Of a stretch of 64,000 bases of DNA, positions 1 to 64,000 are shown piece by piece. The notes beneath the pieces are model-generated. The model saw nothing but the letters and a program-made list of their open reading frames with translations. It had not been told where the DNA came from and did not search any database. Location: contig JAHUUK010000003.1 in NCBI GenBank assembly GCA_019218375.1, positions 62,001 through 126,000 on the forward strand, in the 5' to 3' direction. A program made the position numbers and the translations under genes. This stretch comes from Dermabacteraceae bacterium TAE3-ERU5 (GTDB lineage: Bacteria; Actinomycetota; Actinomycetes; Actinomycetales; Dermabacteraceae). Position 1 is the first letter of the stretch; each line of letters opens with the position of its first letter.

Positions 1-371
1 CCAAGCTGGGCTCCCTGCCGGAAAAGCACCGCGCGCTCGTTTCCTGCGAAGGTGCGTTCTCCTACCTGGCTCGCGATGCGAAGATGACCGAGTACTACAT
101 CTGGCCGGTTAACTCCGATGCGGAAGCTACCCCGCAGCAGATCAAGAACACCATCGAGAACGTTAAGAAGGACCAGGTTCCGGCGGTATTCTGCGAATCC
201 ACCGTTACCGACAAGCCGATGCAGAAGGTGGCCGACGCTACCGGTGCTCGGGTTGGTGGCGTGCTCTACGTGGACAGCCTCACCCCGGCTGGTGGCGATG
301 CCCCCACCTTCCTGGATCTGCTCAAGCACGACGCGGAAACCATCGCTAACGGTCTCACCAACAACCAATGA
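1..371 (+). CDS. Metal-binding protein of a Mn/Zn/Fe ABC importer (3' part)
   Basis: The gene enters from the left edge and reads in frame from base 3 to the TGA at 369-371. The visible C-terminal lobe carries EGAFSYLARD followed by YIWPVNSDAEATPQQI and a late SLTPAGGDAPTFLDLL stretch, the pattern of SitA/PsaA/MntA-type cluster A-I solute-binding proteins. In this family the protein is an extracytoplasmic lipoprotein that binds Mn(II), Zn(II) or Fe(II) and delivers it to the permease; its signal peptide and first ligands lie outside the window. The stop overlaps the start of the ATPase gene (ATGA), so the two are translationally coupled. Manganese is favoured because the operon ends in an MntR-like regulator, but the substrate is inferred. 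Confidence 0.88.
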   Translation, partial: KLGSLPEKHRALVSCEGAFSYLARDAKMTEYYIWPVNSDAEATPQQIKNTIENVKKDQVPAVFCESTVTDKPMQKVADATGARVGGVLYVDSLTPAGGDAPTFLDLLKHDAETIANGLTNNQ

Positions 372-1120
372 GCCATCCCGCTCTAGAGACTGAACATGTC
401 ACCGTGCGCTACCGGGAGGTGCTGGCGTTAGACGACGTCACCCTCACGGTGGCGCACGGGAAAGTGACGGGCCTGATCGGCATGAACGGGGCTGGCAAGT
501 CCACCCTGCTGAACGCCGTGGTAGGCGCCGTCACCCCGACGAGCGGACAAATAAAGCTAGAGGGAGGCGACCCCGCCGCCGCGCGCCGCGCGGGGCGGGT
601 TGCCTTCGTTCCGCAGTCTTCCGCCATCGGCCGCCACGCACCCGTCACCGCTTGGGACATCGTTGCCACCGGCCGTTACCCGCACCTCCCGGTATCCCGC
701 CGTCTGCACGCAAAAGACCGCGATATCGTGCGTGATTCTCTGGCAGCCGTAAACATGCTGGAACTGGCGAAGCGCCCGCTGGCAAACCTTTCCGGCGGTC
801 AGCGTCAGCGCGTACTGGTAGCGCGGGCCATGGCGCAGGAAGCGACCCTGGTGCTGCTGGACGAACCTTTCGCGGGCCTGGACGCGGGCAGCGAAGACCT
901 ACTGATGGAGCAGCTACGCAAAATGGCGGAGCGGGGAGCCGCGATCATCGTCTCCACCCATCACCTGGAAGGCGCACGCGTGCTGTGCGACGACGCGATT
1001 TTGCTGCGTACCCGCGTGCTGCGCCACGGTTCGGCGCGTGAGGTGCTAACTACCGACGCGCTCGCCGAAGCGCTCGGGCTGACCGATAAATCCGTTTCGA
1101 CACTACCGAAGGGGGAATGA
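368..1120 (+). CDS. Metal ABC importer, ATP-binding protein
   Basis: This is a 250-residue ABC ATPase that powers the metal importer encoded on either side. Visible motifs are the Walker A GMNGAGKST (residues 38-46), Q-loop in FVPQSS, the signature LSGGQ (141-145), Walker B LVLLDEPF (161-168) and the H-loop in VSTHH. The length and the absence of any extra domain fit the ZnuC/MntB/SitB family of single-domain cytoplasmic ATPases. It starts 4 bases inside the upstream binding-protein gene and stops one base before the permease start, so the three genes form one operon. The metal cannot be told from the ATPase itself. Confidence 0.93.
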   Translation: MSHPALETEHVTVRYREVLALDDVTLTVAHGKVTGLIGMNGAGKSTLLNAVVGAVTPTSGQIKLEGGDPAAARRAGRVAFVPQSSAIGRHAPVTAWDIVATGRYPHLPVSRRLHAKDRDIVRDSLAAVNMLELAKRPLANLSGGQRQRVLVARAMAQEATLVLLDEPFAGLDAGSEDLLMEQLRKMAERGAAIIVSTHHLEGARVLCDDAILLRTRVLRHGSAREVLTTDALAEALGLTDKSVSTLPKGE

Positions 1121-1121
1121 C

Positions 1122-1943
1122 GTGTACGACTTCCTGATCTCCCCTTTCGAGTACGAGTACATGCAGATTGCGTTGCTCGTCGGCATTATCGTGGCGGTTG
1201 CCTGCGCCCTGCTTTCCTGTCTGCTTAATCAGCTCGGCTGGTCCCTGATCGGCGACGGCGTATCCCATGCGGTGCTGCCCGGTGTGGTGCTGGCCTACAT
1301 TCTGGGCTTGCCGTTCGTGGTTGGCGCGCTCGTGTTCGCCCTTTTGGCAGTAGGCCTGATAGGTGGCGTGAGGCGCGCCGGTACGGTGCGAGACGACGCC
1401 GCCATCGGCATCGTGTTCACCACCCTGTTCTCGTTTGGTCTGGTGCTTATCACCTGGACTCCCTCGTCCGTGGACCTCGGTCACATCCTGTTCGGTAACC
1501 TGCTGGGTGCCTCGAATCAGGACGTTATCCAGGTGACCGTGCTGGCCGTCATCGTGATCGTGGCGCTCGCCTGGCGCTGGCGGGACTTCCTGCTGCTCGC
1601 GGTAGATCCCTCCCATGCGCACGCGATCGGCCTTAACGTCGGCCGTCTCACCGCCGCCGTGCTGGTGCTGCTGGCGCTTACCACGGTGGCCGGTATGCAG
1701 GCGGCTGGCGTCATCCTGGTGGTCGCGCTACTGATCATTCCGGGAGCGGCGGCGGCCCAGCTCACCTGGTCGTTCGGACACATGATGCTGTGGGCGGCGC
1801 TGCTGTCCTCCCTCGCCACGGTGATGGGTATTCTCTGCGCCTACCACTTCAATAGTTCTCTGGGCGGCATGATCGTGATCTGCCAGTCCGCGATCTTCGT
1901 AATTTGCCTGCTCGCGGGCAAACGAGGAGTGATCCGCCGCTAG
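1122..1943 (+). CDS. Metal ABC importer, membrane permease
   Basis: This 273-residue protein starts with GTG directly after the ATPase stop. It is almost entirely hydrophobic, with about eight predicted membrane helices, and carries the ABC-3 family (ZnuB/MntC/SitC) signatures LIGDGVSHAVLPGVVLAY near residue 40 and VVALLIIPGAAAAQL near residue 200. In this family two copies form the channel that receives the metal from the binding protein. It is followed within 10 bases by the DtxR-type regulator gene, so transport and control are probably co-transcribed. The family assignment is strong; manganese as substrate is inferred from the regulator. Confidence 0.93.
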   Translation: MYDFLISPFEYEYMQIALLVGIIVAVACALLSCLLNQLGWSLIGDGVSHAVLPGVVLAYILGLPFVVGALVFALLAVGLIGGVRRAGTVRDDAAIGIVFTTLFSFGLVLITWTPSSVDLGHILFGNLLGASNQDVIQVTVLAVIVIVALAWRWRDFLLLAVDPSHAHAIGLNVGRLTAAVLVLLALTTVAGMQAAGVILVVALLIIPGAAAAQLTWSFGHMMLWAALLSSLATVMGILCAYHFNSSLGGMIVICQSAIFVICLLAGKRGVIRR

Positions 1944-1952
1944 AGTTGGGGG

Positions 1953-2657
1953 ATGGCTAACCCGGCATCCGTATCCGCGATCTTCGAGAACTATTTGAAA
2001 GTTATCTGGAGCATCAACGAATGGGGCGATGCTGAGGCGTCGGCAAAAATACTTGCTGAACGGCTCGGGGTCGCCCCTTCGTCTGTTTCCGAAACGGTTA
2101 AGAAGCTGGCGGCCGCGGGCCTGGTCGTGCACGTTCCCTACCGGGGTGTTTCCCTCACGGAGGAGGGCCGACGAGTAGCGGTAGCAACCGTGCGTCGGCA
2201 CCGGGTGGTGGAAACCTTCCTGGTCGAATACGCAGGCTACGGCTGGGACGAGGTGCACGAGGAAGCCGAGGTGCTGGAACATACCGTTTCTGAGCGGCTT
2301 ATAGACGCCCTCTGGGAACGCCTGGGGCGCCCCCTGGCTGACCCGCACGGAGACCCCATTCCGCTGCCCGACGGGACCCTGCCGGGAGCGCCGGGAACGG
2401 GTGAAACACTGCCGCTAACCGCGCTGCTGGAAGGCGAACGCGGCAGCGTGGTGCAGGTGAGTGACCGCTCCAGCGAAATCCTGCGCCATCTGGAAGATTT
2501 AGGCCTGCTGCCGGGGGCTGAGGTCGAGGTAGGTGCGCAGAGGCCGTTCGCCGGAACTATCAGCCTGCGCCTAAGCGGCGCCGACGCACCAGGGCAGGGG
2601 CGCGAGGTCGAAGTGGGCCGGGTGGCGGCCGAAGCCGTGCGGGTTAGCAGGCTCTAA
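1953..2657 (+). CDS. DtxR/MntR-family metal-dependent repressor
   Basis: This 234-residue regulator has an N-terminal winged helix (about residues 1-70, recognition helix near APSSVSETVKKL), a metal-binding dimerisation domain (about 75-140) and a C-terminal FeoA/SH3-like domain (about 150-230), the full three-domain DtxR architecture. Candidate ligands are H83, E87, H102, E106, E109 and H110. The motif E106-x-x-E109-H110 has Glu where iron-sensing DtxR/IdeR have Cys, which resembles Mn-sensing MntR. The residue aligning with DtxR Met10/MntR Asp8 appears to be N13, which is unusual. It closes the metal-importer operon and probably represses it when the metal is replete; the operator would lie upstream of the window. 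Confidence 0.9.
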   Translation: MANPASVSAIFENYLKVIWSINEWGDAEASAKILAERLGVAPSSVSETVKKLAAAGLVVHVPYRGVSLTEEGRRVAVATVRRHRVVETFLVEYAGYGWDEVHEEAEVLEHTVSERLIDALWERLGRPLADPHGDPIPLPDGTLPGAPGTGETLPLTALLEGERGSVVQVSDRSSEILRHLEDLGLLPGAEVEVGAQRPFAGTISLRLSGADAPGQGREVEVGRVAAEAVRVSRL

Positions 2658-2673
2658 CGCGCCGCGAAAACGG

Positions 2674-2736
2674 ACGCCTGGGTGCACTTAACGCTACGAA
2701 AACGGGGTTTTAGCAGCGGTTAGTGCACCCAGGCGT
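2674..2736. repeat. GTGCAC palindromic repeat, locus 1 (single hairpin)
   Basis: Two 22-base arms (2674-2695 and 2715-2736) pair nearly perfectly around the core CCTGGGTGCACT. The 19-base loop holds a smaller stem, AAAAC/GTTTT. It lies 17 bases after the DtxR-type stop and 20 bases before the GH42 stop on the other strand, where a bidirectional terminator would be expected. The same core recurs at 5172-5350 and 6741-6923. Terminator function is inferred. Confidence 0.75.
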
Positions 2737-2755
2737 TAAAAGGCTAAAGGCAGGG

Positions 2756-4921
2756 CTAAGGGCGACGGAAAATGCCGCTTGCTCCCGCGGCCAGGCGCAC
2801 CGGGTCGGGCCAGCCCGCCGGGGTCACCTCGGCCGCGTTAGGCGTGTGGTTAATCAGCACCGCCCATTCGCTGCCGTCCTCGCCCAGGCGCGGCAGCACC
2901 TCCACACCCTCCGGGTAATCGGGCAGGACGATGCCTGCTTCGGCGTAAACGTCGGCCATGAGCGGGGCCAGGTCTGCGGGGGCGAGCACGCACCCCACAT
3001 GCCAGGCCGTGCCCGCACCGAAACCATTCCGCACCACGGCCGCGCCGCCCGGCACCGGGCCGTCCGTGAACTCGGCCAGCACCTCGCCGGTGGTGACGCG
3101 CAAATCGTCGCACCAGATCGGGGAGCGCGCGGCAGTACCGGCAGCGTCCCCGGAAACCCAGTCAAGCCCCGCGTCGGCCCCCTCCGGCAGCGGGCAGAAC
3201 TCCTCTACGCTCACCCCGCAAACGTCGGCCAGGGCCGCGTTCAGGCCGCCCGGCCGCACCGTGTCGTTGCCGTCCACGATGCCGCAGAACGGGCCGAGAA
3301 CCAGCTTGCCGCCGCCCTCCACGTAAGCGCGCAGGTTTGCCGCCGCCGCGTCCGTGAGCAGGTACGACGACGGTGCCAACACCAGGTCATAGCCGGAAAG
3401 ATCGAACTCGGGATGGGCGAAGTCCACGCCGACGTGATCGCGCCAAAGCCGCTCGTACCAGGCGCGGATCTGTTCCCTGAACCCCAGGTCTACGGTGGGC
3501 CGCCACGGCAGGTGCTGCGCCCACAGCGATTCGTAATCCCACAGGATCGCCACCCGGTTACGTACCCCGCTGCCCGCAGCGTCGGCCGCGTCCGACAGCG
3601 CACTGCCGAGCGCGCACACCTCGCTAAACACGCGCGAATCGCGGCCCGCGTGCGGCACCATCGCGGAATGGAACTTCTCCGCCCCGAAGCGGGAGGCCCG
3701 CCACTGGAAGAACATGATCCCGTCAGCGCCCCGGCCGAAGTGCGAGAGCGAGTTGCGGGCCATCTCTCCTGGTGTTTTGGCCACGTTGCGGGGCCGCCAG
3801 TTCACGCCCGACGTGGAATGTTCCAGCAGGATCCACGGTCCGCCGTCTCCCAGGCTGCGGGTCAGATCTGCCGCCATCGCCAGCTCGATGTGCCGGGACG
3901 GGTCCTCCGGCAGCAGATAGTGGTCGTTGGTGGAGACGTCCACCTCGCGGCCCCAGCGCCACAGATCGCTCGTGTCGCAGTTGTGCGCCATGAAGTTCGT
4001 GGTGATCGGCAGGTTCGGCGAGTATTCGCGCAGAATGTCGCGTTCGTGAATGAAGCAGCGCAGCTGCGCGTCGGAACTGAACCGCTTCCAGTCCAGCTGC
4101 AGCGCCGGATTCGGTTCGGTGCCCGTGACGAGCGGCGGAATGATCTCCTCCCAATCGCCGTAGATCTGGCCCCAGAACGTCGTGCCCCAGGCGGTATTCA
4201 GCGCCTCCAGGGTGCCGTAGCGGGCCTGTAGCCAGGAGCGGAAGTCGGCCTGCGCGTAATCGCTGAAGCTCTCCGTGATTGGCGCGCCGTATTCGTTGTG
4301 CACGTGCCACATCGCCACCGCCGGGTGCGCGCCGTAGCGCTCGCCGAGCGCATGCGTGATGCGGGCGGTCGCCTCCCGGTATTCGGGGGAGGACGGGCAG
4401 GGGATACCGCGCGAGCCGTGGCTGACCGGAGTGCCGTCGGCCAGCACCGCGCGGGCCTGCGGGTTCGCCCGATAGAACCAGGCGGGCGGCACCACCGTGG
4501 GGGTGGCAAGGTCCACCGAGATACCGTTTTCGTGCAGCAGGTCGAGCAGTTCGTCCAGCCACTCGAAGTCGAACACGCCGGGGCTGGGTTCCAGCCGCGC
4601 CCAGGCAAAGATGCCGACGCTTACCAGGTTCACCCCGGCCTCGCGCATCAGCGCGATGTCCTCCCGCCACACCTCGCGCGGCCACTGCTCCGGGTTGTAG
4701 TCCGCGCCGTAGGCCACGCCGCCCAGCCGCTTAATCAGGGCCGATACGCGCTCGCGCGCCCCGTCCGGGCAGGTGCGCTGGCGCGGGGCTGGCGGGGAGT
4801 CCGGGGCCGGGGCGTCGGCCGCGAGGGTGCCGGTGGTGGGGGCGCCGGTGGCGGGATGTTCGGTAGTGGGGGTCGCTGCGGTGTTCGCGGGATCGAGCGG
4901 ATTGAAGGAAGAAACAGCCAT
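2756..4921 (-). CDS. GH42 beta-galactosidase
   Basis: This 721-residue enzyme matches glycoside hydrolase family 42: GADYNPEQWP near residue 72, the acid/base Glu in WHVHNEYG (E210), the nucleophile Glu in ILLEHSTSGVNW (E367), then the trimerisation and C-terminal domains. It would hydrolyse terminal beta-galactosides; no signal peptide is seen, so it should act in the cytoplasm on imported oligosaccharides. The start at 4921 has a good ribosome site (AGGAG, 5 bases away). The first 60 residues are a Pro/Ala/Thr-rich low-complexity extension that most GH42 enzymes lack. It stands alone, and its 3' end faces the DtxR-type gene across a palindromic repeat. Natural substrates of GH42 vary, so the exact galactoside is unknown. 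Confidence 0.93.
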   Translation of the reverse strand: MAVSSFNPLDPANTAATPTTEHPATGAPTTGTLAADAPAPDSPPAPRQRTCPDGARERVSALIKRLGGVAYGADYNPEQWPREVWREDIALMREAGVNLVSVGIFAWARLEPSPGVFDFEWLDELLDLLHENGISVDLATPTVVPPAWFYRANPQARAVLADGTPVSHGSRGIPCPSSPEYREATARITHALGERYGAHPAVAMWHVHNEYGAPITESFSDYAQADFRSWLQARYGTLEALNTAWGTTFWGQIYGDWEEIIPPLVTGTEPNPALQLDWKRFSSDAQLRCFIHERDILREYSPNLPITTNFMAHNCDTSDLWRWGREVDVSTNDHYLLPEDPSRHIELAMAADLTRSLGDGGPWILLEHSTSGVNWRPRNVAKTPGEMARNSLSHFGRGADGIMFFQWRASRFGAEKFHSAMVPHAGRDSRVFSEVCALGSALSDAADAAGSGVRNRVAILWDYESLWAQHLPWRPTVDLGFREQIRAWYERLWRDHVGVDFAHPEFDLSGYDLVLAPSSYLLTDAAAANLRAYVEGGGKLVLGPFCGIVDGNDTVRPGGLNAALADVCGVSVEEFCPLPEGADAGLDWVSGDAAGTAARSPIWCDDLRVTTGEVLAEFTDGPVPGGAAVVRNGFGAGTAWHVGCVLAPADLAPLMADVYAEAGIVLPDYPEGVEVLPRLGEDGSEWAVLINHTPNAAEVTPAGWPDPVRLAAGASGIFRRP

Positions 4922-5055
4922 TGTTGCTCCTGTGTGCGCCGGTTTTACATGCCGATACCGGTAAGTCTATGAGCGAAAGGCCGGGCTGGGCAGGGGGTGG
5001 CTAATGTTTTGGGCTTTTAGGTGGGGGCGGTAGTGCTTGGCCCGTGTACCCGATG

Positions 5056-5168
5056 CCGTGTTTCCTAGGGGGCGGCGTTTTTAGGGCGTGCGTTTTTAGG
5101 AGGTGGCGTTTTTAAGGCGTGGGGTTTCTTAGAGCGCGCGTTTCCTAGAGCGTGCGTTTCTTAGAGTG
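5056..5168. repeat. Degenerate tandem repeats of 14-17 bases
   Basis: About seven successive units follow the pattern CGTGCGTTTYYTAGAG with small changes in length and sequence: GTTTCCTAGG, GTTTTTAGGG, GTTTTTAGGA, GTTTTTAAGG, GTTTCTTAGAG, GTTTCCTAGAG, GTTTCTTAGAG. They form a direct array with no coding content and lead straight into the GTGCAC repeat block. Function unknown. Confidence 0.65.
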
Positions 5169-5171
5169 TGG

Positions 5172-5350
5172 CCTGACGTTCAGGTGCACTTTCTGCCGTT
5201 TGCCCCGCCGCCCCTTACGTTCGGGTGCACTAAGTGCTGGTAATTCCCATCCCCTAACGTTTGGGTGCACTAAGTGCTGCGAAAAAGCCGTTTAACCGGC
5301 CGAAAGTTCACCCAAACGTAAGGCACAGCCAAAAGTGCACCCAAACGTAA
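5172..5350. repeat. GTGCAC composite repeat, locus 2
   Basis: Three forward copies of a unit like TTACGTTTGGGTGCAC (near 5174, 5215 and 5255) are followed by a linker with GTTTAACCGG and then two inverted copies (ending near 5322 and 5350). The third forward and first inverted copies can form a long hairpin. The same order of units recurs at 6741-6923. It ends 36 bases beyond the stop of the minus-strand phosphotransferase gene, so it may act as a terminator or mRNA 3' element. Confidence 0.78.
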
Positions 5351-5385
5351 TGGCGGGAGTGCGCTACTTAGAGGGCGCGAAGGGA

Positions 5386-6576
5386 TTAGCCGAGCCAGTG
5401 CGTGAGAGTCTGGCGCAGGGTAGCCAGGGGCGAGCCGCCGTTTTCTTTGCTGATGGCGTCGACTTCTGCTTTGGCCGACAGGTGCAGCAGCATGTCGGTA
5501 CGCTCCAGTGCCAGACGGCCCCTGATGCGTGCCATGAGTGCGGCGGTATCTTCCGGCTCATCGTCCGGGCGTAGCCTGCGGCACTCGGCCACGTAAATCC
5601 CTACCAGTTCGGCCAAAGATTCCCACGGCAGCGGCACGTACCAGGGGCCGCCGTGGACAGGCCCTGCCAGGATCGCCAGATCCCGCGCCACATCGTCAAA
5701 CATGGCCCACTCGAAATCGATCAGCGCCGGGATTGGGGCAGATGTTGTTGCGCGTTCGGCCTGGTTGGGAACGGACGCGGAAGAAAGCGTGGTTTCGGCG
5801 GGTGCCGGATCGGGCCAGAGTACGTTGGTGGTGCAGGCGTCCCCGTGGCACAGCGCGATCCGGGGCAGCGGGCCGCGCTCGCCGGTGAAATACGGTTCGC
5901 TGCCCGCGATAACCCGTTTGGCGGTGGAAATTATCGGGGCGTTTTCCTGCACCACCTGCGGGTGCGTGCTTTCCCAATAGGTCAGAGACGCGGCGAACGC
6001 GGCAGCCAGGCTATACGGCTGGCGCTCCGGTGCCGGGGGTGCGCCGATGGCTGCGTCGGCCCCACCGCGCGGCGCGCCGCTCACCCGGTGCAGCGCGGCC
6101 AGCATGCGCATGTAGGCGGTGAGCATTTCCCGGTTCCAGCTTTGCGGTGGCAGCACGCGGCCGGGCACGTAGTCCAGGAGTAGGTAGGGGAGTCCGATCT
6201 CGGATGTGGCCGACGTTTCCCGGTACTCGTGCAGGGCGGGCGCGCCCTTGCCGTCTAGCAGTTTCAGGGCGGCGGCCTCTGCGGTGAGTGGGCAGCGGCC
6301 CTCCCCGGCTTGCACGCGCAGCACCTGCCGGGTGGGGCGGTTTCCGGGAGAGGGGCTAGCGCTGGGGTAGGGGGCTCGCGCGGTGGTCGTTTGGTTATTT
6401 GGTTGATTGGTTGTTTGGTTTCGGGGCGTGGGTGCCAGCAGCCAGGCCGCGAATGCTTCGCCCGCCCCTAGCAGGCTGGGGGCCGTGCCCGGGAATGCGG
6501 CCGCGATGGTGCGGGCGAACTCGGGCGAGGTGGGCGGCGGCGTTACGGTGCGGGAGGGCTGCGTGTGGGGATTCAT
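5386..6576 (-). CDS. APH/choline-kinase-fold phosphotransferase
   Basis: This 396-residue protein has the catalytic loop CHGDACTTN (D246, N251) and a metal-binding DFEW (D287), the two hallmarks of the aminoglycoside phosphotransferase/choline kinase fold. It therefore probably phosphorylates a small hydroxylated molecule with ATP. The acceptor (amino alcohol, sugar, homoserine or antibiotic) cannot be read from the sequence. The start at 6576 has a strong ribosome site (AGGAGG). Residues 50-80 are a low-complexity insert rich in Asn, Gln and Thr, encoded by an octamer repeat (6391-6422). The gene stands alone and is bracketed by two copies of the GTGCAC composite repeat, which is suggestive of a mobile or duplicated segment. 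Confidence 0.82.
   Translation of the reverse strand: MNPHTQPSRTVTPPPTSPEFARTIAAAFPGTAPSLLGAGEAFAAWLLAPTPRNQTTNQPNNQTTTARAPYPSASPSPGNRPTRQVLRVQAGEGRCPLTAEAAALKLLDGKGAPALHEYRETSATSEIGLPYLLLDYVPGRVLPPQSWNREMLTAYMRMLAALHRVSGAPRGGADAAIGAPPAPERQPYSLAAAFAASLTYWESTHPQVVQENAPIISTAKRVIAGSEPYFTGERGPLPRIALCHGDACTTNVLWPDPAPAETTLSSASVPNQAERATTSAPIPALIDFEWAMFDDVARDLAILAGPVHGGPWYVPLPWESLAELVGIYVAECRRLRPDDEPEDTAALMARIRGRLALERTDMLLHLSAKAEVDAISKENGGSPLATLRQTLTHWLG
6391..6422. repeat. Four in-frame 8-base repeats inside the phosphotransferase gene
   Basis: Four consecutive octamers share TTGGTT and differ in the last two bases (AT, GA, GT, TC). They encode the Asn/Gln/Thr-rich segment of the phosphotransferase. 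Because 8 is not a multiple of 3, gain or loss of one unit would shift the frame. Confidence 0.75.
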
Positions 6577-6955
6577 TGCGGCCTCCTGGTGGTGGATGGT
6601 TGTGCGCTGGGCGGCTTGGCGGGATTAGGGCTGGAGGTTTTGGGGTGGTCCAGTTAGAGCGAGGTGATCTGGAGGGTGTGGGACGGATAGACAGGGCGCA
6701 GGTGCTGATTTATGGGACTAGTGGGGTGTTGGCGGCCGGAGACGTAACGTTCGGGTGCAGTTTTGGTTGTTTCGCCTCGTGTTCCTTAACGATCGCGTGC
6801 ACTTTCTGCTGTTTTGCCCCACCCCCTAACGCCTGGGTGCACTAACTGCTGCGAAAACTGGGTTTAACCGGCAGAAAGTGCACCTGAACGTAAGGGCCAA
6901 CCAAAAGTGCACCCAAACGTAACGAGGTGTTGGGACTCCTGGGGCTGCCCTCCGG
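6577..6955. other. 379-base intergenic region with repeat locus
   Basis: No gene is seen between the phosphotransferase start and the stop of the lysine-rich protein gene. The half next to 6577 should hold the phosphotransferase promoter; no clear promoter elements were recognised. The rest is the GTGCAC composite repeat at 6741-6923. Confidence 0.65.
6741..6923. repeat. GTGCAC composite repeat, locus 3
   Basis: Same architecture as locus 2: forward units near 6743, 6786 and 6826, then the linker GGGTTTAACCGG, then two inverted units near 6870-6893 and 6903-6923. The third forward unit (about 6827-6852) pairs with the first inverted unit (about 6868-6893). It ends 33 bases beyond the stop of the minus-strand gene at 6956, again at an operon 3' end. 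Confidence 0.78.
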
Positions 6956-7858
6956 TTAGGGTTCCGGCTGGGGCGGGTAGACGATGGTGACCATCTTGTG
7001 CAGCGCCTTGAACAGCTTTTTGCTGGGCACCAGGTATTCGATTTTCATGGCCCCGCTCAGGCGCGGCTGGGTGGAGCTCTTCGCCTTCTTGCCCTTCTTC
7101 TTTTTGCCTTTCCCTTTGGCTTTTTTGCCGGTCTTTTCTGGCTGGCCGACGCTACCGGTGGCGGTTTCCGAGGTGAGGGCAAGCAGGGAGTCGGCGTCGT
7201 GGCCGATGGTTTCGAGCATGGCCCGCAGCGCGGCGTCGAGGCGCGCGGCCTCTGCCGAATCGAACGCAGGGTTTTCTGCGGTAGTCGGTGTCGGGGAAGC
7301 GTCTACCTGGGGGGCCGCTGCCGGAGCGTTGCCGGTGCCGGGTTGGGTCTGTTGCGCAGTGGTTTCAGGGGTGGCATTTTCGGAATCGTCGGCCTGTTTG
7401 CCGTCCACCAGGCGCAGCGTTTCGGCGGTTTTGGCGACCGACGCACTGAGCCGCTTCTTCTTTTTCTTACCGGGCTTCTTGGCTTCTTTTTCTTTGGCCT
7501 TTTCCGTTACCGGGACAGCTGTGATCTGTTTCGGGTCCAGGTAGGCGGTGACGTGCAGGTTTTTGCCGCGCGAGACGTCCTCGTCGCTGCCAGGCCTACG
7601 GATCTGCAGTTTCAGGCCGACACCGGCCGGGTCCAGGTAGAGCGGTACGTTGGGGCCGCCCCGGTAGATCGCGCCCATTGCCGCGAGGAGGTTCTGGGTG
7701 AGGTGCTCCCGCTCCACCCGGAACTCGTGCACCAGGGTGGCGTGCGGCATGGTGAGCACCTGCTCCCCGACGACGCTAGAGGCGGTAACCTCGCGCAGCA
7801 CCAGGGCGGTGCTTACGGCCCCGGACACGGGTGGCCAGGAAAGTTTATGTATTTTCAC
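6956..7858 (-). CDS. Lysine-rich protein of unknown function
   Basis: I do not recognise this 300-residue protein. It has a folded-looking N-terminal part (1-112, alternating hydrophobic strands, ending LHVTAYLDPKQITAV), a first lysine tract (about 118-136), a low-complexity Ala/Pro/Thr linker, a short helical part (about 198-230), a second lysine tract (about 242-260) and a final segment, MKIEYLVPSKKLFKALHKMV. The lysine tracts suggest binding to nucleic acid or acidic membrane, but that is only inference. The GTG start has a good ribosome site (AAGGA) and lies 14 bases inside the end of the AT-rich membrane-protein gene, so the two are probably translated together. It is the last gene of a four-gene operon. 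Confidence 0.7.
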   Translation of the reverse strand: MKIHKLSWPPVSGAVSTALVLREVTASSVVGEQVLTMPHATLVHEFRVEREHLTQNLLAAMGAIYRGGPNVPLYLDPAGVGLKLQIRRPGSDEDVSRGKNLHVTAYLDPKQITAVPVTEKAKEKEAKKPGKKKKKRLSASVAKTAETLRLVDGKQADDSENATPETTAQQTQPGTGNAPAAAPQVDASPTPTTAENPAFDSAEAARLDAALRAMLETIGHDADSLLALTSETATGSVGQPEKTGKKAKGKGKKKKGKKAKSSTQPRLSGAMKIEYLVPSKKLFKALHKMVTIVYPPQPEP

Positions 7859-9263
7859 TATATTCCTTTTTAAAAGTGGGGGTTCCCCAATCTGAGTAAC
7901 ATATCTCTATGCTGTTTCTAATTCTTAGCATTTCTTTTCTATCCTTGCGCGCCTCATCTTTTAGGGAGTGGAAATTGCGGGCAAAGGTCTCACGCAGTTC
8001 CGGATGCAGGTATCTCGGGGGAGATGCGACTGATAATTTAATAGAGTTGATAGAGTTGCATAGTTTTATGCGAGACAGAATATAAAATAGTGCGGGAGGC
8101 AGTAAGAGAGCCAGAAATATTCGTACGGTAACCCAAAAACTTTGCATCTCGAGTGGGAGAAGTAGGGTTATATAAAAGTCATATGCGGCATATAGGATCA
8201 AGGCGATGAGTTCGATCGTCCAGTATATCCTGGGGGTCGTTGTTGCGGGTAGCACGTGGTATATTAGGTGAACTAACATGTTTAGTTCAATCACCAGGAG
8301 CACCACGGTCACTGCTAGTTGAAATATCGAGATAGACAAACTCCTGATCTCTTTGTCGGACGCTTCTATACCCTCTAGGGTGAGGTGAATTACTAGCATG
8401 GAAATAAATAAAAATAGTGCAGACTGGGTAATGTATACCAAAAGCCTTAGTGCTAATCGTATTAATTTGCGTATGAGATTTATTGCTCGCATGGAGTATC
8501 CAGAACGCCAGTCAAGGCTGTTAAGAAGGTGGCTAAGGGCTACTAGGTCCTGATGCATGAGATTAAGGGTCTCGGGTAAGGCTGACATAATCTTTTTATG
8601 TGCTGATATAGGCTGGATTATTTTTAATTGGGAACGCAGTAGGGATAGCCTGGCTTCGGTTTTTGACACTCGCCTATTTATTTCATCGATGCTTCCAGTC
8701 ACCCTATTATCTAGATAGTCGTTTAGCGCCTTTCTGGCGTAGTAGATTAAAGAGAATTGCAATATTGAAAACAGCGTTAGGGCGAAGGATGGGGCATTTT
8801 CTTTCTTGTACCCCATCCACTCGGGCGTGCTTTTAGGACAATTTTGGCTCAGGGATAGAATTAGGGAGGGTGGGTCGCAGTCTTTTAGGAGGGTCGACAC
8901 TACAAATACCAATGAGGTAAGGAATGTTGATAGGCCTACACAAACTACCACTATAGTTAGCAGGAAACGAGTTCGTCTAAAAAATGTAATAAAGCCTGTG
9001 GAGTTCGGGTGCAATCCTGCAGCTGCTACTGGCAGGATTGCAAAGGTTGCAAATATGGAGAAGACTCCTGCGTACCGCAGAGTGTCGTACAGTAAATATA
9101 TGTAAGGAAATATATTTAGGTCGGATATATTTGCGAGGTTAGTAGAATCTGTTATCTGAGAGATTTTGTCTTTAGGTAGAAAAAGTAAAATGGGGGATAA
9201 GAGTGCCACAAATATCAAAATATCTTTTGATGAAGAGGTTGTTTTTTCGTATTTATAGCTCAT
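7845..9263 (-). CDS. AT-rich multi-spanning membrane protein of unknown function
   Basis: This 472-residue protein has about eight hydrophobic membrane segments (for example ILIFVALLSPILLFL near residue 15, and several between 280 and 400), separated by a cytoplasmic coiled-coil-like stretch (about 185-230, SIDEINRRVSKTEARL onward) and closed by a charged C-terminal tail. I recognise no family or catalytic motif. Its DNA is visibly AT-richer than all its neighbours and uses many A/T-ending codons, which points to recent acquisition. Yet it overlaps the upstream hydrolase gene by 4 bases (ATGA) and the downstream gene by 14 bases, so it now sits inside a coupled operon. A sensor, channel or defence-related membrane effector are all possible. 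Confidence 0.75.
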   Translation of the reverse strand: MSYKYEKTTSSSKDILIFVALLSPILLFLPKDKISQITDSTNLANISDLNIFPYIYLLYDTLRYAGVFSIFATFAILPVAAAGLHPNSTGFITFFRRTRFLLTIVVVCVGLSTFLTSLVFVVSTLLKDCDPPSLILSLSQNCPKSTPEWMGYKKENAPSFALTLFSILQFSLIYYARKALNDYLDNRVTGSIDEINRRVSKTEARLSLLRSQLKIIQPISAHKKIMSALPETLNLMHQDLVALSHLLNSLDWRSGYSMRAINLIRKLIRLALRLLVYITQSALFLFISMLVIHLTLEGIEASDKEIRSLSISIFQLAVTVVLLVIELNMLVHLIYHVLPATTTPRIYWTIELIALILYAAYDFYITLLLPLEMQSFWVTVRIFLALLLPPALFYILSRIKLCNSINSIKLSVASPPRYLHPELRETFARNFHSLKDEARKDRKEMLRIRNSIEICYSDWGTPTFKKEYSENT

Positions 9264-9952
9264 TTTTTCTTACTTAACTTTCTATGGTGGATGTTTACCT
9301 GCGGCTCAAACAGCCCCATCACGTGTAGGGCCGCCGCGTGGTTTTCCGCCGTTGAGCCCGCGCAGGCGTCGGCCGCCACCGTGACGCGCATGCCCGCGTC
9401 GCCCGCCGCAAGGGCCGTAGCCACCACGCAGCAGTCCGTCGAGACCCCGGCCAGCACGATCGGCGGCAGCTCCGCCACCGGCACGTCCCCGTCCGGCCCG
9501 GCCGCAATACCGCAGCCGTCGGCCAGCGCCCGCCGCAGCTTAGGCCCCCACTTGCCGAAAGTCGCCACGTCCACACACGGGTACTGCGAAAGCCCCTCCG
9601 CCCCGTCCACCAGGTCAAACATGCGATCATCCGGTGCTTTATCGGCGAACGGCCAGGCCTTAAAGTACTCCCCCCAAGAGGTCGCCCTGTCGGCGGTAGG
9701 CAGCCAGCGGGTCACCAGCACCCGCCCCTCAAACTCGGCCGCCATCTCCCGAATCCGCGCGAACGCCGCCGGGAAAAACGGCGAACCCCACTCCGAAGCG
9801 GGATCGGCGAAAACCACCTGCGGGTCGATCACCACCAGCCAGGGCCCTCGCCCCCGACCCTCGCCCCGCCCGGCATCTCCGCCGTCAGCCATTCCGTCTG
9901 CCCTGTCGGCCCGGTAGCCCGCCGCATCGGCCCCTACCTCCGGGCCGCTCAC
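9260..9952 (-). CDS. Isochorismatase-family cysteine hydrolase
   Basis: This 230-residue protein has the catalytic triad of the isochorismatase/nicotinamidase superfamily: Asp in VVIDPQ (D43), Lys in TFGKWGP (K134) and Cys in GVSTDCCV (C175). Such enzymes hydrolyse amides or vinyl ethers; known members include nicotinamidase, N-carbamoylsarcosine amidohydrolase and ureidoacrylate hydrolase. Here the gene overlaps an NCS1 nucleobase-type permease by 4 bases (GTGA), so its substrate is probably the imported nitrogen compound or a derivative. The first 35 residues are a Gly/Asp/Arg-rich extension, and the true start could be internal. The last residues (KLSKKK) are encoded in AT-rich DNA, suggesting the insertion junction lies in the last codons. 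Confidence 0.87.
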   Translation of the reverse strand: MSGPEVGADAAGYRADRADGMADGGDAGRGEGRGRGPWLVVIDPQVVFADPASEWGSPFFPAAFARIREMAAEFEGRVLVTRWLPTADRATSWGEYFKAWPFADKAPDDRMFDLVDGAEGLSQYPCVDVATFGKWGPKLRRALADGCGIAAGPDGDVPVAELPPIVLAGVSTDCCVVATALAAGDAGMRVTVAADACAGSTAENHAAALHVMGLFEPQVNIHHRKLSKKK

Positions 9953-11439
9953 GCCCGGCCCTCCTGCCGCTTCACCTTGCCGCCACGCAGCACCAGCGCC
10001 GCCAGGAAGCTGAACACCAGCGCGAACAGCACGCCCAGGTTCGCGTACGCCCAGGCGCTGTCCTTACCGCCGACGGTCCACAGCAGGTAACCCTGCCAGT
10101 TGTTCCAGCTGGCAGCCTCCGCAAACACGTTCACCACGTAGCCCCAGCCGATGCCGGACGCGACGGCCATGATGCCGAGCGAGGTCCAGTCCCACGCCCC
10201 GTACAGGCCGCGCGGGTCGAACAGCGCCTGCTCGTCGTAGTCGCGCTTACGGCTTACGACGTCGGCGATCATGATGCCCGCCCACGAAGCCAGCGGCACG
10301 CCCAGCGTGATCAGGAAGCTCTGGAACGGCTCCAGGAAGCTGGTAGCAAAGAACACCACCCAGATGGTGCCGGCGGTCAGGATCAGGCCGTCGATCCCGG
10401 CAGCGGCCGCGCGCGGGATACGGATACCGAGGCTCAGCAGGGTCAGGCCCGACGAATAAATGCCCAGCACGGCCCCGGATACCAGGGCCAGCACGGCGGT
10501 CAGCCAGAACGGGACCAGCACCCACACCGGCAGCACCGCAGCCAGCGCACCGATCGGGTCCTCACCGATAGCCTTGCTCAGCTTCTCATCGCTCGCGGCA
10601 AGGAACAGGCCGAAAATAACCAGCAGCACGGGCGCTACAGCCCCGCCGAAGGTGTTCCAGAAAACAATCGCACCGGTGCTCGCGTCACGCTTCTGATAGC
10701 GCGACCAGTCGGCCGCAATGTTGATCCAGCCCAGCCCGAAACCGGTCATCACCATCACCAGCGCGCCGGTCACCTGCTGCCAGGAACCGCTCGGCAGTGC
10801 CGACACCTTGCCCCAGTCGATGCTGGGGATTGTGAGCAGCACGTAAAGGATCGTGACGGTGCCGGTCAGCCAGGTAAGCAGCGACTGCATCCGCATGATC
10901 GTGTGGTAACCGGCCACCGACGCCGCCACGATCAGCGCCGCCACCGCGGCGGTCGCCGCAATCTTCACGCCGGTAGCGTCGCCGCTCACCCAGCCGAGCT
11001 GTTTGAACACGGTGGCGGTAGCCAGGGTCGCCGCGATCGCCAGGAAGGTTTCCCAACCGATGGAGGTCAGCCAGGAGACGATGCCCGGCACCTTCTGGCC
11101 GTGGAAACCGAACGCGGCGCGCGAAAGCACCATCGTCGGCGCGCTGCCGCGCTTACCCGCCACCGCGATGATGCCGCAGAGCAGGAACGATAGGGTGACG
11201 CCGACGAGCGCCACCAGCGCGCCCTGGGCGACTGAAACCCCGAAGCCGAGCACGAACGCGCCGTAGGACATGCCGAACACGGAAACGTTGGCGGCGAACC
11301 AGGGCCAGAACAGATCGCGGGGTTTCGCGGTGCGTTCACCCTCCGCGATGATTTCGATGCCGGTCTTTTCTATCCCCACCCTTCTACTGTTTTCGGCGGC
11401 AGGCGGGGGAACCGGGAAGCTGGGCGGTGTGGCGGTCAT
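9949..11439 (-). CDS. NCS1-family nucleobase/cytosine permease
   Basis: This membrane protein of about 496 residues has twelve likely helices and the NCS1 signatures FGMSYGAFVLGFG near the start of helix 1, SRAAFGFHG after helix 2, and GWINIAADWSRY in the middle. NCS1 carriers import cytosine, purines, hydantoins, thiamine or related compounds by cation symport. The start chosen is the ATG at 11439, which has GGAG six bases upstream; a GTG at 11481 would add 14 residues without a comparable site. It heads the operon with the cysteine hydrolase, and together they suggest uptake and hydrolysis of a nucleobase-like nitrogen source. The exact substrate is unknown. Confidence 0.88.
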   Translation of the reverse strand: MTATPPSFPVPPPAAENSRRVGIEKTGIEIIAEGERTAKPRDLFWPWFAANVSVFGMSYGAFVLGFGVSVAQGALVALVGVTLSFLLCGIIAVAGKRGSAPTMVLSRAAFGFHGQKVPGIVSWLTSIGWETFLAIAATLATATVFKQLGWVSGDATGVKIAATAAVAALIVAASVAGYHTIMRMQSLLTWLTGTVTILYVLLTIPSIDWGKVSALPSGSWQQVTGALVMVMTGFGLGWINIAADWSRYQKRDASTGAIVFWNTFGGAVAPVLLVIFGLFLAASDEKLSKAIGEDPIGALAAVLPVWVLVPFWLTAVLALVSGAVLGIYSSGLTLLSLGIRIPRAAAAGIDGLILTAGTIWVVFFATSFLEPFQSFLITLGVPLASWAGIMIADVVSRKRDYDEQALFDPRGLYGAWDWTSLGIMAVASGIGWGYVVNVFAEAASWNNWQGYLLWTVGGKDSAWAYANLGVLFALVFSFLAALVLRGGKVKRQEGRA

Positions 11440-11590
11440 GGCCATCTCCAAAGGGGGTGTGAGTGACGTGGGGGAACGCACTGCTGTGCCTGTCTTAAGT
11501 ATGCCAGCCGCCCCTAGTGGAGGTATGGGCCCTAGGGCGGGTACGGTTTAGGCAACACAACTTGCCAAGATACGACGGAGTGAACGTTTT

Positions 11591-14500
11591 ATGGCTACAG
11601 ATGCGCGCCCCCAGAACTTCCGCCCAGAGCCCGGAAACGACCCGGTAAACACGGTCGCCCCCTCCACCGGGCGGGTCAGCGAACCCGTTTCCTGGTGCGC
11701 TCCGGCCGACACGACCGCCCGCCACCTCGACCTGAGCGGTGACGACTGGCAGTTCCGCCTGTTCGCATCGGCCCGCAGCGCCCAGGCCGCCGCGCCGCTG
11801 CCGTTCACCGACGGGCACGAATCGAGCCGCAAGGCCCCGTCCTGGAGTCAGATCAGGGTGCCGAGCCACTGGGCGCTCACGGGCGGACCGTCCTGGCTGC
11901 GGGGCCGCCCCGCCTACACGAACGTGCAGTTCCCGTTCCCGACCAACCCGCCGTTCGCGCCCGACGAGAACCCGACCGCCGACTATCGCCGCACCTTCGA
12001 GGTTTCCGGCGACAAGCTGCGCGGCAGCTCCCGCGTGCTGCTGCGTGTGGCGGGCATCGAATCCATCGGAATCATCTCGCTCAACTCCCGCGAGGTAGGC
12101 GTGTTCCGTGGCTCCCGCCTGCAGCAGGATTTCGACGTCACCGAACTGCTGCGCCGGGGCAAGAACACCCTGGACATTCGCGTGCACCAGTTCTCCGCCA
12201 TGAGCTACGCCGAGGACCAGGATCAGTGGTGGCTACCCGGCATTTTCCGCGAGATCGAGCTGGTGTTCTGCCCGCGCGGCGGAATCGATGACGTGCGCGT
12301 TACGCCGTCGTTTAATCACCTCACCGGTTCCGGCGAGGCCCTGGTGGAGGTGCGTGCCGATGCGTCGGCATTCCCCCTCACGGTGACCCTGCCGGAACTG
12401 AAGCTGCGCAAGCGCATCGCCGGCACCGACGCCGACGGCGTGGGCCGCGCGGTGCTGCGTGCCGACAGCGTGGAGCCGTGGAGCGCCGAGGTGCCGCGCC
12501 TATACGAAATCAAGGTGTCCTCCAAGGGCGAAACCCGCCGGGTGCGCACCGGCTTCCGCACGGTCACCATCACCTCTTCCGCGCTGGGCGAGCCGCAGCT
12601 GACGGTGAACGGCCGCAAGGTCGTGTTCCTCGGCGTAAACAAGCACGAGACCCACCCTGATCTGGGCCGCGTTTTCGATGAGGCGCAGACGAAGTCTGAC
12701 CTGCAGCTGATGAAGCAGCACAACATCAACGCGATCCGCACCTCCCACTACCCGCCGCACCCGCGCCTGCTGGAAATGTGCGACGAACTGGGCTTCTGGG
12801 TGATCGACGAATGTGACCTGGAGACGCACGGTTTCGAGCTGCACGATTGGCGCGGCAACCCGAGCGACGATCCGACCTGGCGCGAAACCCTGGTCGATCG
12901 CGCCGAACGCATGGTGCGCCGCGACTACAACCACCCCTCCATCGTGATGTGGTCGCTCGGCAACGAATCGGGCACCGGCGCGAACCTGGCGGCGATGGCG
13001 CAGCTGATCCGTCGGCTCGATCCGGAGCGCCCCATCCACTACGAGGGCGACTACGACGGCCGCTACACCGATGTTTATTCGCGCATGTACGCCCGCCTGC
13101 ACGAGATGGAATCGATCCTTTCCCCCGAAGGCCCCTTCACCTTCGCGGAACCGATCAACCGCGCCCATCTGCGCAGCAAGCCGTTCATGCAGTGCGAATA
13201 CCTGCACACCATGGGCAACGGGCCGGGCGCGCTGCGCGAACACGTGGCGCAGTTCTTTAGCCACCCGCGCCACCACGGCGGTTTCCTGTGGGAGTGGCGC
13301 GATCACGGCATCCGTTCCTGGACGCGCGATGGCCGCGAATTCTTCGCCTACGGCGGCGATTTCGGGGAAGAGGTACACGACGGCAACTTCGTGATGGATG
13401 GTCTGCTGCTGCCCGACGGCACGCCGTCGCCCGCGATGGCGGAGGTCAAACAGGCCTACGCCCCCGTCAAGCTCACCATCACGCAGGGAGAGGACGGCCC
13501 GCTGCTGCACGCCGTCTCCCGCCTGCACAGCCGCCGCAGCGACTTCCTGAACTGCAGCGTCAGCCTGGTTTCCGACGCCCCCCACGGTCACGGCAGCACG
13601 GTGGCGCAGCCCGCCATCGCTACCGAGGTGCGGGTGCCGCTGGATCTGGCTCCCGGCGAGGAAACCACGGTCAAGCTGGCCGACCTCACCGATAGCCCGA
13701 TCGGGCCCGACACGATCGTGACCGCCGTGCTGACCCTGGCTGGCGACGAACCCTGGGCTAAGGCCGGCAGCCACGTTGCCAGCGCCCAGTACGTGCCCGC
13801 TCCGCAGCGTGCGCTCTGGCGCGACGCGGCGGGCGTGGGCGGGCCGCAGGCCAGCCGCAAGCCGCGCACCCGCCGGGGCCGTGGCCGCAACCAGCAGGCG
13901 CTCGAGTTCAACGCCGAGGGCCGCCTGGTGAAACTGTTCGGTCAGGAGGTGCGCGACGCGCGCGCCACGTTCTGGCGCGCACCCACCGATAACGACGAGG
14001 GCGCGCCGCGCTTCGGCTACCGCAGCGTGGACCCGGCAGAGAACGAATCGGGTGCCATGGAGGAATCCTCCGCAGCCTTCTGGCGCGGCATGGGCCTGGA
14101 CCGCATGCACGCCCGGATCGAGGAACTGCGCGAGGAACGCGGCAGCCTCTACCGCCGCCTGCGCTTCGCCGCCGCGGACGCGGAACGCGCCATCACGGTC
14201 AGCGAAACCTGGAGCTGGGACGAGGAATGCGCCGACTTCCGCCTGGAGATCCAGCCCGATGCGAACTGGAACGGCACCTGGCCGCGCGCGGGCTACCTGC
14301 TGGCACTGCCCGCCGACTACCGCCGCGCCCACTGGTTCGGCTACGGCCCGGACGAGGCCTACCCGGATTCGCGTGACGCCGCCGCGCTGGGCGTGTGGGA
14401 CGCCGAGGAGGACGAACTGTTCTTCCCGTACTCCCGCCCGCAGGAAACCGGTCATCGGCCCGGCCTGCGCACCCTGCTGGTGCGGGGCGCGCGCGTGCCC

Positions 14501-14767
14501 GGCCTGCGCGTGGACACCTTCCCCGACCGCAGCCTGGATGCCCGTTTCGATTACCGGCCCGGCTTCAGCCTGCTGCCGTGGAGCGAGCACGAACTGACCC
14601 GCGCCCAGCACCCGTACGAGCTGCCCACGCCGCGTTCGTCGTACCTGGTGTTTGACGCGGCCCAGCACGGCCTGGGCTCGCGTTCCTGCGGTCAGGACGT
14701 GCTGCCGCAGTACGCGCTCACCCCGCGCGCCCTGACGGTGCTGCTACGCCTGCGCCGGGAACGCTGA
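11591..14767 (+). CDS. lacZ: GH2 beta-galactosidase (LacZ type)
   Basis: This 1058-residue enzyme has the complete LacZ architecture: sugar-binding domain (GQ-like HWALTGGPSWLRG), immunoglobulin-like domain, TIM barrel with the acid/base Glu in SLGNESG (E459) and the nucleophile Glu in QCEYLHTMGN (E536), and the beta-galactosidase small-chain domain beginning at FWRAPTDNDEG. It would hydrolyse lactose and related beta-galactosides in the cytoplasm, as there is no signal peptide. A lysine/arginine-rich insert (about residues 755-772) sits before the small-chain domain. It is monocistronic, followed by a strong terminator, and faces the divergent permease operon. This is the second of three unrelated beta-galactosidases in the window. 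Confidence 0.95.
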   Translation: MATDARPQNFRPEPGNDPVNTVAPSTGRVSEPVSWCAPADTTARHLDLSGDDWQFRLFASARSAQAAAPLPFTDGHESSRKAPSWSQIRVPSHWALTGGPSWLRGRPAYTNVQFPFPTNPPFAPDENPTADYRRTFEVSGDKLRGSSRVLLRVAGIESIGIISLNSREVGVFRGSRLQQDFDVTELLRRGKNTLDIRVHQFSAMSYAEDQDQWWLPGIFREIELVFCPRGGIDDVRVTPSFNHLTGSGEALVEVRADASAFPLTVTLPELKLRKRIAGTDADGVGRAVLRADSVEPWSAEVPRLYEIKVSSKGETRRVRTGFRTVTITSSALGEPQLTVNGRKVVFLGVNKHETHPDLGRVFDEAQTKSDLQLMKQHNINAIRTSHYPPHPRLLEMCDELGFWVIDECDLETHGFELHDWRGNPSDDPTWRETLVDRAERMVRRDYNHPSIVMWSLGNESGTGANLAAMAQLIRRLDPERPIHYEGDYDGRYTDVYSRMYARLHEMESILSPEGPFTFAEPINRAHLRSKPFMQCEYLHTMGNGPGALREHVAQFFSHPRHHGGFLWEWRDHGIRSWTRDGREFFAYGGDFGEEVHDGNFVMDGLLLPDGTPSPAMAEVKQAYAPVKLTITQGEDGPLLHAVSRLHSRRSDFLNCSVSLVSDAPHGHGSTVAQPAIATEVRVPLDLAPGEETTVKLADLTDSPIGPDTIVTAVLTLAGDEPWAKAGSHVASAQYVPAPQRALWRDAAGVGGPQASRKPRTRRGRGRNQQALEFNAEGRLVKLFGQEVRDARATFWRAPTDNDEGAPRFGYRSVDPAENESGAMEESSAAFWRGMGLDRMHARIEELREERGSLYRRLRFAAADAERAITVSETWSWDEECADFRLEIQPDANWNGTWPRAGYLLALPADYRRAHWFGYGPDEAYPDSRDAAALGVWDAEEDELFFPYSRPQETGHRPGLRTLLVRGARVPGLRVDTFPDRSLDARFDYRPGFSLLPWSEHELTRAQHPYELPTPRSSYLVFDAAQHGLGSRSCGQDVLPQYALTPRALTVLLRLRRER

Positions 14768-14798
14768 GGGGCGCTAAAAAAGGCGAAAAAACACTGCC

Positions 14799-14849
14799 GA
14801 GCAGGGTGGTACGGTTGTGCACCAAACCACCCTGCTCAGGCCTGTTTTT
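14799..14849 (+). terminator. Rho-independent terminator after lacZ
   Basis: Arms GAGCAGGGTGGT (14799-14810) and its exact complement (14826-14837) form a 12-base stem, followed by a T-run (14845-14849). It ends the lacZ transcript. Confidence 0.85.
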
Positions 14850-14911
14850 AAAGCGTTTGCGCTGTACACAGCCTTTTCAGGTTGAGTGTCTAACATGACA
14901 CATAGGGTCGC

Positions 14912-14930
14912 TAAGGGCAGGCTCTCCTAA
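14912..14930 (+). promoter_or_regulatory. Putative DtxR/IdeR iron box
   Basis: The 19-base sequence TAAGGGCAGGCTCTCCTAA matches the DtxR/IdeR consensus TTAGGTTAGGCTAACCTAA at 14 of 19 positions, with both outer half-sites intact. It lies 44 bases upstream of the siderophore binding-protein gene, in the expected promoter position. It suggests iron repression of the operon by an IdeR-like protein encoded elsewhere, or by the regulator at 1953. Confidence 0.6.
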
Positions 14931-14973
14931 TATCGTTGGTGGCGTTCTACATAACCAACATAGGAGTTCTGTA

Positions 14974-15990
14974 ATGGCGCATATTTCCCGTCGCGCATTC
15001 GGAGTGTCGGCACTTTCCGCTTCCCTGCTGGGCCTGAGCGCCTGCGGTGGCGAAAAGAAGGACGACAAGAAGATGGCAGCCGAGGGTGGCGCCGACAACC
15101 AGTCGTCGGGCAGCTGGCCGCGCACCATCAAGCACGAAAAGGGCGAACTGACCCTCAAGGCGCAGCCCAAGCGCATCGTTAGCACCGCGATCACCGCCAC
15201 CGGCACCCTGCTCGCGATTGACGCGCCCGTGGTTGCCTCCGCCGCGACCACCGTTTCGCCGCTAACCAACGATAAGGGCTTCTTCAAGCAGTGGGCGAAG
15301 GTGGCCGAGGAACGCAAGGTTGAGGTGCTGTACCCGAACCTTGAGTTCAACATGGAGGCCCTCATCGCGGCCGACCCCGACCTGGTTATCGTCTCCAAGA
15401 CCGGCCGTGACTCCGTGGCCGATCACTTCGATGAGATTGCCGCTAAGTTCCCCGCCGTGCTGATCGACTACACCCCGCTCACCTGGCAGGAACTGGCCGA
15501 AAAGCTGGCCGAGATGACCGGGCACGAAGAGGGCGCAAAGAAGGCCCTGGAAACCTACGATGCACGCCTTAAAGAGGTTGCCAGTCAGATCACCGTTCCC
15601 GCCGGTGGCGCCAGCGTCGTTTCCTTCAACGGCGCGGGCAAGGAAGAGGGCATCGGCAAGCCGACCGGCCCCCACGCGCAGCTGCTGAAGGGCCTCGGCA
15701 TCGAGGTCAAGGGTGCCCCGGAAGAACTGGATAAGAACTCCCGCCGTCAGCGCAAGGACTTCGCTTTCGTTTCCTTCGAGAACCTGAGCAAGGCGATCCA
15801 GGGCGAGACGGTGTTCCTGATCGCGGCCAACGAAAAGAAGGCGGAGAAGTTCGTTTCCGAACCGACGCTCGCCAACCTGCCCGCGGTACAGAAGAAGCAG
15901 GTGTACCCCCTCGGCATCACCTCGTTCCGTATCGACTACTACTCGGGCCTGCTGATGGTCGACGCTGTCGGTAAGGCACTCAAAAAGTAA
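14974..15990 (+). CDS. Iron-siderophore ABC importer, binding lipoprotein
   Basis: This 338-residue protein starts with a twin-arginine-like sequence (ISRRAFGVSALSAS) and a lipobox LSAC, so it should be exported and lipid-anchored. The mature part has the two-lobed FepB/FecB (cluster A-II) pattern: PKRIVSTAITATGTLLAI near residue 65, NMEALIAADPDLVIVSK, and VYPLGITSFRIDYYSG near the end. It captures a ferric siderophore for the two permeases encoded next. The ATG at 14974 has TAGGAG seven bases upstream. It is the first gene of a five-gene operon behind an iron box. A Fes-like esterase at the operon end argues for a catecholate, ester-linked siderophore. Confidence 0.92.
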   Translation: MAHISRRAFGVSALSASLLGLSACGGEKKDDKKMAAEGGADNQSSGSWPRTIKHEKGELTLKAQPKRIVSTAITATGTLLAIDAPVVASAATTVSPLTNDKGFFKQWAKVAEERKVEVLYPNLEFNMEALIAADPDLVIVSKTGRDSVADHFDEIAAKFPAVLIDYTPLTWQELAEKLAEMTGHEEGAKKALETYDARLKEVASQITVPAGGASVVSFNGAGKEEGIGKPTGPHAQLLKGLGIEVKGAPEELDKNSRRQRKDFAFVSFENLSKAIQGETVFLIAANEKKAEKFVSEPTLANLPAVQKKQVYPLGITSFRIDYYSGLLMVDAVGKALKK

Positions 15991-15993
15991 CCT

Positions 15994-17031
15994 GTGACCC
16001 CTGCTGAAACGCCCCGGCCGGTGCGCCGTGCCGGGGCGCTTAAGCTGAGCATCGTGCTCGCGGCGCTGCTTAGCCTGCTGCCGCTGGCGTTGCTCAGCGT
16101 CGCGGTGGGATCGCGCACCATCGCCCCCGCCGAAACCTGGGCTGCGCTGACGGCGTACGATCCCACGAACGACGCCCACCTGGTGATCAGGGAACTGCGC
16201 ATCCCCCGCACCATGATCGGTATTCTCGCGGGGGCCGCGCTCGGCCTGGCGGGCTGCCTCATGCAATCGCTGACCCGCAACACCCTGGCGGAACCCGGCA
16301 CGCTCGGCGTGAACGCGGGAGCCGCCGCGGGCGTCGTGATCGGCCTGCTGATACTGGGAGACGCGAGCATCACGATCTACGTCTGGTTCGCTTTCTGCGG
16401 CGCAGGCCTGGCCGCATTCGCGGTACACCGGCTGGGGCGCGCGGGGGAGCGGGGCGTAAACCCGGTTCGCCTGGTCCTCGCGGGCGCGGGCCTGTCGGTG
16501 CTGCTCGGCTCCCTCACCTCCATGGTGCTGGTTTCCTTTCCCGAAACCGTCTATGAATCCTTCCGCTCCTGGGCCACCGGCTCGCTGCAGGGACGCGGCT
16601 GGGACGTGGTTCCCGTGGCCGCCGCCTGCCTGCTTTGCGGCGCGCTGATAGCGGTTTTCCTCGCGGGCTCCCTGAACGCCGTCGCCCTGGGCAGCGATAT
16701 GAGCGCGGCGCTCGGCGTGCACGTCTCGCGCACTTGGTCGCTCACCAACCTGGCGGTGCTGGTGCTGGCAGGCGGGGCCACCGCCGCCGTCGGCCCCATC
16801 GCGTTCGTGGGCCTCGCGGCCCCGCACGTAGCGCGGGCACTGGTCGGGGTGGACCACCGCTGGACCCTGCCCACCTCCGCCCTGTTCGCAGCCATCGCGC
16901 TGCTGGCGGCCGACATCCTGGGACGCGTGGTGGACCACCCAAACGAGATCGGGGCGGGAGTCATGACCGCCTTCCTGGGGGCACCGTTCTTCGTGTTCCT
17001 GGTGCGGCGCGGAAAGCTGCGTGACCTATGA
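15994..17031 (+). CDS. Iron-siderophore ABC importer, FecCD-type permease 1
   Basis: This 345-residue membrane protein begins with GTG 3 bases after the binding-protein stop. It has the FecCD/BtuC family motifs RIPRTMIGILAGAALGLAGCLMQ (read as two adjacent stretches near residue 68), LAEPGTLGVNAGAAAGV and GPIAFVGLAAPHVARAL, with nine or ten helices expected. It pairs with the next gene product to form a heterodimeric channel. The next start overlaps its stop by 4 bases. Identification as a siderophore/heme/B12 class permease is secure; ferric siderophore is inferred from the operon. Confidence 0.92.
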   Translation: MTPAETPRPVRRAGALKLSIVLAALLSLLPLALLSVAVGSRTIAPAETWAALTAYDPTNDAHLVIRELRIPRTMIGILAGAALGLAGCLMQSLTRNTLAEPGTLGVNAGAAAGVVIGLLILGDASITIYVWFAFCGAGLAAFAVHRLGRAGERGVNPVRLVLAGAGLSVLLGSLTSMVLVSFPETVYESFRSWATGSLQGRGWDVVPVAAACLLCGALIAVFLAGSLNAVALGSDMSAALGVHVSRTWSLTNLAVLVLAGGATAAVGPIAFVGLAAPHVARALVGVDHRWTLPTSALFAAIALLAADILGRVVDHPNEIGAGVMTAFLGAPFFVFLVRRGKLRDL

Positions 17032-18068
17032 GCCGCGCCAAGGGAATATCTCGTATCAGCCTGGGCAAGGCCCGGCTGGAACTGCACCCGCGCACCCTGT
17101 GGGTGGGGGCCGTGCTGGTGCTGCTGCTTCTGCTCGGCACCCTGGCCCAGCTAGCCTCCGGCACCATCAGTATTCCACTGCCCGACATCCTGCTCACCCT
17201 GCTCGGGGAATCTTCCTCCAACCGCAACAACCTGGTCGTGTGGGAACTGCGCGCGCCCCGCGCCGTCACCGGCATCGCGGTCGGGCTGGCCCTCGGCGCG
17301 GCGGGTAGCGTCTTTCAGTCCGTCTCCCGCAACGCCCTCGGCTCGCCCGACATTATCGGGTTCACGCGCGGCGCGGCGGCCGGGGCGGTTGTGCAGATCG
17401 TTTTCTTCAACGCCGGGCCTGTCGCTACCGCACTCAGCGCCGTGCTGGCAGGGCTGCTCACGGCGCTTATCGTCTACGCGCTGGCCCGCCGTGGCCGCAC
17501 CACCGGCGGTAGCCGCCTGATCCTGGTAGGTATCGGCGTGGGGGCGTTCCTCGCGGCCATGAACACGCTCCTGCTGGCCAGGGCCGACATCGACCTGGCC
17601 ACGAAGGCCCGCGTCTGGCTATCCGGCTCCCTCAACGCCCGCACCTGGGACGACGCGGCTCCCGTGGCGATCGCTGTGATACTGCTGCTGCCTCTGCTGG
17701 CCTACTATTCCCGCAGCCTGGACATCCTCGAAATGGGCGATGATCAGGCGCTCCAGCTGGGTATCAACCCCGAAAAGGTGCGGCGGGTGGTACTGGTAGC
17801 CGGAACCGTGCTTACCGCCGCCTCGGTCGCCGCCGCCGGGCCGATCGCGTTCGTCGCGCTCGCCGCCCCCCACATCACCAGCGATCTGGTGCGCCACGCC
17901 CGCGTACACGTCGTCACCTCAGCCCTGATGGGGGCGGTGCTGCTGGTCGGGGCCGACCTGCTGGCCATCTACATTCCCGTGCGCCTGGCCACCCCGGTAG
18001 GCCTGGTCACCGGCACCCTGGGCGGTGCCTACCTACTGTGGATCCTGACCCGCAGCCGCAACGTTTAA
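17028..18068 (+). CDS. Iron-siderophore ABC importer, FecCD-type permease 2
   Basis: This is the 346-residue partner of permease 1, starting with ATG in a 4-base overlap (ATGA). Family motifs include LRAPRAVTGIAVGLALGAAG (about 75-95), GSPDIIGFTRGAAAGA, and GPIAFVALAAPHITSDL near residue 265. It has a slightly basic N-terminus before the first helix. With permease 1 it forms the membrane channel, coupled to the ATPase encoded 41 bases downstream. The two permeases are only distantly alike, as is usual for FepD/FepG-type pairs. Confidence 0.92.
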   Translation: MSRAKGISRISLGKARLELHPRTLWVGAVLVLLLLLGTLAQLASGTISIPLPDILLTLLGESSSNRNNLVVWELRAPRAVTGIAVGLALGAAGSVFQSVSRNALGSPDIIGFTRGAAAGAVVQIVFFNAGPVATALSAVLAGLLTALIVYALARRGRTTGGSRLILVGIGVGAFLAAMNTLLLARADIDLATKARVWLSGSLNARTWDDAAPVAIAVILLLPLLAYYSRSLDILEMGDDQALQLGINPEKVRRVVLVAGTVLTAASVAAAGPIAFVALAAPHITSDLVRHARVHVVTSALMGAVLLVGADLLAIYIPVRLATPVGLVTGTLGGAYLLWILTRSRNV

Positions 18069-18109
18069 CTACCGCATCAGCCATTCGAGAGCAAGACGGA
18101 AGGAAAGCA

Positions 18110-18940
18110 ATGAGCCACCCCACTGCGCCGCTGGTCGGGGAAAACCTGACCCTGCGCTACGGCGACTTCCCCGTCAGCGAAAACCTGAACGTCAGCATCC
18201 CCGACGGCTCCTTTACCGTGGTGATCGGCCCCAATGCCTGCGGCAAATCCACCCTGCTGCGCGCGCTCTCGCGGCTGCTGCAACCCGCCGCGGGCCGCGT
18301 GGTGCTGGACGGCAAGGACATCCGCGACTACCCGAGCGTCACCGTGGCCAGGCGGCTCGGCCTACTGCCCCAAAGCTCCGCCAGCCCCGCCGGAATCACC
18401 GTGCGCGAACTGGTCGCCAGGGGCCGCTATCCCTACCAGTCCCTGCTTCGGCAGTGGTCCAGCGAGGACGACGCCGCCGTGGAAAAGGCAATGCGGGACA
18501 CGGGGGTAAGCGACTTCGCGGATAGGCAGGTGGACGAACTATCGGGCGGGCAGCGCCAGCGCGTCTGGCTCTCCCTCGTGCTCGCCCAGCAAACCCCGCT
18601 GGTGCTGCTGGACGAACCCACCACGTTCCTCGACATAACCCACCAGCTCGATGTGCTCAACCTCTGCCAGGAACTGCACGAAAGTGGCAACTACACGTTC
18701 GTGGCGGTGCTGCACGACCTGAACCTGGCGTTCCGCTACGCGGACCACCTGATCGTGATGCGCGACGGCAAGATCGTGGCCGAGGGTGCGCCGCGCGAGA
18801 TCGTCACCGAAAAGCTCATCGCCGACGTCTACGACATCCCGTGCCTCTGCATCCCCGACCCGGTGACGGGCGATCCGATGGTGGTGCCGCTGCACAGGGG
18901 GCGCAGGCAGCACCAGACGGGGGAGGAGGCAGCGCGATGA
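18110..18940 (+). CDS. Iron-siderophore ABC importer, ATP-binding protein
   Basis: This 276-residue ATPase is of the FepC/FecE type. It shows Walker A GPNACGKST, the Q-loop LLPQSS, signature LSGGQRQRVW, Walker B LVLLDEPTTFLD and the H-loop VLHDLNLAFRY. The Walker A has Cys where most family members have Gly or Ala, which is tolerated. The start at 18110 is preceded by GAAGGAAAG; an in-frame ATG at 18038 lies inside the permease gene and is less likely. Its stop overlaps the esterase start by 4 bases. Confidence 0.92.
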   Translation: MSHPTAPLVGENLTLRYGDFPVSENLNVSIPDGSFTVVIGPNACGKSTLLRALSRLLQPAAGRVVLDGKDIRDYPSVTVARRLGLLPQSSASPAGITVRELVARGRYPYQSLLRQWSSEDDAAVEKAMRDTGVSDFADRQVDELSGGQRQRVWLSLVLAQQTPLVLLDEPTTFLDITHQLDVLNLCQELHESGNYTFVAVLHDLNLAFRYADHLIVMRDGKIVAEGAPREIVTEKLIADVYDIPCLCIPDPVTGDPMVVPLHRGRRQHQTGEEAAR

Positions 18941-20199
18941 CTCTCTGGCAAGACCGCAAAGGCAACCAGTACAGGGAAACCCAGCGCCGCGCCCCCCACA
19001 CGGATAGCAAACACCGGCGCATCGTCGGCAGCCACGAACACGCCTGGAAAAACGCCTCCCCGCAGGAGCGCGAAAACCTGCGGGCCGACTATGCCCGCCT
19101 GGGCATGCCGCTCACCACTTCGCCCGACGCGGACGGCAACAGCGAATACACCTGGTTCCTATTCGAGGCGGCCGGAGAGGAAGCCGTCCTCTGGGTAAAC
19201 GGGCTGTTCAGCGCCGATAACATCGCAGATTTCAGCTTTGCTCCCGTAGACGATGCGGGAACCCTCGCGCTCACGCTGCGCCAGAAAGCCGACTGGGTGT
19301 CCTCCTACCGGATCGCCCGCCACGCGGGCAGCGCACCCGCACCCTGGCGCAGCGCCGCCCCCGGTCGGCCCACCATCCTCGCACTCCTGAAAGCCGGAAA
19401 ACCGGACCCGCTCTGCAAGCTGACCAGCAGCGGCAGCATGGGCGAGGTGTCCCTGCTACGCGGCCCGTCGGCACCCGAAACCCCCTGGCAGCACACCCTG
19501 ACCGCCGGGGACGCGGACTCTCCGTGCGGCAGCGTTACCGCGCTGCCAGACACCGAAAAGGGCGAACGCGCCTGGGTGTATTCCCCGCCCGGCAACGCCA
19601 CGAACACGCCCCTACTGGTGCTGTTCGATGGCCAGGTGTGGCACGAAAAACTCAACCTGGCCGCCCAGCTAGACCACGCAATCAACGCCGGAACAATCGC
19701 GCCCCTGCACGTGCTGCTGCTTGATTCCGGCGATCAGGAACACCGCACCAACCACCTGGGAGTACCCGGCGGGCAGGTAGAAACCGTTATTGACGCACTG
19801 CTGCCGTACGTGCGCGCCAACTGGCCCGTCTCCCCCCTTGGCAGCGACACCGTCGTTTCCGGGCAGAGCTTCGGCGGCATCGCCAGCCTGTGGACCCTGG
19901 CGCTCGCCGACGGCCAGGTGCGCCACGCCCTCGCGCAGTCCCCCTCCCTCTGGCGTTTCCGGCTCACCGACGCGCTCGTGCGCGCACTGGGTGACTGGGA
20001 CACCCTGGCGCTCAGCGCCGGCCACTTCGAGGGCAACCAGCTAGAGATGGCCGAGGAATTGTCGGCCGAATTACTGGCCGAAAACGCGGACCTGCCTATC
20101 ACCCTGACCCCGATTACCGGCGGGCACGACTGGGCCTGGTGGCGCGAGGAACTGCTGCGCTACCTGGCTCGGTGGAGCAGGGCGCGCGGCGCGGTTTAG
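18937..20199 (+). CDS. Fes-like siderophore (enterochelin) esterase
   Basis: This 420-residue cytoplasmic protein has the Fes/IroD layout: an N-terminal carbohydrate-binding-module-like domain (about 40-200) and a C-terminal alpha/beta hydrolase domain with VLFDGQVWHEKL (228-239), the nucleophile Ser in GQSFGG (S311) and the catalytic His in GGHDWAWW (H397). Enzymes of this family hydrolyse the trilactone of imported ferric enterobactin-type siderophores to free iron. The ATG at 18937 overlaps the ATPase stop (ATGA), so uptake and iron release are coupled. No siderophore synthesis genes are seen in the window, so it may use siderophores made by other bacteria. Confidence 0.9.
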   Translation: MTLWQDRKGNQYRETQRRAPHTDSKHRRIVGSHEHAWKNASPQERENLRADYARLGMPLTTSPDADGNSEYTWFLFEAAGEEAVLWVNGLFSADNIADFSFAPVDDAGTLALTLRQKADWVSSYRIARHAGSAPAPWRSAAPGRPTILALLKAGKPDPLCKLTSSGSMGEVSLLRGPSAPETPWQHTLTAGDADSPCGSVTALPDTEKGERAWVYSPPGNATNTPLLVLFDGQVWHEKLNLAAQLDHAINAGTIAPLHVLLLDSGDQEHRTNHLGVPGGQVETVIDALLPYVRANWPVSPLGSDTVVSGQSFGGIASLWTLALADGQVRHALAQSPSLWRFRLTDALVRALGDWDTLALSAGHFEGNQLEMAEELSAELLAENADLPITLTPITGGHDWAWWREELLRYLARWSRARGAV

Positions 20200-20245
20200 G
20201 CCACGCCTTCGCCGCCTCGTTACCAAAACGTGACACAATGACGCC

Positions 20246-21133
20246 ATGAAGCTTGGTCGTTTCCGTACTTTCACGGCCTGCGCCCTCGGCGTGGCCGCTC
20301 TCAGCCTGTCCGGCTGTATGCACAAAGCGGACTACAGCGCTCCCGCTCCAAAGCCGGTCGCCCCCAGCGGGGAAAACCAGACGATTGCGCCCATTGCCCC
20401 GGCAGAAAAGGGCAAGGGCGGCACAGAAACGGCAAAGCCGAAGCCCAGCGAGGCTCCGAAGGAAAGCGAAAAGCCCTCCCAGGAACCCGCCAAGACGGAC
20501 CCGGCGGTGGCGGAACCCGAGGGGGAGGCCGCCGGTAACGTAATCGAGGAGCCTGGCATTTGGGCGCTGCCCGACGGCGGCGAGGTAATGCAGCGTTCCG
20601 AAAAGTATCTTTTCCTGCCGGTCTACGCCGCTCCCGGTAAGGTGTCCGGCCAGCAGGTCGCGGAATCACTCGCGGAAGCCGTGGACCAGGCGCAGGACAT
20701 GACCTGCGCGGCGGCTGCCCCCGGCAAGGTAAGCGAATGCACCGGTAGTGACGGCAAATGGGAAGTCACGGTGGTGCCGACGGCGAACGGTAACTCGGCG
20801 CTGCTCATGCGGAAACCGGGTGCGCATTCCGCGGACCTGGCCGTGCCGGAAGGCCGCTACCAGGTGGCCTATTCCGGCGCCGTGGGAGCGGAGGGGCCGA
20901 CAGAAACCGAGCTGGCGGCAACCCTGGCCAACGGTTTCCTGCAGACCCTCAAACCGGACGGTGAGGCCCCCTTCACCCCCTCCGCGAAGTGCGAACTGGA
21001 CGGGGAAAATTCCAGCTACGCCCAGTGCGAGGTGAGCGGAACCCCCGACGGCAACGGCACCTGGTACGGGGTGATCCACCTCGACCCGTCGGGCCGATAC
21101 CTGTTCCTGCTGCACCAGAATAAGCAGGCCTAA
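20246..21133 (+). CDS. Lipoprotein of unknown function
   Basis: This 295-residue protein has a signal peptide with lipobox LSGC (C24), so it should be anchored outside the membrane. Residues 30-95 are a Pro/Lys/Glu/Ala-rich wall-spanning linker. The rest (about 100-295) is a compact domain with paired cysteines (CAAAAPGKVSEC and CELDGENSSYAQC), possibly disulfide-bonded. I recognise no family. No clear ribosome site precedes the ATG, so the mRNA may be leaderless or have a short leader. It lies downstream of the siderophore operon with a 46-base gap and is followed by a strong hairpin; its link to iron uptake is uncertain. Confidence 0.75.
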   Translation: MKLGRFRTFTACALGVAALSLSGCMHKADYSAPAPKPVAPSGENQTIAPIAPAEKGKGGTETAKPKPSEAPKESEKPSQEPAKTDPAVAEPEGEAAGNVIEEPGIWALPDGGEVMQRSEKYLFLPVYAAPGKVSGQQVAESLAEAVDQAQDMTCAAAAPGKVSECTGSDGKWEVTVVPTANGNSALLMRKPGAHSADLAVPEGRYQVAYSGAVGAEGPTETELAATLANGFLQTLKPDGEAPFTPSAKCELDGENSSYAQCEVSGTPDGNGTWYGVIHLDPSGRYLFLLHQNKQA

Positions 21134-21140
21134 AAGTTAA

Positions 21141-21182
21141 AACGTGGGCGGGGCGGGGAATTTTCCCCGCCCCGCCCACGTT
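21141..21182. terminator. Bidirectional terminator hairpin
   Basis: A perfect 20-base stem (21141-21160 with 21163-21182), very GC-rich, with a 2-base loop and flanking A/T at each end. It separates the convergent lipoprotein and glutaredoxin genes and can serve both strands. Confidence 0.85.
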
Positions 21183-21200
21183 CTTGCGTGTCTGGTGGCG

Positions 21201-21692
21201 CTAGTTTTTACCGGGGGTTTCCGGCTGCGCTAAATCCAGCGCACGGTTGATGTCGCTAAACGCGGGATTAACCAGCACCTGTTCCCCCACAACGGCGGTG
21301 GGAACGGTTTCGTTACCGTCGTTTAACGAACGCAAAAACTCCGCCGCATCCTTATCGCGCCAGATATTCACCCAGGTAATATGCGGTTTTTCGCCGCGAA
21401 TTGCCGTTTGCAGGCGGGCGCAGTAGGGGCAGCCGGGCCGCCAAAAAATAATTGCGTGGTCCGAGGAACGCCGCTTAATCGCCTCCGCAAAGGGGGTGTG
21501 GTTGCCGCCGCGATAGGGCGAGTTCCAGTAGGCCAGCCCGCCGCCCACGATGGCCAGCATGAGGCCGAGCGGCCACTGCGACCCCTGGAAAAGCATCATG
21601 ATGCCAACCGCCGCCACACCGATGTAGAGGCTGGAGGACATCCAGCGTTCGTGCCCGGCCTGGGAGAGGTTTTCGTCCTTAGGATTCTTCAC
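21201..21692 (-). CDS. Membrane-anchored glutaredoxin-like protein
   Basis: This 163-residue protein has two N-terminal membrane helices (about 20-36 and 40-56) followed by a thioredoxin-fold domain with the redox motif CPYC (C88, C91) and the cis-Pro in ETVPTAVV. CPYC and the short domain resemble glutaredoxin/mycoredoxin, which reduce mixed disulfides with low-molecular-weight thiols; in actinomycetes this would be mycothiol. The anchor would place the domain at the membrane, probably on the cytoplasmic side. The GTG start lies 14 bases inside the upstream LysR gene, so the two are co-expressed. Confidence 0.85.
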   Translation of the reverse strand: MKNPKDENLSQAGHERWMSSSLYIGVAAVGIMMLFQGSQWPLGLMLAIVGGGLAYWNSPYRGGNHTPFAEAIKRRSSDHAIIFWRPGCPYCARLQTAIRGEKPHITWVNIWRDKDAAEFLRSLNDGNETVPTAVVGEQVLVNPAFSDINRALDLAQPETPGKN

Positions 21693-22614
21693 GGCAGGGT
21701 TCCTCCTTTTCGCGTTCTGCCACGCGCACCTTCGCCTCTTCGGTCAGGGCGGATACGAGCGCCGCCACGGCGGGGATCCGCAACGCGCCCGGCCGCGCGA
21801 GCAGGCCGATGGTGCGCTTTTCCAGTTCGGGTACGCTGCGGAAAGCAACGGAACTGCAGCAGTAGGCTTCCCTGGCGATACCGGGGAGCAGGGCCACCCC
21901 GGCGCCGTGCGAAATCAAACGCTGAATCACGTGGTAATCGTCGGTGCTGTGCCTAATGTTCGGCTCGAAACCGGCCTTTACCGCACTCTTTAGCAGGTGG
22001 GAACGGCAGCGCGCGCAGCCCGCTATCCAGGGATCTTTTGCGAAGGCCGACAGTTCCACGTTGCATGATGCGGCGCGCGGATCTTCTGCGGGGAGCACCA
22101 GCATTACCTCATCCTCGAACAGCGGGATCCATTCGAGCGTGCCCTCGGTGGAAATATCCGTATCCGTGTAACGGAAAACCATGGCTACGTCTATATCCCC
22201 GGAAAGGAGGGCGGAAATGGCCTCGGCGGGTTCCAGTTCGTCAAAACTAACCTCCACGCCGGGGGCGGTTTTAGCGATGCTTTGAATCGCCGGGGGGAGC
22301 AGCACGGCGGCGGCGGAGGGGAACGTGGCGAAGCGGACGGTACCGCGGCAGAGCGCGGTGATGTCGGCCAGTTCGTCCTGCGCGGCGCGCAGCGTAGCGG
22401 AGATAGTTTCCGCGTGGTGGAACAGGCATTGCCCGGCTTCGGTGGGGGTAATACCGCTCGAGCTGCGCAGCAGGAGCTGGGTATCAACCTCCTTTTCCAA
22501 CGCCGCCAGGTGCTGTGACACGGCGGGCTGGGTGAGGCCCAGTTCGCGGGCGCCGGCTCCGATTGAGCCCTGCCTGACGACGGTGCGGAAGATAAGTAGA
22601 CGACGCGGATCCAT
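21679..22614 (-). CDS. LysR-family transcriptional regulator
   Basis: This 311-residue protein has the LysR winged helix at the N-terminus (FRTVVRQGSIGAGARELGL, then TQPAVSQHLAALE, residues about 8-50) and the periplasmic-binding-like effector domain (about 88-300). Cysteines in AGCARCRSH and YCCSSV are numerous, which could allow redox sensing, but no OxyR-type pair can be assigned. It is co-transcribed with the glutaredoxin gene and divergent from the second siderophore importer, so either could be its target. The ATG at 22614 lies 11 bases from a weak GGAT-like site. Confidence 0.88.
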   Translation of the reverse strand: MDPRRLLIFRTVVRQGSIGAGARELGLTQPAVSQHLAALEKEVDTQLLLRSSSGITPTEAGQCLFHHAETISATLRAAQDELADITALCRGTVRFATFPSAAAVLLPPAIQSIAKTAPGVEVSFDELEPAEAISALLSGDIDVAMVFRYTDTDISTEGTLEWIPLFEDEVMLVLPAEDPRAASCNVELSAFAKDPWIAGCARCRSHLLKSAVKAGFEPNIRHSTDDYHVIQRLISHGAGVALLPGIAREAYCCSSVAFRSVPELEKRTIGLLARPGALRIPAVAALVSALTEEAKVRVAEREKEEPCREES

Positions 22615-22658
22615 AGGAACATCTTACGGGAAACACAAAAGATTTTCTTATGGAGGGG

Positions 22659-22799
22659 GCTTTGGCAAAGCTAAAAAATATGTCAATGCGTCAGAAAAAC
22701 CATTTCTACCAGTGCTTTAGCGATATATGCAACGTAAAAGTTGCGTAAAGAGAAAAGGTAAGCCAGACTGGCTTTGCTCAGATTCGATTTTCCTGAGCG
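22659..22799 (+). promoter_or_regulatory. Divergent promoter region with several small palindromes
   Basis: The AT-rich gap between the LysR gene and the second siderophore operon contains GCTTTGGCAAAGC (22659-22671), GCAAC/GTTGC (22729-22744), a perfect 15-base palindrome AAGCCAGACTGGCTT (22760-22774) and GCTCAG/CTGAGC arms (22776-22798). These are candidate operators, for example for the neighbouring LysR protein. No good DtxR box was found. Confidence 0.45.
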
Positions 22800-22834
22800 A
22801 AACCCTTAACCATTATCTAAACGGAGTAATACAC

Positions 22835-23836
22835 GTGACGACACGCCACCTTTCCCGCCGCGCCATGCTGCTCGGCACCACCGGTATTGCCGCCACCCTG
22901 CTCGCTTCCTGCGGTAGCGACAAGAAGGCTTCCGATTCCAAGGACGCAAAGGGAACCGAGAAAGCAGCCGCAAGCGCTGGCTCCGGTAAGACCATCGAAC
23001 ACAACAAGGGCACCTACGAGGTTCCCGCGGAGGCCCCCAAGAAGGTAGTCGTTATGGACTACGCCTGGGTCGATACCTTCGAGGCCCTCGGCATCCCCTT
23101 CGGCGCTCTGCCGAAGAAGCACCTGCGCGGCCCGGCGGAGGAAAAGTACAAGGCTGACCAGTGGGTGGACGCGGGCGCTTTCCGCGAGCCGAACCTGGAC
23201 GCCATCGCCTCCTACGGCCCCGACCTGATCATCGTTTCCGGTCGTAGCGCCAGCCAGTACGACGCCCTCAAGAAGATCACCCCGAACGTGATCGACGTGA
23301 CCCCGGACGCGAAGGACTTCATCCCCTCGCTGAACAAGCACGTCACCAACGTGGCCTCCATCTTCGGCAAGGAGAAGGAAGCCAAGGAGAAGCTCGACGT
23401 GCTGAACAAGAACGTTGAGGAAACCAAGCAGCTCATCGCCTCCAAGCCCGGCAAGGGCCTGCTGCTCATGACCAGCGGCGGCAAGGCCACCGCGTTCGGC
23501 CCCGGCGCTCGCTTCGGCGGCCTGGTGCACACCACCCTGGGTGTGCCCGCCGTCAACGAGACCTTTGCTGACGCCCGCCACGGCGACGCTGTTTCCTTCG
23601 AGTACATCGCGGAAGCCAACCCGCAGTACCTGTTCGTGGTTGACCGCGACGCCGCCATTGGCAAGGACGGCCAGAGCGCCAAGCAGATCCTGGACAACCC
23701 GCTGGTTAACAAGACCGACGCGTGGAAGAACAACAAGGTCGGCTACCTGGACGGTCGCCGCTGGTACGTCAATGGCAACGGCCTAACCGCTGTCAACGAC
23801 ATGGTCAACGAAGTCAAGGCTGTTTACTCCGCGTGA
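22835..23836 (+). CDS. Second iron-siderophore ABC importer, binding lipoprotein
   Basis: This 333-residue protein has a twin-arginine-like signal (HLSRRAMLLGTTGIAATLL) and lipobox LASC, then a charged Lys/Ala linker. The mature domain resembles CeuE/FatB/YclQ-type binding proteins (cluster A-II): KKVVVMDYAWVDTFEALGIP, NLDAIASYGPDLIIVSGR, and HGDAVSFEYIAEANPQYLFVVDRDA, read in successive stretches. It starts at GTG 22835 with GGAG upstream; earlier in-frame codons would give no signal peptide. It heads a four-gene operon. The CeuE-like features suggest a different, perhaps linear catecholate, siderophore from the first system. Confidence 0.9.
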   Translation: MTTRHLSRRAMLLGTTGIAATLLASCGSDKKASDSKDAKGTEKAAASAGSGKTIEHNKGTYEVPAEAPKKVVVMDYAWVDTFEALGIPFGALPKKHLRGPAEEKYKADQWVDAGAFREPNLDAIASYGPDLIIVSGRSASQYDALKKITPNVIDVTPDAKDFIPSLNKHVTNVASIFGKEKEAKEKLDVLNKNVEETKQLIASKPGKGLLLMTSGGKATAFGPGARFGGLVHTTLGVPAVNETFADARHGDAVSFEYIAEANPQYLFVVDRDAAIGKDGQSAKQILDNPLVNKTDAWKNNKVGYLDGRRWYVNGNGLTAVNDMVNEVKAVYSA

Positions 23837-24813
23837 GCACAGCGCCTGTAGCGGCGCGCCCTCACCTGCTGCCCTGGTTTATCGCCAGCGTGGTGGGTGT
23901 GGGCGCGCTCGCCTATTTTTCCATCGTCACCGGCGTAGCTGACCTGGATCTCTCCGACCCCGGGCAGGTATGGGAGCTGCTGCGGATATCCCGCGGCCCC
24001 CGCACTGCCGCCCTCATTTTGGCGGGAAGCTCCCTGGCAGTAGCCGGCATGATCATGCAGATGCTGGCCCGCAACCGTTTCGTCGAGCCCTCCACCGCGG
24101 GCACCACCGACTTCGCAACCCTGGGCCTGCTGCTGATCACCCTGTTCGCCCCCGCCACGCCGCAGATCGGCAAGATGGTGGCGGGCGCCGTGATGGCCCT
24201 GCTGGGAACCGCCCTCTTCCTGCTGCTATTGAAATCGCTGCGCGTGCGCGGCGTGCTGGTAGTGCCGCTGATGGGCCTCATGCTCGGCGGGATCGTCTCC
24301 TCCATCGTCACCTTCATCGCCTACCAGGAACAGCTCTCCCAGTCCCTTTCGGCCTGGACCAGCGCCGACCTATCGGGCGTGATCGAGGGGCGCTACGAAC
24401 TGCTCTGGCTGATGGTTGTGGTGCTGGCCGTCACCGTCATCATGGCCGACAGGTTCACCGTCGCCGGACTGGGCGAGGACTTCACCACCAACCTGGGCAT
24501 GGACCCGCGCAGGGTCATGTTCGTCGGCCTGAGCGTGGTCGCGGTGACCACCTCGATCGTGGTGGTCACGGTCGGGTCCATCCCGTTCCTCGGCCTCATC
24601 GTCCCGAACCTGGTATCGCTGTTCATCGGCGATCACCTGCGCCGCGCCATCCCCTGGGTGGCTGTGCTCGGGGCCGGGCTGCTGCTCGCCTGCGACACCG
24701 CCGGCAGGATCATCAACTTCCCCTACGAGATCCCGCTCGGCGTCATGATGGGCGTCATCGGTTCGCTGCTGTTCCTGGTCCTGCTGCTGAAAAGGAGTCG
24801 GCGTGTCGGCTGA
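23833..24813 (+). CDS. Second siderophore importer, permease 1
   Basis: This FecCD-family permease of 326 residues starts with GTG overlapping the binding-protein stop (GTGA). Motifs are RGPRTAALILAGSSLAVAGM, MLARNRFVEPSTAGTTDFA and GSIPFLGLIVPNLVSLF, a variant set typical of the YclN/FatD/CeuB branch. It has about nine membrane helices. It should pair with the next gene product as the channel for a ferric siderophore. Its stop overlaps the next start by 11 bases. Confidence 0.9.
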   Translation: MSTAPVAARPHLLPWFIASVVGVGALAYFSIVTGVADLDLSDPGQVWELLRISRGPRTAALILAGSSLAVAGMIMQMLARNRFVEPSTAGTTDFATLGLLLITLFAPATPQIGKMVAGAVMALLGTALFLLLLKSLRVRGVLVVPLMGLMLGGIVSSIVTFIAYQEQLSQSLSAWTSADLSGVIEGRYELLWLMVVVLAVTVIMADRFTVAGLGEDFTTNLGMDPRRVMFVGLSVVAVTTSIVVVTVGSIPFLGLIVPNLVSLFIGDHLRRAIPWVAVLGAGLLLACDTAGRIINFPYEIPLGVMMGVIGSLLFLVLLLKRSRRVG

Positions 24814-25807
24814 AACCACCCTGGCCCGCAGCCTCCCGAAAATGAGACTGCGGGAAAAACTCACCCCCGGTTGGCGGCTGGCGCTGCTTGCGGCGCTATC
24901 CCTGGTGCTGGTTTGCTTCTTCGTTTTCTTCAACGTAGGCAGCGCCTGGGAATACATCGTCAATCGCCGCATCATGACGGTGGCCACGATGGGCGTTGCC
25001 GCCGTCGGCATCGGTATTTCCACCGTCGCCTTCCAGACGATCTCCGCGAACCGCATTTTGACGCCGTCGGTAATGGGCTTCGATGCCCTCTACGTGCTGA
25101 TCATGACGCTGTTCGTCTACCTGCTGGGATCGTCCGTGCTGTTCGGGCAAAACCGCACCATCATGTTCCTATCCCAGACCACCGTGATGGTGCTGTTCTC
25201 GCTCGCCCTGTACGGCTGGCTGCTGATAGGTGCGGGCAGGCCACTGCACGTGCTGCTGCTGGTCGGCATCATCCTGGGCGTGCTATTCCGCTCCATCGTC
25301 ACCTTCCTCTACCGGCTGCTGGACCCGAACGAATACCTGATCCTCGAAGATCTTTCGTTCGCGTCTTTCACGCAGACCGACGAGGTATCCCTGTGGGTGG
25401 CGGTGTGTCTGCTGCTTGTCGGCGGCGGAATTATCTACCGCCGTGCCCGCTACCTGGACGTGATGGCGCTCGGCCGGGACGCCTCCATCAGCCTGGGGCT
25501 GCCCTACCGGAGGATCCAGCTGGAGGTGCTTGTTTCGGTATCCCTGCTGGTTTCCGCGGCTACCGCCCTCACCGGCCCGACCCTGTTCTTCGGGCTGCTG
25601 ATAGCGCACCTCGGCTACCTGGCGATGGGCACCAACCGGCACGTTTACACGCTGCCCGCCGCCGCGCTGTGCGGCCTGATCTCGCTGGTCGGCGGCCAGC
25701 TCATCCTGGAACAGCTGCTCGACTTCGCGACCCTGCTCAGCGTCGTCATCAACTTTGCGGGCGGAGTCCTGTTCATCACCCTGCTACTGCGAAGGAGCAC
25801 CCTGTGA
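24803..25807 (+). CDS. Second siderophore importer, permease 2
   Basis: This 334-residue FecCD-family permease (GTG start) is of the YclO/FatC/CeuC branch: NRILTPSVMGFDALYVL near residue 80, DASISLGLPYRR near 225 and GPTLFFGLLIAHLGYLAMG near 255. It begins within the end of permease 1 and its stop overlaps the ATPase start (GTGA), so the four genes are tightly coupled. Together with permease 1 it builds the transmembrane channel. Confidence 0.9.
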   Translation: MSAETTLARSLPKMRLREKLTPGWRLALLAALSLVLVCFFVFFNVGSAWEYIVNRRIMTVATMGVAAVGIGISTVAFQTISANRILTPSVMGFDALYVLIMTLFVYLLGSSVLFGQNRTIMFLSQTTVMVLFSLALYGWLLIGAGRPLHVLLLVGIILGVLFRSIVTFLYRLLDPNEYLILEDLSFASFTQTDEVSLWVAVCLLLVGGGIIYRRARYLDVMALGRDASISLGLPYRRIQLEVLVSVSLLVSAATALTGPTLFFGLLIAHLGYLAMGTNRHVYTLPAAALCGLISLVGGQLILEQLLDFATLLSVVINFAGGVLFITLLLRRSTL

Positions 25808-26577
25808 TCGTCTGTGACAAGGTCTCTAAGGCCTACGGCGAAGCCATTGTGGTGAACGAGGTCGAACTGACCATCCCCGCCGGGGGCGTCACCAGCGTTA
25901 TCGGCCCCAACGGCGCCGGTAAATCCACCCTGCTGTCCCTGATCGCAAGGTTGAAAAACCTTAGCGGCGGCAGCGTCAGCGTGGACGGGATGGACGTTAC
26001 CAAGGTCGATTCCGAAACCCTGGCGAAGCGGCTCGCCATCCTCAAACAGGACAACCACCTGGATATTCGCCTCACGGTGGAGGATCTGGTGACGTTCGGG
26101 CGTTTCCCGCACTGCCAGGGTCGCCCCACAACCGAGGACCGCGAATACGTGGAGCGGGCCATCGCCTACCTGGACCTGGGGGAACTGCGTAATCGTTTCC
26201 TGGACGAGCTTTCCGGCGGTCAGCGCCAACGCGCCTTCGTGGCGATGGTGCTGGCTCAGGACACCGATTACGTGCTGCTCGATGAACCCCTGAACAACCT
26301 GGACATGAAACATTCGGTGGCCATGATGCGCATGGTGCGCCGCGCCGCCGAAGAACTGGGCAAGACGATTGTGGTGGTTATCCACGACATCAACTTCGCC
26401 TCGTTCTATTCGGACCGGATCGTAGCCATGCGCGACGGCAAGGTTGTCGCGCAAGGCAGCCCCGACGAAATCATGACCGAACAGGTGCTGGAGGAAATCT
26501 ACGCCATGCGCATGCACGTCACCCGCAGCCAGCAGGGCAAGCCGGTGGCGATGTTCTTCGACGCCGAACTGCTCTAA
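25804..26577 (+). CDS. Second siderophore importer, ATP-binding protein
   Basis: This 257-residue ATPase starts with GTG in a 4-base overlap. It has Walker A GPNGAGKST, signature LSGGQRQRAF, Walker B YVLLDEPLNNLD and H-loop VIHDINFASFYS, a set typical of YclP/FatE/CeuD ATPases. The reading frame is open far upstream, but that part lies in the permease gene and reads as low-quality Arg/His-rich sequence, so the GTG is preferred. It is the last gene before a terminator. Confidence 0.92.
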   Translation: MIVCDKVSKAYGEAIVVNEVELTIPAGGVTSVIGPNGAGKSTLLSLIARLKNLSGGSVSVDGMDVTKVDSETLAKRLAILKQDNHLDIRLTVEDLVTFGRFPHCQGRPTTEDREYVERAIAYLDLGELRNRFLDELSGGQRQRAFVAMVLAQDTDYVLLDEPLNNLDMKHSVAMMRMVRRAAEELGKTIVVVIHDINFASFYSDRIVAMRDGKVVAQGSPDEIMTEQVLEEIYAMRMHVTRSQQGKPVAMFFDAELL

Positions 26578-26597
26578 CGGCAGGGTCGGCACAAAAT

Positions 26598-26635
26598 AAG
26601 GGAGGGGAGTCGCAGCGCGACTCCCCTCCCTTTAT
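26598..26635 (+). terminator. Terminator after second siderophore operon
   Basis: A perfect 15-base stem (26598-26612 with 26618-26632) and a short T stretch. It lies 20 bases after the ATPase stop and separates it from the convergent anchored-repeat operon. Confidence 0.85.
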
Positions 26636-26672
26636 GTATTCGTTGCTGCCCGCCGGGGCGGTGCAGCCGAGG

Positions 26673-27545
26673 TTATTCGACGTTAGCCAGCGCCTTCGGG
26701 CGTAGCAGCCGCAGCAGGCCGTGACGCGGCCCGAGCAGCCAAGCCAGCAGGAACACGGCGGTCACCACCAGCACGATCGTTGCGCCGGTGGGGACGTCCC
26801 AGGCCCAAGACAGGTACAGGCCCACGAAAGCGCTCACCGCGCCGATGAGTGCGGCCATGGCCATCATCGGCACCAGGCGGTCGGTCAGCATTCGCGCCGC
26901 CGCAGCCGGGGTTACCAGCAGCGCCAACACCAGGATGTTACCGATCGTCTGAATACTCATCACCACGCTCAGGGTGACCAGTACGTATAGCGCCACGTCC
27001 AGCAGCAGCACGGGCAGGCCAAGCGCCGACGCCATCTCGCGGTCCAGGGTCACCGCCACCAATTCCTTATTAAGCAGGGTGATAACGGTCAGCACGATGG
27101 CGGTGAAGAGGAACGTGTACGCCACGGTTTCGTCCGGAATGCCGGTAATCGAACCGAACAGGAACGACTGCAGCGAACCGGTATAACCGGGGGTCAGCGA
27201 GATAATCACGACGCCCAGCGCGAACGCGGCCACGAAGAACACGCCGATCACGCTGTCCTCTTTCAGGCGGCGCGTCTGGCTGAACAGCGCAATCAGCACC
27301 GCCGTCACCACGCCCGCCACGATGCCGCCCAGCACCAGGGAACCCTGGAGCACGAACGCGAGGGCGATACCGGGAAACACCGAGTGGGCGACCGCGTCGC
27401 CGATGAAGGTCATGCCGCGCAGCACCACGTGGCTACCCACCACGCCACAAACCACGGCGGCCAGCACCGACACGATGAGCGCCTTCGGCAGGAAGGAAAG
27501 CATCGGGTTGGTGAGGTCGGAAAGAAAATCGAGGGGAGTCAGCAT
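26673..27545 (-). CDS. Anchored-repeat ABC transporter, permease
   Basis: This 290-residue permease belongs to the ABC-3 metal family (ZnuB-like): LRGMTFIGDAVAHSVFPGIAL near residue 42 (in two adjacent stretches) and LVLALLVTPAAAARML near 205, with about eight helices. In actinobacteria a distinct clade of these permeases (TIGR03770-type, as I recall it) sits with wall-anchored repeat proteins, as here. The ATG at 27545 lies 7 bases inside the ATPase gene. It is the last gene of the operon. Zinc is the likely substrate because of the Zur-like boxes and the His-rich binding protein. Confidence 0.9.
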   Translation of the reverse strand: MLTPLDFLSDLTNPMLSFLPKALIVSVLAAVVCGVVGSHVVLRGMTFIGDAVAHSVFPGIALAFVLQGSLVLGGIVAGVVTAVLIALFSQTRRLKEDSVIGVFFVAAFALGVVIISLTPGYTGSLQSFLFGSITGIPDETVAYTFLFTAIVLTVITLLNKELVAVTLDREMASALGLPVLLLDVALYVLVTLSVVMSIQTIGNILVLALLVTPAAAARMLTDRLVPMMAMAALIGAVSAFVGLYLSWAWDVPTGATIVLVVTAVFLLAWLLGPRHGLLRLLRPKALANVE

Positions 27546-28261
27546 GTCAGGGCGCCCACCTGTTTCAGAAGGGGAGAGTTCTCGGTTACCTGGAACGTGC
27601 GCATCCAAATCTCTGGGTTGCGCAGCGCCTCGGGTGCGTCGGATGCGATCACGGTGCGGTTCAGCATCGTGATCTGATCGCACACCACCATCGCGTGCGT
27701 GAGGTCGTGCGTGGTCATCACTAGGGCGGTGCCTTCGTCGGCCAGGTGCTTAAACAGCTCGGTGAGCAGCTCCTGGGTCGGCATGTCCAGCCCCGTGAAA
27801 GGCTCATCGAGCAGCAGCAGCGACGGGTCCACGGCCAGCGCGCGGGCAATCAGCACGCGCTGACGCTGCCCGCCCGACATCTCACCGATGGGCCGATTAC
27901 GCAGGTGCGCCATCTGCACCCGTTCCAGGGCACGCGCCACCGCGCGCACGTGCTGCGGCTTGGGCCTGCGCAAGAAACCGATGTCGCGCACCAGGCCGGT
28001 CATCACCACTTCCTGCGCTGTGATCGGGAAGTCCCAGGCCACGTCGTGACGCTGCGGCACGTAACCCACGCGACCGTCCAGCGTCACCTTTCCGGCAGAG
28101 ACCGGGATCAGGCCCATGATGGCGCGCAGCAGGGTGGTTTTACCGGCCCCGTTCGGGCCGAGCAGGCCGTGTACCGTGCCAGCGGCAACCTCGAGGGCGA
28201 CGTCCTCCAGCACCGGCCTGCCGCCCAGGCTAACCCGGACGCCATCAACCCGTAGGGTCAC
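27539..28261 (-). CDS. Anchored-repeat ABC transporter, ATP-binding protein
   Basis: This 240-residue ATPase has Walker A GPNGAGKTT, signature MSGGQRQRVL, Walker B LLLLDEPFTGLD and H-loop TTHDLTHA. The GTG at 28261 has GGAGGA seven bases upstream and overlaps the stop of the previous gene (GTGA); a TTG at 28276 is inside the ribosome site and is rejected. It powers import through the permease encoded next. The family corresponds to the ATPase subunit of the actinobacterial anchored-repeat transporter. Confidence 0.92.
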   Translation of the reverse strand: MTLRVDGVRVSLGGRPVLEDVALEVAAGTVHGLLGPNGAGKTTLLRAIMGLIPVSAGKVTLDGRVGYVPQRHDVAWDFPITAQEVVMTGLVRDIGFLRRPKPQHVRAVARALERVQMAHLRNRPIGEMSGGQRQRVLIARALAVDPSLLLLDEPFTGLDMPTQELLTELFKHLADEGTALVMTTHDLTHAMVVCDQITMLNRTVIASDAPEALRNPEIWMRTFQVTENSPLLKQVGALTC

Positions 28262-29328
28262 TTTTCGTCCTCCCAAATCTGGGCCTCGATAGCCTTCGTG
28301 CGCCTATGCGAACGGTAGGCGAGCACGCCCAATGCGGCCAGCACCAGGACACTCGCGCCAGAAACCAGCGCCACCGTGCTCAGCGAAACCATGTTCGCGT
28401 CTTCGCCGGTAGTGGACTTGCCCGCCTCGGCGGGCTTGTTCGCGCCGTCGGCCTTGCCCTGGGCAGGCTGCTTTTCGCTGCCACCCTGCTTTCCGGCGTC
28501 CTTCTGCGCAGCATCCTTACCCTGCGCCTCCCCGGCCTCGGCGGGGCCGCGTCCCGGCTCCCAGGTGGCGGAGAAAGCATCGTCGGTATTGGTGCCATCG
28601 CCTACCGCGAAACGCAGCGTCTGGGTGGAAACGTACTTCTGGCCGTTGATTCCCTGCGCGGTGACCTCGACCGCCACCAGGTAGATGCCCGGCTTGGTGA
28701 ACACCCAGTTGGCGTGGGTGTGCGTGTTCAGATCAACCCACAGATCGCGGTGGTCGTTGCCCTCGTCGCTCCACAGCAGCTGCGGGGGAGCGAAGTTACC
28801 CGGTTGCAGGAACACGCTGAACTTGCCCGGTCCCTGCACATCGAGCATGCGCATGGTGATGCCGCGATCCACGGCCTTAGTCATCGGCGGGTCCTGGGTG
28901 CTCCAGCCAAGCCAGACCACGCCGGGCTGTTCCACCTGCGGCACCGCGTAAACGGTTTCCCCGCTCTTAGCGCCCGTGAAGTCGTAGCTATCGCCTTCCG
29001 GCAGCTGCAGCGCGGCGGCGTCATGCACCTGGAACACCACGTCCTCCAGGTCGCGCCAGACCGGCGGGGCCTTCGAATCGTCGCGCACCTGCAGGTGGAA
29101 ATCGCCGTCCCGCAGGCGCGGGCCGAGGTCAGCGTGGCCGTGATCGAGGACGGTCTTAACGCCCTTAACGTACTGTTCGTTGTCGGAGACCGTCTGCTGC
29201 AGGGTGGGATCGTCCGACCCCTTCTGGCCGTCGTCCTCGGGGGCGGCAAAGCCCGGTACCGCAGTGGCCCACACCAGCAGCAGCGCGGCCAGGGCCGCGA
29301 GCGGGCGAGGCAGGGAACGTGAACTCAT
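28258..29328 (-). CDS. Membrane-anchored single-repeat surface protein of the transporter operon
   Basis: This 356-residue protein has a signal peptide ending at FAAP (about 28), one copy of the actinobacterial surface-anchored repeat (about 55-243) with its hallmark HTHANWVFTKPG (203-214), an Ala/Lys/Gly-rich spacer (about 250-310) and a C-terminal membrane helix (about 317-337) with a basic tail but no LPXTG. The His-containing signature suggests metal binding outside the membrane. It lies between the binding-protein and ATPase genes with 4-base overlaps on both sides, so it is an integral part of the system; it could hand metal from the wall to the binding protein. That role is inferred. 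Confidence 0.85.
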   Translation of the reverse strand: MSSRSLPRPLAALAALLLVWATAVPGFAAPEDDGQKGSDDPTLQQTVSDNEQYVKGVKTVLDHGHADLGPRLRDGDFHLQVRDDSKAPPVWRDLEDVVFQVHDAAALQLPEGDSYDFTGAKSGETVYAVPQVEQPGVVWLGWSTQDPPMTKAVDRGITMRMLDVQGPGKFSVFLQPGNFAPPQLLWSDEGNDHRDLWVDLNTHTHANWVFTKPGIYLVAVEVTAQGINGQKYVSTQTLRFAVGDGTNTDDAFSATWEPGRGPAEAGEAQGKDAAQKDAGKQGGSEKQPAQGKADGANKPAEAGKSTTGEDANMVSLSTVALVSGASVLVLAALGVLAYRSHRRTKAIEAQIWEDEK

Positions 29329-31076
29329 TTGTTGCCCTTCTTCGTAGGATTGAGGCACGATGCGAGCGAATCCGCGTTGTAACGCATCATGTCTATGTAG
29401 GTCGTGACATCTTTTGTGAAAGCATCCCCGTAAAGCCGACACACGCGAATGTCGGCCCTATCTGCGGCCTCCAGTAGCGCGCGGGAAGCCTGCGGGGCAT
29501 TCGGCTCCAGGAACACGGCGGGAACCTTCAGATCGTTCAGGGTGAGCGCCAGCCTGCGGCGATCCACGATGGACGGCTCCGAACCGGGGGTGGGCGCCAC
29601 GAAACCGGCGATGTCCAGGCCGTAGGCATGCCCCAGGTAGCCGTAGGCGTCGTGCGTGGTCACCAGGTGCCGGTTCTGCTTCGGAATGCCGTTAATCTTC
29701 GCCTTCAGGTACTGATCGGTTTCGTCCAGCTTCTTCAGGTACGCCTCCGCGTTGGCCCGATAGTCGCCCGCGTGCTGCGGATCGAGCCGGATCATCTGAT
29801 CCCTGATTACCTCCACGTAAGCCTGCGCGTTACCGACGTCCTGCCACAGGTGCGGGTCGATTTCGCCGTGCACGTGCTTGCCGAGGACGGCCTGCGGTAG
29901 CTGGTAAACATCACTGCCGGGGCGGCCGATGAAACGATACGACGGCTCAGCCGGAATCGGCATGAGGGCCTTAGGCGGCACCGAAATCACCGTGTTTGCC
30001 AGGGGGAGGGCCGCCTGCAGGGGGTTGTCGTCATCGTCCGCGTGCCGGTGCCCGGCGCGCGGGTCATGCCCGTGGTCGTCATGCTTATGGCCCTTGCCCT
30101 CCTGTTTTTCCTGCGGCCCGCGCGCTTCACGGTCCGCGTACAGGTAGAGATCGCCCTTACCGGAAAGATCGGCGGCAATATCCACGTGCCCGGAAGAAAG
30201 CACGCGCGGGGAACCCGGCAGGGCCTTGCTCGGATCGGTGCCAACCGCGATCGTGAGGGTGCCGGTGGAAATATCGCGCGGCCGGGCGGTGGCGTTCGCC
30301 AGATACTGCGCCTTAAAGGTCAGCTTGTAAATACCGGGCTTGGTGAACGCCCAGCTCAAATGGGTGTGAGCGTCTATCGGCAGGGTGGTCGAATCGTCGC
30401 GGTAACCGTTGCTGGCGTCCACACCATCGGCCGACGAAAACACCTGGATAGGCTTGCCGAAAGTACCGGTGACGTAGGCAAAAGCCGCGCCCGGCCCCTG
30501 GGCGTCCACCATCATCAGGCGCACCTGCGAGAGCCTGTCGGCACCCGGCACGCTCTCGCCGCCGCGCACGCGCAGGCCCAGCCAAACCGTATCCAGCGCA
30601 TGGTTTTCCACCAGCGGGATGATTTCCGCGCCGTAACCGGAGGCTTCCTCCGCGAGCGCCACATGCGGGGTGCCCTTGGGCAGGTTCGCATCGATGGTGC
30701 GAATCAGCGACTGCTCCTCCAGCATCATGTAGTTGGAGAGCGCCAGGTCCGCACGCACAATCTCGCGTACGTCACGCAGGCGCGGCTCGTACGTGTGCGG
30801 ATCGCCGCCCTCCGGCACCAGGGAAAACACTTTCGCGTGCTCCCCGGCCACGTTCCGGGCCAGGTCGGCAATGATGCCGGTCGTGGCAATGACAGTCAGC
30901 CGGTCCTTATTCTGGGCGGAATCCGCACTGCGGCCGGGCAGGATTATCAGCGCTGCCACTACGGCGAGGGCCGCCAGGGCTTTCAGCCACCGGCGGCCAC
31001 GCGCGGGGAGGGCGCCCCCACCCAGCCCGGAGGCTGGACGGGGACGCCCGCTGTTAGTCGGATGGTTATCCGTCAC
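29325..31076 (-). CDS. Anchored-repeat ABC transporter, metal-binding protein with inserted repeat
   Basis: This 583-residue protein is a ZnuA/cluster A-I binding protein split by an insert. Residues 55-155 form the first lobe (GGDPHTYEP at 90-98), residues about 160-300 are one surface-anchored repeat with HTHLSWAFTKPG (237-248), then a His/Asp-rich loop (about 329-350), and residues about 365-575 complete the fold (GEIDPHLWQDV from 404, TTHDAYGYL near 474, EPNAPQAS). A membrane anchor lies at 30-50 and no lipobox is seen. The His-rich loop and ligands point to zinc. It overlaps its neighbours by 4 bases on both sides and starts with GTG. Confidence 0.9.
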   Translation of the reverse strand: MTDNHPTNSGRPRPASGLGGGALPARGRRWLKALAALAVVAALIILPGRSADSAQNKDRLTVIATTGIIADLARNVAGEHAKVFSLVPEGGDPHTYEPRLRDVREIVRADLALSNYMMLEEQSLIRTIDANLPKGTPHVALAEEASGYGAEIIPLVENHALDTVWLGLRVRGGESVPGADRLSQVRLMMVDAQGPGAAFAYVTGTFGKPIQVFSSADGVDASNGYRDDSTTLPIDAHTHLSWAFTKPGIYKLTFKAQYLANATARPRDISTGTLTIAVGTDPSKALPGSPRVLSSGHVDIAADLSGKGDLYLYADREARGPQEKQEGKGHKHDDHGHDPRAGHRHADDDDNPLQAALPLANTVISVPPKALMPIPAEPSYRFIGRPGSDVYQLPQAVLGKHVHGEIDPHLWQDVGNAQAYVEVIRDQMIRLDPQHAGDYRANAEAYLKKLDETDQYLKAKINGIPKQNRHLVTTHDAYGYLGHAYGLDIAGFVAPTPGSEPSIVDRRRLALTLNDLKVPAVFLEPNAPQASRALLEAADRADIRVCRLYGDAFTKDVTTYIDMMRYNADSLASCLNPTKKGNK

Positions 31077-34000
31077 GACTCGTCAGTGGTCCCTTCCTGT
31101 GGCCGGAACCGACGGCGCAGTGTCAGCGCACCCGCACCCGCAATCAGCAGGCCGACAGCCACGCCGAGAGGAGCCAGCGGTTCGCCGCCCGTGCGGGGCA
31201 GCTTTGCGCGGTCAGCGGAGGTCAGCACGCAAGGCTTGCCCTCGGGGGTGCGGCCCTGCATCTCCTTGACCATCACCTTGCCGTCCTTCATGAACAGCTC
31301 GCCAACCTTGGCGTCGGCCTGGCTGCGCTTCTTGAAGTCAGCCACGGCGTCCGCCTTGGGAGCTGCGGCAGGCTTTGCGGCAGCGCCGCTGCTGGAGCCG
31401 AACCAGCGCTGACCAACCACCTTGCCGAAGTTGCCGGACTCGAACACCGCCACGTTACCGGGACCGGAAACCGAGGTCAGGGTCCAGGTGACGGGGCCGG
31501 TGGTGCCGGACAGCAGCGACTCGTGCATGGTGTTAGCGCCGAGCCACGGCACGCCGGGGATCTGCGAGGACGGCACCATGTAGATGGTCTCGCCCTGGTT
31601 CGCGATGAACTCGATACCCGCCGGGGCGGTCGCCTTAGCGCGGTCGTTCAGGGCGAAGGTGAGGCTGGAGGGAGAAACCCACTTGGCCGGAGCCGAGCGG
31701 TCATCCTTCAGCGCCGCCTGCAGCACGCCACCCTGGAACTGGGAGCCGAGGTCGAAGTGACCGTCGGTCACGCCCTGTGCGTTCGGGCCTACCGAGAAAC
31801 GCAGGGTTGCGTTCGCGGTGACACGCTGGCCCGAGCTGGTGGTAGCGCTCTGACGGATACCCACGGTGTAGTTACCCGGCTTGGTGAATACCCAGTTCGG
31901 GTGCACGTGGCTGTTCGCCGGAATGGTGTGCGAACCGGCGATGCGCACCACGCTGCTGTTAGCTGCGGGAGCCGCCGGGGCCTCGCCGCGAGAAGCCCGC
32001 GCGATCTCTTCCTTGGTCGCCTCGCGGACAACCTCGGTCGGGGTGCACATCGGGGACTTCGCCACGGGAGAGCTGCCCTTGCCGTTTCCGCCACGGCCAG
32101 CGATCAGGCCGGTGATATCGCGGGAACCGGCGTAGGCGGAGTGCTGCTTCTTGCCCTTGGGGGCATCATCCTTGGCAGCGGATCCACCCTGCGGAGCCTG
32201 GCCAGCCGGGGTGCCGGGCTGCGAGGGTGCGCCCTTCCCCTGATCGCCCTTGGGGGCGTCCTGGGCCGGAGCCCCGGTTTCAGGCTTGGCCGGAGCAGGC
32301 TTAACGGTGGAGTTCGCGTAGCCCTTGCCCTTGAACTCATCGCCCACGGTCCAGGTGTAAACGGCCTCGTTCGAGACGGACTGCTTGCCGTCCTTCATGC
32401 CGACCGCGCGCACCTTGACGGTGTAAACACCGGGCTTGGTGAACACCCAGTTAGCGTGGGTGTGGGCCGGGAACGCCTGCTCGCGTACGGAACCGCTCTT
32501 GAGCTCGGTTGCGCCACCCTTCAGCAGGGGAGTGGTGCCGGAGAAACCGGTGCCGAACAGGAAGATCTGCCCGGGGCCGGAAACCTCCGTGAACTCAAGG
32601 TTGATGCCGGGAGCGAAACCGGAGTTAGCGGTGCTCATGGTGTCCCAACCGGGCCAGAGCAGCCTGTGATCCTGGGTCTGGGGCAGGAAGAAACGATCCT
32701 TGCCAGCACCGGGGAAACCGGCGGGAACATCAACCTTGGCAGCCGACTTAACGTGCAGCTCCACGGTTTCCGGCGCACGCAGCACGTGGTGGCCGGTGAC
32801 GTCCTCCTTCAGCACCAGGTGCAGCTTGCCATCCTTGACCGTCACGTTAAACGCATCCAGGTGACCCTTTTCGAGTACCAGGTGATCGGCCTTCGGCTTC
32901 ACGGGCTTAGCGGGGGCGGGAGTAGCCGGTTCGCTAGGCTTGCTCGGCTGTGCCGGGGCCGGTGCGGGCTGCTCATCGCTCGGCTGAGCAGGCTCGGCCG
33001 GGGCAGGCTCTTCGACGGGGTCGGCGGGTGCCGGTTCCTCGCTCGGCTGCGCCGGTGCAGGTTCCTCTGCCGGGTCGGCCGGGGCGGGTTCTTCGCTCGG
33101 CTCGGCCGGAGCAGGCTCCTCGTTCGGGTCTGCGGGCTGCGCCGGTTCCTCTACGGGATCAGCGGGAGCGGGTTCGCTCGGCTGCTCCGGTGCCGGGTTC
33201 GGCTGGATCGGATCTGCCGGTTCCTCCGGTGCGGGAGCCACTTCGCTTTCACGTTCGCAAGCGTTAGCGATAGCTTCGTCGCCCACGGCGTAGAACACGG
33301 TGTAGAAGTCGTAACCGCGCTTACCGGTGGTCTTGGCGTAAGAGATCGTGTATTCGACACGGTAGAAGCCGGGGTCGGAGAACACGATGGACGGGTGCAC
33401 ATGGGTCGGCTCGTTCACTCGCCACACCTGGTTGGTGCGCTTGGAGTTCAGATCAACCTGGTACTTGTTTACCAGGCTGTCGTAGTGGCCGAGCGCCATG
33501 GAAGAGCCCTTGGGACCGTTGAAGGACTCGATGATGATCGAGGTTTCCTTGTTATCGGTGTAGTCGAGGTCCTCGGTGGAGAAACCGGGCCAGGGAACCC
33601 CGGCCTTCTGCACCTCGGGAAGTTCCCACTTATCGCCGGTGCCGACGATCTTTGCGAGATCAGCGAAACGCTTGTCGTCGCCAACGTTCACCTTAGCGGC
33701 GTTCGGAACTTCGATTACCACGCTCGAGCTGCCGTGATCGACCTGCTTACCGTTCGGCAGATCCTGGCGCATGAATGCCGCCAGCCAGCCGTCGGAGCCG
33801 ATCTTGGCGCGCAGATCCAGGTGCCCCTCGGAAACGTGGGTGCACTTCGGCAGATTCTTGGTCGGGTTGTAGGCGAGCGGATCGACCTTTTCCGGGGCGT
33901 CGTTCTTGGGGGTTTCGGCAGGCGGTTCGCCGATGTCGAAGTTATCTGCGGAAAGCAGGATTACGGCGCCCTTGTAGGTGCCCTCCGGAATACCCAGATC

Positions 34001-34717
34001 CTTGTCCTCACCAACCAGCCAGGTGATGGTGTTGATGTCGGAAACTACCTCTTTGCCATCGCTGGTCTTGCCGTGTGCACGCCACTTGGTGTCGTAGCGG
34101 CCCGGCTTGGTGAATGCCCAGTTGGTGTGGGTGTGTGCACCGGGAGGCATCGGGAAGCGCGCGTGTTCCTTGTCCTTGGAAGAGAACAGGCGAGTGGGGT
34201 TCTTGCCGTTGTTGAGGGTGAACACCTCAACATCGCCGGGACCGCCGGACTCTACCAGCTCAAGTTCAATCGACTCGGGGTAGAACTTTTCCGGAATGTT
34301 GTGGCTAGCACCGAAACCGGCCCAGACGGGAGACCAACCCGGCAGGTACTGCTGCGGCGAGCTCCAAACAACATCGCCCGGCTTGCCAAGGAAGGCCATG
34401 TCCGGGTCGTAAGGAACTTTGGTGCGCGAGGTTTCGATGCCGCGCGTGTCCGCGTCGGGACCGAGGCGAACGAAAACTTCGTCTGCGGGTCGGGGCGTGG
34501 AGCCATCGATTACCTTAAAGACGAAGTGGCCGTTGTCGGCGTCGCCCTCCCAGTCGATATGGGCGGCGTCAACATGCTTGCGGTAGAGGAGGTCGCGTCC
34601 CTCGAAGGTATCTGCGGCATAGGCGAGCGGAGTGTTCGCGAATCCGACCAGCACCACGGCGAGGGCCGTGACCAGCGCGAGGGCACGTTCCGCGTGCCTG
34701 CGTGCCGGTTTCAGCAT
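31073..34717 (-). CDS. LPXTG-anchored multi-repeat surface protein A
   Basis: This 1214-residue wall protein has a signal peptide (about 1-35), two N-terminal repeats (hallmarks HTHTNWAFTKPG at 195-206 and THVHPSIVFSDPG at 438-450), a Pro/Glu-rich linker (about 490-605), a third repeat (HTHANWVFTKPG at 752-763), a fourth hallmark (SHVHPNWVFTKPG at 936-948), a final half-repeat lacking the hallmark (about 980-1110), and a sortase signal LPRTG (1173-1177) with helix and basic tail. These repeats are the actinobacterial surface-anchored (choice-of-anchor M type) domain. The start at 34717 has a GGAAAGGGA site. It is the first gene of the transporter operon, 83 bases from a Zur-like box, and probably captures zinc or metal-loaded ligands at the wall. 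Confidence 0.88.
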   Translation of the reverse strand: MLKPARRHAERALALVTALAVVLVGFANTPLAYAADTFEGRDLLYRKHVDAAHIDWEGDADNGHFVFKVIDGSTPRPADEVFVRLGPDADTRGIETSRTKVPYDPDMAFLGKPGDVVWSSPQQYLPGWSPVWAGFGASHNIPEKFYPESIELELVESGGPGDVEVFTLNNGKNPTRLFSSKDKEHARFPMPPGAHTHTNWAFTKPGRYDTKWRAHGKTSDGKEVVSDINTITWLVGEDKDLGIPEGTYKGAVILLSADNFDIGEPPAETPKNDAPEKVDPLAYNPTKNLPKCTHVSEGHLDLRAKIGSDGWLAAFMRQDLPNGKQVDHGSSSVVIEVPNAAKVNVGDDKRFADLAKIVGTGDKWELPEVQKAGVPWPGFSTEDLDYTDNKETSIIIESFNGPKGSSMALGHYDSLVNKYQVDLNSKRTNQVWRVNEPTHVHPSIVFSDPGFYRVEYTISYAKTTGKRGYDFYTVFYAVGDEAIANACERESEVAPAPEEPADPIQPNPAPEQPSEPAPADPVEEPAQPADPNEEPAPAEPSEEPAPADPAEEPAPAQPSEEPAPADPVEEPAPAEPAQPSDEQPAPAPAQPSKPSEPATPAPAKPVKPKADHLVLEKGHLDAFNVTVKDGKLHLVLKEDVTGHHVLRAPETVELHVKSAAKVDVPAGFPGAGKDRFFLPQTQDHRLLWPGWDTMSTANSGFAPGINLEFTEVSGPGQIFLFGTGFSGTTPLLKGGATELKSGSVREQAFPAHTHANWVFTKPGVYTVKVRAVGMKDGKQSVSNEAVYTWTVGDEFKGKGYANSTVKPAPAKPETGAPAQDAPKGDQGKGAPSQPGTPAGQAPQGGSAAKDDAPKGKKQHSAYAGSRDITGLIAGRGGNGKGSSPVAKSPMCTPTEVVREATKEEIARASRGEAPAAPAANSSVVRIAGSHTIPANSHVHPNWVFTKPGNYTVGIRQSATTSSGQRVTANATLRFSVGPNAQGVTDGHFDLGSQFQGGVLQAALKDDRSAPAKWVSPSSLTFALNDRAKATAPAGIEFIANQGETIYMVPSSQIPGVPWLGANTMHESLLSGTTGPVTWTLTSVSGPGNVAVFESGNFGKVVGQRWFGSSSGAAAKPAAAPKADAVADFKKRSQADAKVGELFMKDGKVMVKEMQGRTPEGKPCVLTSADRAKLPRTGGEPLAPLGVAVGLLIAGAGALTLRRRFRPQEGTTDES
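32993..33148. repeat. Pro/Glu/Ala tandem repeats in surface protein A
   Basis: About five copies of a ten-residue unit like EEPAPADPSE form the linker between the second and third surface repeats. Such PE-rich stretches span the peptidoglycan. The DNA repeats could expand or contract in frame. Confidence 0.7.
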
Positions 34718-34799
34718 GGATTTCCCTTTCCAAGCAGCCCGACAGGTGAACAAGGCACCGTGTGTACCTAGGGGGAACACCCGGGCGGGCATGCAGATA

Positions 34800-34816
34800 A
34801 TGACAACGGTTATCAT
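34800..34816 (-). promoter_or_regulatory. Putative Zur box upstream of surface protein A operon
   Basis: The 17-base sequence ATGACAACGGTTATCAT is a palindrome with one mismatch and resembles actinobacterial Zur operators (core TGATAATGATTATCA, 12 of 15 matches). It lies 83 bases upstream of the start, in a promoter position. It suggests repression in zinc-replete conditions. Confidence 0.65.
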
Positions 34817-34925
34817 ACACGTCTTGTCTATGCGTGGCACCGTTTTTACGCAGATAGAAAGCGAGGCGCCCCTCCCGGCAATTGCGCGGAGGAAACGCCT
34901 CGCTTTCGGTTATTCCCGGGCTTCC

Positions 34926-37733
34926 TTAGGAATCAGCTCGGGAAGAATCCTGCGGGCGGAAGCGTCGGCGCAACAGCAATGCACCGCCACCTACGCACAG
35001 CAGGCCGAGGCCGATCCCCAAAGGAAGCGCCGCATCACTGCCCGTGCGCGGCAGTTGGCTGCGGCCCTCCGTGGCGGACTCGCTTCCCCGCGAAAGGGAC
35101 GGAGTTCCCTGCGCGGGAGCGCTAGGAGCCGGGGAGTCTGCCGTCGCAGGAGCACCCTGCTTGACGGGGGAGCTTTCCTTGACGGGAGCTTCCTCCTTAA
35201 CGGGAGAGGCCGGTTCCTTGGTCGGCTCAGCGGGAGTTTCCGGCTTAGCGGGGGTTTCCGGCTTGGCGGGTGTGGCCGGTTCCTCTGCCGGTTCTGCCGG
35301 TGCAGGCGTGTCCTCATCTGCCGGCTGCGCAGGCTTGGCGGGTTCCTCTACCGGCTCAGCAGGGGTTTCTGGTTCGGCGGGAGTCTCCGGCTTGGCGGGC
35401 TCCTCTACCGGCTTAGCAGGGGTTTCCGGTTCGGCGGGGTTTTCCGGCTCAGCGGGAGTCTCCGGTTCTGCGGGGGTTTCCGGCTCTACCGGGGCGGGAG
35501 TTTCCTCCTCCGGCTTGGCCGGAGCCTCGTACCCCTTGCCCTTGAACTCATCGCCCACGGTCCAGGTGTAAACGGCCTCGTTGGAAACCTCCTGTTTGCC
35601 GTCCTTCATGCCGACCGCGCGCACCTTGACGGTGTAAACACCGGGCTTGGTGAACACCCAGTTAGCGTGGGTGTGGGCCGGGAAACTCTGCTCGCGCACA
35701 GCGCCCGTCTTGAGCTCGGTTGCCCCGTCCTTGAGCAGCGGGGTCATGCCGGAGAAACCGGTGCCGAACAGGAAGATCTGACCGGGGCCGGAAACCTCCG
35801 TGAACTCCAGGTTGATTTCGGGAGCGAAGCCCGTGCCGCTCGTGCTCAGCGTGTCCCAGCCGGGCCAGAGCAGATTGTGATTCTGGGTCTGGGGCAGGAA
35901 GAAACGGTCCTTACCCTCGCCGGGGAATCCGGCGGGGATATCTAGCTTGGCAGCCGACTTAACGTGCAGCTCCACGGTTTCCGGTGCACGCAGCACATGG
36001 CTGCCGGTCACGTCCTCCTTGAGGGTGAGACGCAGCTTGCCGTCCTGGACATCGACGTTAAACGCGTCCATGTGGCCGTGATCGAACACCAGTTTTTCTG
36101 AGTTGCTATCTGCGCTCGGCTTTTCCGGAGTGGTGGGTTCGTTGACCGGTTTTGCGGGCTGCGCCGGTTCTGCTACTGGCTCAGTCGGTGCGGGCTCGGG
36201 GGCCGGGGCCGGGTTCGGCTGGATAGGCTCGGCAGGCGAAGTGGCCTCCGGCGTTTCCGCGTTTTCCCGCTCGCAAGAATTGGCAATCGCCTTGCTTCCT
36301 ACCGCATAGAACACCGTGTAGAAATCGTAGTTGCGCTCACCCGTGGTCTTTTCGTACGAGATCGTGTATTCGACCTGGTAGAAGCCGGGGTGGGAGAACA
36401 CGATCGACGGGTGCACGTGGGTCGGTTCGTTAATGCGCCACACCTGGTTCTGATCGCGCGACTGCAGATCAACCTCGTAAGTGCCGGTGAGGCTGTCGTA
36501 GTGGCCGAGCGCAAAGGACGCTCCCGCGGGGCCCTCGAAAGACTCCAGCTTTATCTTTGTGTCCTTGTTGTTGGTGTAGTCGAGGTCCTCGGTGGAGAAT
36601 CCCGGCCAGGGGATACCTGCCTTTTGCACCTCGGGAAGTTCCCACTTCTCGCCGGTGCCGACCGCGCTCGCCAGCTTCGCGAAACGCTTGCCCTTGCCCA
36701 CCTTTACCTTGGCCTTGTCGGGCACCTCGATCACTACGCTGGAGCTGCCGTGATCTACCTGCTTACCGCCGGGAAGATCCTGGCGCATGAACGCCGTTAG
36801 CCAGCCGTCGTCTCCCATCTTGGTGCGCAGATCTAGGTGCCCTGCGGAAACGTGGGTGCACTTGGATAGCTCTTTGGTGGGGTTGAACGCCAGCGGATCA
36901 AAGGGCTGCGCAGCCTCCGGGGTTTCGTCTTCCGCCGGAGGGTTGCCGATGTCGAACTGCTCCGCCGGGGTGGTTATCTTGGCGCCCTTGTAGGTGCCTG
37001 CGGGGATACCCAGTTCTTCGTCGGTGCCGACAAGCCAGGTTACGGTCTGCACGTCGGAAGTAACTTCCTTACCCTCGCGGGTCTTGGCGTGGACTCGCCA
37101 CTTGGTGTCGTAGCGGCCCGGCTTGGTGAATGCCCAGTTGGTGTGTGCGTGGGCGCCCGGCTCCATCGGGAAGATGGAGAACTGCTTGTCTTTCGAGGAG
37201 AAGAGGCGATCGGCCAGCTCTCCCTTATTGGTGTTGTAAACCTCCACGTCACCGGGGCCGCCCGAAGCGATCAGTTCCAGCTTCACGGATTCGGGGAAGA
37301 ACTTTTCCGGGATGTCGTGGCTGGCACCAAAACCAGCCCAAACCGGGCTCCAGCCGTAGATGTAGTCCTGCGGGGAGGCCCAGATGACGTCCCCCGGCTT
37401 CCCGAGGAAGGCCAGGTCCTTACGGTGGGGCACCTTGATGCGCGAGGTTTCGATGCCCCGCGTATCGGCGTCAGGGCCGAGGCGAACGAACACCTCGTCG
37501 GCCGGGCGTGGCCGGGAGCCGTCCACCACTTTCACCGTGAAGTGCCCGTCCTTTTCGTCTCCCTCCCAGGAAATGTGGGCGGCATCGACGTGCCTGCGGT
37601 AGAGGAGGTCGCGTCCCTCGAAGGTATCTGCGGCGTAGGCGAGCGGGGCGCTCGCGAATCCGACCAGCACCACGGCGAGGGCCGTGACCAGCGCGAGGGC
37701 ACGTTCCGCGTGCCTTTGTGCCGGTTTCAGCAT
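34926..37733 (-). CDS. LPXTG-anchored multi-repeat surface protein B
   Basis: This 935-residue protein is a close paralogue of surface protein A. The signal peptide and first 480 residues align almost end to end (hallmarks HAHTNWAFTKPG at 195-206 and THVHPSIVFSHPG at 438-450), as does the third repeat (HTHANWVFTKPG at 687-698). It lacks the fourth and half repeats of protein A and instead has a long Pro/Glu/Thr/Ala wall-spanning region (about 735-880) before LPRTG (894-898), a membrane helix and an RRRFRPQ tail. It has its own Zur-like site, so it is probably a separate zinc-regulated transcript. The pair looks like a tandem duplication. Confidence 0.88.
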   Translation of the reverse strand: MLKPAQRHAERALALVTALAVVLVGFASAPLAYAADTFEGRDLLYRRHVDAAHISWEGDEKDGHFTVKVVDGSRPRPADEVFVRLGPDADTRGIETSRIKVPHRKDLAFLGKPGDVIWASPQDYIYGWSPVWAGFGASHDIPEKFFPESVKLELIASGGPGDVEVYNTNKGELADRLFSSKDKQFSIFPMEPGAHAHTNWAFTKPGRYDTKWRVHAKTREGKEVTSDVQTVTWLVGTDEELGIPAGTYKGAKITTPAEQFDIGNPPAEDETPEAAQPFDPLAFNPTKELSKCTHVSAGHLDLRTKMGDDGWLTAFMRQDLPGGKQVDHGSSSVVIEVPDKAKVKVGKGKRFAKLASAVGTGEKWELPEVQKAGIPWPGFSTEDLDYTNNKDTKIKLESFEGPAGASFALGHYDSLTGTYEVDLQSRDQNQVWRINEPTHVHPSIVFSHPGFYQVEYTISYEKTTGERNYDFYTVFYAVGSKAIANSCERENAETPEATSPAEPIQPNPAPAPEPAPTEPVAEPAQPAKPVNEPTTPEKPSADSNSEKLVFDHGHMDAFNVDVQDGKLRLTLKEDVTGSHVLRAPETVELHVKSAAKLDIPAGFPGEGKDRFFLPQTQNHNLLWPGWDTLSTSGTGFAPEINLEFTEVSGPGQIFLFGTGFSGMTPLLKDGATELKTGAVREQSFPAHTHANWVFTKPGVYTVKVRAVGMKDGKQEVSNEAVYTWTVGDEFKGKGYEAPAKPEEETPAPVEPETPAEPETPAEPENPAEPETPAKPVEEPAKPETPAEPETPAEPVEEPAKPAQPADEDTPAPAEPAEEPATPAKPETPAKPETPAEPTKEPASPVKEEAPVKESSPVKQGAPATADSPAPSAPAQGTPSLSRGSESATEGRSQLPRTGSDAALPLGIGLGLLCVGGGALLLRRRFRPQDSSRADS
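35226..35513. repeat. Pro/Glu/Thr tandem repeats in surface protein B
   Basis: Repeated units such as PAEPETPAEP, PAKPVEEP and KPETPAEP form a long rod-like wall-spanning linker before the sortase signal. The array is imperfect and in frame, and is a likely site of length variation between strains. Confidence 0.72.
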
Positions 37734-37811
37734 GGTTTTCCTTTCCAAGCGGGTCGGCCTGCGGGCAGGAAATGAGCGCCTGGTGCGGCAGGTTACCGAC
37801 CATATAGATAA

Positions 37812-37826
37812 CAAGAATGATTATCA
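37812..37826 (-). promoter_or_regulatory. Putative Zur box upstream of surface protein B
   Basis: CAAGAATGATTATCA matches the Zur core TGATAATGATTATCA at 12 of 15 positions, with a perfect right half and a weak left half. It lies 79 bases upstream of the start, the same spacing as for protein A. Confidence 0.55.
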
Positions 37827-37874
37827 TATACGGGTGTGCTGGGAAAAAGATCCATGCCGGGCTTGGCGTGGCGG

Positions 37875-38576
37875 TTAGCGCCGCTGCAGCAGCCTCGCCG
37901 CGAGCGGGGAGCTCGCGTAAATAGTGAGGGCCGACAGCGGCACCGTGCTTGCTATCGCTAGGACGAGTGCCGCCTGCCCGTACCCGGAGGGAGTAAAAAG
38001 TATCGTCGCAAACCCGTAGATAACCGGACCCTGGGAGAGCAGGACGAGCATGGTTAGCAGGCAAAATGCGGTGATGAAGAATCTGTGCCAGCCGGCGTAG
38101 GTGACCAAGAACGCCACGGCCGCACACAGGTTGCAGATGCTCCAGAGTATGCAAACGGTTATCAGGGCAAAGGCTGTGTAGCCGCCTAGCAGGAAATCTA
38201 CGAGGCCTAGGTTTGGTTTCGCAGAATCGCTAAAAGGGTCGTTAAAGATGTAGTAGGAGATGGCCGAAACTACCTGCATCAATATGCAGCAGACCCCAAT
38301 CAGGCCCAGGAAGCGTATCAGCGAGAGCGCGCGCATTCTGGCCTGCGCGGAGCGGGATATTCCCTGGGCGCGGAAAAAATACGCGACATCCGGGGTGCGG
38401 GAAGTGTCCTGGTGCAGCATTTGCACCACTCCCCACACCCCGAGGCCCATGCCCAAGATGCTGGTTATCCAACCGATTGCGGGGATGCACGAGAGAAGCA
38501 GTAGGAGCGCGACGAAAATTGCCGTACCCAGGTTGAGGTCGCGCTGGGTGGTCCTATCTAGTTGGCGGGCGTTCAT
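37875..38576 (-). CDS. Membrane subunit of a GntR-controlled ABC exporter (putative)
   Basis: This 233-residue protein has about six hydrophobic segments (for example AIFVALLLLLSCIPAIGW near 20, then ISYYIF, LITVCILWSICNLCAAVAFL, ITAFCLLTMLVLL and a last one near 205). No family signature was recognised, but it follows a GntR regulator and an ABC ATPase with a 4-base overlap, the order of BcrAB/YtrAB-type exporter operons. It would then be the membrane part of a small exporter, perhaps for a peptide or bacitracin-like compound. The assignment rests mainly on context. Confidence 0.72.
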   Translation of the reverse strand: MNARQLDRTTQRDLNLGTAIFVALLLLLSCIPAIGWITSILGMGLGVWGVVQMLHQDTSRTPDVAYFFRAQGISRSAQARMRALSLIRFLGLIGVCCILMQVVSAISYYIFNDPFSDSAKPNLGLVDFLLGGYTAFALITVCILWSICNLCAAVAFLVTYAGWHRFFITAFCLLTMLVLLSQGPVIYGFATILFTPSGYGQAALVLAIASTVPLSALTIYASSPLAARLLQRR

Positions 38577-39415
38577 AGCGTGCTCCTCAGGGTATGGATT
38601 ACCAGTTCGCTGCGGCTGGGACGGCTAAGTTTGCTGCCGGACGGAAGGCCGGGGGCGTCGTCGGCTGCACACAGGCCGATCTGCCAGCCGCCGCGCGTGC
38701 GGGCTCCGAACAAAAGGGAGGCGTCTTCTCCCTCGGGGACGTGAGCGAGCAGGAAATCGTCGGCCAGAGATTCGAGATCGCCGGTCAGCACGACGCGCCC
38801 GCGTGAGAGCAGAATTAGGTGGTCCGCAAAGTTTTCCGACTCGGAAATGTCGTGGCTAGAAATGAGTATCGTGCGGTCCTCTTTAAGCAGGTATTCGCGC
38901 AGTTCGTCCACGAGCATGTCTCGGGCCAGCGGGTCCAGGCGGGCGAGGGGTTCGTCTAGTACCAGGAAGCGGGAGGGGGTTGCCAGGGCTACCGACAGCA
39001 TTGCCTGCGTGGCCTGGCCCGCAGATAGCTCAGCGAATCCCTTGTTCGGTTTTACGTGGTAGCGCTCTAGGCGGGATAGCGCCGCGGATATGTCGCAGTT
39101 AGGTATGTTGCGCATCAGTGCCAGGGTGTCCCAGGAGGCGGGATAGAAAGGGGCGTCCGGCACGACGACCATTCCCGGCGGGGGAACGTCCTGGGTGGGG
39201 GAGAGGCGTTTACCCAGGACCTCAACCGTTCCCGCCAGGGGAAGCTGATCTCCCACCAGTGAGCGAATCAGGGTGCTTTTGCCCGCACCGTTATCCCCTG
39301 CCAGCAGTGTCACGTATCCGGTGGGAATGGTGCAGGTGACGTTTGTGAGGGCGAGTGTATTGCCGCGTTTGATGGTGACTTCGGTTAGCTCGGCGGCAGG
39401 CGGCGGGGTGTTCAT
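38573..39415 (-). CDS. ABC exporter ATP-binding protein
   Basis: This 280-residue ATPase has Walker A GDNGAGKST, a signature written LSAGQATQAM, Walker B FLVLDEPLARLD and H-loop SSHDISES. The LSAGQ signature and the C-terminal extension of about 70 residues fit the BcrA/YtrB-type exporter ATPases. It overlaps both the membrane-protein gene and the GntR gene by 4 bases. Export of a toxic compound is the usual role; the substrate is unknown. Confidence 0.88.
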   Translation of the reverse strand: MNTPPPAAELTEVTIKRGNTLALTNVTCTIPTGYVTLLAGDNGAGKSTLIRSLVGDQLPLAGTVEVLGKRLSPTQDVPPPGMVVVPDAPFYPASWDTLALMRNIPNCDISAALSRLERYHVKPNKGFAELSAGQATQAMLSVALATPSRFLVLDEPLARLDPLARDMLVDELREYLLKEDRTILISSHDISESENFADHLILLSRGRVVLTGDLESLADDFLLAHVPEGEDASLLFGARTRGGWQIGLCAADDAPGLPSGSKLSRPSRSELVIHTLRSTL

Positions 39416-39831
39416 CGTGCCCTTCCTTCGCGGTAGTGGGACAGGGTTTGGTCGAGCAGGGCGTGCAGCTCTGTTTCTGCGAGCCCTACGCCGTCGGCGC
39501 GTTCCGCTACCTCGCGGAACGATTCGCGAATGTCGGCTATCGCGCGGGTGCGCAGTTTTTGGGGGTCTTGGGAGCTAACGAAGTTGCCCTTGCCCTGCAC
39601 GCTGTACAGGAAGCCCGCCGCGGCTAGGTCAGAGTAGGCGCGGGTGGTGGTTATGACCGACACGCCCAGTTCCTTGGCCAGTAAGCGGATGGAGGGGAGG
39701 GGTGCGTGTGCGGGCAGCTTTCCCGCCACTATCAGCGCCTTTAGCTGTGAAAAAATCTGTTCGTAGAGCGGCTGTGGCTGTGCGGGGTCTACCTGGATAG
39801 GCGGTAGCGGGGTATTTGCGGTTCCTCCCAT
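39412..39831 (-). CDS. GntR-family (YtrA-type) regulator
   Basis: This 139-residue protein has a GntR winged helix (PLYEQIFSQLKALIVAGKL, then PLPSIRLLAKELGVSVITTTRAY in adjacent stretches, residues about 18-75) and a short C-terminal helical dimerisation part, the size of the YtrA subfamily. These regulators repress their own operon with a linked ABC exporter, as seen here. The ATG at 39831 was chosen over a longer form starting at 39951 because homology begins just after it; no strong ribosome site is present, and a palindrome lies only 25 bases upstream, so the leader must be short. Confidence 0.87.
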   Translation of the reverse strand: MGGTANTPLPPIQVDPAQPQPLYEQIFSQLKALIVAGKLPAHAPLPSIRLLAKELGVSVITTTRAYSDLAAAGFLYSVQGKGNFVSSQDPQKLRTRAIADIRESFREVAERADGVGLAETELHALLDQTLSHYREGRAR

Positions 39832-39855
39832 GGCAAGAGAGTACCCATCATGCTG

Positions 39856-39870
39856 TCTATATGCAATAGA
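39856..39870 (-). promoter_or_regulatory. Candidate operator of the YtrA-type operon
   Basis: TCTATATGCAATAGA has inverted TCTAT/ATAGA arms with 5-base spacing and lies 25 bases upstream of the GntR start, overlapping the likely promoter (TATAGA on the minus strand). Autorepression through this site is plausible. Confidence 0.45.
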
Positions 39871-39933
39871 TACAGGTGGCTGGGTTTGGGTGGCGCAAAT
39901 ATGTGAACGTTGCCCATTTTTGGGCAAAAGAGT

Positions 39934-39961
39934 GCCCCGACCGATCCCCATCGGCCGGGGC
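39934..39961 (-). terminator. Putative terminator of the glycan operon
   Basis: Arms GCCCCG-A-CCGAT and ATCGG-C-CGGGGC (39934-39945 and 39950-39961) form a strong stem with one internal mismatch. A second small hairpin, TTGCCCA/TGGGCAA (39910-39927), follows. They lie about 140 bases beyond the stop of the minus-strand pyruvyl-transferase gene. Confidence 0.5.
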
Positions 39962-40099
39962 GTTATCCCTTTTCCCCCTCATCGCGAGCGTTCCGCGCCT
40001 TCATCGGCGGAGCATCGTTCGCGATGTGTTATCAGAATGTTACCTTAGCTTTCCGGGGAACGCATCACCCGGCAACGAAGTTTGCTCCGGGCGTAAATG

Positions 40100-40930
40100 T
40101 CACCGACGTTGATTGCCAAGCCACAGGTCTGAGGGGAAGGCTTCGATGAGGGGGCGCGGGTCCCACTCAAGTTGCGGAACCGGACCCAGATCGAGGGCCT
40201 CTTCCACCGTGTGAGCGAACTTTACCTGCGAACGGCCGGTGCCCTCGAAGTAGTCCAGATACTTAAACAGCGGTTCGGCCTCTGTCACCAGAGGGCACAC
40301 CGGAATGCCGTAGGCGTCGGCGAAAATAATTCCGTGCAGGCTCGAGGCGACTATGAATTCGCTGCGACGGATTCCGTCCGTAAAGTCTTTCAGGCTCACC
40401 AGTGCCGATAGCGTACGCGGATCGTTTTCAAAACGGACATCGTTGAGGTTGGCAATAATCGTTACCTCACGATTAGGCGCCAGTTTCTCCGCGCCGGTTA
40501 TCTGCGGCAACAGCAGCCCCGGATCGCCAAAAATTTCCGGGACCCGGTAGCCGCGCTCCATCAGGTATTGCCTGGTGCGAGGGCCGCGTACAGCGCGTAT
40601 GTCCAAGTCGCGAGGCAGCTCCAGATCCAGGTGCTTTCCGTTTACTCCGGGCCCCCAAACGGTGGTGCCCTGCGGCAGCATGTGCATGATCGAACCGATA
40701 GCGCCGAGCTGACCGCGTTTAGGGGCGCGCGCTCCCCCCGCCATTTCGCGATGCAGGTGGCGGGCTACATCAACCCCGGCCATGTCGCCCACGTTATTAA
40801 CGCGCGGGGAAAACGGCAGCTTTTTGGTCCATCGGAAGAACCTTTGCGGACGCAAGGGTAGCGGCTTGTGCGGATTCCAGCGCAGAACGTCTACTCCGCC
40901 GATGTTTACCGATTCAATTTGCTGTGTCAT
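40100..40930 (-). CDS. Polysaccharide pyruvyl transferase-family protein
   Basis: This 276-residue protein matches the polysaccharide pyruvyl transferase family: NNVGDMAGVDVARH near residue 45, VWGPGVNG near 92, VRGPRTRQYLMERG near 114, FGDPGLLLP near 134 and SSLHGIIFADAYGIPV near 205. Members transfer pyruvate from phosphoenolpyruvate to sugars of surface polymers, creating an acidic ketal. It is shorter than many members. It starts 17 bases inside the upstream glycosyltransferase-like gene, so the two are co-expressed and probably modify a cell-wall or secondary polymer. Confidence 0.85.
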   Translation of the reverse strand: MTQQIESVNIGGVDVLRWNPHKPLPLRPQRFFRWTKKLPFSPRVNNVGDMAGVDVARHLHREMAGGARAPKRGQLGAIGSIMHMLPQGTTVWGPGVNGKHLDLELPRDLDIRAVRGPRTRQYLMERGYRVPEIFGDPGLLLPQITGAEKLAPNREVTIIANLNDVRFENDPRTLSALVSLKDFTDGIRRSEFIVASSLHGIIFADAYGIPVCPLVTEAEPLFKYLDYFEGTGRSQVKFAHTVEEALDLGPVPQLEWDPRPLIEAFPSDLWLGNQRR

Positions 40931-41948
40931 TTAGGTTCTTTCTAGCGGCAGTAACCACTGCTTCATGCGCTGCTACGGCACTGTCTGCCGAACGGGAAAA
41001 ATCTTTGGCCAACACGGTGGCGCGGGCGCGCCAATCAAGGTGCTCTGCCGCGTGTAGCTGTATGCGAGAACTCAGTTCGGTATCGCTCTGTGCGAGCGCC
41101 TCCCTAACCGTGCGCAGGGAAGCCGCACGGTCGGTCGGGGAGAGATCTATACGCATCCAGTCGGGCACCAGCTCTCGCGTGGTGGGAGTGTCCGGAGCCA
41201 CCCCGGCCACGAGCGCACCGTGCGCGTATGCATCGGTCCAGCGCCCGGTCAGGTAGCTGCGCGTGGGGTGCGTGTACCCGGCGGGGCTTAAAAGATTGTT
41301 GAAAGCCAGCACCGCGCGGGTGCGCGCGTAGGCTGCGAAAAGGGGATCGGAGTCATCGTCACTGGTGCCAAACGGGGGACGTCCAGCAAAGGAAACCCCC
41401 GCAGCAGCGGCGTCCTCAGCGGTTACGGCGTCATCGTCCCAGGCTTCGGGCTGTCGGCCCACGCGGGTAAGGTCTACGGTTTTTTCCGTGTTTCTGGCCA
41501 GCGCGCCAGCCACGTCGGCACCCCAGGGAAGGCAGGAAACCGGGCCTCCGAAAGCGCTCTCCCAAGCGGGAATGTCCTGTTTGTCGGTGACATAGAGGCG
41601 GTCAAAACGGCGTAGGCGGGGAGAAATCGGGCGCGCGATGCGCGGTATGCGTTCCCACCAGAAACTATCTATTACCCAACCGAAAAGTTGCCGTACGCCC
41701 GGCCCCACGGCTTCGGCTGCGGCGTAGAGGCCGCCCGGATGGGGGGCAATCAGCAGCACGTCCCGCTTCTGTCCCCTGAGGCGGGGCAACAGGGAACGTA
41801 TCTGAACCGAACGCGGATACGTTTCCTTAACCGCTACCCGGCTGAACTCGGCTCCCAGCGTATCGGCTATCAGCTTCGCCCCGTGGGTTACCGGACCCCA
41901 GCCGCGGCCGCCTGCATCCACCAGGATTACGTGCAGAGGGATATCCAT
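40914..41948 (-). CDS. Glycosyltransferase-like protein (putative)
   Basis: This 344-residue protein has a Rossmann-like start (HVILVDAGGRGWGPVTHGAKL), then LLIAPHPGG, DRLYVTDKQDIPAW and a C-terminal half ending in a helical region with AGYTHPTRSYLTGRWTDAYAHGALVAG, which resembles the donor-binding part of GT-B enzymes where a remodelled surname motif marks 'spore maturation'-type glycosyltransferases. The match is by pattern only. The ATG at 41948 has GGAG six bases upstream; an ATG at 42008 also has GAGG and would add 20 residues. It overlaps the pyruvyl-transferase gene, supporting a role in surface glycan synthesis. Confidence 0.65.
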   Translation of the reverse strand: MDIPLHVILVDAGGRGWGPVTHGAKLIADTLGAEFSRVAVKETYPRSVQIRSLLPRLRGQKRDVLLIAPHPGGLYAAAEAVGPGVRQLFGWVIDSFWWERIPRIARPISPRLRRFDRLYVTDKQDIPAWESAFGGPVSCLPWGADVAGALARNTEKTVDLTRVGRQPEAWDDDAVTAEDAAAAGVSFAGRPPFGTSDDDSDPLFAAYARTRAVLAFNNLLSPAGYTHPTRSYLTGRWTDAYAHGALVAGVAPDTPTTRELVPDWMRIDLSPTDRAASLRTVREALAQSDTELSSRIQLHAAEHLDWRARATVLAKDFSRSADSAVAAHEAVVTAARKNLNDTAN

Positions 41949-42135
41949 ACAAAACTCCGATTTCGCGGTGCCGCGATAGACAAGGGAACCAGCCCGACGG
42001 CAAAACATTGTGACACCTCAGTTTAGATGAAGAGCAGATCCGCCTTACGAGGAGAATTTTTGCTGCTTTGTACGATGAAATTAAGTCTCGCTAAAGCGCT
42101 GGAAGCAACGTGGTAAACGTGGGATTATCGGGGGC

Positions 42136-43209
42136 ATGAGTGATCCGATCTTTGCCCCGCACCCGCCGTACGTTCCCGCGCCCGACAGGTTTGAGAAGAT
42201 GCCGCTACGCGCCTGCGGCAGCTCGGGAGTGAAGCTCCCCGCCATCGCCCTCGGCCTGTGGCACAACTTCGGGGACGATAAGCCTTTCCAGACTCAGCGC
42301 AACATCATTCGTCGCGCCATAGATCTGGGGGTCTCCCACATCGACCTGGCCAACAACTACGGGCCTCCCTACGGTGCGGCGGAAGAAAACTTTGGGCGGC
42401 TGATGGATAAGGACCTGCGCCCCTACCGAAACGAGCTGGTGCTTTCCAGCAAGGCGGGATGGGACATGTGGCCCGGCCCCCACGGTTTCGGCGGCTCCCG
42501 TAAATACCTGCTGACCAGCCTGGAAGAGTCGCTGCAGCGGATGCGCACCGACTACGTGGACATCTTTTACCACCACCGCCCGGACCCGGATACGCCGCTG
42601 GAGGAGACCATGCTGGCGCTGCACCAGGCGGTCATTTCCGGCAAGGCGCTCTACGCCGGCGTTTCCTCCTACAGCCCCGAACTGACCCGTAAGGCCGCCG
42701 CGATCATGCGCGATCTCGGCACCCCGCTGCTGATTCACCAGCCCTCCTACTCCCTGCTGAACCGCTGGGTTGAAGAAGGCGAAGATTCGCTGCTCAAAAC
42801 CGCCCACGAAGAGGGCATGGGCGTGATCGGCTTCTCGCCCCTGGCGCAGGGAATGCTTACCAATAAGTACCTGGATGGAGTGCCTGCGGAGTCCCGCGCC
42901 GGTGCTGGGAAGATGGATCGCGAGTTCCTGCGCGAAGAAACCCTCAGCCACATTCGCGCCCTCGCGAAGATCGCCGAGGAACGCGGCCAGAGCCTCGCCC
43001 AAATGGCGATCTCGTGGGTGCTGCGCGATCAGGGAGACGCCTCCCTCACCACCGCACTGATCGGGGCGTCCTCCGTGGCTCAGCTGGAAGATTCCCTGGC
43101 TGCGGCGCAAAACCTCGATTTCACGGCCCAGGAACTTGCCGCCATCGACGAGCACGCGGTCGAATCCGGCATCAACCTGTGGCAGCGCGCCACCGCATCG
43201 AAGAACTAA
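42136..43209 (+). CDS. Aldo/keto reductase (YghZ/Kv-beta-like)
   Basis: This 357-residue protein has the aldo/keto reductase barrel with catalytic tetrad D70, Y75, K106 and H146/H147 (in HIDLANNYG, SSKAGW and FYHHRPDP), and NADPH-binding ISWVLRDQ and ALIGASS near the C-terminus. Its N-terminal insert and length resemble the AKR14/YghZ branch that reduces L-glyceraldehyde 3-phosphate and related aldehydes. It uses ATG 42136 with GGGGG upstream. It lies 30 bases before a nucleotidyltransferase gene and probably heads the sugar operon. Confidence 0.9.
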   Translation: MSDPIFAPHPPYVPAPDRFEKMPLRACGSSGVKLPAIALGLWHNFGDDKPFQTQRNIIRRAIDLGVSHIDLANNYGPPYGAAEENFGRLMDKDLRPYRNELVLSSKAGWDMWPGPHGFGGSRKYLLTSLEESLQRMRTDYVDIFYHHRPDPDTPLEETMLALHQAVISGKALYAGVSSYSPELTRKAAAIMRDLGTPLLIHQPSYSLLNRWVEEGEDSLLKTAHEEGMGVIGFSPLAQGMLTNKYLDGVPAESRAGAGKMDREFLREETLSHIRALAKIAEERGQSLAQMAISWVLRDQGDASLTTALIGASSVAQLEDSLAAAQNLDFTAQELAAIDEHAVESGINLWQRATASKN

Positions 43210-43239
43210 AAAGTTAAAACCCCTTAGAGGAGCAACACG

Positions 43240-44061
43240 ATGGCAGCAACCGCACCGGTAACCAAAGCGGTGATCCTGGCCCGCGGGCTGGGAACCCGGA
43301 TGCGTAAGGCCGACGAAGGCGCCGTGCTGGACGAAAAACAAAGCCGCGTGGCCGCCAGCGGCGTCAAGTCCATGATCGACGTCGGCCGCCCGTTCGTGGA
43401 GTTCCTCTTCTCGGCGCTCGCCGACGCCGGCATCAGCGAGGTTTGCCTGGTTATCGGCCCGGAACACGACATGATCCGGGACTACGTGGCGGGACTGGAA
43501 ACCCAGCGTGTGCGCGTCACCACCGCGATCCAGGAAGAACCTCGTGGCACCGCCGACGCGGTGGCGGCCGCGCGTGAATTCGCCGGAAACGACCGCTTCA
43601 TCGTCATCAACTCCGATAACTACTATCCCGTGTCGGCGCTGCGCTCCCTGGTGCAGGCACCCGGCGCGGCGGTGGTCGGGTTCGATCGCGCCGCGCTGGT
43701 AGCGGGATCGAACATCCCCGCCGAACGCGTGCGCGCCTTCGCGCTGCTGGACGTGGCGGCCGACGGCACGCTGCGCAACATCGTGGAAAAACCCAGCGAA
43801 CAGCAGCTGGCGCAGTACGGGGACGCCGCCCCCGTCAGCATGAATCTGTGGCTGTTCACCCCGGACATTTTCGCGGCGTGCGCTAAGACCGTCCCCTCCG
43901 TGCGCGGGGAACTGGAGATCGTCGATTCCGTGCGCATAGCCAGCGCCGACGGCTGCCCTTTCACGGTGGTGCCCGCCGCCGCAGGCGTGCTGGATATGTC
44001 TTCGCGCTCGGACGTCGCCGCCGTGGCGGAGGCGCTCGCCGGGGTGGATGTCAGTCTGTAA
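43240..44061 (+). CDS. Sugar-phosphate nucleotidyltransferase
   Basis: This 273-residue protein has a nucleotidyltransferase fold with an altered signature ILARGLGTRMRK (residues about 11-22; the usual form is AGGxGTR), then GVKSMIDVGRPFVEF, AIQEEPRGTADAVAAA and FIVINSDNYYP, the metal/base-binding part. Such enzymes join a sugar 1-phosphate to NTP to make an NDP-sugar. It overlaps the kinase gene by one base, so kinase and nucleotidyltransferase probably act in sequence. The sugar is unknown; the changes in the signature suggest it is not plain glucose 1-phosphate. Confidence 0.85.
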   Translation: MAATAPVTKAVILARGLGTRMRKADEGAVLDEKQSRVAASGVKSMIDVGRPFVEFLFSALADAGISEVCLVIGPEHDMIRDYVAGLETQRVRVTTAIQEEPRGTADAVAAAREFAGNDRFIVINSDNYYPVSALRSLVQAPGAAVVGFDRAALVAGSNIPAERVRAFALLDVAADGTLRNIVEKPSEQQLAQYGDAAPVSMNLWLFTPDIFAACAKTVPSVRGELEIVDSVRIASADGCPFTVVPAAAGVLDMSSRSDVAAVAEALAGVDVSL

Positions 44062-45269
44062 TGAGCGAAGAAATCTCCTGGTTCGTTCCGGGACGCATAG
44101 AGGTTCTTGGCAAACACACGGACTACGCGGGTGGGCGTAGCCTGCTCGCCGCGGTAGATAGGGGCCACACCGTGCACGCCCGCCCTTGGAACGGGAACGG
44201 GCTGCGCGTGACCTCCAGCATCGTGCGCGAAACGGTAGAAATTCCCTTTGCCGACGATGTGCCGCGCCGGGGCGGCGGGCACTGGTCGGGGTACGTGGCC
44301 ACCGTGGTGGAACGCCTGCAGCAAAACTTCCCCGGCATGTTGCGCCCGGCGGAAATAAACATCGAATCCGACCTCCCCCTGGCGGCGGGCATGTCCAGCT
44401 CCAGCGCGCTCGTGGTGGGGCTTACGATGGCGCTGCTGGACCACTCCGGAATTAGCTCCCACAGCGCGTTTACCTCGGTCGTGAAAGACCGTGAAACATT
44501 AAGCGAATACCTGGGCTGCGTAGAAAACGGGCAGAGCTATGGGCCTCTCGCGGGCAGGCGCGGCGTCGGCACTTTCGGCGGCAGTGAGGACCACACCGCG
44601 ATGCTGTGCGGTAAGGAAGGCACCCTGGTGCAGTATTCCTTCTGCCCCGTCACTTTCGAGCGAGAAGTCCCCTTCCCCAGCGGATACGCACTGGTGGTAG
44701 CGGTTTCTGGCGTGGCGGCCGAAAAGACCGGGGCCGCCATGGAGCTATACAACCGGGCGAGCCTTGCCACCAGGGAGATCCTGGGCCGCTGGAACCGGGA
44801 AAGCGGCAGGGCCGATGCGACGCTGGCCGCAGCCGCCCGTTCCGCAGAAGATGCGCCCTCGCGGCTGCACGCTTTGGTGCGGTCAGACGACTACCTGACG
44901 CGCCGCCTGCGCCAGTTCCTGAGCGAATCGGACGTGATCATTCCCGCCGCCTCCGACGCGCTTTCGCGCGGGGACCTGGCAGCGTTCGCCAGCTTGGTGG
45001 ACGAATCGCAGCGCCTCACCACGGAAGACCTCGGTAATCAGGTTCCCGAAACCGTCTCGCTGCAGCGCCTGGCCAGGGAAAACGGCGCCGTAGCGGCCTC
45101 CGCTTTCGGGGCCGGTTTCGGCGGCAGCGTCTGGGCGCTAGTGCCGGAAAACACCGCGCACGAATTCGCGCAGGAATGGCTGGATGCCTACGGCAGGCAG
45201 TATCCGGCCACCGCGAATGCCAGCACCTGGCTGGTGACGCGCCCCGGACCGGCGGCGCACCGACAATGA
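44061..45269 (+). CDS. GHMP-family sugar kinase (galactokinase-like)
   Basis: This 402-residue protein has the GHMP kinase fold: a galactokinase-type start PGRIEVLGKHTDYAGG (10-25), the ATP-binding loop LAAGMSSSSAL (107-117) and a C-terminal GAGFGGSVWALV motif. In galactokinase the first motif reads G-E-H-x-D-Y, where Glu binds the sugar; here it is G-K18-H19-T-D21-Y, and Asn is replaced by Glu at the start (GRIEVLG). The sugar therefore probably differs from galactose. It is encoded between a nucleotidyltransferase and an MFS transporter and would make a sugar 1-phosphate. Confidence 0.87.
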   Translation: MSEEISWFVPGRIEVLGKHTDYAGGRSLLAAVDRGHTVHARPWNGNGLRVTSSIVRETVEIPFADDVPRRGGGHWSGYVATVVERLQQNFPGMLRPAEINIESDLPLAAGMSSSSALVVGLTMALLDHSGISSHSAFTSVVKDRETLSEYLGCVENGQSYGPLAGRRGVGTFGGSEDHTAMLCGKEGTLVQYSFCPVTFEREVPFPSGYALVVAVSGVAAEKTGAAMELYNRASLATREILGRWNRESGRADATLAAAARSAEDAPSRLHALVRSDDYLTRRLRQFLSESDVIIPAASDALSRGDLAAFASLVDESQRLTTEDLGNQVPETVSLQRLARENGAVAASAFGAGFGGSVWALVPENTAHEFAQEWLDAYGRQYPATANASTWLVTRPGPAAHRQ

Positions 45270-46483
45270 CGGGTGAACAAAAGACCGCCGCCCCGGCCCC
45301 CTGGCGTCGCGTAGCACCGGCGGTGTTCGCGGTTGCCTGGGGAGGCAACGAATTCACGCCCCTGCTTGGCCTATACCGGGCAGAGGGTGGGCTTTCCGGC
45401 GTAGCGGTAAACATTTTGCTGGGCAGCTACGTGCTCGGCATTATCCCCGCCATGCTGGTGGGCGGTCCGCTGTCGGATCGCTACGGTAGGCGCCCGCTCA
45501 TGCTGCTGGCCCCGGTGGTGGCCTCCTGCGGCTCTTTCATGCTCGCGGTCGGCTCCCGCTCTTTCACCGAAATGATCGCCGGGCGGGTTCTCTCCGGGAT
45601 CGCGCTTGGGCTGGTAATGACCGTCGGCTCCGCCTGGCTGAAAGAACTCAGCGAGGCCCCCTACGAAGCGAGGCCGGAAATGGTCAGCGGCGCGCGCCGC
45701 GCCTCCCTCTCCCTCACCGCAGGGTTCGGCCTCGGCGCCGCCGTGGCGGCCGTGCTCGCGCAATTCTTTCCCTACCCGACGGTCCTCGCCTACAGCGTGA
45801 ACATCGCCATCACCCTGCCCACCCTGATTCCCCTGCTACGCGCCCCCGAAACCTCGCGCGGCGGGAACGGCGGCAGTCTGCTGGACGATCTGCGTATCCC
45901 CGCAGCTAAGAAACGCCGCTTCTGGCTGGTAGTGGCCCCCGCCTCGCCCTGGATATTCGGCTGCGCGGCCGCCGCTTACGCGGTGCTGCCCGCCCTGATG
46001 GAAGAACGAATCGGGCACTACACGATCGGGTTCTCCGGGCTGATGTGCATGATCGCGCTCGGCTGCGGCTTCGCCGTGCAGCCCTTCAGTAGGGTGCTCG
46101 ATAAACGCGGCGGAGTGACCGCCCTGACCGCCGCGCTGGCGGTGGTGGCGGCAGGGCTGACGCTCGGCGCGCTCGCCATCTGGACCCTCAACCTTGCGCT
46201 CATCATGCTGGCGGCCGCGCTGCTCGGCTGCGGTTACGGCCTGGTGCTGGTGGGAGGCCTGACGGAGATCCAGAGGATCGCCACCCCGGATGACCTCGCT
46301 GGGCTCACAGGCGTCTACTATTCGATCGCCTACCTCGGGTTCTTCACCCCGATGGTGCTTAGCCTGCTGGAGCTACACCTCAGCTATCCGACCATGTTCC
46401 TGGGTGGTGCGGTGCTTTCCCTGGGTTGCCTGGCGCTGATACACGCGGCACGCGGCGTGGACTGCCCGGAAGGGGCGGCGTAG
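45266..46483 (+). CDS. MFS transporter
   Basis: This 405-residue protein has twelve hydrophobic segments and the major facilitator loop motif GGPLSDRYGRRPLM (about 63-76). The ATG at 45266 overlaps the kinase stop (ATGA). The context suggests it imports the sugar that the kinase phosphorylates, but export of a product is also possible. The sequence alone does not show the substrate. Confidence 0.87.
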   Translation: MTGEQKTAAPAPWRRVAPAVFAVAWGGNEFTPLLGLYRAEGGLSGVAVNILLGSYVLGIIPAMLVGGPLSDRYGRRPLMLLAPVVASCGSFMLAVGSRSFTEMIAGRVLSGIALGLVMTVGSAWLKELSEAPYEARPEMVSGARRASLSLTAGFGLGAAVAAVLAQFFPYPTVLAYSVNIAITLPTLIPLLRAPETSRGGNGGSLLDDLRIPAAKKRRFWLVVAPASPWIFGCAAAAYAVLPALMEERIGHYTIGFSGLMCMIALGCGFAVQPFSRVLDKRGGVTALTAALAVVAAGLTLGALAIWTLNLALIMLAAALLGCGYGLVLVGGLTEIQRIATPDDLAGLTGVYYSIAYLGFFTPMVLSLLELHLSYPTMFLGGAVLSLGCLALIHAARGVDCPEGAA

Positions 46484-46493
46484 CCTTTCCGGT

Positions 46494-47174
46494 ATGGAAA
46501 ACCTCTCCCGCGCGCAGGAAGAACTTTCGCGCCGACTCGCAGACCCCGCCCGCCCCGCTTCTTTCTGGGAACAGAAAGTAGAGGCCCAGCCGGGACATTC
46601 CGACTGGTACATTCAGCGCTTCGAGGGCATGCGCGAGATGGGCAAGGACCTGCTGGGGGAGGCCCGCGCGGCGGATGCACTCGTGGAGCGAGGCGCCAGC
46701 ATTCTGGACGCGGGCTGCGGCCCCGGCCGCATCGCCCTGCGCCTGGCCGCCCTGGGGCATCGCGTAACCGGGGTGGATATCGACGAAAAACTGCTTGCGG
46801 CAGCACGCGCCGACCTCCCCGTGTTCGCCCCGGAAGCGCCGCACGAACCCGTCTTCCTGCACGGCGACATCTGCACGCTCAGCCCCGACGCCATCCCCAC
46901 CGCACCTTTCGATCTGATCGTTTGCGCCGGGAACGTCATCACCTTCCTGGCACCCGGAAGCCAGGCGCAGGCGCTCGCCGCGTTCGCGTCCCTGCTCGCC
47001 CCGAAGGGCCGCATCATCATCGGGTTTGGTTTGCAGCGGGGCTATTCGCGCGAGCAGTTCCTGGCCGACATTGAGGCTGCCGGGCTGAAGGCCGATGCGC
47101 ACTTTGCTACCTGGGATTTCCGCCCGGCGGAGGAAGACGAGGGCTTCACCGTCAGCCTGCTCTCGCGGGCCTAG
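46494..47174 (+). CDS. Class I SAM-dependent methyltransferase
   Basis: This 226-residue protein has the Rossmann-like methyltransferase fold: motif I ILDAGCGPGRIALRLA (about 64-79), acidic end of strand 2 VTGVDID, and VCAGNVITFL as motif III. It lies 10 bases after the MFS gene on the same strand and may be the last gene of that operon. The acceptor is unknown; a small molecule or sugar derivative is possible. Confidence 0.85.
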   Translation: MENLSRAQEELSRRLADPARPASFWEQKVEAQPGHSDWYIQRFEGMREMGKDLLGEARAADALVERGASILDAGCGPGRIALRLAALGHRVTGVDIDEKLLAAARADLPVFAPEAPHEPVFLHGDICTLSPDAIPTAPFDLIVCAGNVITFLAPGSQAQALAAFASLLAPKGRIIIGFGLQRGYSREQFLADIEAAGLKADAHFATWDFRPAEEDEGFTVSLLSRA

Positions 47175-47203
47175 AAAGCGCGGGCACCGCCACGGCAGGA
47201 CTG

Positions 47204-48181
47204 TTAGCTCTGCGCTTGGTCTTTGCTGCGGGAAAGCACGCTGCGGGCGAGGTCTGCGTCCACGACCAGCCGGTTAATCACTCCTGAGCGCAGCACGCCG
47301 GTCACGCCCGCCGCCTTTTCGCTGCCCGCCGCGATGCCCAGCACGCACGGGATGCGGCGCAGGGCGTTGAAACTGACGCTGATCACGCGGCGGGAAGTGG
47401 GCGGGCCGACCGGTTCTCCCTGGGCGTTCACGAAACGACCGCAGATGTCACCTACCGGGCGCTGCGCCAGGAAACGGGCCAGATCGTCCTCACCGAGGTC
47501 CATTCCCTGCAGCAGGTGCGGGGAGGAGTGCATGCCGAAGCTGCCGATCCCCACCAGCGCCAAATCGACCTCCGAGGCCGCATCCAGCACCTGCGAGATG
47601 CTGTTTTCTGCCAGCAGCGCGGCGTGCGCCGCCGCAGACTTCACCACCGCCGGAGCGTAGAGACGCTCCGTGCGCGCACCCAGGCGATCGCCCAGCACGC
47701 TCACGACGGTATCCCCGGATTCCAGGGTATCCAGCACCCCCATGCCACCGACCAGGGGCAGCACGTTTAAGGGCAGTTTGCGCCCCACCGGCTCTATCTG
47801 GGAGACGACCTCCTGCACGCTCTGCCCCCAGCTAACCCCGATGCTGCGGCAACGCGGGGCGCGGGCGCGCACGAAGTCGGCCCCGGCGCGGGCCACGGTA
47901 TCGAGGGGGCGCGTAAGATCGCGCGGCTGCACAACTATCGCCTCCGTGAGCCGGAAGCGCTTCTTGAGCTGCTGTTCCAGGTTTCGCTCCCGGCTAAGCG
48001 GGGCGTCCGGGTCGTGGATAGTGATTTCTACGATGCCGCGCTCACGTGCCGACGTCAGTATGCGCGACACGTTGGAACGGGAGACTCCCAGTTCGCGCGC
48101 GACCTCTGATTGGCTCATACCGCGCACGTAGTAGAGGGTGGCGGCCGTTACCAGCATGTCGGTTTCCCTCATTGCGGGCAT
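47204..48181 (-). CDS. SorC/DeoR-type sugar-binding transcriptional regulator
   Basis: This 325-residue regulator has an N-terminal helix-turn-helix (LYYVRGMSQSEVARELGV, then SRSNVSRILTSARERG) and a C-terminal SorC sugar-phosphate sensor domain (about 55-325, with SWGQSVQEVV and LVGGMGVLDTL). The ATG at 48181 has AGAGGA upstream; longer in-frame forms run into the divergent promoter. It is divergent from the PTS IIB-IIA genes and probably controls them in response to a phosphorylated sugar. Confidence 0.9.
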   Translation of the reverse strand: MPAMRETDMLVTAATLYYVRGMSQSEVARELGVSRSNVSRILTSARERGIVEITIHDPDAPLSRERNLEQQLKKRFRLTEAIVVQPRDLTRPLDTVARAGADFVRARAPRCRSIGVSWGQSVQEVVSQIEPVGRKLPLNVLPLVGGMGVLDTLESGDTVVSVLGDRLGARTERLYAPAVVKSAAAHAALLAENSISQVLDAASEVDLALVGIGSFGMHSSPHLLQGMDLGEDDLARFLAQRPVGDICGRFVNAQGEPVGPPTSRRVISVSFNALRRIPCVLGIAAGSEKAAGVTGVLRSGVINRLVVDADLARSVLSRSKDQAQS

Positions 48182-48263
48182 GGATTTTCCTCTCGCTATG
48201 CGCTGCGGGGCACTATGGTGGACTTTACGCCACGCGTACACGTTCGCGGGCGTAGGAGGAAAA

Positions 48264-48542
48264 GTGAAGCGGATTTTGGTTATTTGCGGTGCCGGGGTGG
48301 CTACCGCAACCGTGGTTGCCAGCAAGGTTAAGGACCACCTGGAGGCTACGGGGCAGGAAGCCCTGGTCAGCCAGGCCAAAGTGAGCGACATAGTGGCGGC
48401 AGATCCCGCCGCCGACGTCGTTGTCTCCACCTCCCCGCTACCCGACGAACTGGGTGTTCCCGTGGTGCGGGCGCTGCCCCTAATCATCGGGCACGGTGAG
48501 GAAGAGGTATTTGCGCAGCTTGACGCGGCGCTGGCGGAGTGA
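48264..48542 (+). CDS. PTS IIB component (galactitol/pentitol type)
   Basis: This 92-residue protein starts with GTG behind a perfect AGGAGGA site. It has the IIB phosphocysteine loop RILVICGAGVATAT with C8 as the phosphorylated residue, typical of the galactitol family. It would pass phosphate from IIA to an incoming sugar bound by a IIC membrane protein. No IIC gene is present in the window, so it may serve a IIC encoded elsewhere or have a regulatory role. Its stop overlaps the IIA start (GTGA). Confidence 0.87.
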   Translation: MKRILVICGAGVATATVVASKVKDHLEATGQEALVSQAKVSDIVAADPAADVVVSTSPLPDELGVPVVRALPLIIGHGEEEVFAQLDAALAE

Positions 48543-48985
48543 GCCTGCCGCTGCTGCCCGAGGCCTGCATAGCCGGCCTGCGGGCAGACGACGCTAAAGA
48601 CGCGCTGGCGCAGCTGTCGGCGCGCCTGCTGGCGGCGGGGGCGGTTACGGAGACTTTTCCCGCTGCCCTCTGGCAGCGCGAGCAGGAATACCCGACGGGC
48701 CTGCCGCTACCCGTACCCTGCGTTATCGCACATACCGACCCGCAGCATGTGAAGCGGGACTGCTTGGCGCTGACAACCCTGGCGCAGCCTGTCGCTTTTC
48801 AGCAGATGGGTAGCCCGGAAATAACGCTTGCCGTGCGCCTGGTGCTGGTGCTTGCGGTGCGTGACGGAGCCGGGCAGGCCGAGCGGCTAAGCCATTTATT
48901 GCGGGCCTTAAGTGGCGATACTTCGCCACTATTGCAGGCGGTAAAAGACGAAGAACTATATTCTTTGGGTAGCCGATTGCTATAG
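48539..48985 (+). CDS. PTS IIA component
   Basis: This 148-residue protein matches the fructose/mannitol/nitrogen-type IIA fold: helix-rich start, LPVPCVIAHTDPQHV with phospho-acceptor His (H65), and a C-terminal helix pair. It would receive phosphate from HPr and pass it to IIB. It is coupled to the IIB gene by overlap. The stop codon lies inside one arm of a perfect terminator-like hairpin. Confidence 0.85.
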   Translation: MSLPLLPEACIAGLRADDAKDALAQLSARLLAAGAVTETFPAALWQREQEYPTGLPLPVPCVIAHTDPQHVKRDCLALTTLAQPVAFQQMGSPEITLAVRLVLVLAVRDGAGQAERLSHLLRALSGDTSPLLQAVKDEELYSLGSRLL

Positions 48986-49017
48986 CCCCAGAAGCTGCTT
49001 TTCGGGGCTATAGCAAT
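48976..49017. terminator. Perfect hairpin overlapping the PTS IIA stop
   Basis: ATTGCTATAGCCCC (48976-48989) pairs exactly with 49004-49017 around a 14-base loop; the TAG stop of PTS IIA lies in the left arm. It separates two convergent genes and is followed by an A/T stretch, so it can terminate both. Confidence 0.8.
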
Positions 49018-49024
49018 GGGGAAA

Positions 49025-49681
49025 TTACTTTTTATTAGGGCATTCCAGGGGGACGAAATTAAGGGTTGCGGGGAGGCCGTAAACGTCTCCGCGTAGCACG
49101 GCCTCTTCGCCGCCATTGGGGACGCTGGTGAAGTAAATAGAGCCGCCCGACTTTGGCTTTGCGGGTTCTTTGAAAGTGACCGTTATCTTTCCCTCCGGAG
49201 TTGCGCTGATTTCTCCGGTGGGCAGGTCCGAGGTCCATTCGTGATCGCGAATGTCTGGCGAGTACGACCCGAACCGTTTGAACTGGGAAACGCTGTATTG
49301 ACTGAAGTTGTCAGGGTTTGTCCAGTTAAGCTCCTGCGGCGCAGTATCGACGGTGAGCACGGCTCCCGCCTCTGCCCCTTGGGGGAGGCCGATGGAGATG
49401 CGCCAGTAGAGGAGTTTGGTGGAACGGTTGTACCAGTGCTGCACCTCGAAGCTACCGGGCGGGGTAGAGGAAAATGTTTCCGTTTTATGGAAATTGGTCA
49501 GGGTGTAGTCAGGGTCCGTGTATTTAACGGTGGAATATGCGGTCCATATTGCTGCCGGGCAAGATATGGAAGACGCTATAGCGGGGGCGGCGCTGCCGAT
49601 AATTGCCGCGGGCACTGCCCAAGCTGAAGCCCGGGTAACCGTACGGCGGGAAACTAGCTGATTTGGGGAGTTGCTATTCAC
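49025..49681 (-). CDS. Secreted (Tat-like) protein of unknown function
   Basis: This 218-residue protein begins with a twin-arginine-like signal (VSRRTVTRASAWAVPAAII) and a likely cleavage after AIAS. The mature part (about 180 residues) is rich in Thr, Ser, Trp and Tyr with beta-strand character and two or three Cys, like a small beta-sandwich. I recognise no family. No lipobox or LPXTG is seen, so it should be released or remain loosely bound. It faces the PTS genes and shares a divergent promoter region with the GH35 gene. Confidence 0.72.
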   Translation of the reverse strand: MNSNSPNQLVSRRTVTRASAWAVPAAIIGSAAPAIASSISCPAAIWTAYSTVKYTDPDYTLTNFHKTETFSSTPPGSFEVQHWYNRSTKLLYWRISIGLPQGAEAGAVLTVDTAPQELNWTNPDNFSQYSVSQFKRFGSYSPDIRDHEWTSDLPTGEISATPEGKITVTFKEPAKPKSGGSIYFTSVPNGGEEAVLRGDVYGLPATLNFVPLECPNKK

Positions 49682-49797
49682 AATTTGGAACGTACCACCG
49701 CTTTGCAGGGCTGACTATATTGCTAATTATCAGGTTTCCGTTACGAAATCGATATATTGTTTTGCTGTCTGCAACCCTGCACGTAAATCTATTGCGC

Positions 49798-49813
49798 GCT
49801 ACACTCGTGTAGC
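49798..49813 (+). promoter_or_regulatory. Palindromic operator candidate before GH35
   Basis: GCTACAC-TC-GTGTAGC is a perfect 7-base inverted repeat with a 2-base spacer, 24 bases upstream of the GH35 start. It is placed to block transcription and could bind a LacI/TetR-type repressor; none is adjacent. Confidence 0.5.
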
Positions 49814-49836
49814 GAAGGTCACACCTAGGGGGTATC

Positions 49837-51702
49837 TTGAAACAGACGCTAACGGCCACAGAAACAGGGTTCCTGCGCAACGGAGCGGAGCACACCATAA
49901 TCTCTGGCGCCCTGCACTATTTCCGGGTACAGCCGCAGCAGTGGCGTGATCGTTTGCGCAGGCTCGTGGCGATGGGCTGCAACACGGTAGAAACCTACGT
50001 GGCCTGGAACTGGCACGCCCCGAGTGAAGGCCGGGTTAGTTTCACGGGCCCGGCAGACCTGGGCCGATTCCTGGACATAGCCGCGCAGGAAGGACTGGAC
50101 GCGATAGTGCGCCCCGGCCCGTACATCTGCGCAGAGTGGGAGAACGGGGGCTTTCCCGGCTGGCTGCTTCGCGATAGAAACATGCGCCTGCGCTGCATGG
50201 ACGAGCGTTATCTGAAAGCGGTCGATAGCTGGTTTGGTCGGCTCATCCCGATCATCGCGCAGCGCCAGGCATGCCGGGGCGGCAACGTGGTGATGGTGCA
50301 GGTGGAAAACGAATACGGCTCCTACGGGGACGACCGCGCCTACCTGCAACACCTGCGTAACCTGCTGCTGCGCCTGGGCATAGAGGAAATGCTGGTGACA
50401 AGCGACGGGCCGGGGCGCGGCTGGTTAAGCGGCGGCACCGTGGACGGCGCGCTCGCCACGATCAACTTCGGTTCGCGCGCCCGCGAATACGTGACGATGG
50501 CGGAAACGGAACTGCCCGGCCAGCCGCTCATGTGCATGGAGTTTTGGAACGGCTGGTTTGATCACTGGGGCGAACAGCACACCACGCGCAGCCCGGAATC
50601 TGCGGCTGCCGAACTGGCCGACATGCTCGATGCGGGAATGAGCGTTAACTTCTACATGGCACACGGCGGCAGCAACACCCAGCTCTACGCGGGCGCTAAC
50701 CACAACGGGACGCTGCAACCGACCGTCACCAGCTACGACTACGACGCGCCGATCGCCGAAAACGGCGCGCTCACCCCGAAGTTTCACGCTTTCCGGCAGG
50801 TGATTTCCCGCTACCGTGAGCTACCGCAGCTGGATAGCGAACTCACCCGGTTGGGCCTGGCGGAAAACCCGAAGACCCTACCCGCACAGGAACTACCGCT
50901 CGGCCCCGCCGTGCCGCTCAGTTCCCTGGCGTGTTGGCGCGATAGAGAAAAAACGTATCCGCAGGTCCCGGCGTTTGAGGACATCGGCTTGGAGCGCGGC
51001 GCCTATCTGCTGCGCCGCGAGCTGGAACTGGTGGTGCACGAGGGCGAATACGCCCCGTTGGTGCTGCACGGCCTGGCCGACAGGGCGCTGGTGCTGATCG
51101 ACGGCAAGCCCGTGGCCGACACCTCCGGCCGTGCGGGCGGCCCCGTAACCGTCCCCCTGGCAGGCATCTGGGACGGCGCGCCGGTGCCGCGCAGCGTGCT
51201 GCTGGAGGTCTGGGTCGAGAGCGAAGGGCGGGTCAATTTCGGCCCCCACCTCGGCTCCCGTAAGGGAGTGCTGGGCGGCATCTGGCACGGTTACCGTTTC
51301 CTCAACAATGTGGGAGTGAGCGCGTTCCCGCTGCCCGATATGGGCGAGGAGCTGGAATCCCAGGCGAAGAACGCAGCATTCGCAGAAGCCGGGGAAGGCC
51401 CGCTGCCCGGAGAACCGGTGCTCGCGTCGGCCACCCTGCACTGCAAAGACGTGGCAGATGCCTACGTGGACACTGCCGGGCTGGGGCGCGGCTTCCTGTA
51501 CGTGAACGGCTACCTGCTCGGCCGCTATTCGGACGAAGGACCGCAGCGCACCCTTTACCTGCCCGCGCCGCTGCTGCACGAGGGCGATAACACCCTGACC
51601 GTGCTGGAAACGACGCGCGCGGCGGGGCTGCGTCTGGCGCTGAGCGAGCGGCCCCTGCTGGGGAGCGAACGGGAAGAAGGCAACCCCGGAGGGCTCGGCT
51701 AG
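49837..51702 (+). CDS. GH35 beta-galactosidase
   Basis: This 621-residue enzyme belongs to family 35: IISGALHYFRV near residue 21, RPGPYICAEWENGGFP near 91, the acid/base Glu in VENEYGS (E159) and the nucleophile in MEFWNGWFDHWG (E235), then beta-sandwich domains with a jelly-roll end (GFLYVNGYLLGRY). It starts with TTG behind TAGGGGGT; the next ATG is inside the barrel. No signal peptide is seen, so it acts in the cytoplasm. GH35 enzymes often act on beta-1,3-linked galactose of host glycans. It is the third beta-galactosidase family in the window. Confidence 0.93.
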   Translation: MKQTLTATETGFLRNGAEHTIISGALHYFRVQPQQWRDRLRRLVAMGCNTVETYVAWNWHAPSEGRVSFTGPADLGRFLDIAAQEGLDAIVRPGPYICAEWENGGFPGWLLRDRNMRLRCMDERYLKAVDSWFGRLIPIIAQRQACRGGNVVMVQVENEYGSYGDDRAYLQHLRNLLLRLGIEEMLVTSDGPGRGWLSGGTVDGALATINFGSRAREYVTMAETELPGQPLMCMEFWNGWFDHWGEQHTTRSPESAAAELADMLDAGMSVNFYMAHGGSNTQLYAGANHNGTLQPTVTSYDYDAPIAENGALTPKFHAFRQVISRYRELPQLDSELTRLGLAENPKTLPAQELPLGPAVPLSSLACWRDREKTYPQVPAFEDIGLERGAYLLRRELELVVHEGEYAPLVLHGLADRALVLIDGKPVADTSGRAGGPVTVPLAGIWDGAPVPRSVLLEVWVESEGRVNFGPHLGSRKGVLGGIWHGYRFLNNVGVSAFPLPDMGEELESQAKNAAFAEAGEGPLPGEPVLASATLHCKDVADAYVDTAGLGRGFLYVNGYLLGRYSDEGPQRTLYLPAPLLHEGDNTLTVLETTRAAGLRLALSERPLLGSEREEGNPGGLG

Positions 51703-52664
51703 GCGCGCGGGCTGGCGTCGGCCACCAGGCGGAACCCCTTGTTTCCGGAGGCGTCCTCTATGGCAGACGAGGTGCGTGCGGCAACCCGGTAGCGGTTGCA
51801 GTAGGAATCGTGGCAGAGGTAAGAGCCACCCCGGATCACGTTTACCTTGCCCTGCAGGCTGGGGGAGGGGGAGGCATTCCAGGCGTCGCTGCACCATTCC
51901 CAGACGTTACCGGCCATGTCGTACAGGCCGTAACCGTTCGCCGGGTAGGTAGCGACGGGGGAGGTGCCGACGTATCCGTCCTCGCGGGTGTTATGCGTCG
52001 GGAAGTTTCCCTGCCAGATGTTGCACTGGTGCTTACCGTCCGGCATGAACTCGTTGCCCCAGGCATAGCGCGCCTGCACGAGCCCGCCACGGGCGGCCTT
52101 CTCCCACTCCGCCTCCGTGGGCAGGCGCATCCCGCACCAGTTCGCAAAAGCCTCCGCGTCCCGCAGGGAAATGTGCGTGACCGGGTGGTCCAGGCGATCA
52201 TCCACAGTGCTGCCGGGGCCCTCCGGGTGTGCCCACATCGCGCCCTGCACGGCGCACCACCAGGGGGTCTGTGGCGGGCGCGGCGAGGACTTACGCACCT
52301 CGGCGCTGCATAGGGAGGCGAAAACGTAGCTCCACCCGAACTCCTCGGCTTCGCTGACGTAGCCGGTGTCGGTCACGAAAGCGGCGAATTCGCCGACGGT
52401 GACGGGGGCGCGGTCGATGTAGAAATCATCCACCTGGACCTCACGGACGGGGCCTTCCGCATCGAGCGGATTCGCGTCGGGGTCGGTGCCGCCCATCAGG
52501 AACGGGCCGCCGGGAATGAACGCCGCGCGGGTCAGACGGTGGCTGACCTGCACCAAATCGTCTATCGGCGGCAGCGAGAATGCGGCGGCACCGCTCTGTG
52601 CGCCAGCGTTCTGCGCAGCGGGGGTTTCTGAAGAGGAGCGTCCGGGACTGCAGCATGAAGACAT
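51699..52664 (-). CDS. Formylglycine-generating enzyme (sulfatase activator)
   Basis: This 321-residue protein is a full FGE-sulfatase domain: FIPGGPFLMGG near residue 49, DFYIDRAPVTVGEFAAF near 80, RLPTEAEWEKAARGG near 180, NVWEWCSD near 253 and the copper-binding Cys pair in RGGSYLCHDSYC (C284, C289). FGE oxidises the Cys in CxPxR of sulfatases to formylglycine. The target is probably the CTPSR sulfatase at 56538-58019. There is no signal peptide, matching a cytoplasmic target. The first 30 residues are a Cys/Ser/Ala-rich extension. The start has no clear ribosome site and may be near-leaderless. Confidence 0.93.
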   Translation of the reverse strand: MSSCCSPGRSSSETPAAQNAGAQSGAAAFSLPPIDDLVQVSHRLTRAAFIPGGPFLMGGTDPDANPLDAEGPVREVQVDDFYIDRAPVTVGEFAAFVTDTGYVSEAEEFGWSYVFASLCSAEVRKSSPRPPQTPWWCAVQGAMWAHPEGPGSTVDDRLDHPVTHISLRDAEAFANWCGMRLPTEAEWEKAARGGLVQARYAWGNEFMPDGKHQCNIWQGNFPTHNTREDGYVGTSPVATYPANGYGLYDMAGNVWEWCSDAWNASPSPSLQGKVNVIRGGSYLCHDSYCNRYRVAARTSSAIEDASGNKGFRLVADASPRA

Positions 52665-52708
52665 AGCGACAGTCTATGCAGGTGGCGTCCCGCGGGCAGA
52701 GAGCAAAA

Positions 52709-52741
52709 ACGGGGGCCGTGCGTAATACGCACGGCCCCCGT
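52709..52741 (-). terminator. Terminator after dps
   Basis: A perfect 15-base stem (52709-52723 with 52727-52741) and a 3-base loop; on the minus strand it is followed by TTTTTGCTC. It ends the dps transcript. Confidence 0.85.
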
Positions 52742-52765
52742 CAGGTGGCCAATTTTGCCGGTTGA

Positions 52766-53266
52766 TCAGGCGATCTTGCCAGCGGAATCTTCGAGGTGGG
52801 CGCGCAGGAACCACTGGAACTGCTCCAGCTCGCGAGCCTCGCCGATCAGGAGATCCTCGGTGACGGGGTCGATGTCGCCAGCCAGGGCGATCGCGTCGCG
52901 GTGGGAACCGATGACGCCGTCGTAAACCTTGTCGAGAGCGGCCAGGTGCTCCTGGGTCGGGGCGCGGTCTACCGCGTAGTCGCCCCAGGGGCGCTCGTGG
53001 GCCAGGCGACCGGGAACGCCGATCGGCACGCCGCCGAGGGTAGCGATGCGCTCAGCGAGCTCGTCCGCGAAGCCGCGTACCAGTTCGATCTGCGGATCGA
53101 GCATTTCGTGAACGGCGATGAAGTCGCGGCCAATCACGTTCCAGTGAGCGTGCTTGAGGGTCAGGTGCAGGTCGTTCATCGAGTGCAGACGATCCTGCAG
53201 GGCCTCGCAAAGCTGCTCAGCCTGTTCGGTGGTGAGACCGGCTACGGTGTAGGGGAACTTGCTCAT
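52766..53266 (-). CDS. dps: Dps-family ferritin-like protein
   Basis: This 166-residue protein is a four-helix Dps. The intersubunit ferroxidase ligands are visible: H39/H41 in LKHAHWNVIG, H53, D57 and E61 in AVHEMLDPQIELV. Dps dodecamers store iron oxidised with peroxide and can bind DNA, protecting the cell. The N-terminus lacks a lysine-rich tail, so DNA binding is uncertain. It has a good ribosome site (AAGGAGACG) and stands alone with its own terminator. A weak IdeR-like site lies upstream. Confidence 0.93.
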   Translation of the reverse strand: MSKFPYTVAGLTTEQAEQLCEALQDRLHSMNDLHLTLKHAHWNVIGRDFIAVHEMLDPQIELVRGFADELAERIATLGGVPIGVPGRLAHERPWGDYAVDRAPTQEHLAALDKVYDGVIGSHRDAIALAGDIDPVTEDLLIGEARELEQFQWFLRAHLEDSAGKIA

Positions 53267-53359
53267 TTACGTCTCCTTAGTTCTTTCGCTTTTGCTGTTG
53301 CTATGAAGCTACCACCGGGCCATGACGCCCGAAAGGAAGTTATGCCGAACAGCCGTCAG

Positions 53360-53393
53360 ATTGGGTAGCCTAAATAAATTGATTTAGTCCAAT
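53360..53393 (-). promoter_or_regulatory. Inverted repeat and weak IdeR-like site upstream of dps
   Basis: ATTGG and CTAAAT (53360-53375) pair with ATTTAG and CCAAT (53382-53393). The stretch 53360-53378, read on the minus strand, matches the DtxR/IdeR consensus at 13 of 19 positions around a perfect AGGCTA centre. It lies about 95 bases upstream of dps. Confidence 0.38.
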
Positions 53394-53747
53394 CTTGGGA
53401 TGGATGTAAAAAACGGCGAAGACCTGGAGGGATGTCGGGGCGAAGATTTTGGCGCCCTAGCCTGCTCGGTCTGCAGGGCTGATTTGTGGGGGCAAAGCGT
53501 TCGCTGAGGGCGAACAGATTTTATTTTGCATGGCCGCCAATCCTGCGCTGCGGGCGCGCTAGCCCTGTTGTTCGCCACGCCACCTGCCCACGCCAGAGGT
53601 GATGGCCCCGTCCGTGGTGATGCGATATAGCACCCCAGAAAGGTGGCGCGAGGGACTGTCGGGCCAAACTGCCACTTTTTAGCTGTGGTTATTACTGTGA
53701 ACGAATGACATAATGATCCAGATCACCCCCTATTGTGGGTTAGTGAC

Positions 53748-53838
53748 GAGTGGACGGTGCTGTCCAGCTCAGAGCTGAGCGCCTCAGCGCCGGATATTTC
53801 AACGACGAGTATCTGTGCAACCTCGAGGAAGGTTACCT
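53748..53838 (+). promoter_or_regulatory. Structured 5' leader of the importer operon
   Basis: GAGTGGAC (53748-53755) pairs with GTCCAGCTC (53762-53770, one bulge) and GCTGAG (53774-53779) with CTCAGC (53783-53788). A further GATA/TATC pairing and GCAACC follow before the ribosome site GAGGAAGG. The folding suggests a regulatory leader, possibly a riboswitch; no known class was matched with confidence. Confidence 0.45.
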
Positions 53839-54645
53839 ATGTCTGCAGTGACTGCCGCGAAAGCTCCACCGAGCTCGGTTAGCGCGCAGCGCGCACGCCG
53901 TGACAGGTTCGCCCTGGCCCTAAATGTTCTTTCCGTCCTGGGCGGGATCGGCCTCTGGTGGCTGCTTTCGATTTTCAATTCCACCACCCTGCCCAGCCCG
54001 TTAGCGGTAATGGAGTCTTTCGGAGCACTGATTTCCGACGGCACGCTGCTAAGCGATCTGCTCGCCTCCCTGCGGCGCGTGCTGACCGGGTTCGTGCTCG
54101 GCGCGGGGCTGGCTATTCCCCTCGGCTTCGCAATGGGTTGGTATTGGATAGCCCGCGCGGTCGTTGAACCGTGGACCCAGTTCTTCCGCACCATCCCGCC
54201 GCTGGCCATCATTCCGCTGGCGATCGTGCTGATGGGCATCGGTGAGGTGCCCAAGGTATTCGTAATTACCCTGGCCAGCTTCCTGGTTGCCATCGTGGCT
54301 ACCTTCCAGGGCGTGCTGAACGTGGATAAAACGCTGATCAACGCGGGGCGCGTACTGGGCGCTAGCGACTGGGTTATCTTCCGCCGCATCGCGGTCCCCG
54401 CCTCGATCCCGTTCATCATGGTTGGCCTACGCCAGGCGCTCGGTGCCTCCTGGGCCACTCTGGTGGCGGCGGAGCTGATCGCGGCGGACGCCGGCATCGG
54501 CTACCGGATGCAGAACGCACAGATTTACTACGACCTGCCGACCATCTTCGTCGGCCTAATCACCATCGGCGTGTTCGGCCTCCTGATGGACCGGCTGCTG
54601 CTTTTCGCCGACAAGAAACTGACTAGCTGGCAGGAGCGGCGATGA
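53839..54645 (+). CDS. ABC importer permease (SsuC/TauC/nitrate type)
   Basis: This 268-residue permease has six membrane helices and the family's EAA-type loop ([21 protein letters not shown], in two stretches near 175). The motif [15 protein letters not shown] near residue 50 and WLLSIF at the first helix fit the SsuC/TauC/NrtB family, which imports sulfonates, taurine, sulfate esters, nitrate or pyrimidine precursors. The ATG at 53839 has GAGGAAGG upstream. It overlaps the ATPase gene by 4 bases. A sulfate-ester substrate is suggested by the sulfatase downstream. Confidence 0.9.
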
Positions 54646-55403
54646 CCACCAAGATTCATTTCGATCACGTCCGGGCCGAATTCGAGCTAAACGGAAAGCC
54701 GTTTGTGGCGGTGGAAGACGTCGATCTCAAGATCAATGACAACGAGTTCGTTACCGTCGTCGGCCCCTCCGGCTGCGGCAAGTCCACCATCATGAACATG
54801 GCCGCCGGGCTGTTGCAGCCCTCGTCCGGGCAGGTGTTGGTAGACGGGGAAGCCGTGCGCGGTCCGGGCCCCGAACGCGGCGTGATCTTTCAGCAGTACG
54901 CGCTCTTTCCCTGGATGACGGTGCGCCAGAACGTGGAGTTCGGGCTGGAACTGCAGAAGATTTCCAAGGCGGAACGCAAACGGATCGTTGATGAACAGCT
55001 GGAACTGACCGGCCTCAGCAACTTTGCCGACGCGCTGCCTAAGAACCTTTCGGGCGGCATGAAGCAGCGCTGCGCGATTGCCCGCGCCTACGCGGCGAAC
55101 CCGAAAATCCTGTTGATGGATGAGCCTTTCGGCGCGCTGGATGCCCTGACCCGCGTGCACATGCAGGTGCAGCTGCTGGATACCTGGGCCAAGGAAAAGC
55201 GCACCGTCATGTTTATTACCCACGATGTAGACGAAGCCGTCTACCTAGCTAATCGCGTGATCGTGATGGCCGCCCGGCCGGGACGAATCCACAAGATTAT
55301 CGATGTCGATCTGCCCTACCCGCGCAGTGAAGACATCCGCATGACCCCTGAGTTCACGGCACTGCGCAACGAAGTGTGGAACGCCGTCTACCACCAGGAC
55401 TAA
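54642..55403 (+). CDS. ABC importer ATP-binding protein (SsuB/TauB type)
   Basis: This 253-residue ATPase has Walker [11 protein letters not shown]-loop [10 protein letters not shown], signature [16 protein letters not shown], Walker [13 protein letters not shown] and H-loop [12 protein letters not shown], the standard set for SsuB/TauB/NrtD proteins. LSGGM in place of LSGGQ is common in this family. It is coupled to the permease by a 4-base overlap and followed 35 bases later by the binding-protein gene. Confidence 0.92.
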
Positions 55404-55438
55404 CCCCTCGTATTCCCCCTGATAACAAGGAGAAAATC

Positions 55439-56449
55439 ATGAACGCGTTTACTCGTCGTAGCGTACTCGCAGCAGCCCTGACTGGCGCGGGCGCCGTTGC
55501 CCTGACCGCCTGCGGTGGCGAAAAGAAAAGCTCCGCGACCGCCGGTGGCGCTACCACCGACGATCTGAAGACGATCGTCGTCGGCTACATTGCGGACGGC
55601 AACGGGGCCACCATTACCACGGTTGCGGAAAAGCTGGGCCTTTGGAAAAAGCACGGCCTTGAGGTGCAGCTGAAGTCGTTCAACAACGGCCCGCTGCAGA
55701 TTCAGGCCCTCGGCACCGGAGACCTCGACTTCGGGTACATCGGCTCGGGCGCCATGTGGCTGCCGATGCAGGGCAAGGCAAAGATCGTCTCCCTCAACAG
55801 CCTCGGCACGGCCGACCGCGTGGTTGCGCAGCCCGGCATCGCCACCTTCAAGGACCTGAAGGGCAAGAAGGTGGGCGTTCCGGAAGGCACCAGCGGTGAC
55901 ATGCTGCTCAACATGGCGCTGGAAAAGAACGGCATGACCGTGAACGATATCCAGCGTGTGCCGATGGACCCGCCCACCGTGATCAGTGCGTTCTCTTCCG
56001 GGCAGATCGAGGGCGCGGCTATCTGGTACCCGCACGTATCCACCATGAAGAAGCAGGTGCCGGATCTGGTCGAGGTAGTGAAATCTACCGACTTCCCCGA
56101 CCTGGCCTTCCCGGCGGCTGAGGTGGCGGGTGCCAACATTCTGGAAGACCCGGAAAAGCTCAAGCGTTTCCAGGCTGTGGTGAAGGAGGCCCTGGCTTGG
56201 GCCGCCGCTAACCGCGAAGAGCTGGTGAAGGAACTCGCGAAGGCACTCAAGCAGCCCGAGGAGGCGCTCAAGTCTGAGCAGCAGTACGTGGAGATCCTTT
56301 CCCCGGACGAACTGACCGCGAAGATCAAGGACGGCACCGCCGACACCTGGCTGAAGAATCTGAACGCCCAGTTCGTGAAGTCCGGAAAGCTGAAGGAAGA
56401 GGCCGACCCCAAGAGCTACTTCCTCTCCCAGGAGTACATCGACTCCTGA
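55439..56449 (+). CDS. ABC importer substrate-binding lipoprotein (SsuA-like)
   Basis: This 336-residue protein has a Tat-like signal (TRRSVLAAALTGAGAVAL) and lipobox LTAC. The mature part resembles the SsuA/TauA/ThiY fold: GLWKKHGLEVQLKSFNNG near residue 65, GTGDLDFGYIGSGA near 90, GKKVGVPEGTSGD near 140 and AAIWYPHV near 200. It binds a small organic anion outside the membrane. With a sulfatase as the next gene, a sulfate ester is a reasonable guess. The start has GGAGAAAA upstream. Confidence 0.9.
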   Translation: MNAFTRRSVLAAALTGAGAVALTACGGEKKSSATAGGATTDDLKTIVVGYIADGNGATITTVAEKLGLWKKHGLEVQLKSFNNGPLQIQALGTGDLDFGYIGSGAMWLPMQGKAKIVSLNSLGTADRVVAQPGIATFKDLKGKKVGVPEGTSGDMLLNMALEKNGMTVNDIQRVPMDPPTVISAFSSGQIEGAAIWYPHVSTMKKQVPDLVEVVKSTDFPDLAFPAAEVAGANILEDPEKLKRFQAVVKEALAWAAANREELVKELAKALKQPEEALKSEQQYVEILSPDELTAKIKDGTADTWLKNLNAQFVKSGKLKEEADPKSYFLSQEYIDS

Positions 56450-56472
56450 GTCCCGTAGCAAACCTCTAGGGT

Positions 56473-56511
56473 GAGACGCGACCCCCGCAACAATGGTGGG
56501 GGTCGCGTCTC
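56473..56511 (+). terminator. Intercistronic hairpin before the sulfatase
   Basis: A perfect 14-base GC-rich stem (56473-56486 with 56498-56511) lies between the binding-protein and sulfatase genes. No T-run follows, so it may stabilise the upstream mRNA or attenuate the downstream gene rather than fully terminate. Confidence 0.6.
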
Positions 56512-56537
56512 CTGCAGAAGCAAGGAAGAAGGCCACC

Positions 56538-58019
56538 ATGAGCCAGCGCCCCAATATCGTCTTCATCATGTCCGACGACCACGCTGCGCATGCCATTTCG
56601 GCGTACGGCAGCAAGGTTAATGAGACTCCGCACCTAGATAGGATCGCGCAAGACGGCGTGCGGATGGATGCCGTCTACTGCACCAACTCCGTTTGCACCC
56701 CGTCCCGCGCCAGCATTTTGACCGGCACCTACAGCCACGTGAACGGCTGCGCAACCATTTTTGCCGAGTTCGATCACCGGGTTCCCACCTACTCCCAGGT
56801 CCTCCAGAACGCCGGCTACAAGACGGCGATCTTCGGCAAGTGGCACCTCGGGGAGTCCGAGGTGGCGCAGCCGCGCGGTTTCGACGACTGGAAAATCTTC
56901 CCCGGCCAGGGCGTGTACATCGATCCGCCGATGATCTCCGCGGAGGGGGAGAGTCAGGAAAAGGGGTATGCGACCGACATCGTTACAGACCTCTCCCTGA
57001 ACTGGCTCAACAAGCAGCGCGAAGAAGCGCCGGATGCGCCGTTCTGCCTGATGATCCACCACAAGGCACCGCACCGCCCCTGGGTGCCCGACGAAAAGCA
57101 CAAGCACCTTTACCCCGTCGGCACCATTCCGGAACCGGACACCCTGTTTGACGATCACTCCACCATGTCGCGCGCCGTGCAGGCAGTGCGCATGACGATT
57201 GCCGACGATCTCACCGCCACCGACACCAAGGAAGAACTTCCGGAGGAGCTGAAGGGCGAGGACGCTCGGGTGGAGCGCACCCGCTGGAACTACCAGCGTT
57301 ACATGCGCGACTACCTGCAGACCATCCAGTCGATCGACGACAACGTGGGCCGGGTGCTCGACTACCTGGACGAACACGGGCTAAGCGAGAACACCGTGGT
57401 GGTTTACACCTCCGATCAGGGATTCTTCCTGGGAGATCACGGCTGGTACGACAAGCGCCTGATGTTCGACCAGTCCCTGCTGATGCCCATGCTGATTCGT
57501 TGGCCCGAGGAAATCGCGGCCGGTTCCCGCTGCGGAGCGATGGTCACGAACGTGGACTTCGCGGCCACCTTCCTGGACATGTGCGGCATCGACTACAAGA
57601 AAGAGCTGCCCAGCCAGCAGGGGGAGAGCTTCCGTGCGTTGCTGCGCGGCGAAGACGTGGCAGGTTGGCAGGAGAGCGTCTACTACCGCTACTGGGAGCA
57701 CGACGATCCGAACCACCACGTCCCGGCCCACTACGGGGTGCGCACCCAGCGCTACAAGTACATCGATTACTACGGTGATGGCCTGGGAGCGCCGGGGGCG
57801 TCGGATCGTATCTTCGAGCGCGAATACGAACTCTACGACCTGGAAAAGGACCCGGAGGAACTGACCAACGTGGTGGACGACCCGGCATATGCCGAGGTGC
57901 TCACCATGATGCGTGCGGAACTGGCGAGGCTGCAGGAAAAGGTGGGGGACTACCCCTACACGGGGCCGGGCAGCGGGCATCCGGAATGGAATGAAGAGGC
58001 TACGCAGCAGTTCTCATAA
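56538..58019 (+). CDS. Type I sulfatase (cytoplasmic)
   Basis: This 493-residue enzyme begins at RPNIVFIMSDDHAAHA with the metal-binding Asp pair (about D13-D14) and has the sulfatase signature VCTPSRASILTG with C53 as the residue converted to formylglycine. Later motifs are GKWHLGE, HHKAPHRPW, TSDQGFFLGDHGWYDK and a short C-terminal domain. These place it in the arylsulfatase/N-acetylglucosamine-6-sulfatase group. There is no signal peptide, so the sulfated substrate must be imported, probably by the ABC system upstream. The FGE at 51699-52664 would activate it. Confidence 0.93.
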   Translation: MSQRPNIVFIMSDDHAAHAISAYGSKVNETPHLDRIAQDGVRMDAVYCTNSVCTPSRASILTGTYSHVNGCATIFAEFDHRVPTYSQVLQNAGYKTAIFGKWHLGESEVAQPRGFDDWKIFPGQGVYIDPPMISAEGESQEKGYATDIVTDLSLNWLNKQREEAPDAPFCLMIHHKAPHRPWVPDEKHKHLYPVGTIPEPDTLFDDHSTMSRAVQAVRMTIADDLTATDTKEELPEELKGEDARVERTRWNYQRYMRDYLQTIQSIDDNVGRVLDYLDEHGLSENTVVVYTSDQGFFLGDHGWYDKRLMFDQSLLMPMLIRWPEEIAAGSRCGAMVTNVDFAATFLDMCGIDYKKELPSQQGESFRALLRGEDVAGWQESVYYRYWEHDDPNHHVPAHYGVRTQRYKYIDYYGDGLGAPGASDRIFEREYELYDLEKDPEELTNVVDDPAYAEVLTMMRAELARLQEKVGDYPYTGPGSGHPEWNEEATQQFS

Positions 58020-58050
58020 AACACCTCTAAGAATTACTGCCTAGTAAGTG

Positions 58051-58097
58051 AGAAACCGGGTGTTACCCCTATCGCAAAGGGGTAACACCCGGTTTCT
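58051..58097. terminator. Terminator after the sulfatase
   Basis: A perfect 19-base stem (58051-58069 with 58079-58097) with a 9-base loop. It ends the sulfatase operon and separates it from the LacI gene. Confidence 0.85.
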
Positions 58098-58276
58098 GCG
58101 TGCGGAAAAATATCCGCGTAAGAGAACGTCTTTGCCCTGGTTAGATAGTATTTTTGGGTTTTCTGGCGGTGTTTTAGCGGGGGTGACGAGGTTCCCTTTT
58201 TAGTTCTAGCGTGGGAGTTTCCAGCGGTATAGAGTTTGGTGGAAAGTTCCTGTGAAAAGTTGGAAGGCGGAACTGT

Positions 58277-59323
58277 ATGGCAAGGGCCACCAGGGCCGAT
58301 GTAGCTCGTGCTGCAGGTGTCTCTCCCTCTACTGTTTCTGTAGTTCTCAACGGCCAGTCGGACGCCATCAAAATATCCGTTGCCACCCAGAAGAAGGTGC
58401 GGGAGGCCGCGAAGGCGCTGAAGTACATTCCGCACGCTTCCGCTCGCGCACTGCGCAGGCAGCGCTCTAACGTGATCGGCCTGGTGCTAGGCAAACTACC
58501 GAGCGACCCGTTCGTGCCAGTGGTGCATCAAGTCATGATTTCCGCCGTAAAAGCGGCGCAGGAACGCGGCTTCTTAGTGGTTCCCGTGCCGGAGCCGCAG
58601 GACAGCGACGGCAGCTACGGTTACACGCACAAGCTGCTGTCGGAGATAAACCTGGCGGGCCTGGTTTTTGAAACCACCTCCAGGCCGCAGTTCGTAGGCA
58701 CCCTGTTGAGCGACATTAACGTGCCCGTGATGTGGATGTCTTTGGTGGATACACAGGATCGTTACCCCGGCGTCGGCCACATGCGCGTGCAGGAGCAGGC
58801 CGGTGTAAAAGAGCTGGTTGAGGGGCTGGGAATATCTGCGGAAAGCAGCGTGCTAATGCTCGCGGGGCCGGGAGGAAGGCACTCCCGGCAAAACCCGGTG
58901 ATCGAATATTTCGGGATTAACTGCCGACAGGTGTCGCTCGAAGACTGGTCGGTCGCTACCGCGCGCACGGCGGTGGAAAAGATGCTGGCCAAGGGGGAGC
59001 GTCCCCGTGTGATCTGGTGTGCCGACGACATGCTGGCAATTGGCGCGCGGGAGGCCTGCCAGGCGGCCGGTGTGAACGTTCCCTCTGAGGTCATGGTGAT
59101 CGGCTTCGGTGACTATTCGCAATCCACGTTCGGAGCACACGGCATAACTTCCGCTCACTGGCCGCTGCAGCAGCTCACCGAGGAGGCCGTGAATGGCCTG
59201 ATTGATTACATCGAGCAGCAGCAGAACCCGGCGGCGGAAACTACCACCGAAGAATGGCCCCGTTACCGTGACTACCCGACCAGCGCCGTCTGGCGGGAAA
59301 GCGCGCCGCGCGCGGCGCACTGA
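58277..59323 (+). CDS. LacI-family transcriptional regulator
   Basis: This 348-residue regulator has the LacI helix-turn-helix and hinge (RADVARAAGVSPSTVSVVLN at residues about 6-25, then YIPHASARALR) and a periplasmic-binding-like effector domain (about 65-335) ending in PRVIWCADDMLAIGA and SEVMVIGFGDY. Such regulators bind a sugar and control nearby catabolic genes. It lies after the sulfatase operon on the same strand with its own promoter region, and may control the sulfatase/importer genes or the glycosidases. The ATG at 58277 has a GGAAGG site. Confidence 0.9.
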   Translation: MARATRADVARAAGVSPSTVSVVLNGQSDAIKISVATQKKVREAAKALKYIPHASARALRRQRSNVIGLVLGKLPSDPFVPVVHQVMISAVKAAQERGFLVVPVPEPQDSDGSYGYTHKLLSEINLAGLVFETTSRPQFVGTLLSDINVPVMWMSLVDTQDRYPGVGHMRVQEQAGVKELVEGLGISAESSVLMLAGPGGRHSRQNPVIEYFGINCRQVSLEDWSVATARTAVEKMLAKGERPRVIWCADDMLAIGAREACQAAGVNVPSEVMVIGFGDYSQSTFGAHGITSAHWPLQQLTEEAVNGLIDYIEQQQNPAAETTTEEWPRYRDYPTSAVWRESAPRAAH

Positions 59324-59344
59324 CGGCCCGCCAGCCCAGGAACC

Positions 59345-59575
59345 TCAGCGGCGTCGGCGATAGTCAGAAAAATCGCGCGCCGCAGAGGCAAACATGCTGA
59401 CGCCAAGCAGCGTGGTTGCCCCGCCTAACAGCCAGTTTTGGTAGATGGTTGCGAACCCGATATTGAGGTCTGCAAAGATTACGTACAGGCCGATACCCGT
59501 GATGAGCAGGGCTTTCAGCAATGATTCGGACACGTCCAGGGCGGTGATTTTCCGAGGCCACTTCTCTTGGCTCAT
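59345..59575 (-). CDS. Small two-helix membrane protein
   Basis: This 76-residue protein has two hydrophobic helices (about 19-35 and 47-65), a charged N-terminus and an Arg-rich C-terminus (DYRRRR). I recognise no family. The ATG has GAAAGG upstream, so it is probably expressed. It stands alone between the LacI gene and addA. Confidence 0.7.
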   Translation of the reverse strand: MSQEKWPRKITALDVSESLLKALLITGIGLYVIFADLNIGFATIYQNWLLGGATTLLGVSMFASAARDFSDYRRRR

Positions 59576-59705
59576 ACGTTTACCTTTCGTTCGGCGGCGC
59601 GAAAAATATGGCCGCGACGGGAGTTTGAAACATGTTTATCCCGCACGGTTAAGCCGGTCAATTCGACTAAAGGCTAGGTGTGAACGCTGCGTAAAGGCTT
59701 TTCTG

Positions 59706-62700
59706 TCAAAGCGATTCCACTTCAATCACCAGGCCGCGCAGCGGCAGGTGCACCAGCACCGTGACGGGCTTATCCTGCGTTTGCGTGAGCGCCTGCCGGT
59801 AGTAGGCGAGCTGCCCCAGATATTTGTTTTTCACCTGCTGTAGCGGGTCTTCCCCCGGATAGCTCTTGTGGTCAACCACCACTAGCGAACCGTCCGGCAG
59901 GGTGAGCAAAGCATCGATCCACCCCTCCATCAGGCTGCCGTCACCGCGCCGCCAAGAAAGCGGCACCTCCGTTTCCAGCCTCGCTCCGGGGAACTGCGCG
60001 GCGAGGAACGCCTGCCAGCGCTCGCCCGCAGCCACGATCACGTTGGCGGAAACAAACCCGCCCCAGCGCCGCGATATTTGTGCGGCTAGTTCCGTGCGCT
60101 GCGCTGCGCTCAGCCCCGCGTAAGGGGTGGCCAGGTAGGCGTGGATTGCATCGCCCACCAGATCCCAGTTTTGGCCACCCTTAGCCACCAGCGGCTCGCC
60201 CAGCTGCGCAAAAATACCGACCTGCGCGGCAACCCCTTGGGAGGGCGCCTGGCTAGCCGTGAAGCGGGCGGGGGCGTGCGCGGCAAAGTCTGCCTGCGCG
60301 GGGAGCGGATCGGTAAACCGCCAGGCAGAAGCAGCCGGGGGAAGAACTTCCTCCGGCAGGGGAGAGGCGCCCGGATAGGTGTGGAGGGCGGCGGGAACTA
60401 CCGGCCCATCGGGGATACGGATTTCCGCCAGGGAAGTTTCCGCCTCCGTGTGCACCACCGGCTGAGGATCGGTTTCGCCCGGCTTCGCGAGCAGCACATC
60501 TAGTGCGCTCGGCTTGTTTGGATAACCGTTTACCAGCACATTTACATCTTTTGCGCGCGTGAGCGCCACGTAGTACAGGCAGCGTGAATCCTGCCGGTGC
60601 GTCTGCGTGAAAAGCTCCGCCAGATCGGTCCCCAAGAACAGTTTCAGATAGGGCGGGAACTTGGCGAGCAGTTTCGGAATGTAACGCAGCCGCCTGCCCG
60701 CTAACGGATGGGTTAGGTCTATGTGCTCGGGAATGGTGAGTGCCAGCCCGTGGCTGTATTCGTCCTCGCGCGAGCGGCCGATGTCGGTCACAACCAGCGG
60801 CCATTCCAGGCCCTTTGCCTGGTGGATAGTGCCGACGAAAACCCGGCCCGCGCCGGGGAGGGAACGGGAGATTTCTGTGTGGTTTTCGAGGAAGGTAGCA
60901 AACCCAGCCAGGGTGACGGGCCTGTTGCTGCCCTCGTTATCCTCCGTGTATTCGAGCGCCAGCCTGCCCAGTTCCCCCAGCGACGAACGCGTAGTGGCGG
61001 GATCGGTAGCGATGCGTTCCGGGAGGCGGAGCGCGGCCACCACCGCCTCCACCGCTTCATGTGGGGTAAGCAGGTTCGCCCGCCTGCGCAGTTCCCCGAG
61101 TGCGGCCAGGGACGGGTCCTCCCACCACTGTTCGTACAGGCGCAGCAGTCCTGCGGTGTCCCCGGCGTGTTCGGCCAGCTGGAAAAGCCAGTTTTCCCGT
61201 GCGCCGTGCTCTGGCAAGGAGACCACCAGGCGGGTCAGCGCCAACGTGTCTGCCGGGTCCGTAAGCGCACGTAAAGCCTGTAAAACCAGGTTTCCCTCCG
61301 GGGTTTTCGCCACCGGCAGCGGGGCGCAACTCGCGGGAAGACCGATCTCGCGCAGCGCCTGCGCAATTTCACGGGCGCGATCATTGCTGCGCACCAAAAC
61401 CGCAGCCTGTTCCGGCTGGAGTTCGTAGCGTGAAAGCGCATCCTTCAAACCGTGCGCTAGCGAATAGCAAAAAGCCTGTGCCGTACGGCGGCCACCGCCC
61501 GATGTAAGCCAAACCTCGGTTTCGCCCGCACCTGCGCAAGCCTCACGCTCCGACGGTATCTGCAAACGCACGTTTTCGGCGCGCATCTGCGAAAACACCG
61601 GGGTGAACAGTTCGTTACTCAAATGCACCACGGTCCGGCTGGAGCGCCAGGAAAACCCGAGAGTTTCCGTTTCGGCGCCGCTGAATAGCCCGTCCTGAAT
61701 GCCCTGCACCACCGCGTTAAGCAGGGCCGGGTCGGTATCGCGGAAACCGTAGATCGACTGCTTCGGATCGCCCACCCACACTGTGTCCGGGATAAGCTCG
61801 CGCAGCGCCAGGAATAGCTCTAGCTGTAGGGGAGAGGTGTCCTGGAACTCGTCTACCGCCAGGAAGCGGAAACGCTGGCGCAAAGCTTCACGCACGCGCT
61901 CGTTTTTGCGTACCAGCTCTAGCGCCTTTACCTCCTGGTCCACGAAGTCGATCGCCCCCAGCGCCCGCTTGTGCTCTTCGTACAGTTCCAGTGCGTTAGC
62001 GGCGGTGTCGGCCACCAGGCCTATCAGCGCCTCCAGGTCGGCTGCCAGGGCGGGGCAGTTCAGCAGGCTGTCTGCGATCTCCGCGGATAGTTCCGTAAAT
62101 ACCTGCTGCGGGTAACTGCCCGGCTTTTTTGCCTCCGGCAGCTTGCTTTCGGGGAAAGAGAAAGAGGCCACGCGCGCCCAATCGTCCCAGCGTGCGGTTT
62201 CAGGCGTTGCCAGGCGGGTGCGGCGAAACTCCTCCAGGGTTAGCAGGGAGCCGGTCACGTTGCCGACGCTGCGTTTGGGAACCTCTCCCTGCCGTAGCTG
62301 ATTGCGCAGTTCCTGCACGCAGGCGTCGTAATCTGCGAGCCATCTGGCGCGCATATCCTCCCCTGCGGGCGGCAAAAGTTTTGCCAGTTCCCGCCAGCTT
62401 TCCCGCGCCTGTTCACGCAGCGCTTGCGCGTCGATCAGGTTCGTGCGGGCACGATTAACCAGGGTTTGGACGCTTTTGCGCCAGTCCACGACCGTGCTGT
62501 TAGGGGATGCGTATTCCGCATCGTGGCCGGTGCGCCGCAGCAGCGCCGCGTGCTGCCGGTAGGTGCTCGCGCAGACGCCGTCCACCGCGGTATGGAACGC
62601 TTCGCTCTGCGCTGCCTCCGGCAGTAGCCGCAGATCCGGGGATAGGCCGCCGTCTATCGCGTATTCCCGCAGGATCTGTTCCGCAACGGAATTAACGGTG

Positions 62701-62924
62701 CCGATCAGCGCAGCGGGAAGTGAAGCGGCCGCTTCCAGTCGGCCCTCCTCCAAAAGTTTCCGGTTGATGCGCTCACGTAGTTCCTGCGCGGCCTTGCGGG
62801 AAAACGTGGTGGCGATTATCTGATCCGGGCGCAGCCCCTCGGTGCGGATCTTCTCCGCGATCACGTTCATTAGCCGGAACGTTTTGCCCGAACCCGCAGA
62901 AGCGGTAATCACACGAAAAGTCAT
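59706..62924 (-). CDS. addA: AddA-like helicase-nuclease subunit
   Basis: This 1072-residue protein is a UvrD-type (SF1) helicase fused to a PD-(D/E)XK nuclease. Visible are Walker A TASAGSGKTF (residues 7-16), ATTFSRKAAQELRER, the DEFQDTSPLQ Walker B, GDPKQSIYGFR, GTIHQAKGLEWP and YVALTRAK, and near the C-terminus EGWIDALL with VVVDHKS and QLAYYRQAL as the nuclease core. AddAB resects double-strand breaks for recombination. It starts at ATG 62924 with GAGAGGGA upstream; the TTG at 62939 is less likely. It follows the AddB gene by 11 bases. The pair is of AddAB rather than RecBCD type. Confidence 0.9.
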   Translation of the reverse strand: MTFRVITASAGSGKTFRLMNVIAEKIRTEGLRPDQIIATTFSRKAAQELRERINRKLLEEGRLEAAASLPAALIGTVNSVAEQILREYAIDGGLSPDLRLLPEAAQSEAFHTAVDGVCASTYRQHAALLRRTGHDAEYASPNSTVVDWRKSVQTLVNRARTNLIDAQALREQARESWRELAKLLPPAGEDMRARWLADYDACVQELRNQLRQGEVPKRSVGNVTGSLLTLEEFRRTRLATPETARWDDWARVASFSFPESKLPEAKKPGSYPQQVFTELSAEIADSLLNCPALAADLEALIGLVADTAANALELYEEHKRALGAIDFVDQEVKALELVRKNERVREALRQRFRFLAVDEFQDTSPLQLELFLALRELIPDTVWVGDPKQSIYGFRDTDPALLNAVVQGIQDGLFSGAETETLGFSWRSSRTVVHLSNELFTPVFSQMRAENVRLQIPSEREACAGAGETEVWLTSGGGRRTAQAFCYSLAHGLKDALSRYELQPEQAAVLVRSNDRAREIAQALREIGLPASCAPLPVAKTPEGNLVLQALRALTDPADTLALTRLVVSLPEHGARENWLFQLAEHAGDTAGLLRLYEQWWEDPSLAALGELRRRANLLTPHEAVEAVVAALRLPERIATDPATTRSSLGELGRLALEYTEDNEGSNRPVTLAGFATFLENHTEISRSLPGAGRVFVGTIHQAKGLEWPLVVTDIGRSREDEYSHGLALTIPEHIDLTHPLAGRRLRYIPKLLAKFPPYLKLFLGTDLAELFTQTHRQDSRCLYYVALTRAKDVNVLVNGYPNKPSALDVLLAKPGETDPQPVVHTEAETSLAEIRIPDGPVVPAALHTYPGASPLPEEVLPPAASAWRFTDPLPAQADFAAHAPARFTASQAPSQGVAAQVGIFAQLGEPLVAKGGQNWDLVGDAIHAYLATPYAGLSAAQRTELAAQISRRWGGFVSANVIVAAGERWQAFLAAQFPGARLETEVPLSWRRGDGSLMEGWIDALLTLPDGSLVVVDHKSYPGEDPLQQVKNKYLGQLAYYRQALTQTQDKPVTVLVHLPLRGLVIEVESL

Positions 62925-62935
62925 CTCGGTCCCTC

Positions 62936-64000
62936 TCAAACTGTTTCTGCGGGAAGTGCAATCTCGAACAGGGCGCAGAACGGGCAGGCGAAAGACGACG
63001 CCTCCGCGCCGGGTTTCGTGGCGTGCCTACCCTCGGTGAATATGGGGGAGGCAAACAGCGGATGCGGTTCCTGCTCCGCAACGTGCCCGCTAAGCACGGC
63101 GGGGGGAGTGATCTGCCCCTTTTCCAATTCGCGCAACCGCTGCGCCAAAAGTTCGCGTAGCTGCGGCCAAAACTGCGCCATGCGGCTGTTTTCCGGCGTG
63201 TACGCCTCGCCCTGGCGGAGCATGTAAAAGGACGTTTCCGGAGCCTGGCCGGGAGTTTCCATGCCTACGCTCCAGGAATACACGGCAAGTTGCAAAGCCT
63301 GCGCCGCCGCGGCCTGATCGCGGTATTGCTCCGGGTGCCGGGTCCACTTGAGGTCGATTACGCCGGGATTTCCACGCGCATCGGTCACATCAACATCGCG
63401 CGAACCGCGCACGGTAACGGTGTGCCCGGCAATATCCAGTTCATGCGCAAACTTGACCTCGCAGCCGCTCACCCGCAGCCCCCTGCTCAGCAGGTAATCA
63501 AACAGTTGGCGCATCGCTGTCACGGCATCGGCGCAGGCGCGTTCCTTTTCGTGTTCGCGCCCCGGCAACAGCAGCTCGCCCGCATAGCGCGGCAGCAGAT
63601 CGGTAAACGCCGCACGGATCGTATCGGGGGACGGCATATCGCGCACCCCGTCGGCCACCAGCTTCTCGAACACCGCGTGCAGCAGGGTGCCGATCATGCG
63701 CGGGCCGGTAGCGATCTGCGCCAGGCTGCCCTCCTTCACCCGCAGCCGCCGCTGTAAAACCCAGGCCAGCGGGCACTCGAGTAGCTCCTTGATCTGCGTG
63801 GCCGACAGTTCCTCCGGCAGCAAAGCCCCTTCGGGAGTCGTAAGCACGAATATTTTCGGGGCGGTAGCGGCAGACTCGCGCATACGCGCGGGGCTTTCGT
63901 GCAGCGGTAGCGACGTTTCGGAAAGCGACCAGGCGGCTTCGGCTACCTGGGCAGCGTCGCCGCCCGGAGATTCGCACAGTGCGGTGGCCGGGATGCTGAG
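62936..64000 (-). CDS. addB: AddB-like nuclease subunit (3' part)
   Basis: The frame is open from the stop at 62936 to the right edge, so the gene is truncated by the window. The visible 354 residues end in a PD-(D/E)XK (RecB-type) nuclease domain: GTLLHAVFEKLV, NPGVIDLKWTRHP and ALQLAVYSWSV. Cys residues in LLECPLAWVLQRR and in the C-terminal FACPFCALF resemble the iron-sulfur-cluster cysteines of AddB, although only three are seen. It is co-transcribed with addA. The helicase-like N-terminal part lies outside the window. Confidence 0.85.
   Translation of the reverse strand, partial: LSIPATALCESPGGDAAQVAEAAWSLSETSLPLHESPARMRESAATAPKIFVLTTPEGALLPEELSATQIKELLECPLAWVLQRRLRVKEGSLAQIATGPRMIGTLLHAVFEKLVADGVRDMPSPDTIRAAFTDLLPRYAGELLLPGREHEKERACADAVTAMRQLFDYLLSRGLRVSGCEVKFAHELDIAGHTVTVRGSRDVDVTDARGNPGVIDLKWTRHPEQYRDQAAAAQALQLAVYSWSVGMETPGQAPETSFYMLRQGEAYTPENSRMAQFWPQLRELLAQRLRELEKGQITPPAVLSGHVAEQEPHPLFASPIFTEGRHATKPGAEASSFACPFCALFEIALPAETV

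Follow-up and report, generated by a model that had tools for sequence, protein, structure and literature searches.

The DNA examined in the present study is a 64-kb stretch (the window) on contig C5 of the 1.92-Mb genome of the Dermabacteraceae bacterium TAE3-ERU5. A reading made from the letters of this DNA (the sequence-only reading) had described three copies of an intergenic repeat with a GTGCAC core, and a direct check of the window found all three where they had been placed. In both composite copies, the order of three forward units, a linker containing GTTTAACCGG, and two inverted units was also confirmed. The features are as follows, forward units being named A and inverted units B.

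2674-2736, no strand: two-unit (single hairpin) form, forward unit 2674-2687 and reverse unit 2723-2736, 49 bp from start to start
5176-5189, plus strand: element 2, extra A-type unit A0, 41 bp before A1
5217-5230, plus strand: element 2, unit A1, 40 bp before A2
5257-5270, plus strand: element 2, unit A2
5271-5305, no strand: element 2, core linker of 35 bp
5306-5319, minus strand: element 2, inverted unit B2, 49 bp after the start of A2
5335-5348, minus strand: element 2, inverted unit B1, 29 bp after the start of B2
6747-6760, plus strand: element 3, extra A-type unit A0, 42 bp before A1
6789-6802, plus strand: element 3, unit A1, 40 bp before A2
6829-6842, plus strand: element 3, unit A2
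6843-6877, no strand: element 3, core linker of 35 bp
6878-6891, minus strand: element 3, inverted unit B2
6907-6920, minus strand: element 3, inverted unit B1

Both arms of the hairpin at 2674-2736 carry the variant ACGCCTGGGTGCAC. The short distances to neighbouring genes that had been claimed for the window hold, running from a stop that ends at 2657 to 2674, from 5350 to 5386, and from 6923 to 6956. At up to three mismatches, the window holds 29 unit matches against 13.2 expected in shuffled sequences, with none of 100 shuffles reaching 29; the 29 include each of the 12 units that make up the three elements, and four of the 12 are exact. The composites are canonical two-plus-two elements, as described below, with one extra A unit. 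Degenerate tandem repeats of the GTTTCTTAGAGCGTGC type abut element 2 at 5060-5166, and were not seen in the matching stretch of TAE3-ERU27, a congeneric second species.

Architecture and range of the repeat

The repeating unit is an asymmetric motif of approximately 16 bp, TnACGTTTGGGTGCACT. Four copies of it, in pairs facing inward, make up a canonical element of approximately 136 bp, in which A1, A2, B2', and B1' follow one another at start-to-start distances of 40, 49, and 29 bp, and in which the linkers of the two sides differ in length (A 26, B 15). The boundaries read TnACG ... CGTnA, with information falling sharply outside them, and the inverted units can form a stem of approximately 15 bp. 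The set analysed comprised 89 elements, 48 from TAE3-ERU5 and 41 from TAE3-ERU27, for which loci were extracted around unit matches. The centre spacing, from A2 to B2', was 49 bp in 86 of them and 50, 79, and 79 bp in the remaining three. Neighbours on the same strand were separated by 29 bp (75 cases), 28 (4), 40 (62), 39 (13), 41 (7), or 42-43 (6), and rarely by 53, 58, or 83 (one each). The number of units per element ranged between 2 and 6, and was mostly 4 (26/48 in TAE3-ERU5 and 29/41 in TAE3-ERU27).

The three elements without the exact 49-bp core were omitted from the oriented set, leaving 86, and canonical statistics were obtained from 51 of 79 oriented elements. An ungapped alignment of 49 of these 51, from which L081:4644-4783 and L105:4688-4827 had been removed by hand, showed a mean column identity of 84%. 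Two TAE3-ERU5 elements at contig ends (C2:7672 and C11:389) correspond to the same TAE3-ERU27 element and may represent one element counted twice.

Units were counted with the pattern WACGTTYGGGTGCA, allowing one mismatch at most and using the reversed pattern as a control. TAE3-ERU5 contained 145 units against one control match, and 141 of the 145 lay in or at the 48 intergenic elements, the other four being two singles and the two units of a half-element. When the units in 70 loci were scored by a matrix, 353 were obtained against 2 in shuffled sequence. The sequence-only reading had reckoned with the case that the three window copies might be the only ones in the genome, with none in relatives; a search of the whole genome and of relatives instead revealed dozens of elements in both species, namely 48 in TAE3-ERU5 and at least 42 in TAE3-ERU27 (the 41 counted elements and a two-unit copy in L133).

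Among 58 genomes, unit matches numbered 152 and 107 in the two members of the genus and between 0 and 20 in the other 56; the relative with 20 matches (G047, 3 in the control) had scattered singles among the matches listed. A model built on the full-length element, used with filters that lose weak matches, matched 2 of 47 genomes of the family, both in the genus, and, under the same filters, 1 of 297 sampled genomes of the order, which was the window's own. Within the genomes searched, the element is confined to two genomes of one genus. A distant blastn search with window positions 6725-6940 gave no match in plasmid and phage collections, and the unit, its complement, and the core stretch did not occur in the literature searched, in which no description of the element was found.

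The exact 18-base core pattern was present in 19 stretches across the genome collection, 9 from TAE3-ERU27 and 10 from Thiobacillus or Desulfoprunum records. The repeat of these metagenome-assembled genomes, with the core GGGTGCAC, also has GGGTGCACT...AGTGCACCC separated by a gap of 33 bases, but differs from the present element in its GTAG...CTAC flanks and internal sequence, and we take it to be a coincidental match to a classical REP. In these Thiobacillus and Desulfoprunum genomes (loci L039, L041-L043, L045, L046, L048, L050, L051, and L055), the core of the GTAG-tagged repeat resembles GGGTGCACTCCGTGCACC, and some of the genomes hold several copies. A viral contig matching the unit pattern, IMGVR_UViG_3300010397_001068, also proved to carry a different repeat, consisting of short hairpins AAAGGGTGCA...AGTGCACCCTTT in approximately five repeats at ~5170-5370 (L141), which is unrelated to the element.

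Conservation between two species and the question of mobility

Thirty-eight of the 48 TAE3-ERU5 elements occupy the same junction in TAE3-ERU27 (37 ortholog pairs selected by hand and one more), while 10 of the 48 and 4 of the 41 TAE3-ERU27 elements have no paired counterpart. Since 10 of 48 are unpaired, no single copy appears to be essential. The three window copies illustrate this range: the hairpin at 2674-2736 is missing at the same junction of TAE3-ERU27, where the intergenic gap is much shorter; the element at 5176-5348 is also missing, its junction being filled by a different small gene; and element 3 has an ortholog at C1:195607-195780 with the same five units and spacings and 170 of 174 identical bases without a gap. 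At other junctions, an element has been duplicated locally, genes present in one species only lie next to an element or between two of them, or an element appears to have decayed to a remnant in one species (contig C10 in TAE3-ERU5; near oriC in TAE3-ERU27).

Between orthologs, the centre spacing was unchanged in 35 of 37 pairs, the B spacing in 28 of 31, and the A spacing in 27 of 32. Identity was 0.914 in the elements against 0.85 and 0.83 in the flanks, and gap columns per aligned base amounted to 0.034 against approximately 0.19 in non-coding flanks. The units themselves, compared in 35 of the 37 pairs (21 with A1 and 27 with B1), reached 0.93-0.94, and the A linker 0.806, which is close to the flank level. 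A linker that is nearly fixed in length and drifts in sequence points to protein geometry. Core identity was 0.813 within TAE3-ERU5, 0.789 within TAE3-ERU27, 0.800 between non-orthologs, and 0.917 between orthologs; paralogs in one genome are thus no more alike than those across genomes, so that there is no homogenisation or concerted evolution to which the conservation of the elements could be attributed.

Two copies specific to TAE3-ERU5 closely resemble unlinked elements of the same genome: C5:152476 is 92.6% identical to C5:9442 and C8:40910 is 91.9% identical to C5:19185 over the 136 canonical columns. Since these values are approximately at the ortholog level, copying around or after the split of the two species is possible, and the elements may not be a purely frozen set; loss from TAE3-ERU27 would also account for them. 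A transposable origin in some form is likely because similarity over the whole length between unlinked copies requires a copying process, notwithstanding the absence of Y1_Tnp and rve matches. The present-day state could accordingly be that of a slow or fossil, non-autonomous, MITE-like element with two transposase-binding sites per end, which spread in the ancestor of the genus and is now immobile or almost so. Repeated transposase-binding sites are a feature of Tn7-, Mu-, and IS21-type ends, to which the two sites at each end of the element may be likened. Conservation over the whole length, sharp symmetric boundaries, repeated inward-facing sites on both sides, the differences in presence between the species, and the position of several elements next to tRNA or tmRNA genes are all in keeping with this reading.

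The idea of a small mobile element, which the sequence-only reading had raised, stood as far as the two species-specific copies and their close unlinked relatives are concerned, but not with respect to a transposase, a target duplication, or a cargo-bearing long copy. The REP-type tyrosine transposase that might have accompanied the repeat was found in neither genome (Y1_Tnp, PF01797, 0/2 genus genomes; the control was positive in 5 of 14 genomes), and rve (PF00665) had no match in either. Of 1152 combinations scored for a target duplication in 51 elements, each against 30 shuffles, the best had a z of 4.8 and overlapped the element, and none was convincing; the few empty junctions examined included no clean one. 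No long parent with these ends was seen among the 145 TAE3-ERU5 units, all of which, except for the half-element and two singles, lie in or at compact elements. Moreover, most copies share their junction across species, the sole TAE3-ERU5 pair above 94% (C8:9004 and 9697, 99.3%) is a local tandem duplication, and no TAE3-ERU27 pair exceeds 91.2%. We consider a mobile element, even a nearly immobile one, to be the main rival of the reading favoured below, albeit a rather unlikely one.

Another possibility is that the elements are recombination or integration sites at which foreign genes are captured, or between which they are exchanged, by a homologous or site-specific process. Between the two genomes, 14 indels measured 400 bp or more; 11 of them were located at the 40 element junctions counted and 3 at the 168 others (Fisher P = 1e-6 per junction). 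At C1:315218-316491 of TAE3-ERU27, a low-GC gene (0.46; window 0.64) lies between two three-unit elements where TAE3-ERU5 has one four-unit element, the GC contents of inserts beside elements were 0.48, 0.47, 0.57, 0.59, and 0.61, and a 4.1-kb island breaks an element after A2. Per intergenic base, however, 11 of 14 against a share of 61%, which the inserts themselves inflate, was not significant (P = 0.13), and the same applied to gene-size inserts (7/10, P = 0.40). Furthermore, 4 of the 14 events, part of which were inspected, were set apart by hand as a duplication or length change around an element, two of the sites adjoin tmRNA and tRNA-Arg and are insertion-prone anyway, and the breakpoints do not fall at a single fixed position of the element. 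This reading is improbable in our view.

Regarding the inserts themselves, the low-GC gene (C1:315.7-316.4 kb, L103 4451-5098) appeared glycosyltransferase-like by eye and had no Pfam match. The 4.1-kb island, which is specific to TAE3-ERU5 (C5 ~132.6-135.0 kb, L131 1641-4024), carries ORFs that we named by eye as D12-type DNA methyltransferase-like and ParB-nuclease-like, and is possibly a defence system.

Placement relative to genes and RNA-level readings

None of the 89 elements overlapped a called gene, genes having been called with a custom codon-score script that left some long gaps uncalled. In TAE3-ERU5, 42 element junctions were divided into 17 convergent, 21 tandem, and 4 divergent, whereas the 71 junctions of 100 bp or more that lack an element comprised 7, 42, and 22, respectively; the corresponding values in TAE3-ERU27 were 16, 19, and 4 of 39 against 5, 39, and 21 of 65. 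Convergent junctions were enriched in comparison with these element-free junctions (P = 0.0002 and 0.00008, respectively) and with all element-free junctions (P = 0.003 and 0.0006), and divergent junctions were depleted (P = 0.01 and 0.017). Junctions with an element are longer (median 454 bp against 98 bp without one in TAE3-ERU5), and the convergent enrichment is, therefore, partly confounded. Within the window beyond 8 kb, the element-free junctions of at least 100 bp were 1 convergent, 6 tandem, and 6 divergent. No orientation bias was noted relative to transcription (11 vs 9 and 12 vs 7) or to the replication arms on C1 of TAE3-ERU27 (5 plus and 5 minus to the left of oriC; 7 plus, 8 minus, and 1 of undecided orientation to the right).

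On the same contig, 10 of 26 elements lay no more than 70 kb from oriC, where 4.4 would be expected (P = 0.008, the 70-kb limit having been chosen post hoc), and 8 of 21 remained after collapsing to clusters (P = 0.018); this clustering is suggestive only. Sites similar to GTTTCACGTGAAAC, which we take to be the parS motif, form a dense cluster adjoining oriC in both species when two mismatches are allowed, with 13 in L067 2517-3797 (C5 ~36.2-37.5 kb of TAE3-ERU5) and 15 in L129 3458-4642 of TAE3-ERU27. The cluster spans approximately 1.2-1.3 kb beside DnaA boxes in TAE3-ERU27, as in TAE3-ERU5, where a two-unit element lies directly beside it, and no such sites were found in 694 kb of other loci scanned. 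Concerning tRNA genes, tRNA-Phe is flanked by an inverted pair of elements in both species (C9:40541-41459 in TAE3-ERU5 and C1:451677-452545 in TAE3-ERU27), and the two elements of the pair are unusually alike within each species (93.4% and 91.2%), which hints at local exchange. The tRNA-Ala/tRNA-Ile pair of TAE3-ERU5 (C5:18129-19316) is also flanked by elements in an inverted orientation.

A modular terminator had been suggested from the window. The stop distances of 16-36 bp of the window copies, the stem of the inverted units, and the enrichment at convergent junctions agree with it, or more broadly with an element acting at the RNA level as a transcription terminator or a hairpin that stabilises 3' ends. 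On the A-to-B strand, two of the core positions also show frequent G-U pairs (31 and 27 of 79). Nevertheless, the distance of 17-36 bases beyond a stop did not turn out to be a general rule; the facing stop lay at a median distance of 148 bp, and of the 113 sides measured in both genomes, 18 were within 40 bp. A terminator-like GC-rich hairpin with a T run near the stop was detected in 1 of 89 elements by a crude, insensitive scan; the same scan detected 17 of 161 at 3' ends lacking an element and 8 of 92 in the interval from the stop to the element, and thus missed most. The arms do not covary as pairs: the paired share of cells was 87.5%, compared with 87.7% after shuffling, and permutation gave P values of 0.57 and 0.79 in the core helix and 0.73 and 0.90 in the outer one. 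Although highly conserved positions limit this test, its result speaks against selection for RNA or cruciform pairing. The element is asymmetric and yet without an orientation bias, its linkers are unequal, divergent junctions also carry it (4/42 and 4/39), and an Rfam search of window positions 2000-8000 gave no match. A terminator or other RNA function was thus rejected on the basis of stop distance, orientation, covariation, and the terminator scan, and we regard it as very improbable. Still more improbable is a neutral relic, an old REP-like repeat that is functionless today and retained through slow deletion, with which the decayed and unpaired copies would agree, but not the greater identity and fewer gaps of the elements than of their flanks.

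A putative platform of four protein sites

We favour, at a probability of approximately 0.4, the reading that the repeat is extragenic and REP/BIME-like, specific to the genus, maintained for the most part by vertical descent, and functional as double-stranded DNA with four putative protein sites. Of the options raised from the window, a bound protein is the best supported, through rigid spacing combined with drifting linkers, its binder being putative. Each unit would be the binding site for one dedicated sequence-specific protein, and four bound protomers may assemble on a fixed helical geometry and then fold or bridge the DNA. Measured from one GTGCAC centre to the next, the spacings of 29, 40, and ~41 bp are about one helical turn apart, a phase argument that draws on two spacing classes only. 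The elements could then be fixed nucleoprotein nodes located between one transcription unit and the next, with a preference for convergent genes, and might absorb supercoiling, insulate neighbours, or bridge chromosome domains. Against this interpretation, the conservation over the whole length is also expected from descent of mobile copies, and two copies specific to TAE3-ERU5 have an unlinked relative at 92-93% identity. A more far-reaching version, in which the end pair of a four-site mobile element was domesticated into some fifty fixed nucleoprotein platforms with a dedicated protein and strict helical spacing, ordering the borders of transcription units and admitting foreign genes, is speculative, and we would give it little credence.

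The term REP/BIME-like is apt as a description of composite elements that are scattered through the genome outside genes and over-represented at convergent junctions; membership in the described REP superfamilies was rejected since the tests for a GTAG/CGTC tag and a RAYT both failed, the consensus having neither end tag. Described families of dispersed extragenic palindromic repeats are mostly from Proteobacteria (PMC3733652), and many are tied to RAYT transposases. The GTAG and CGTC superfamilies share with the present element short, high-copy, extragenic repeats that are often opposed and close and occur at convergent or unidirectional junctions (PMC3733652). In contrast to REPs, a single asymmetric motif of ~16 bp is used here, it takes two units at a distance of 49 bp to form a palindrome, and the two-plus-two architecture has unequal spacing without a tag or a RAYT match. 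BIME-1 and BIME-2 are also composites of oppositely oriented repeats; the partners described for them are IHF for the inter-REP sequence of BIME-1, gyrase for BIME-2, and Pol I for REPs, and the RIB elements of enterobacteria are located at the 3' ends of transcription units (PMC2817692). However, BIMEs alternate the REP orientation, whereas the direct repeats on each side of the present element face the centre, and BIMEs and RIBs are enterobacterial, whereas the present element belongs to Actinomycetota and has a putative binder.

Two further comparisons are instructive. The BOX elements of Streptococcus are modular intergenic repeats with a variable number of internal modules that differ from each other; the modular intergenic build and the variable number of modules are common to both, but the sequence is unrelated, and a single motif is reused here in two spacings. 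Integron attC sites have RYYYAAC...GTTRRRY core sites and occur in cassette arrays with an integron integrase, in contrast to the present elements, which are scattered and not arrayed.

Taken together, the repeat constitutes a family found in one actinobacterial genus only, without a RAYT match, the spacing logic of which points to protein assembly rather than to an RNA hairpin. With orthologous copies in two species and a fixed geometry of sites, the function of such repeats becomes directly testable.
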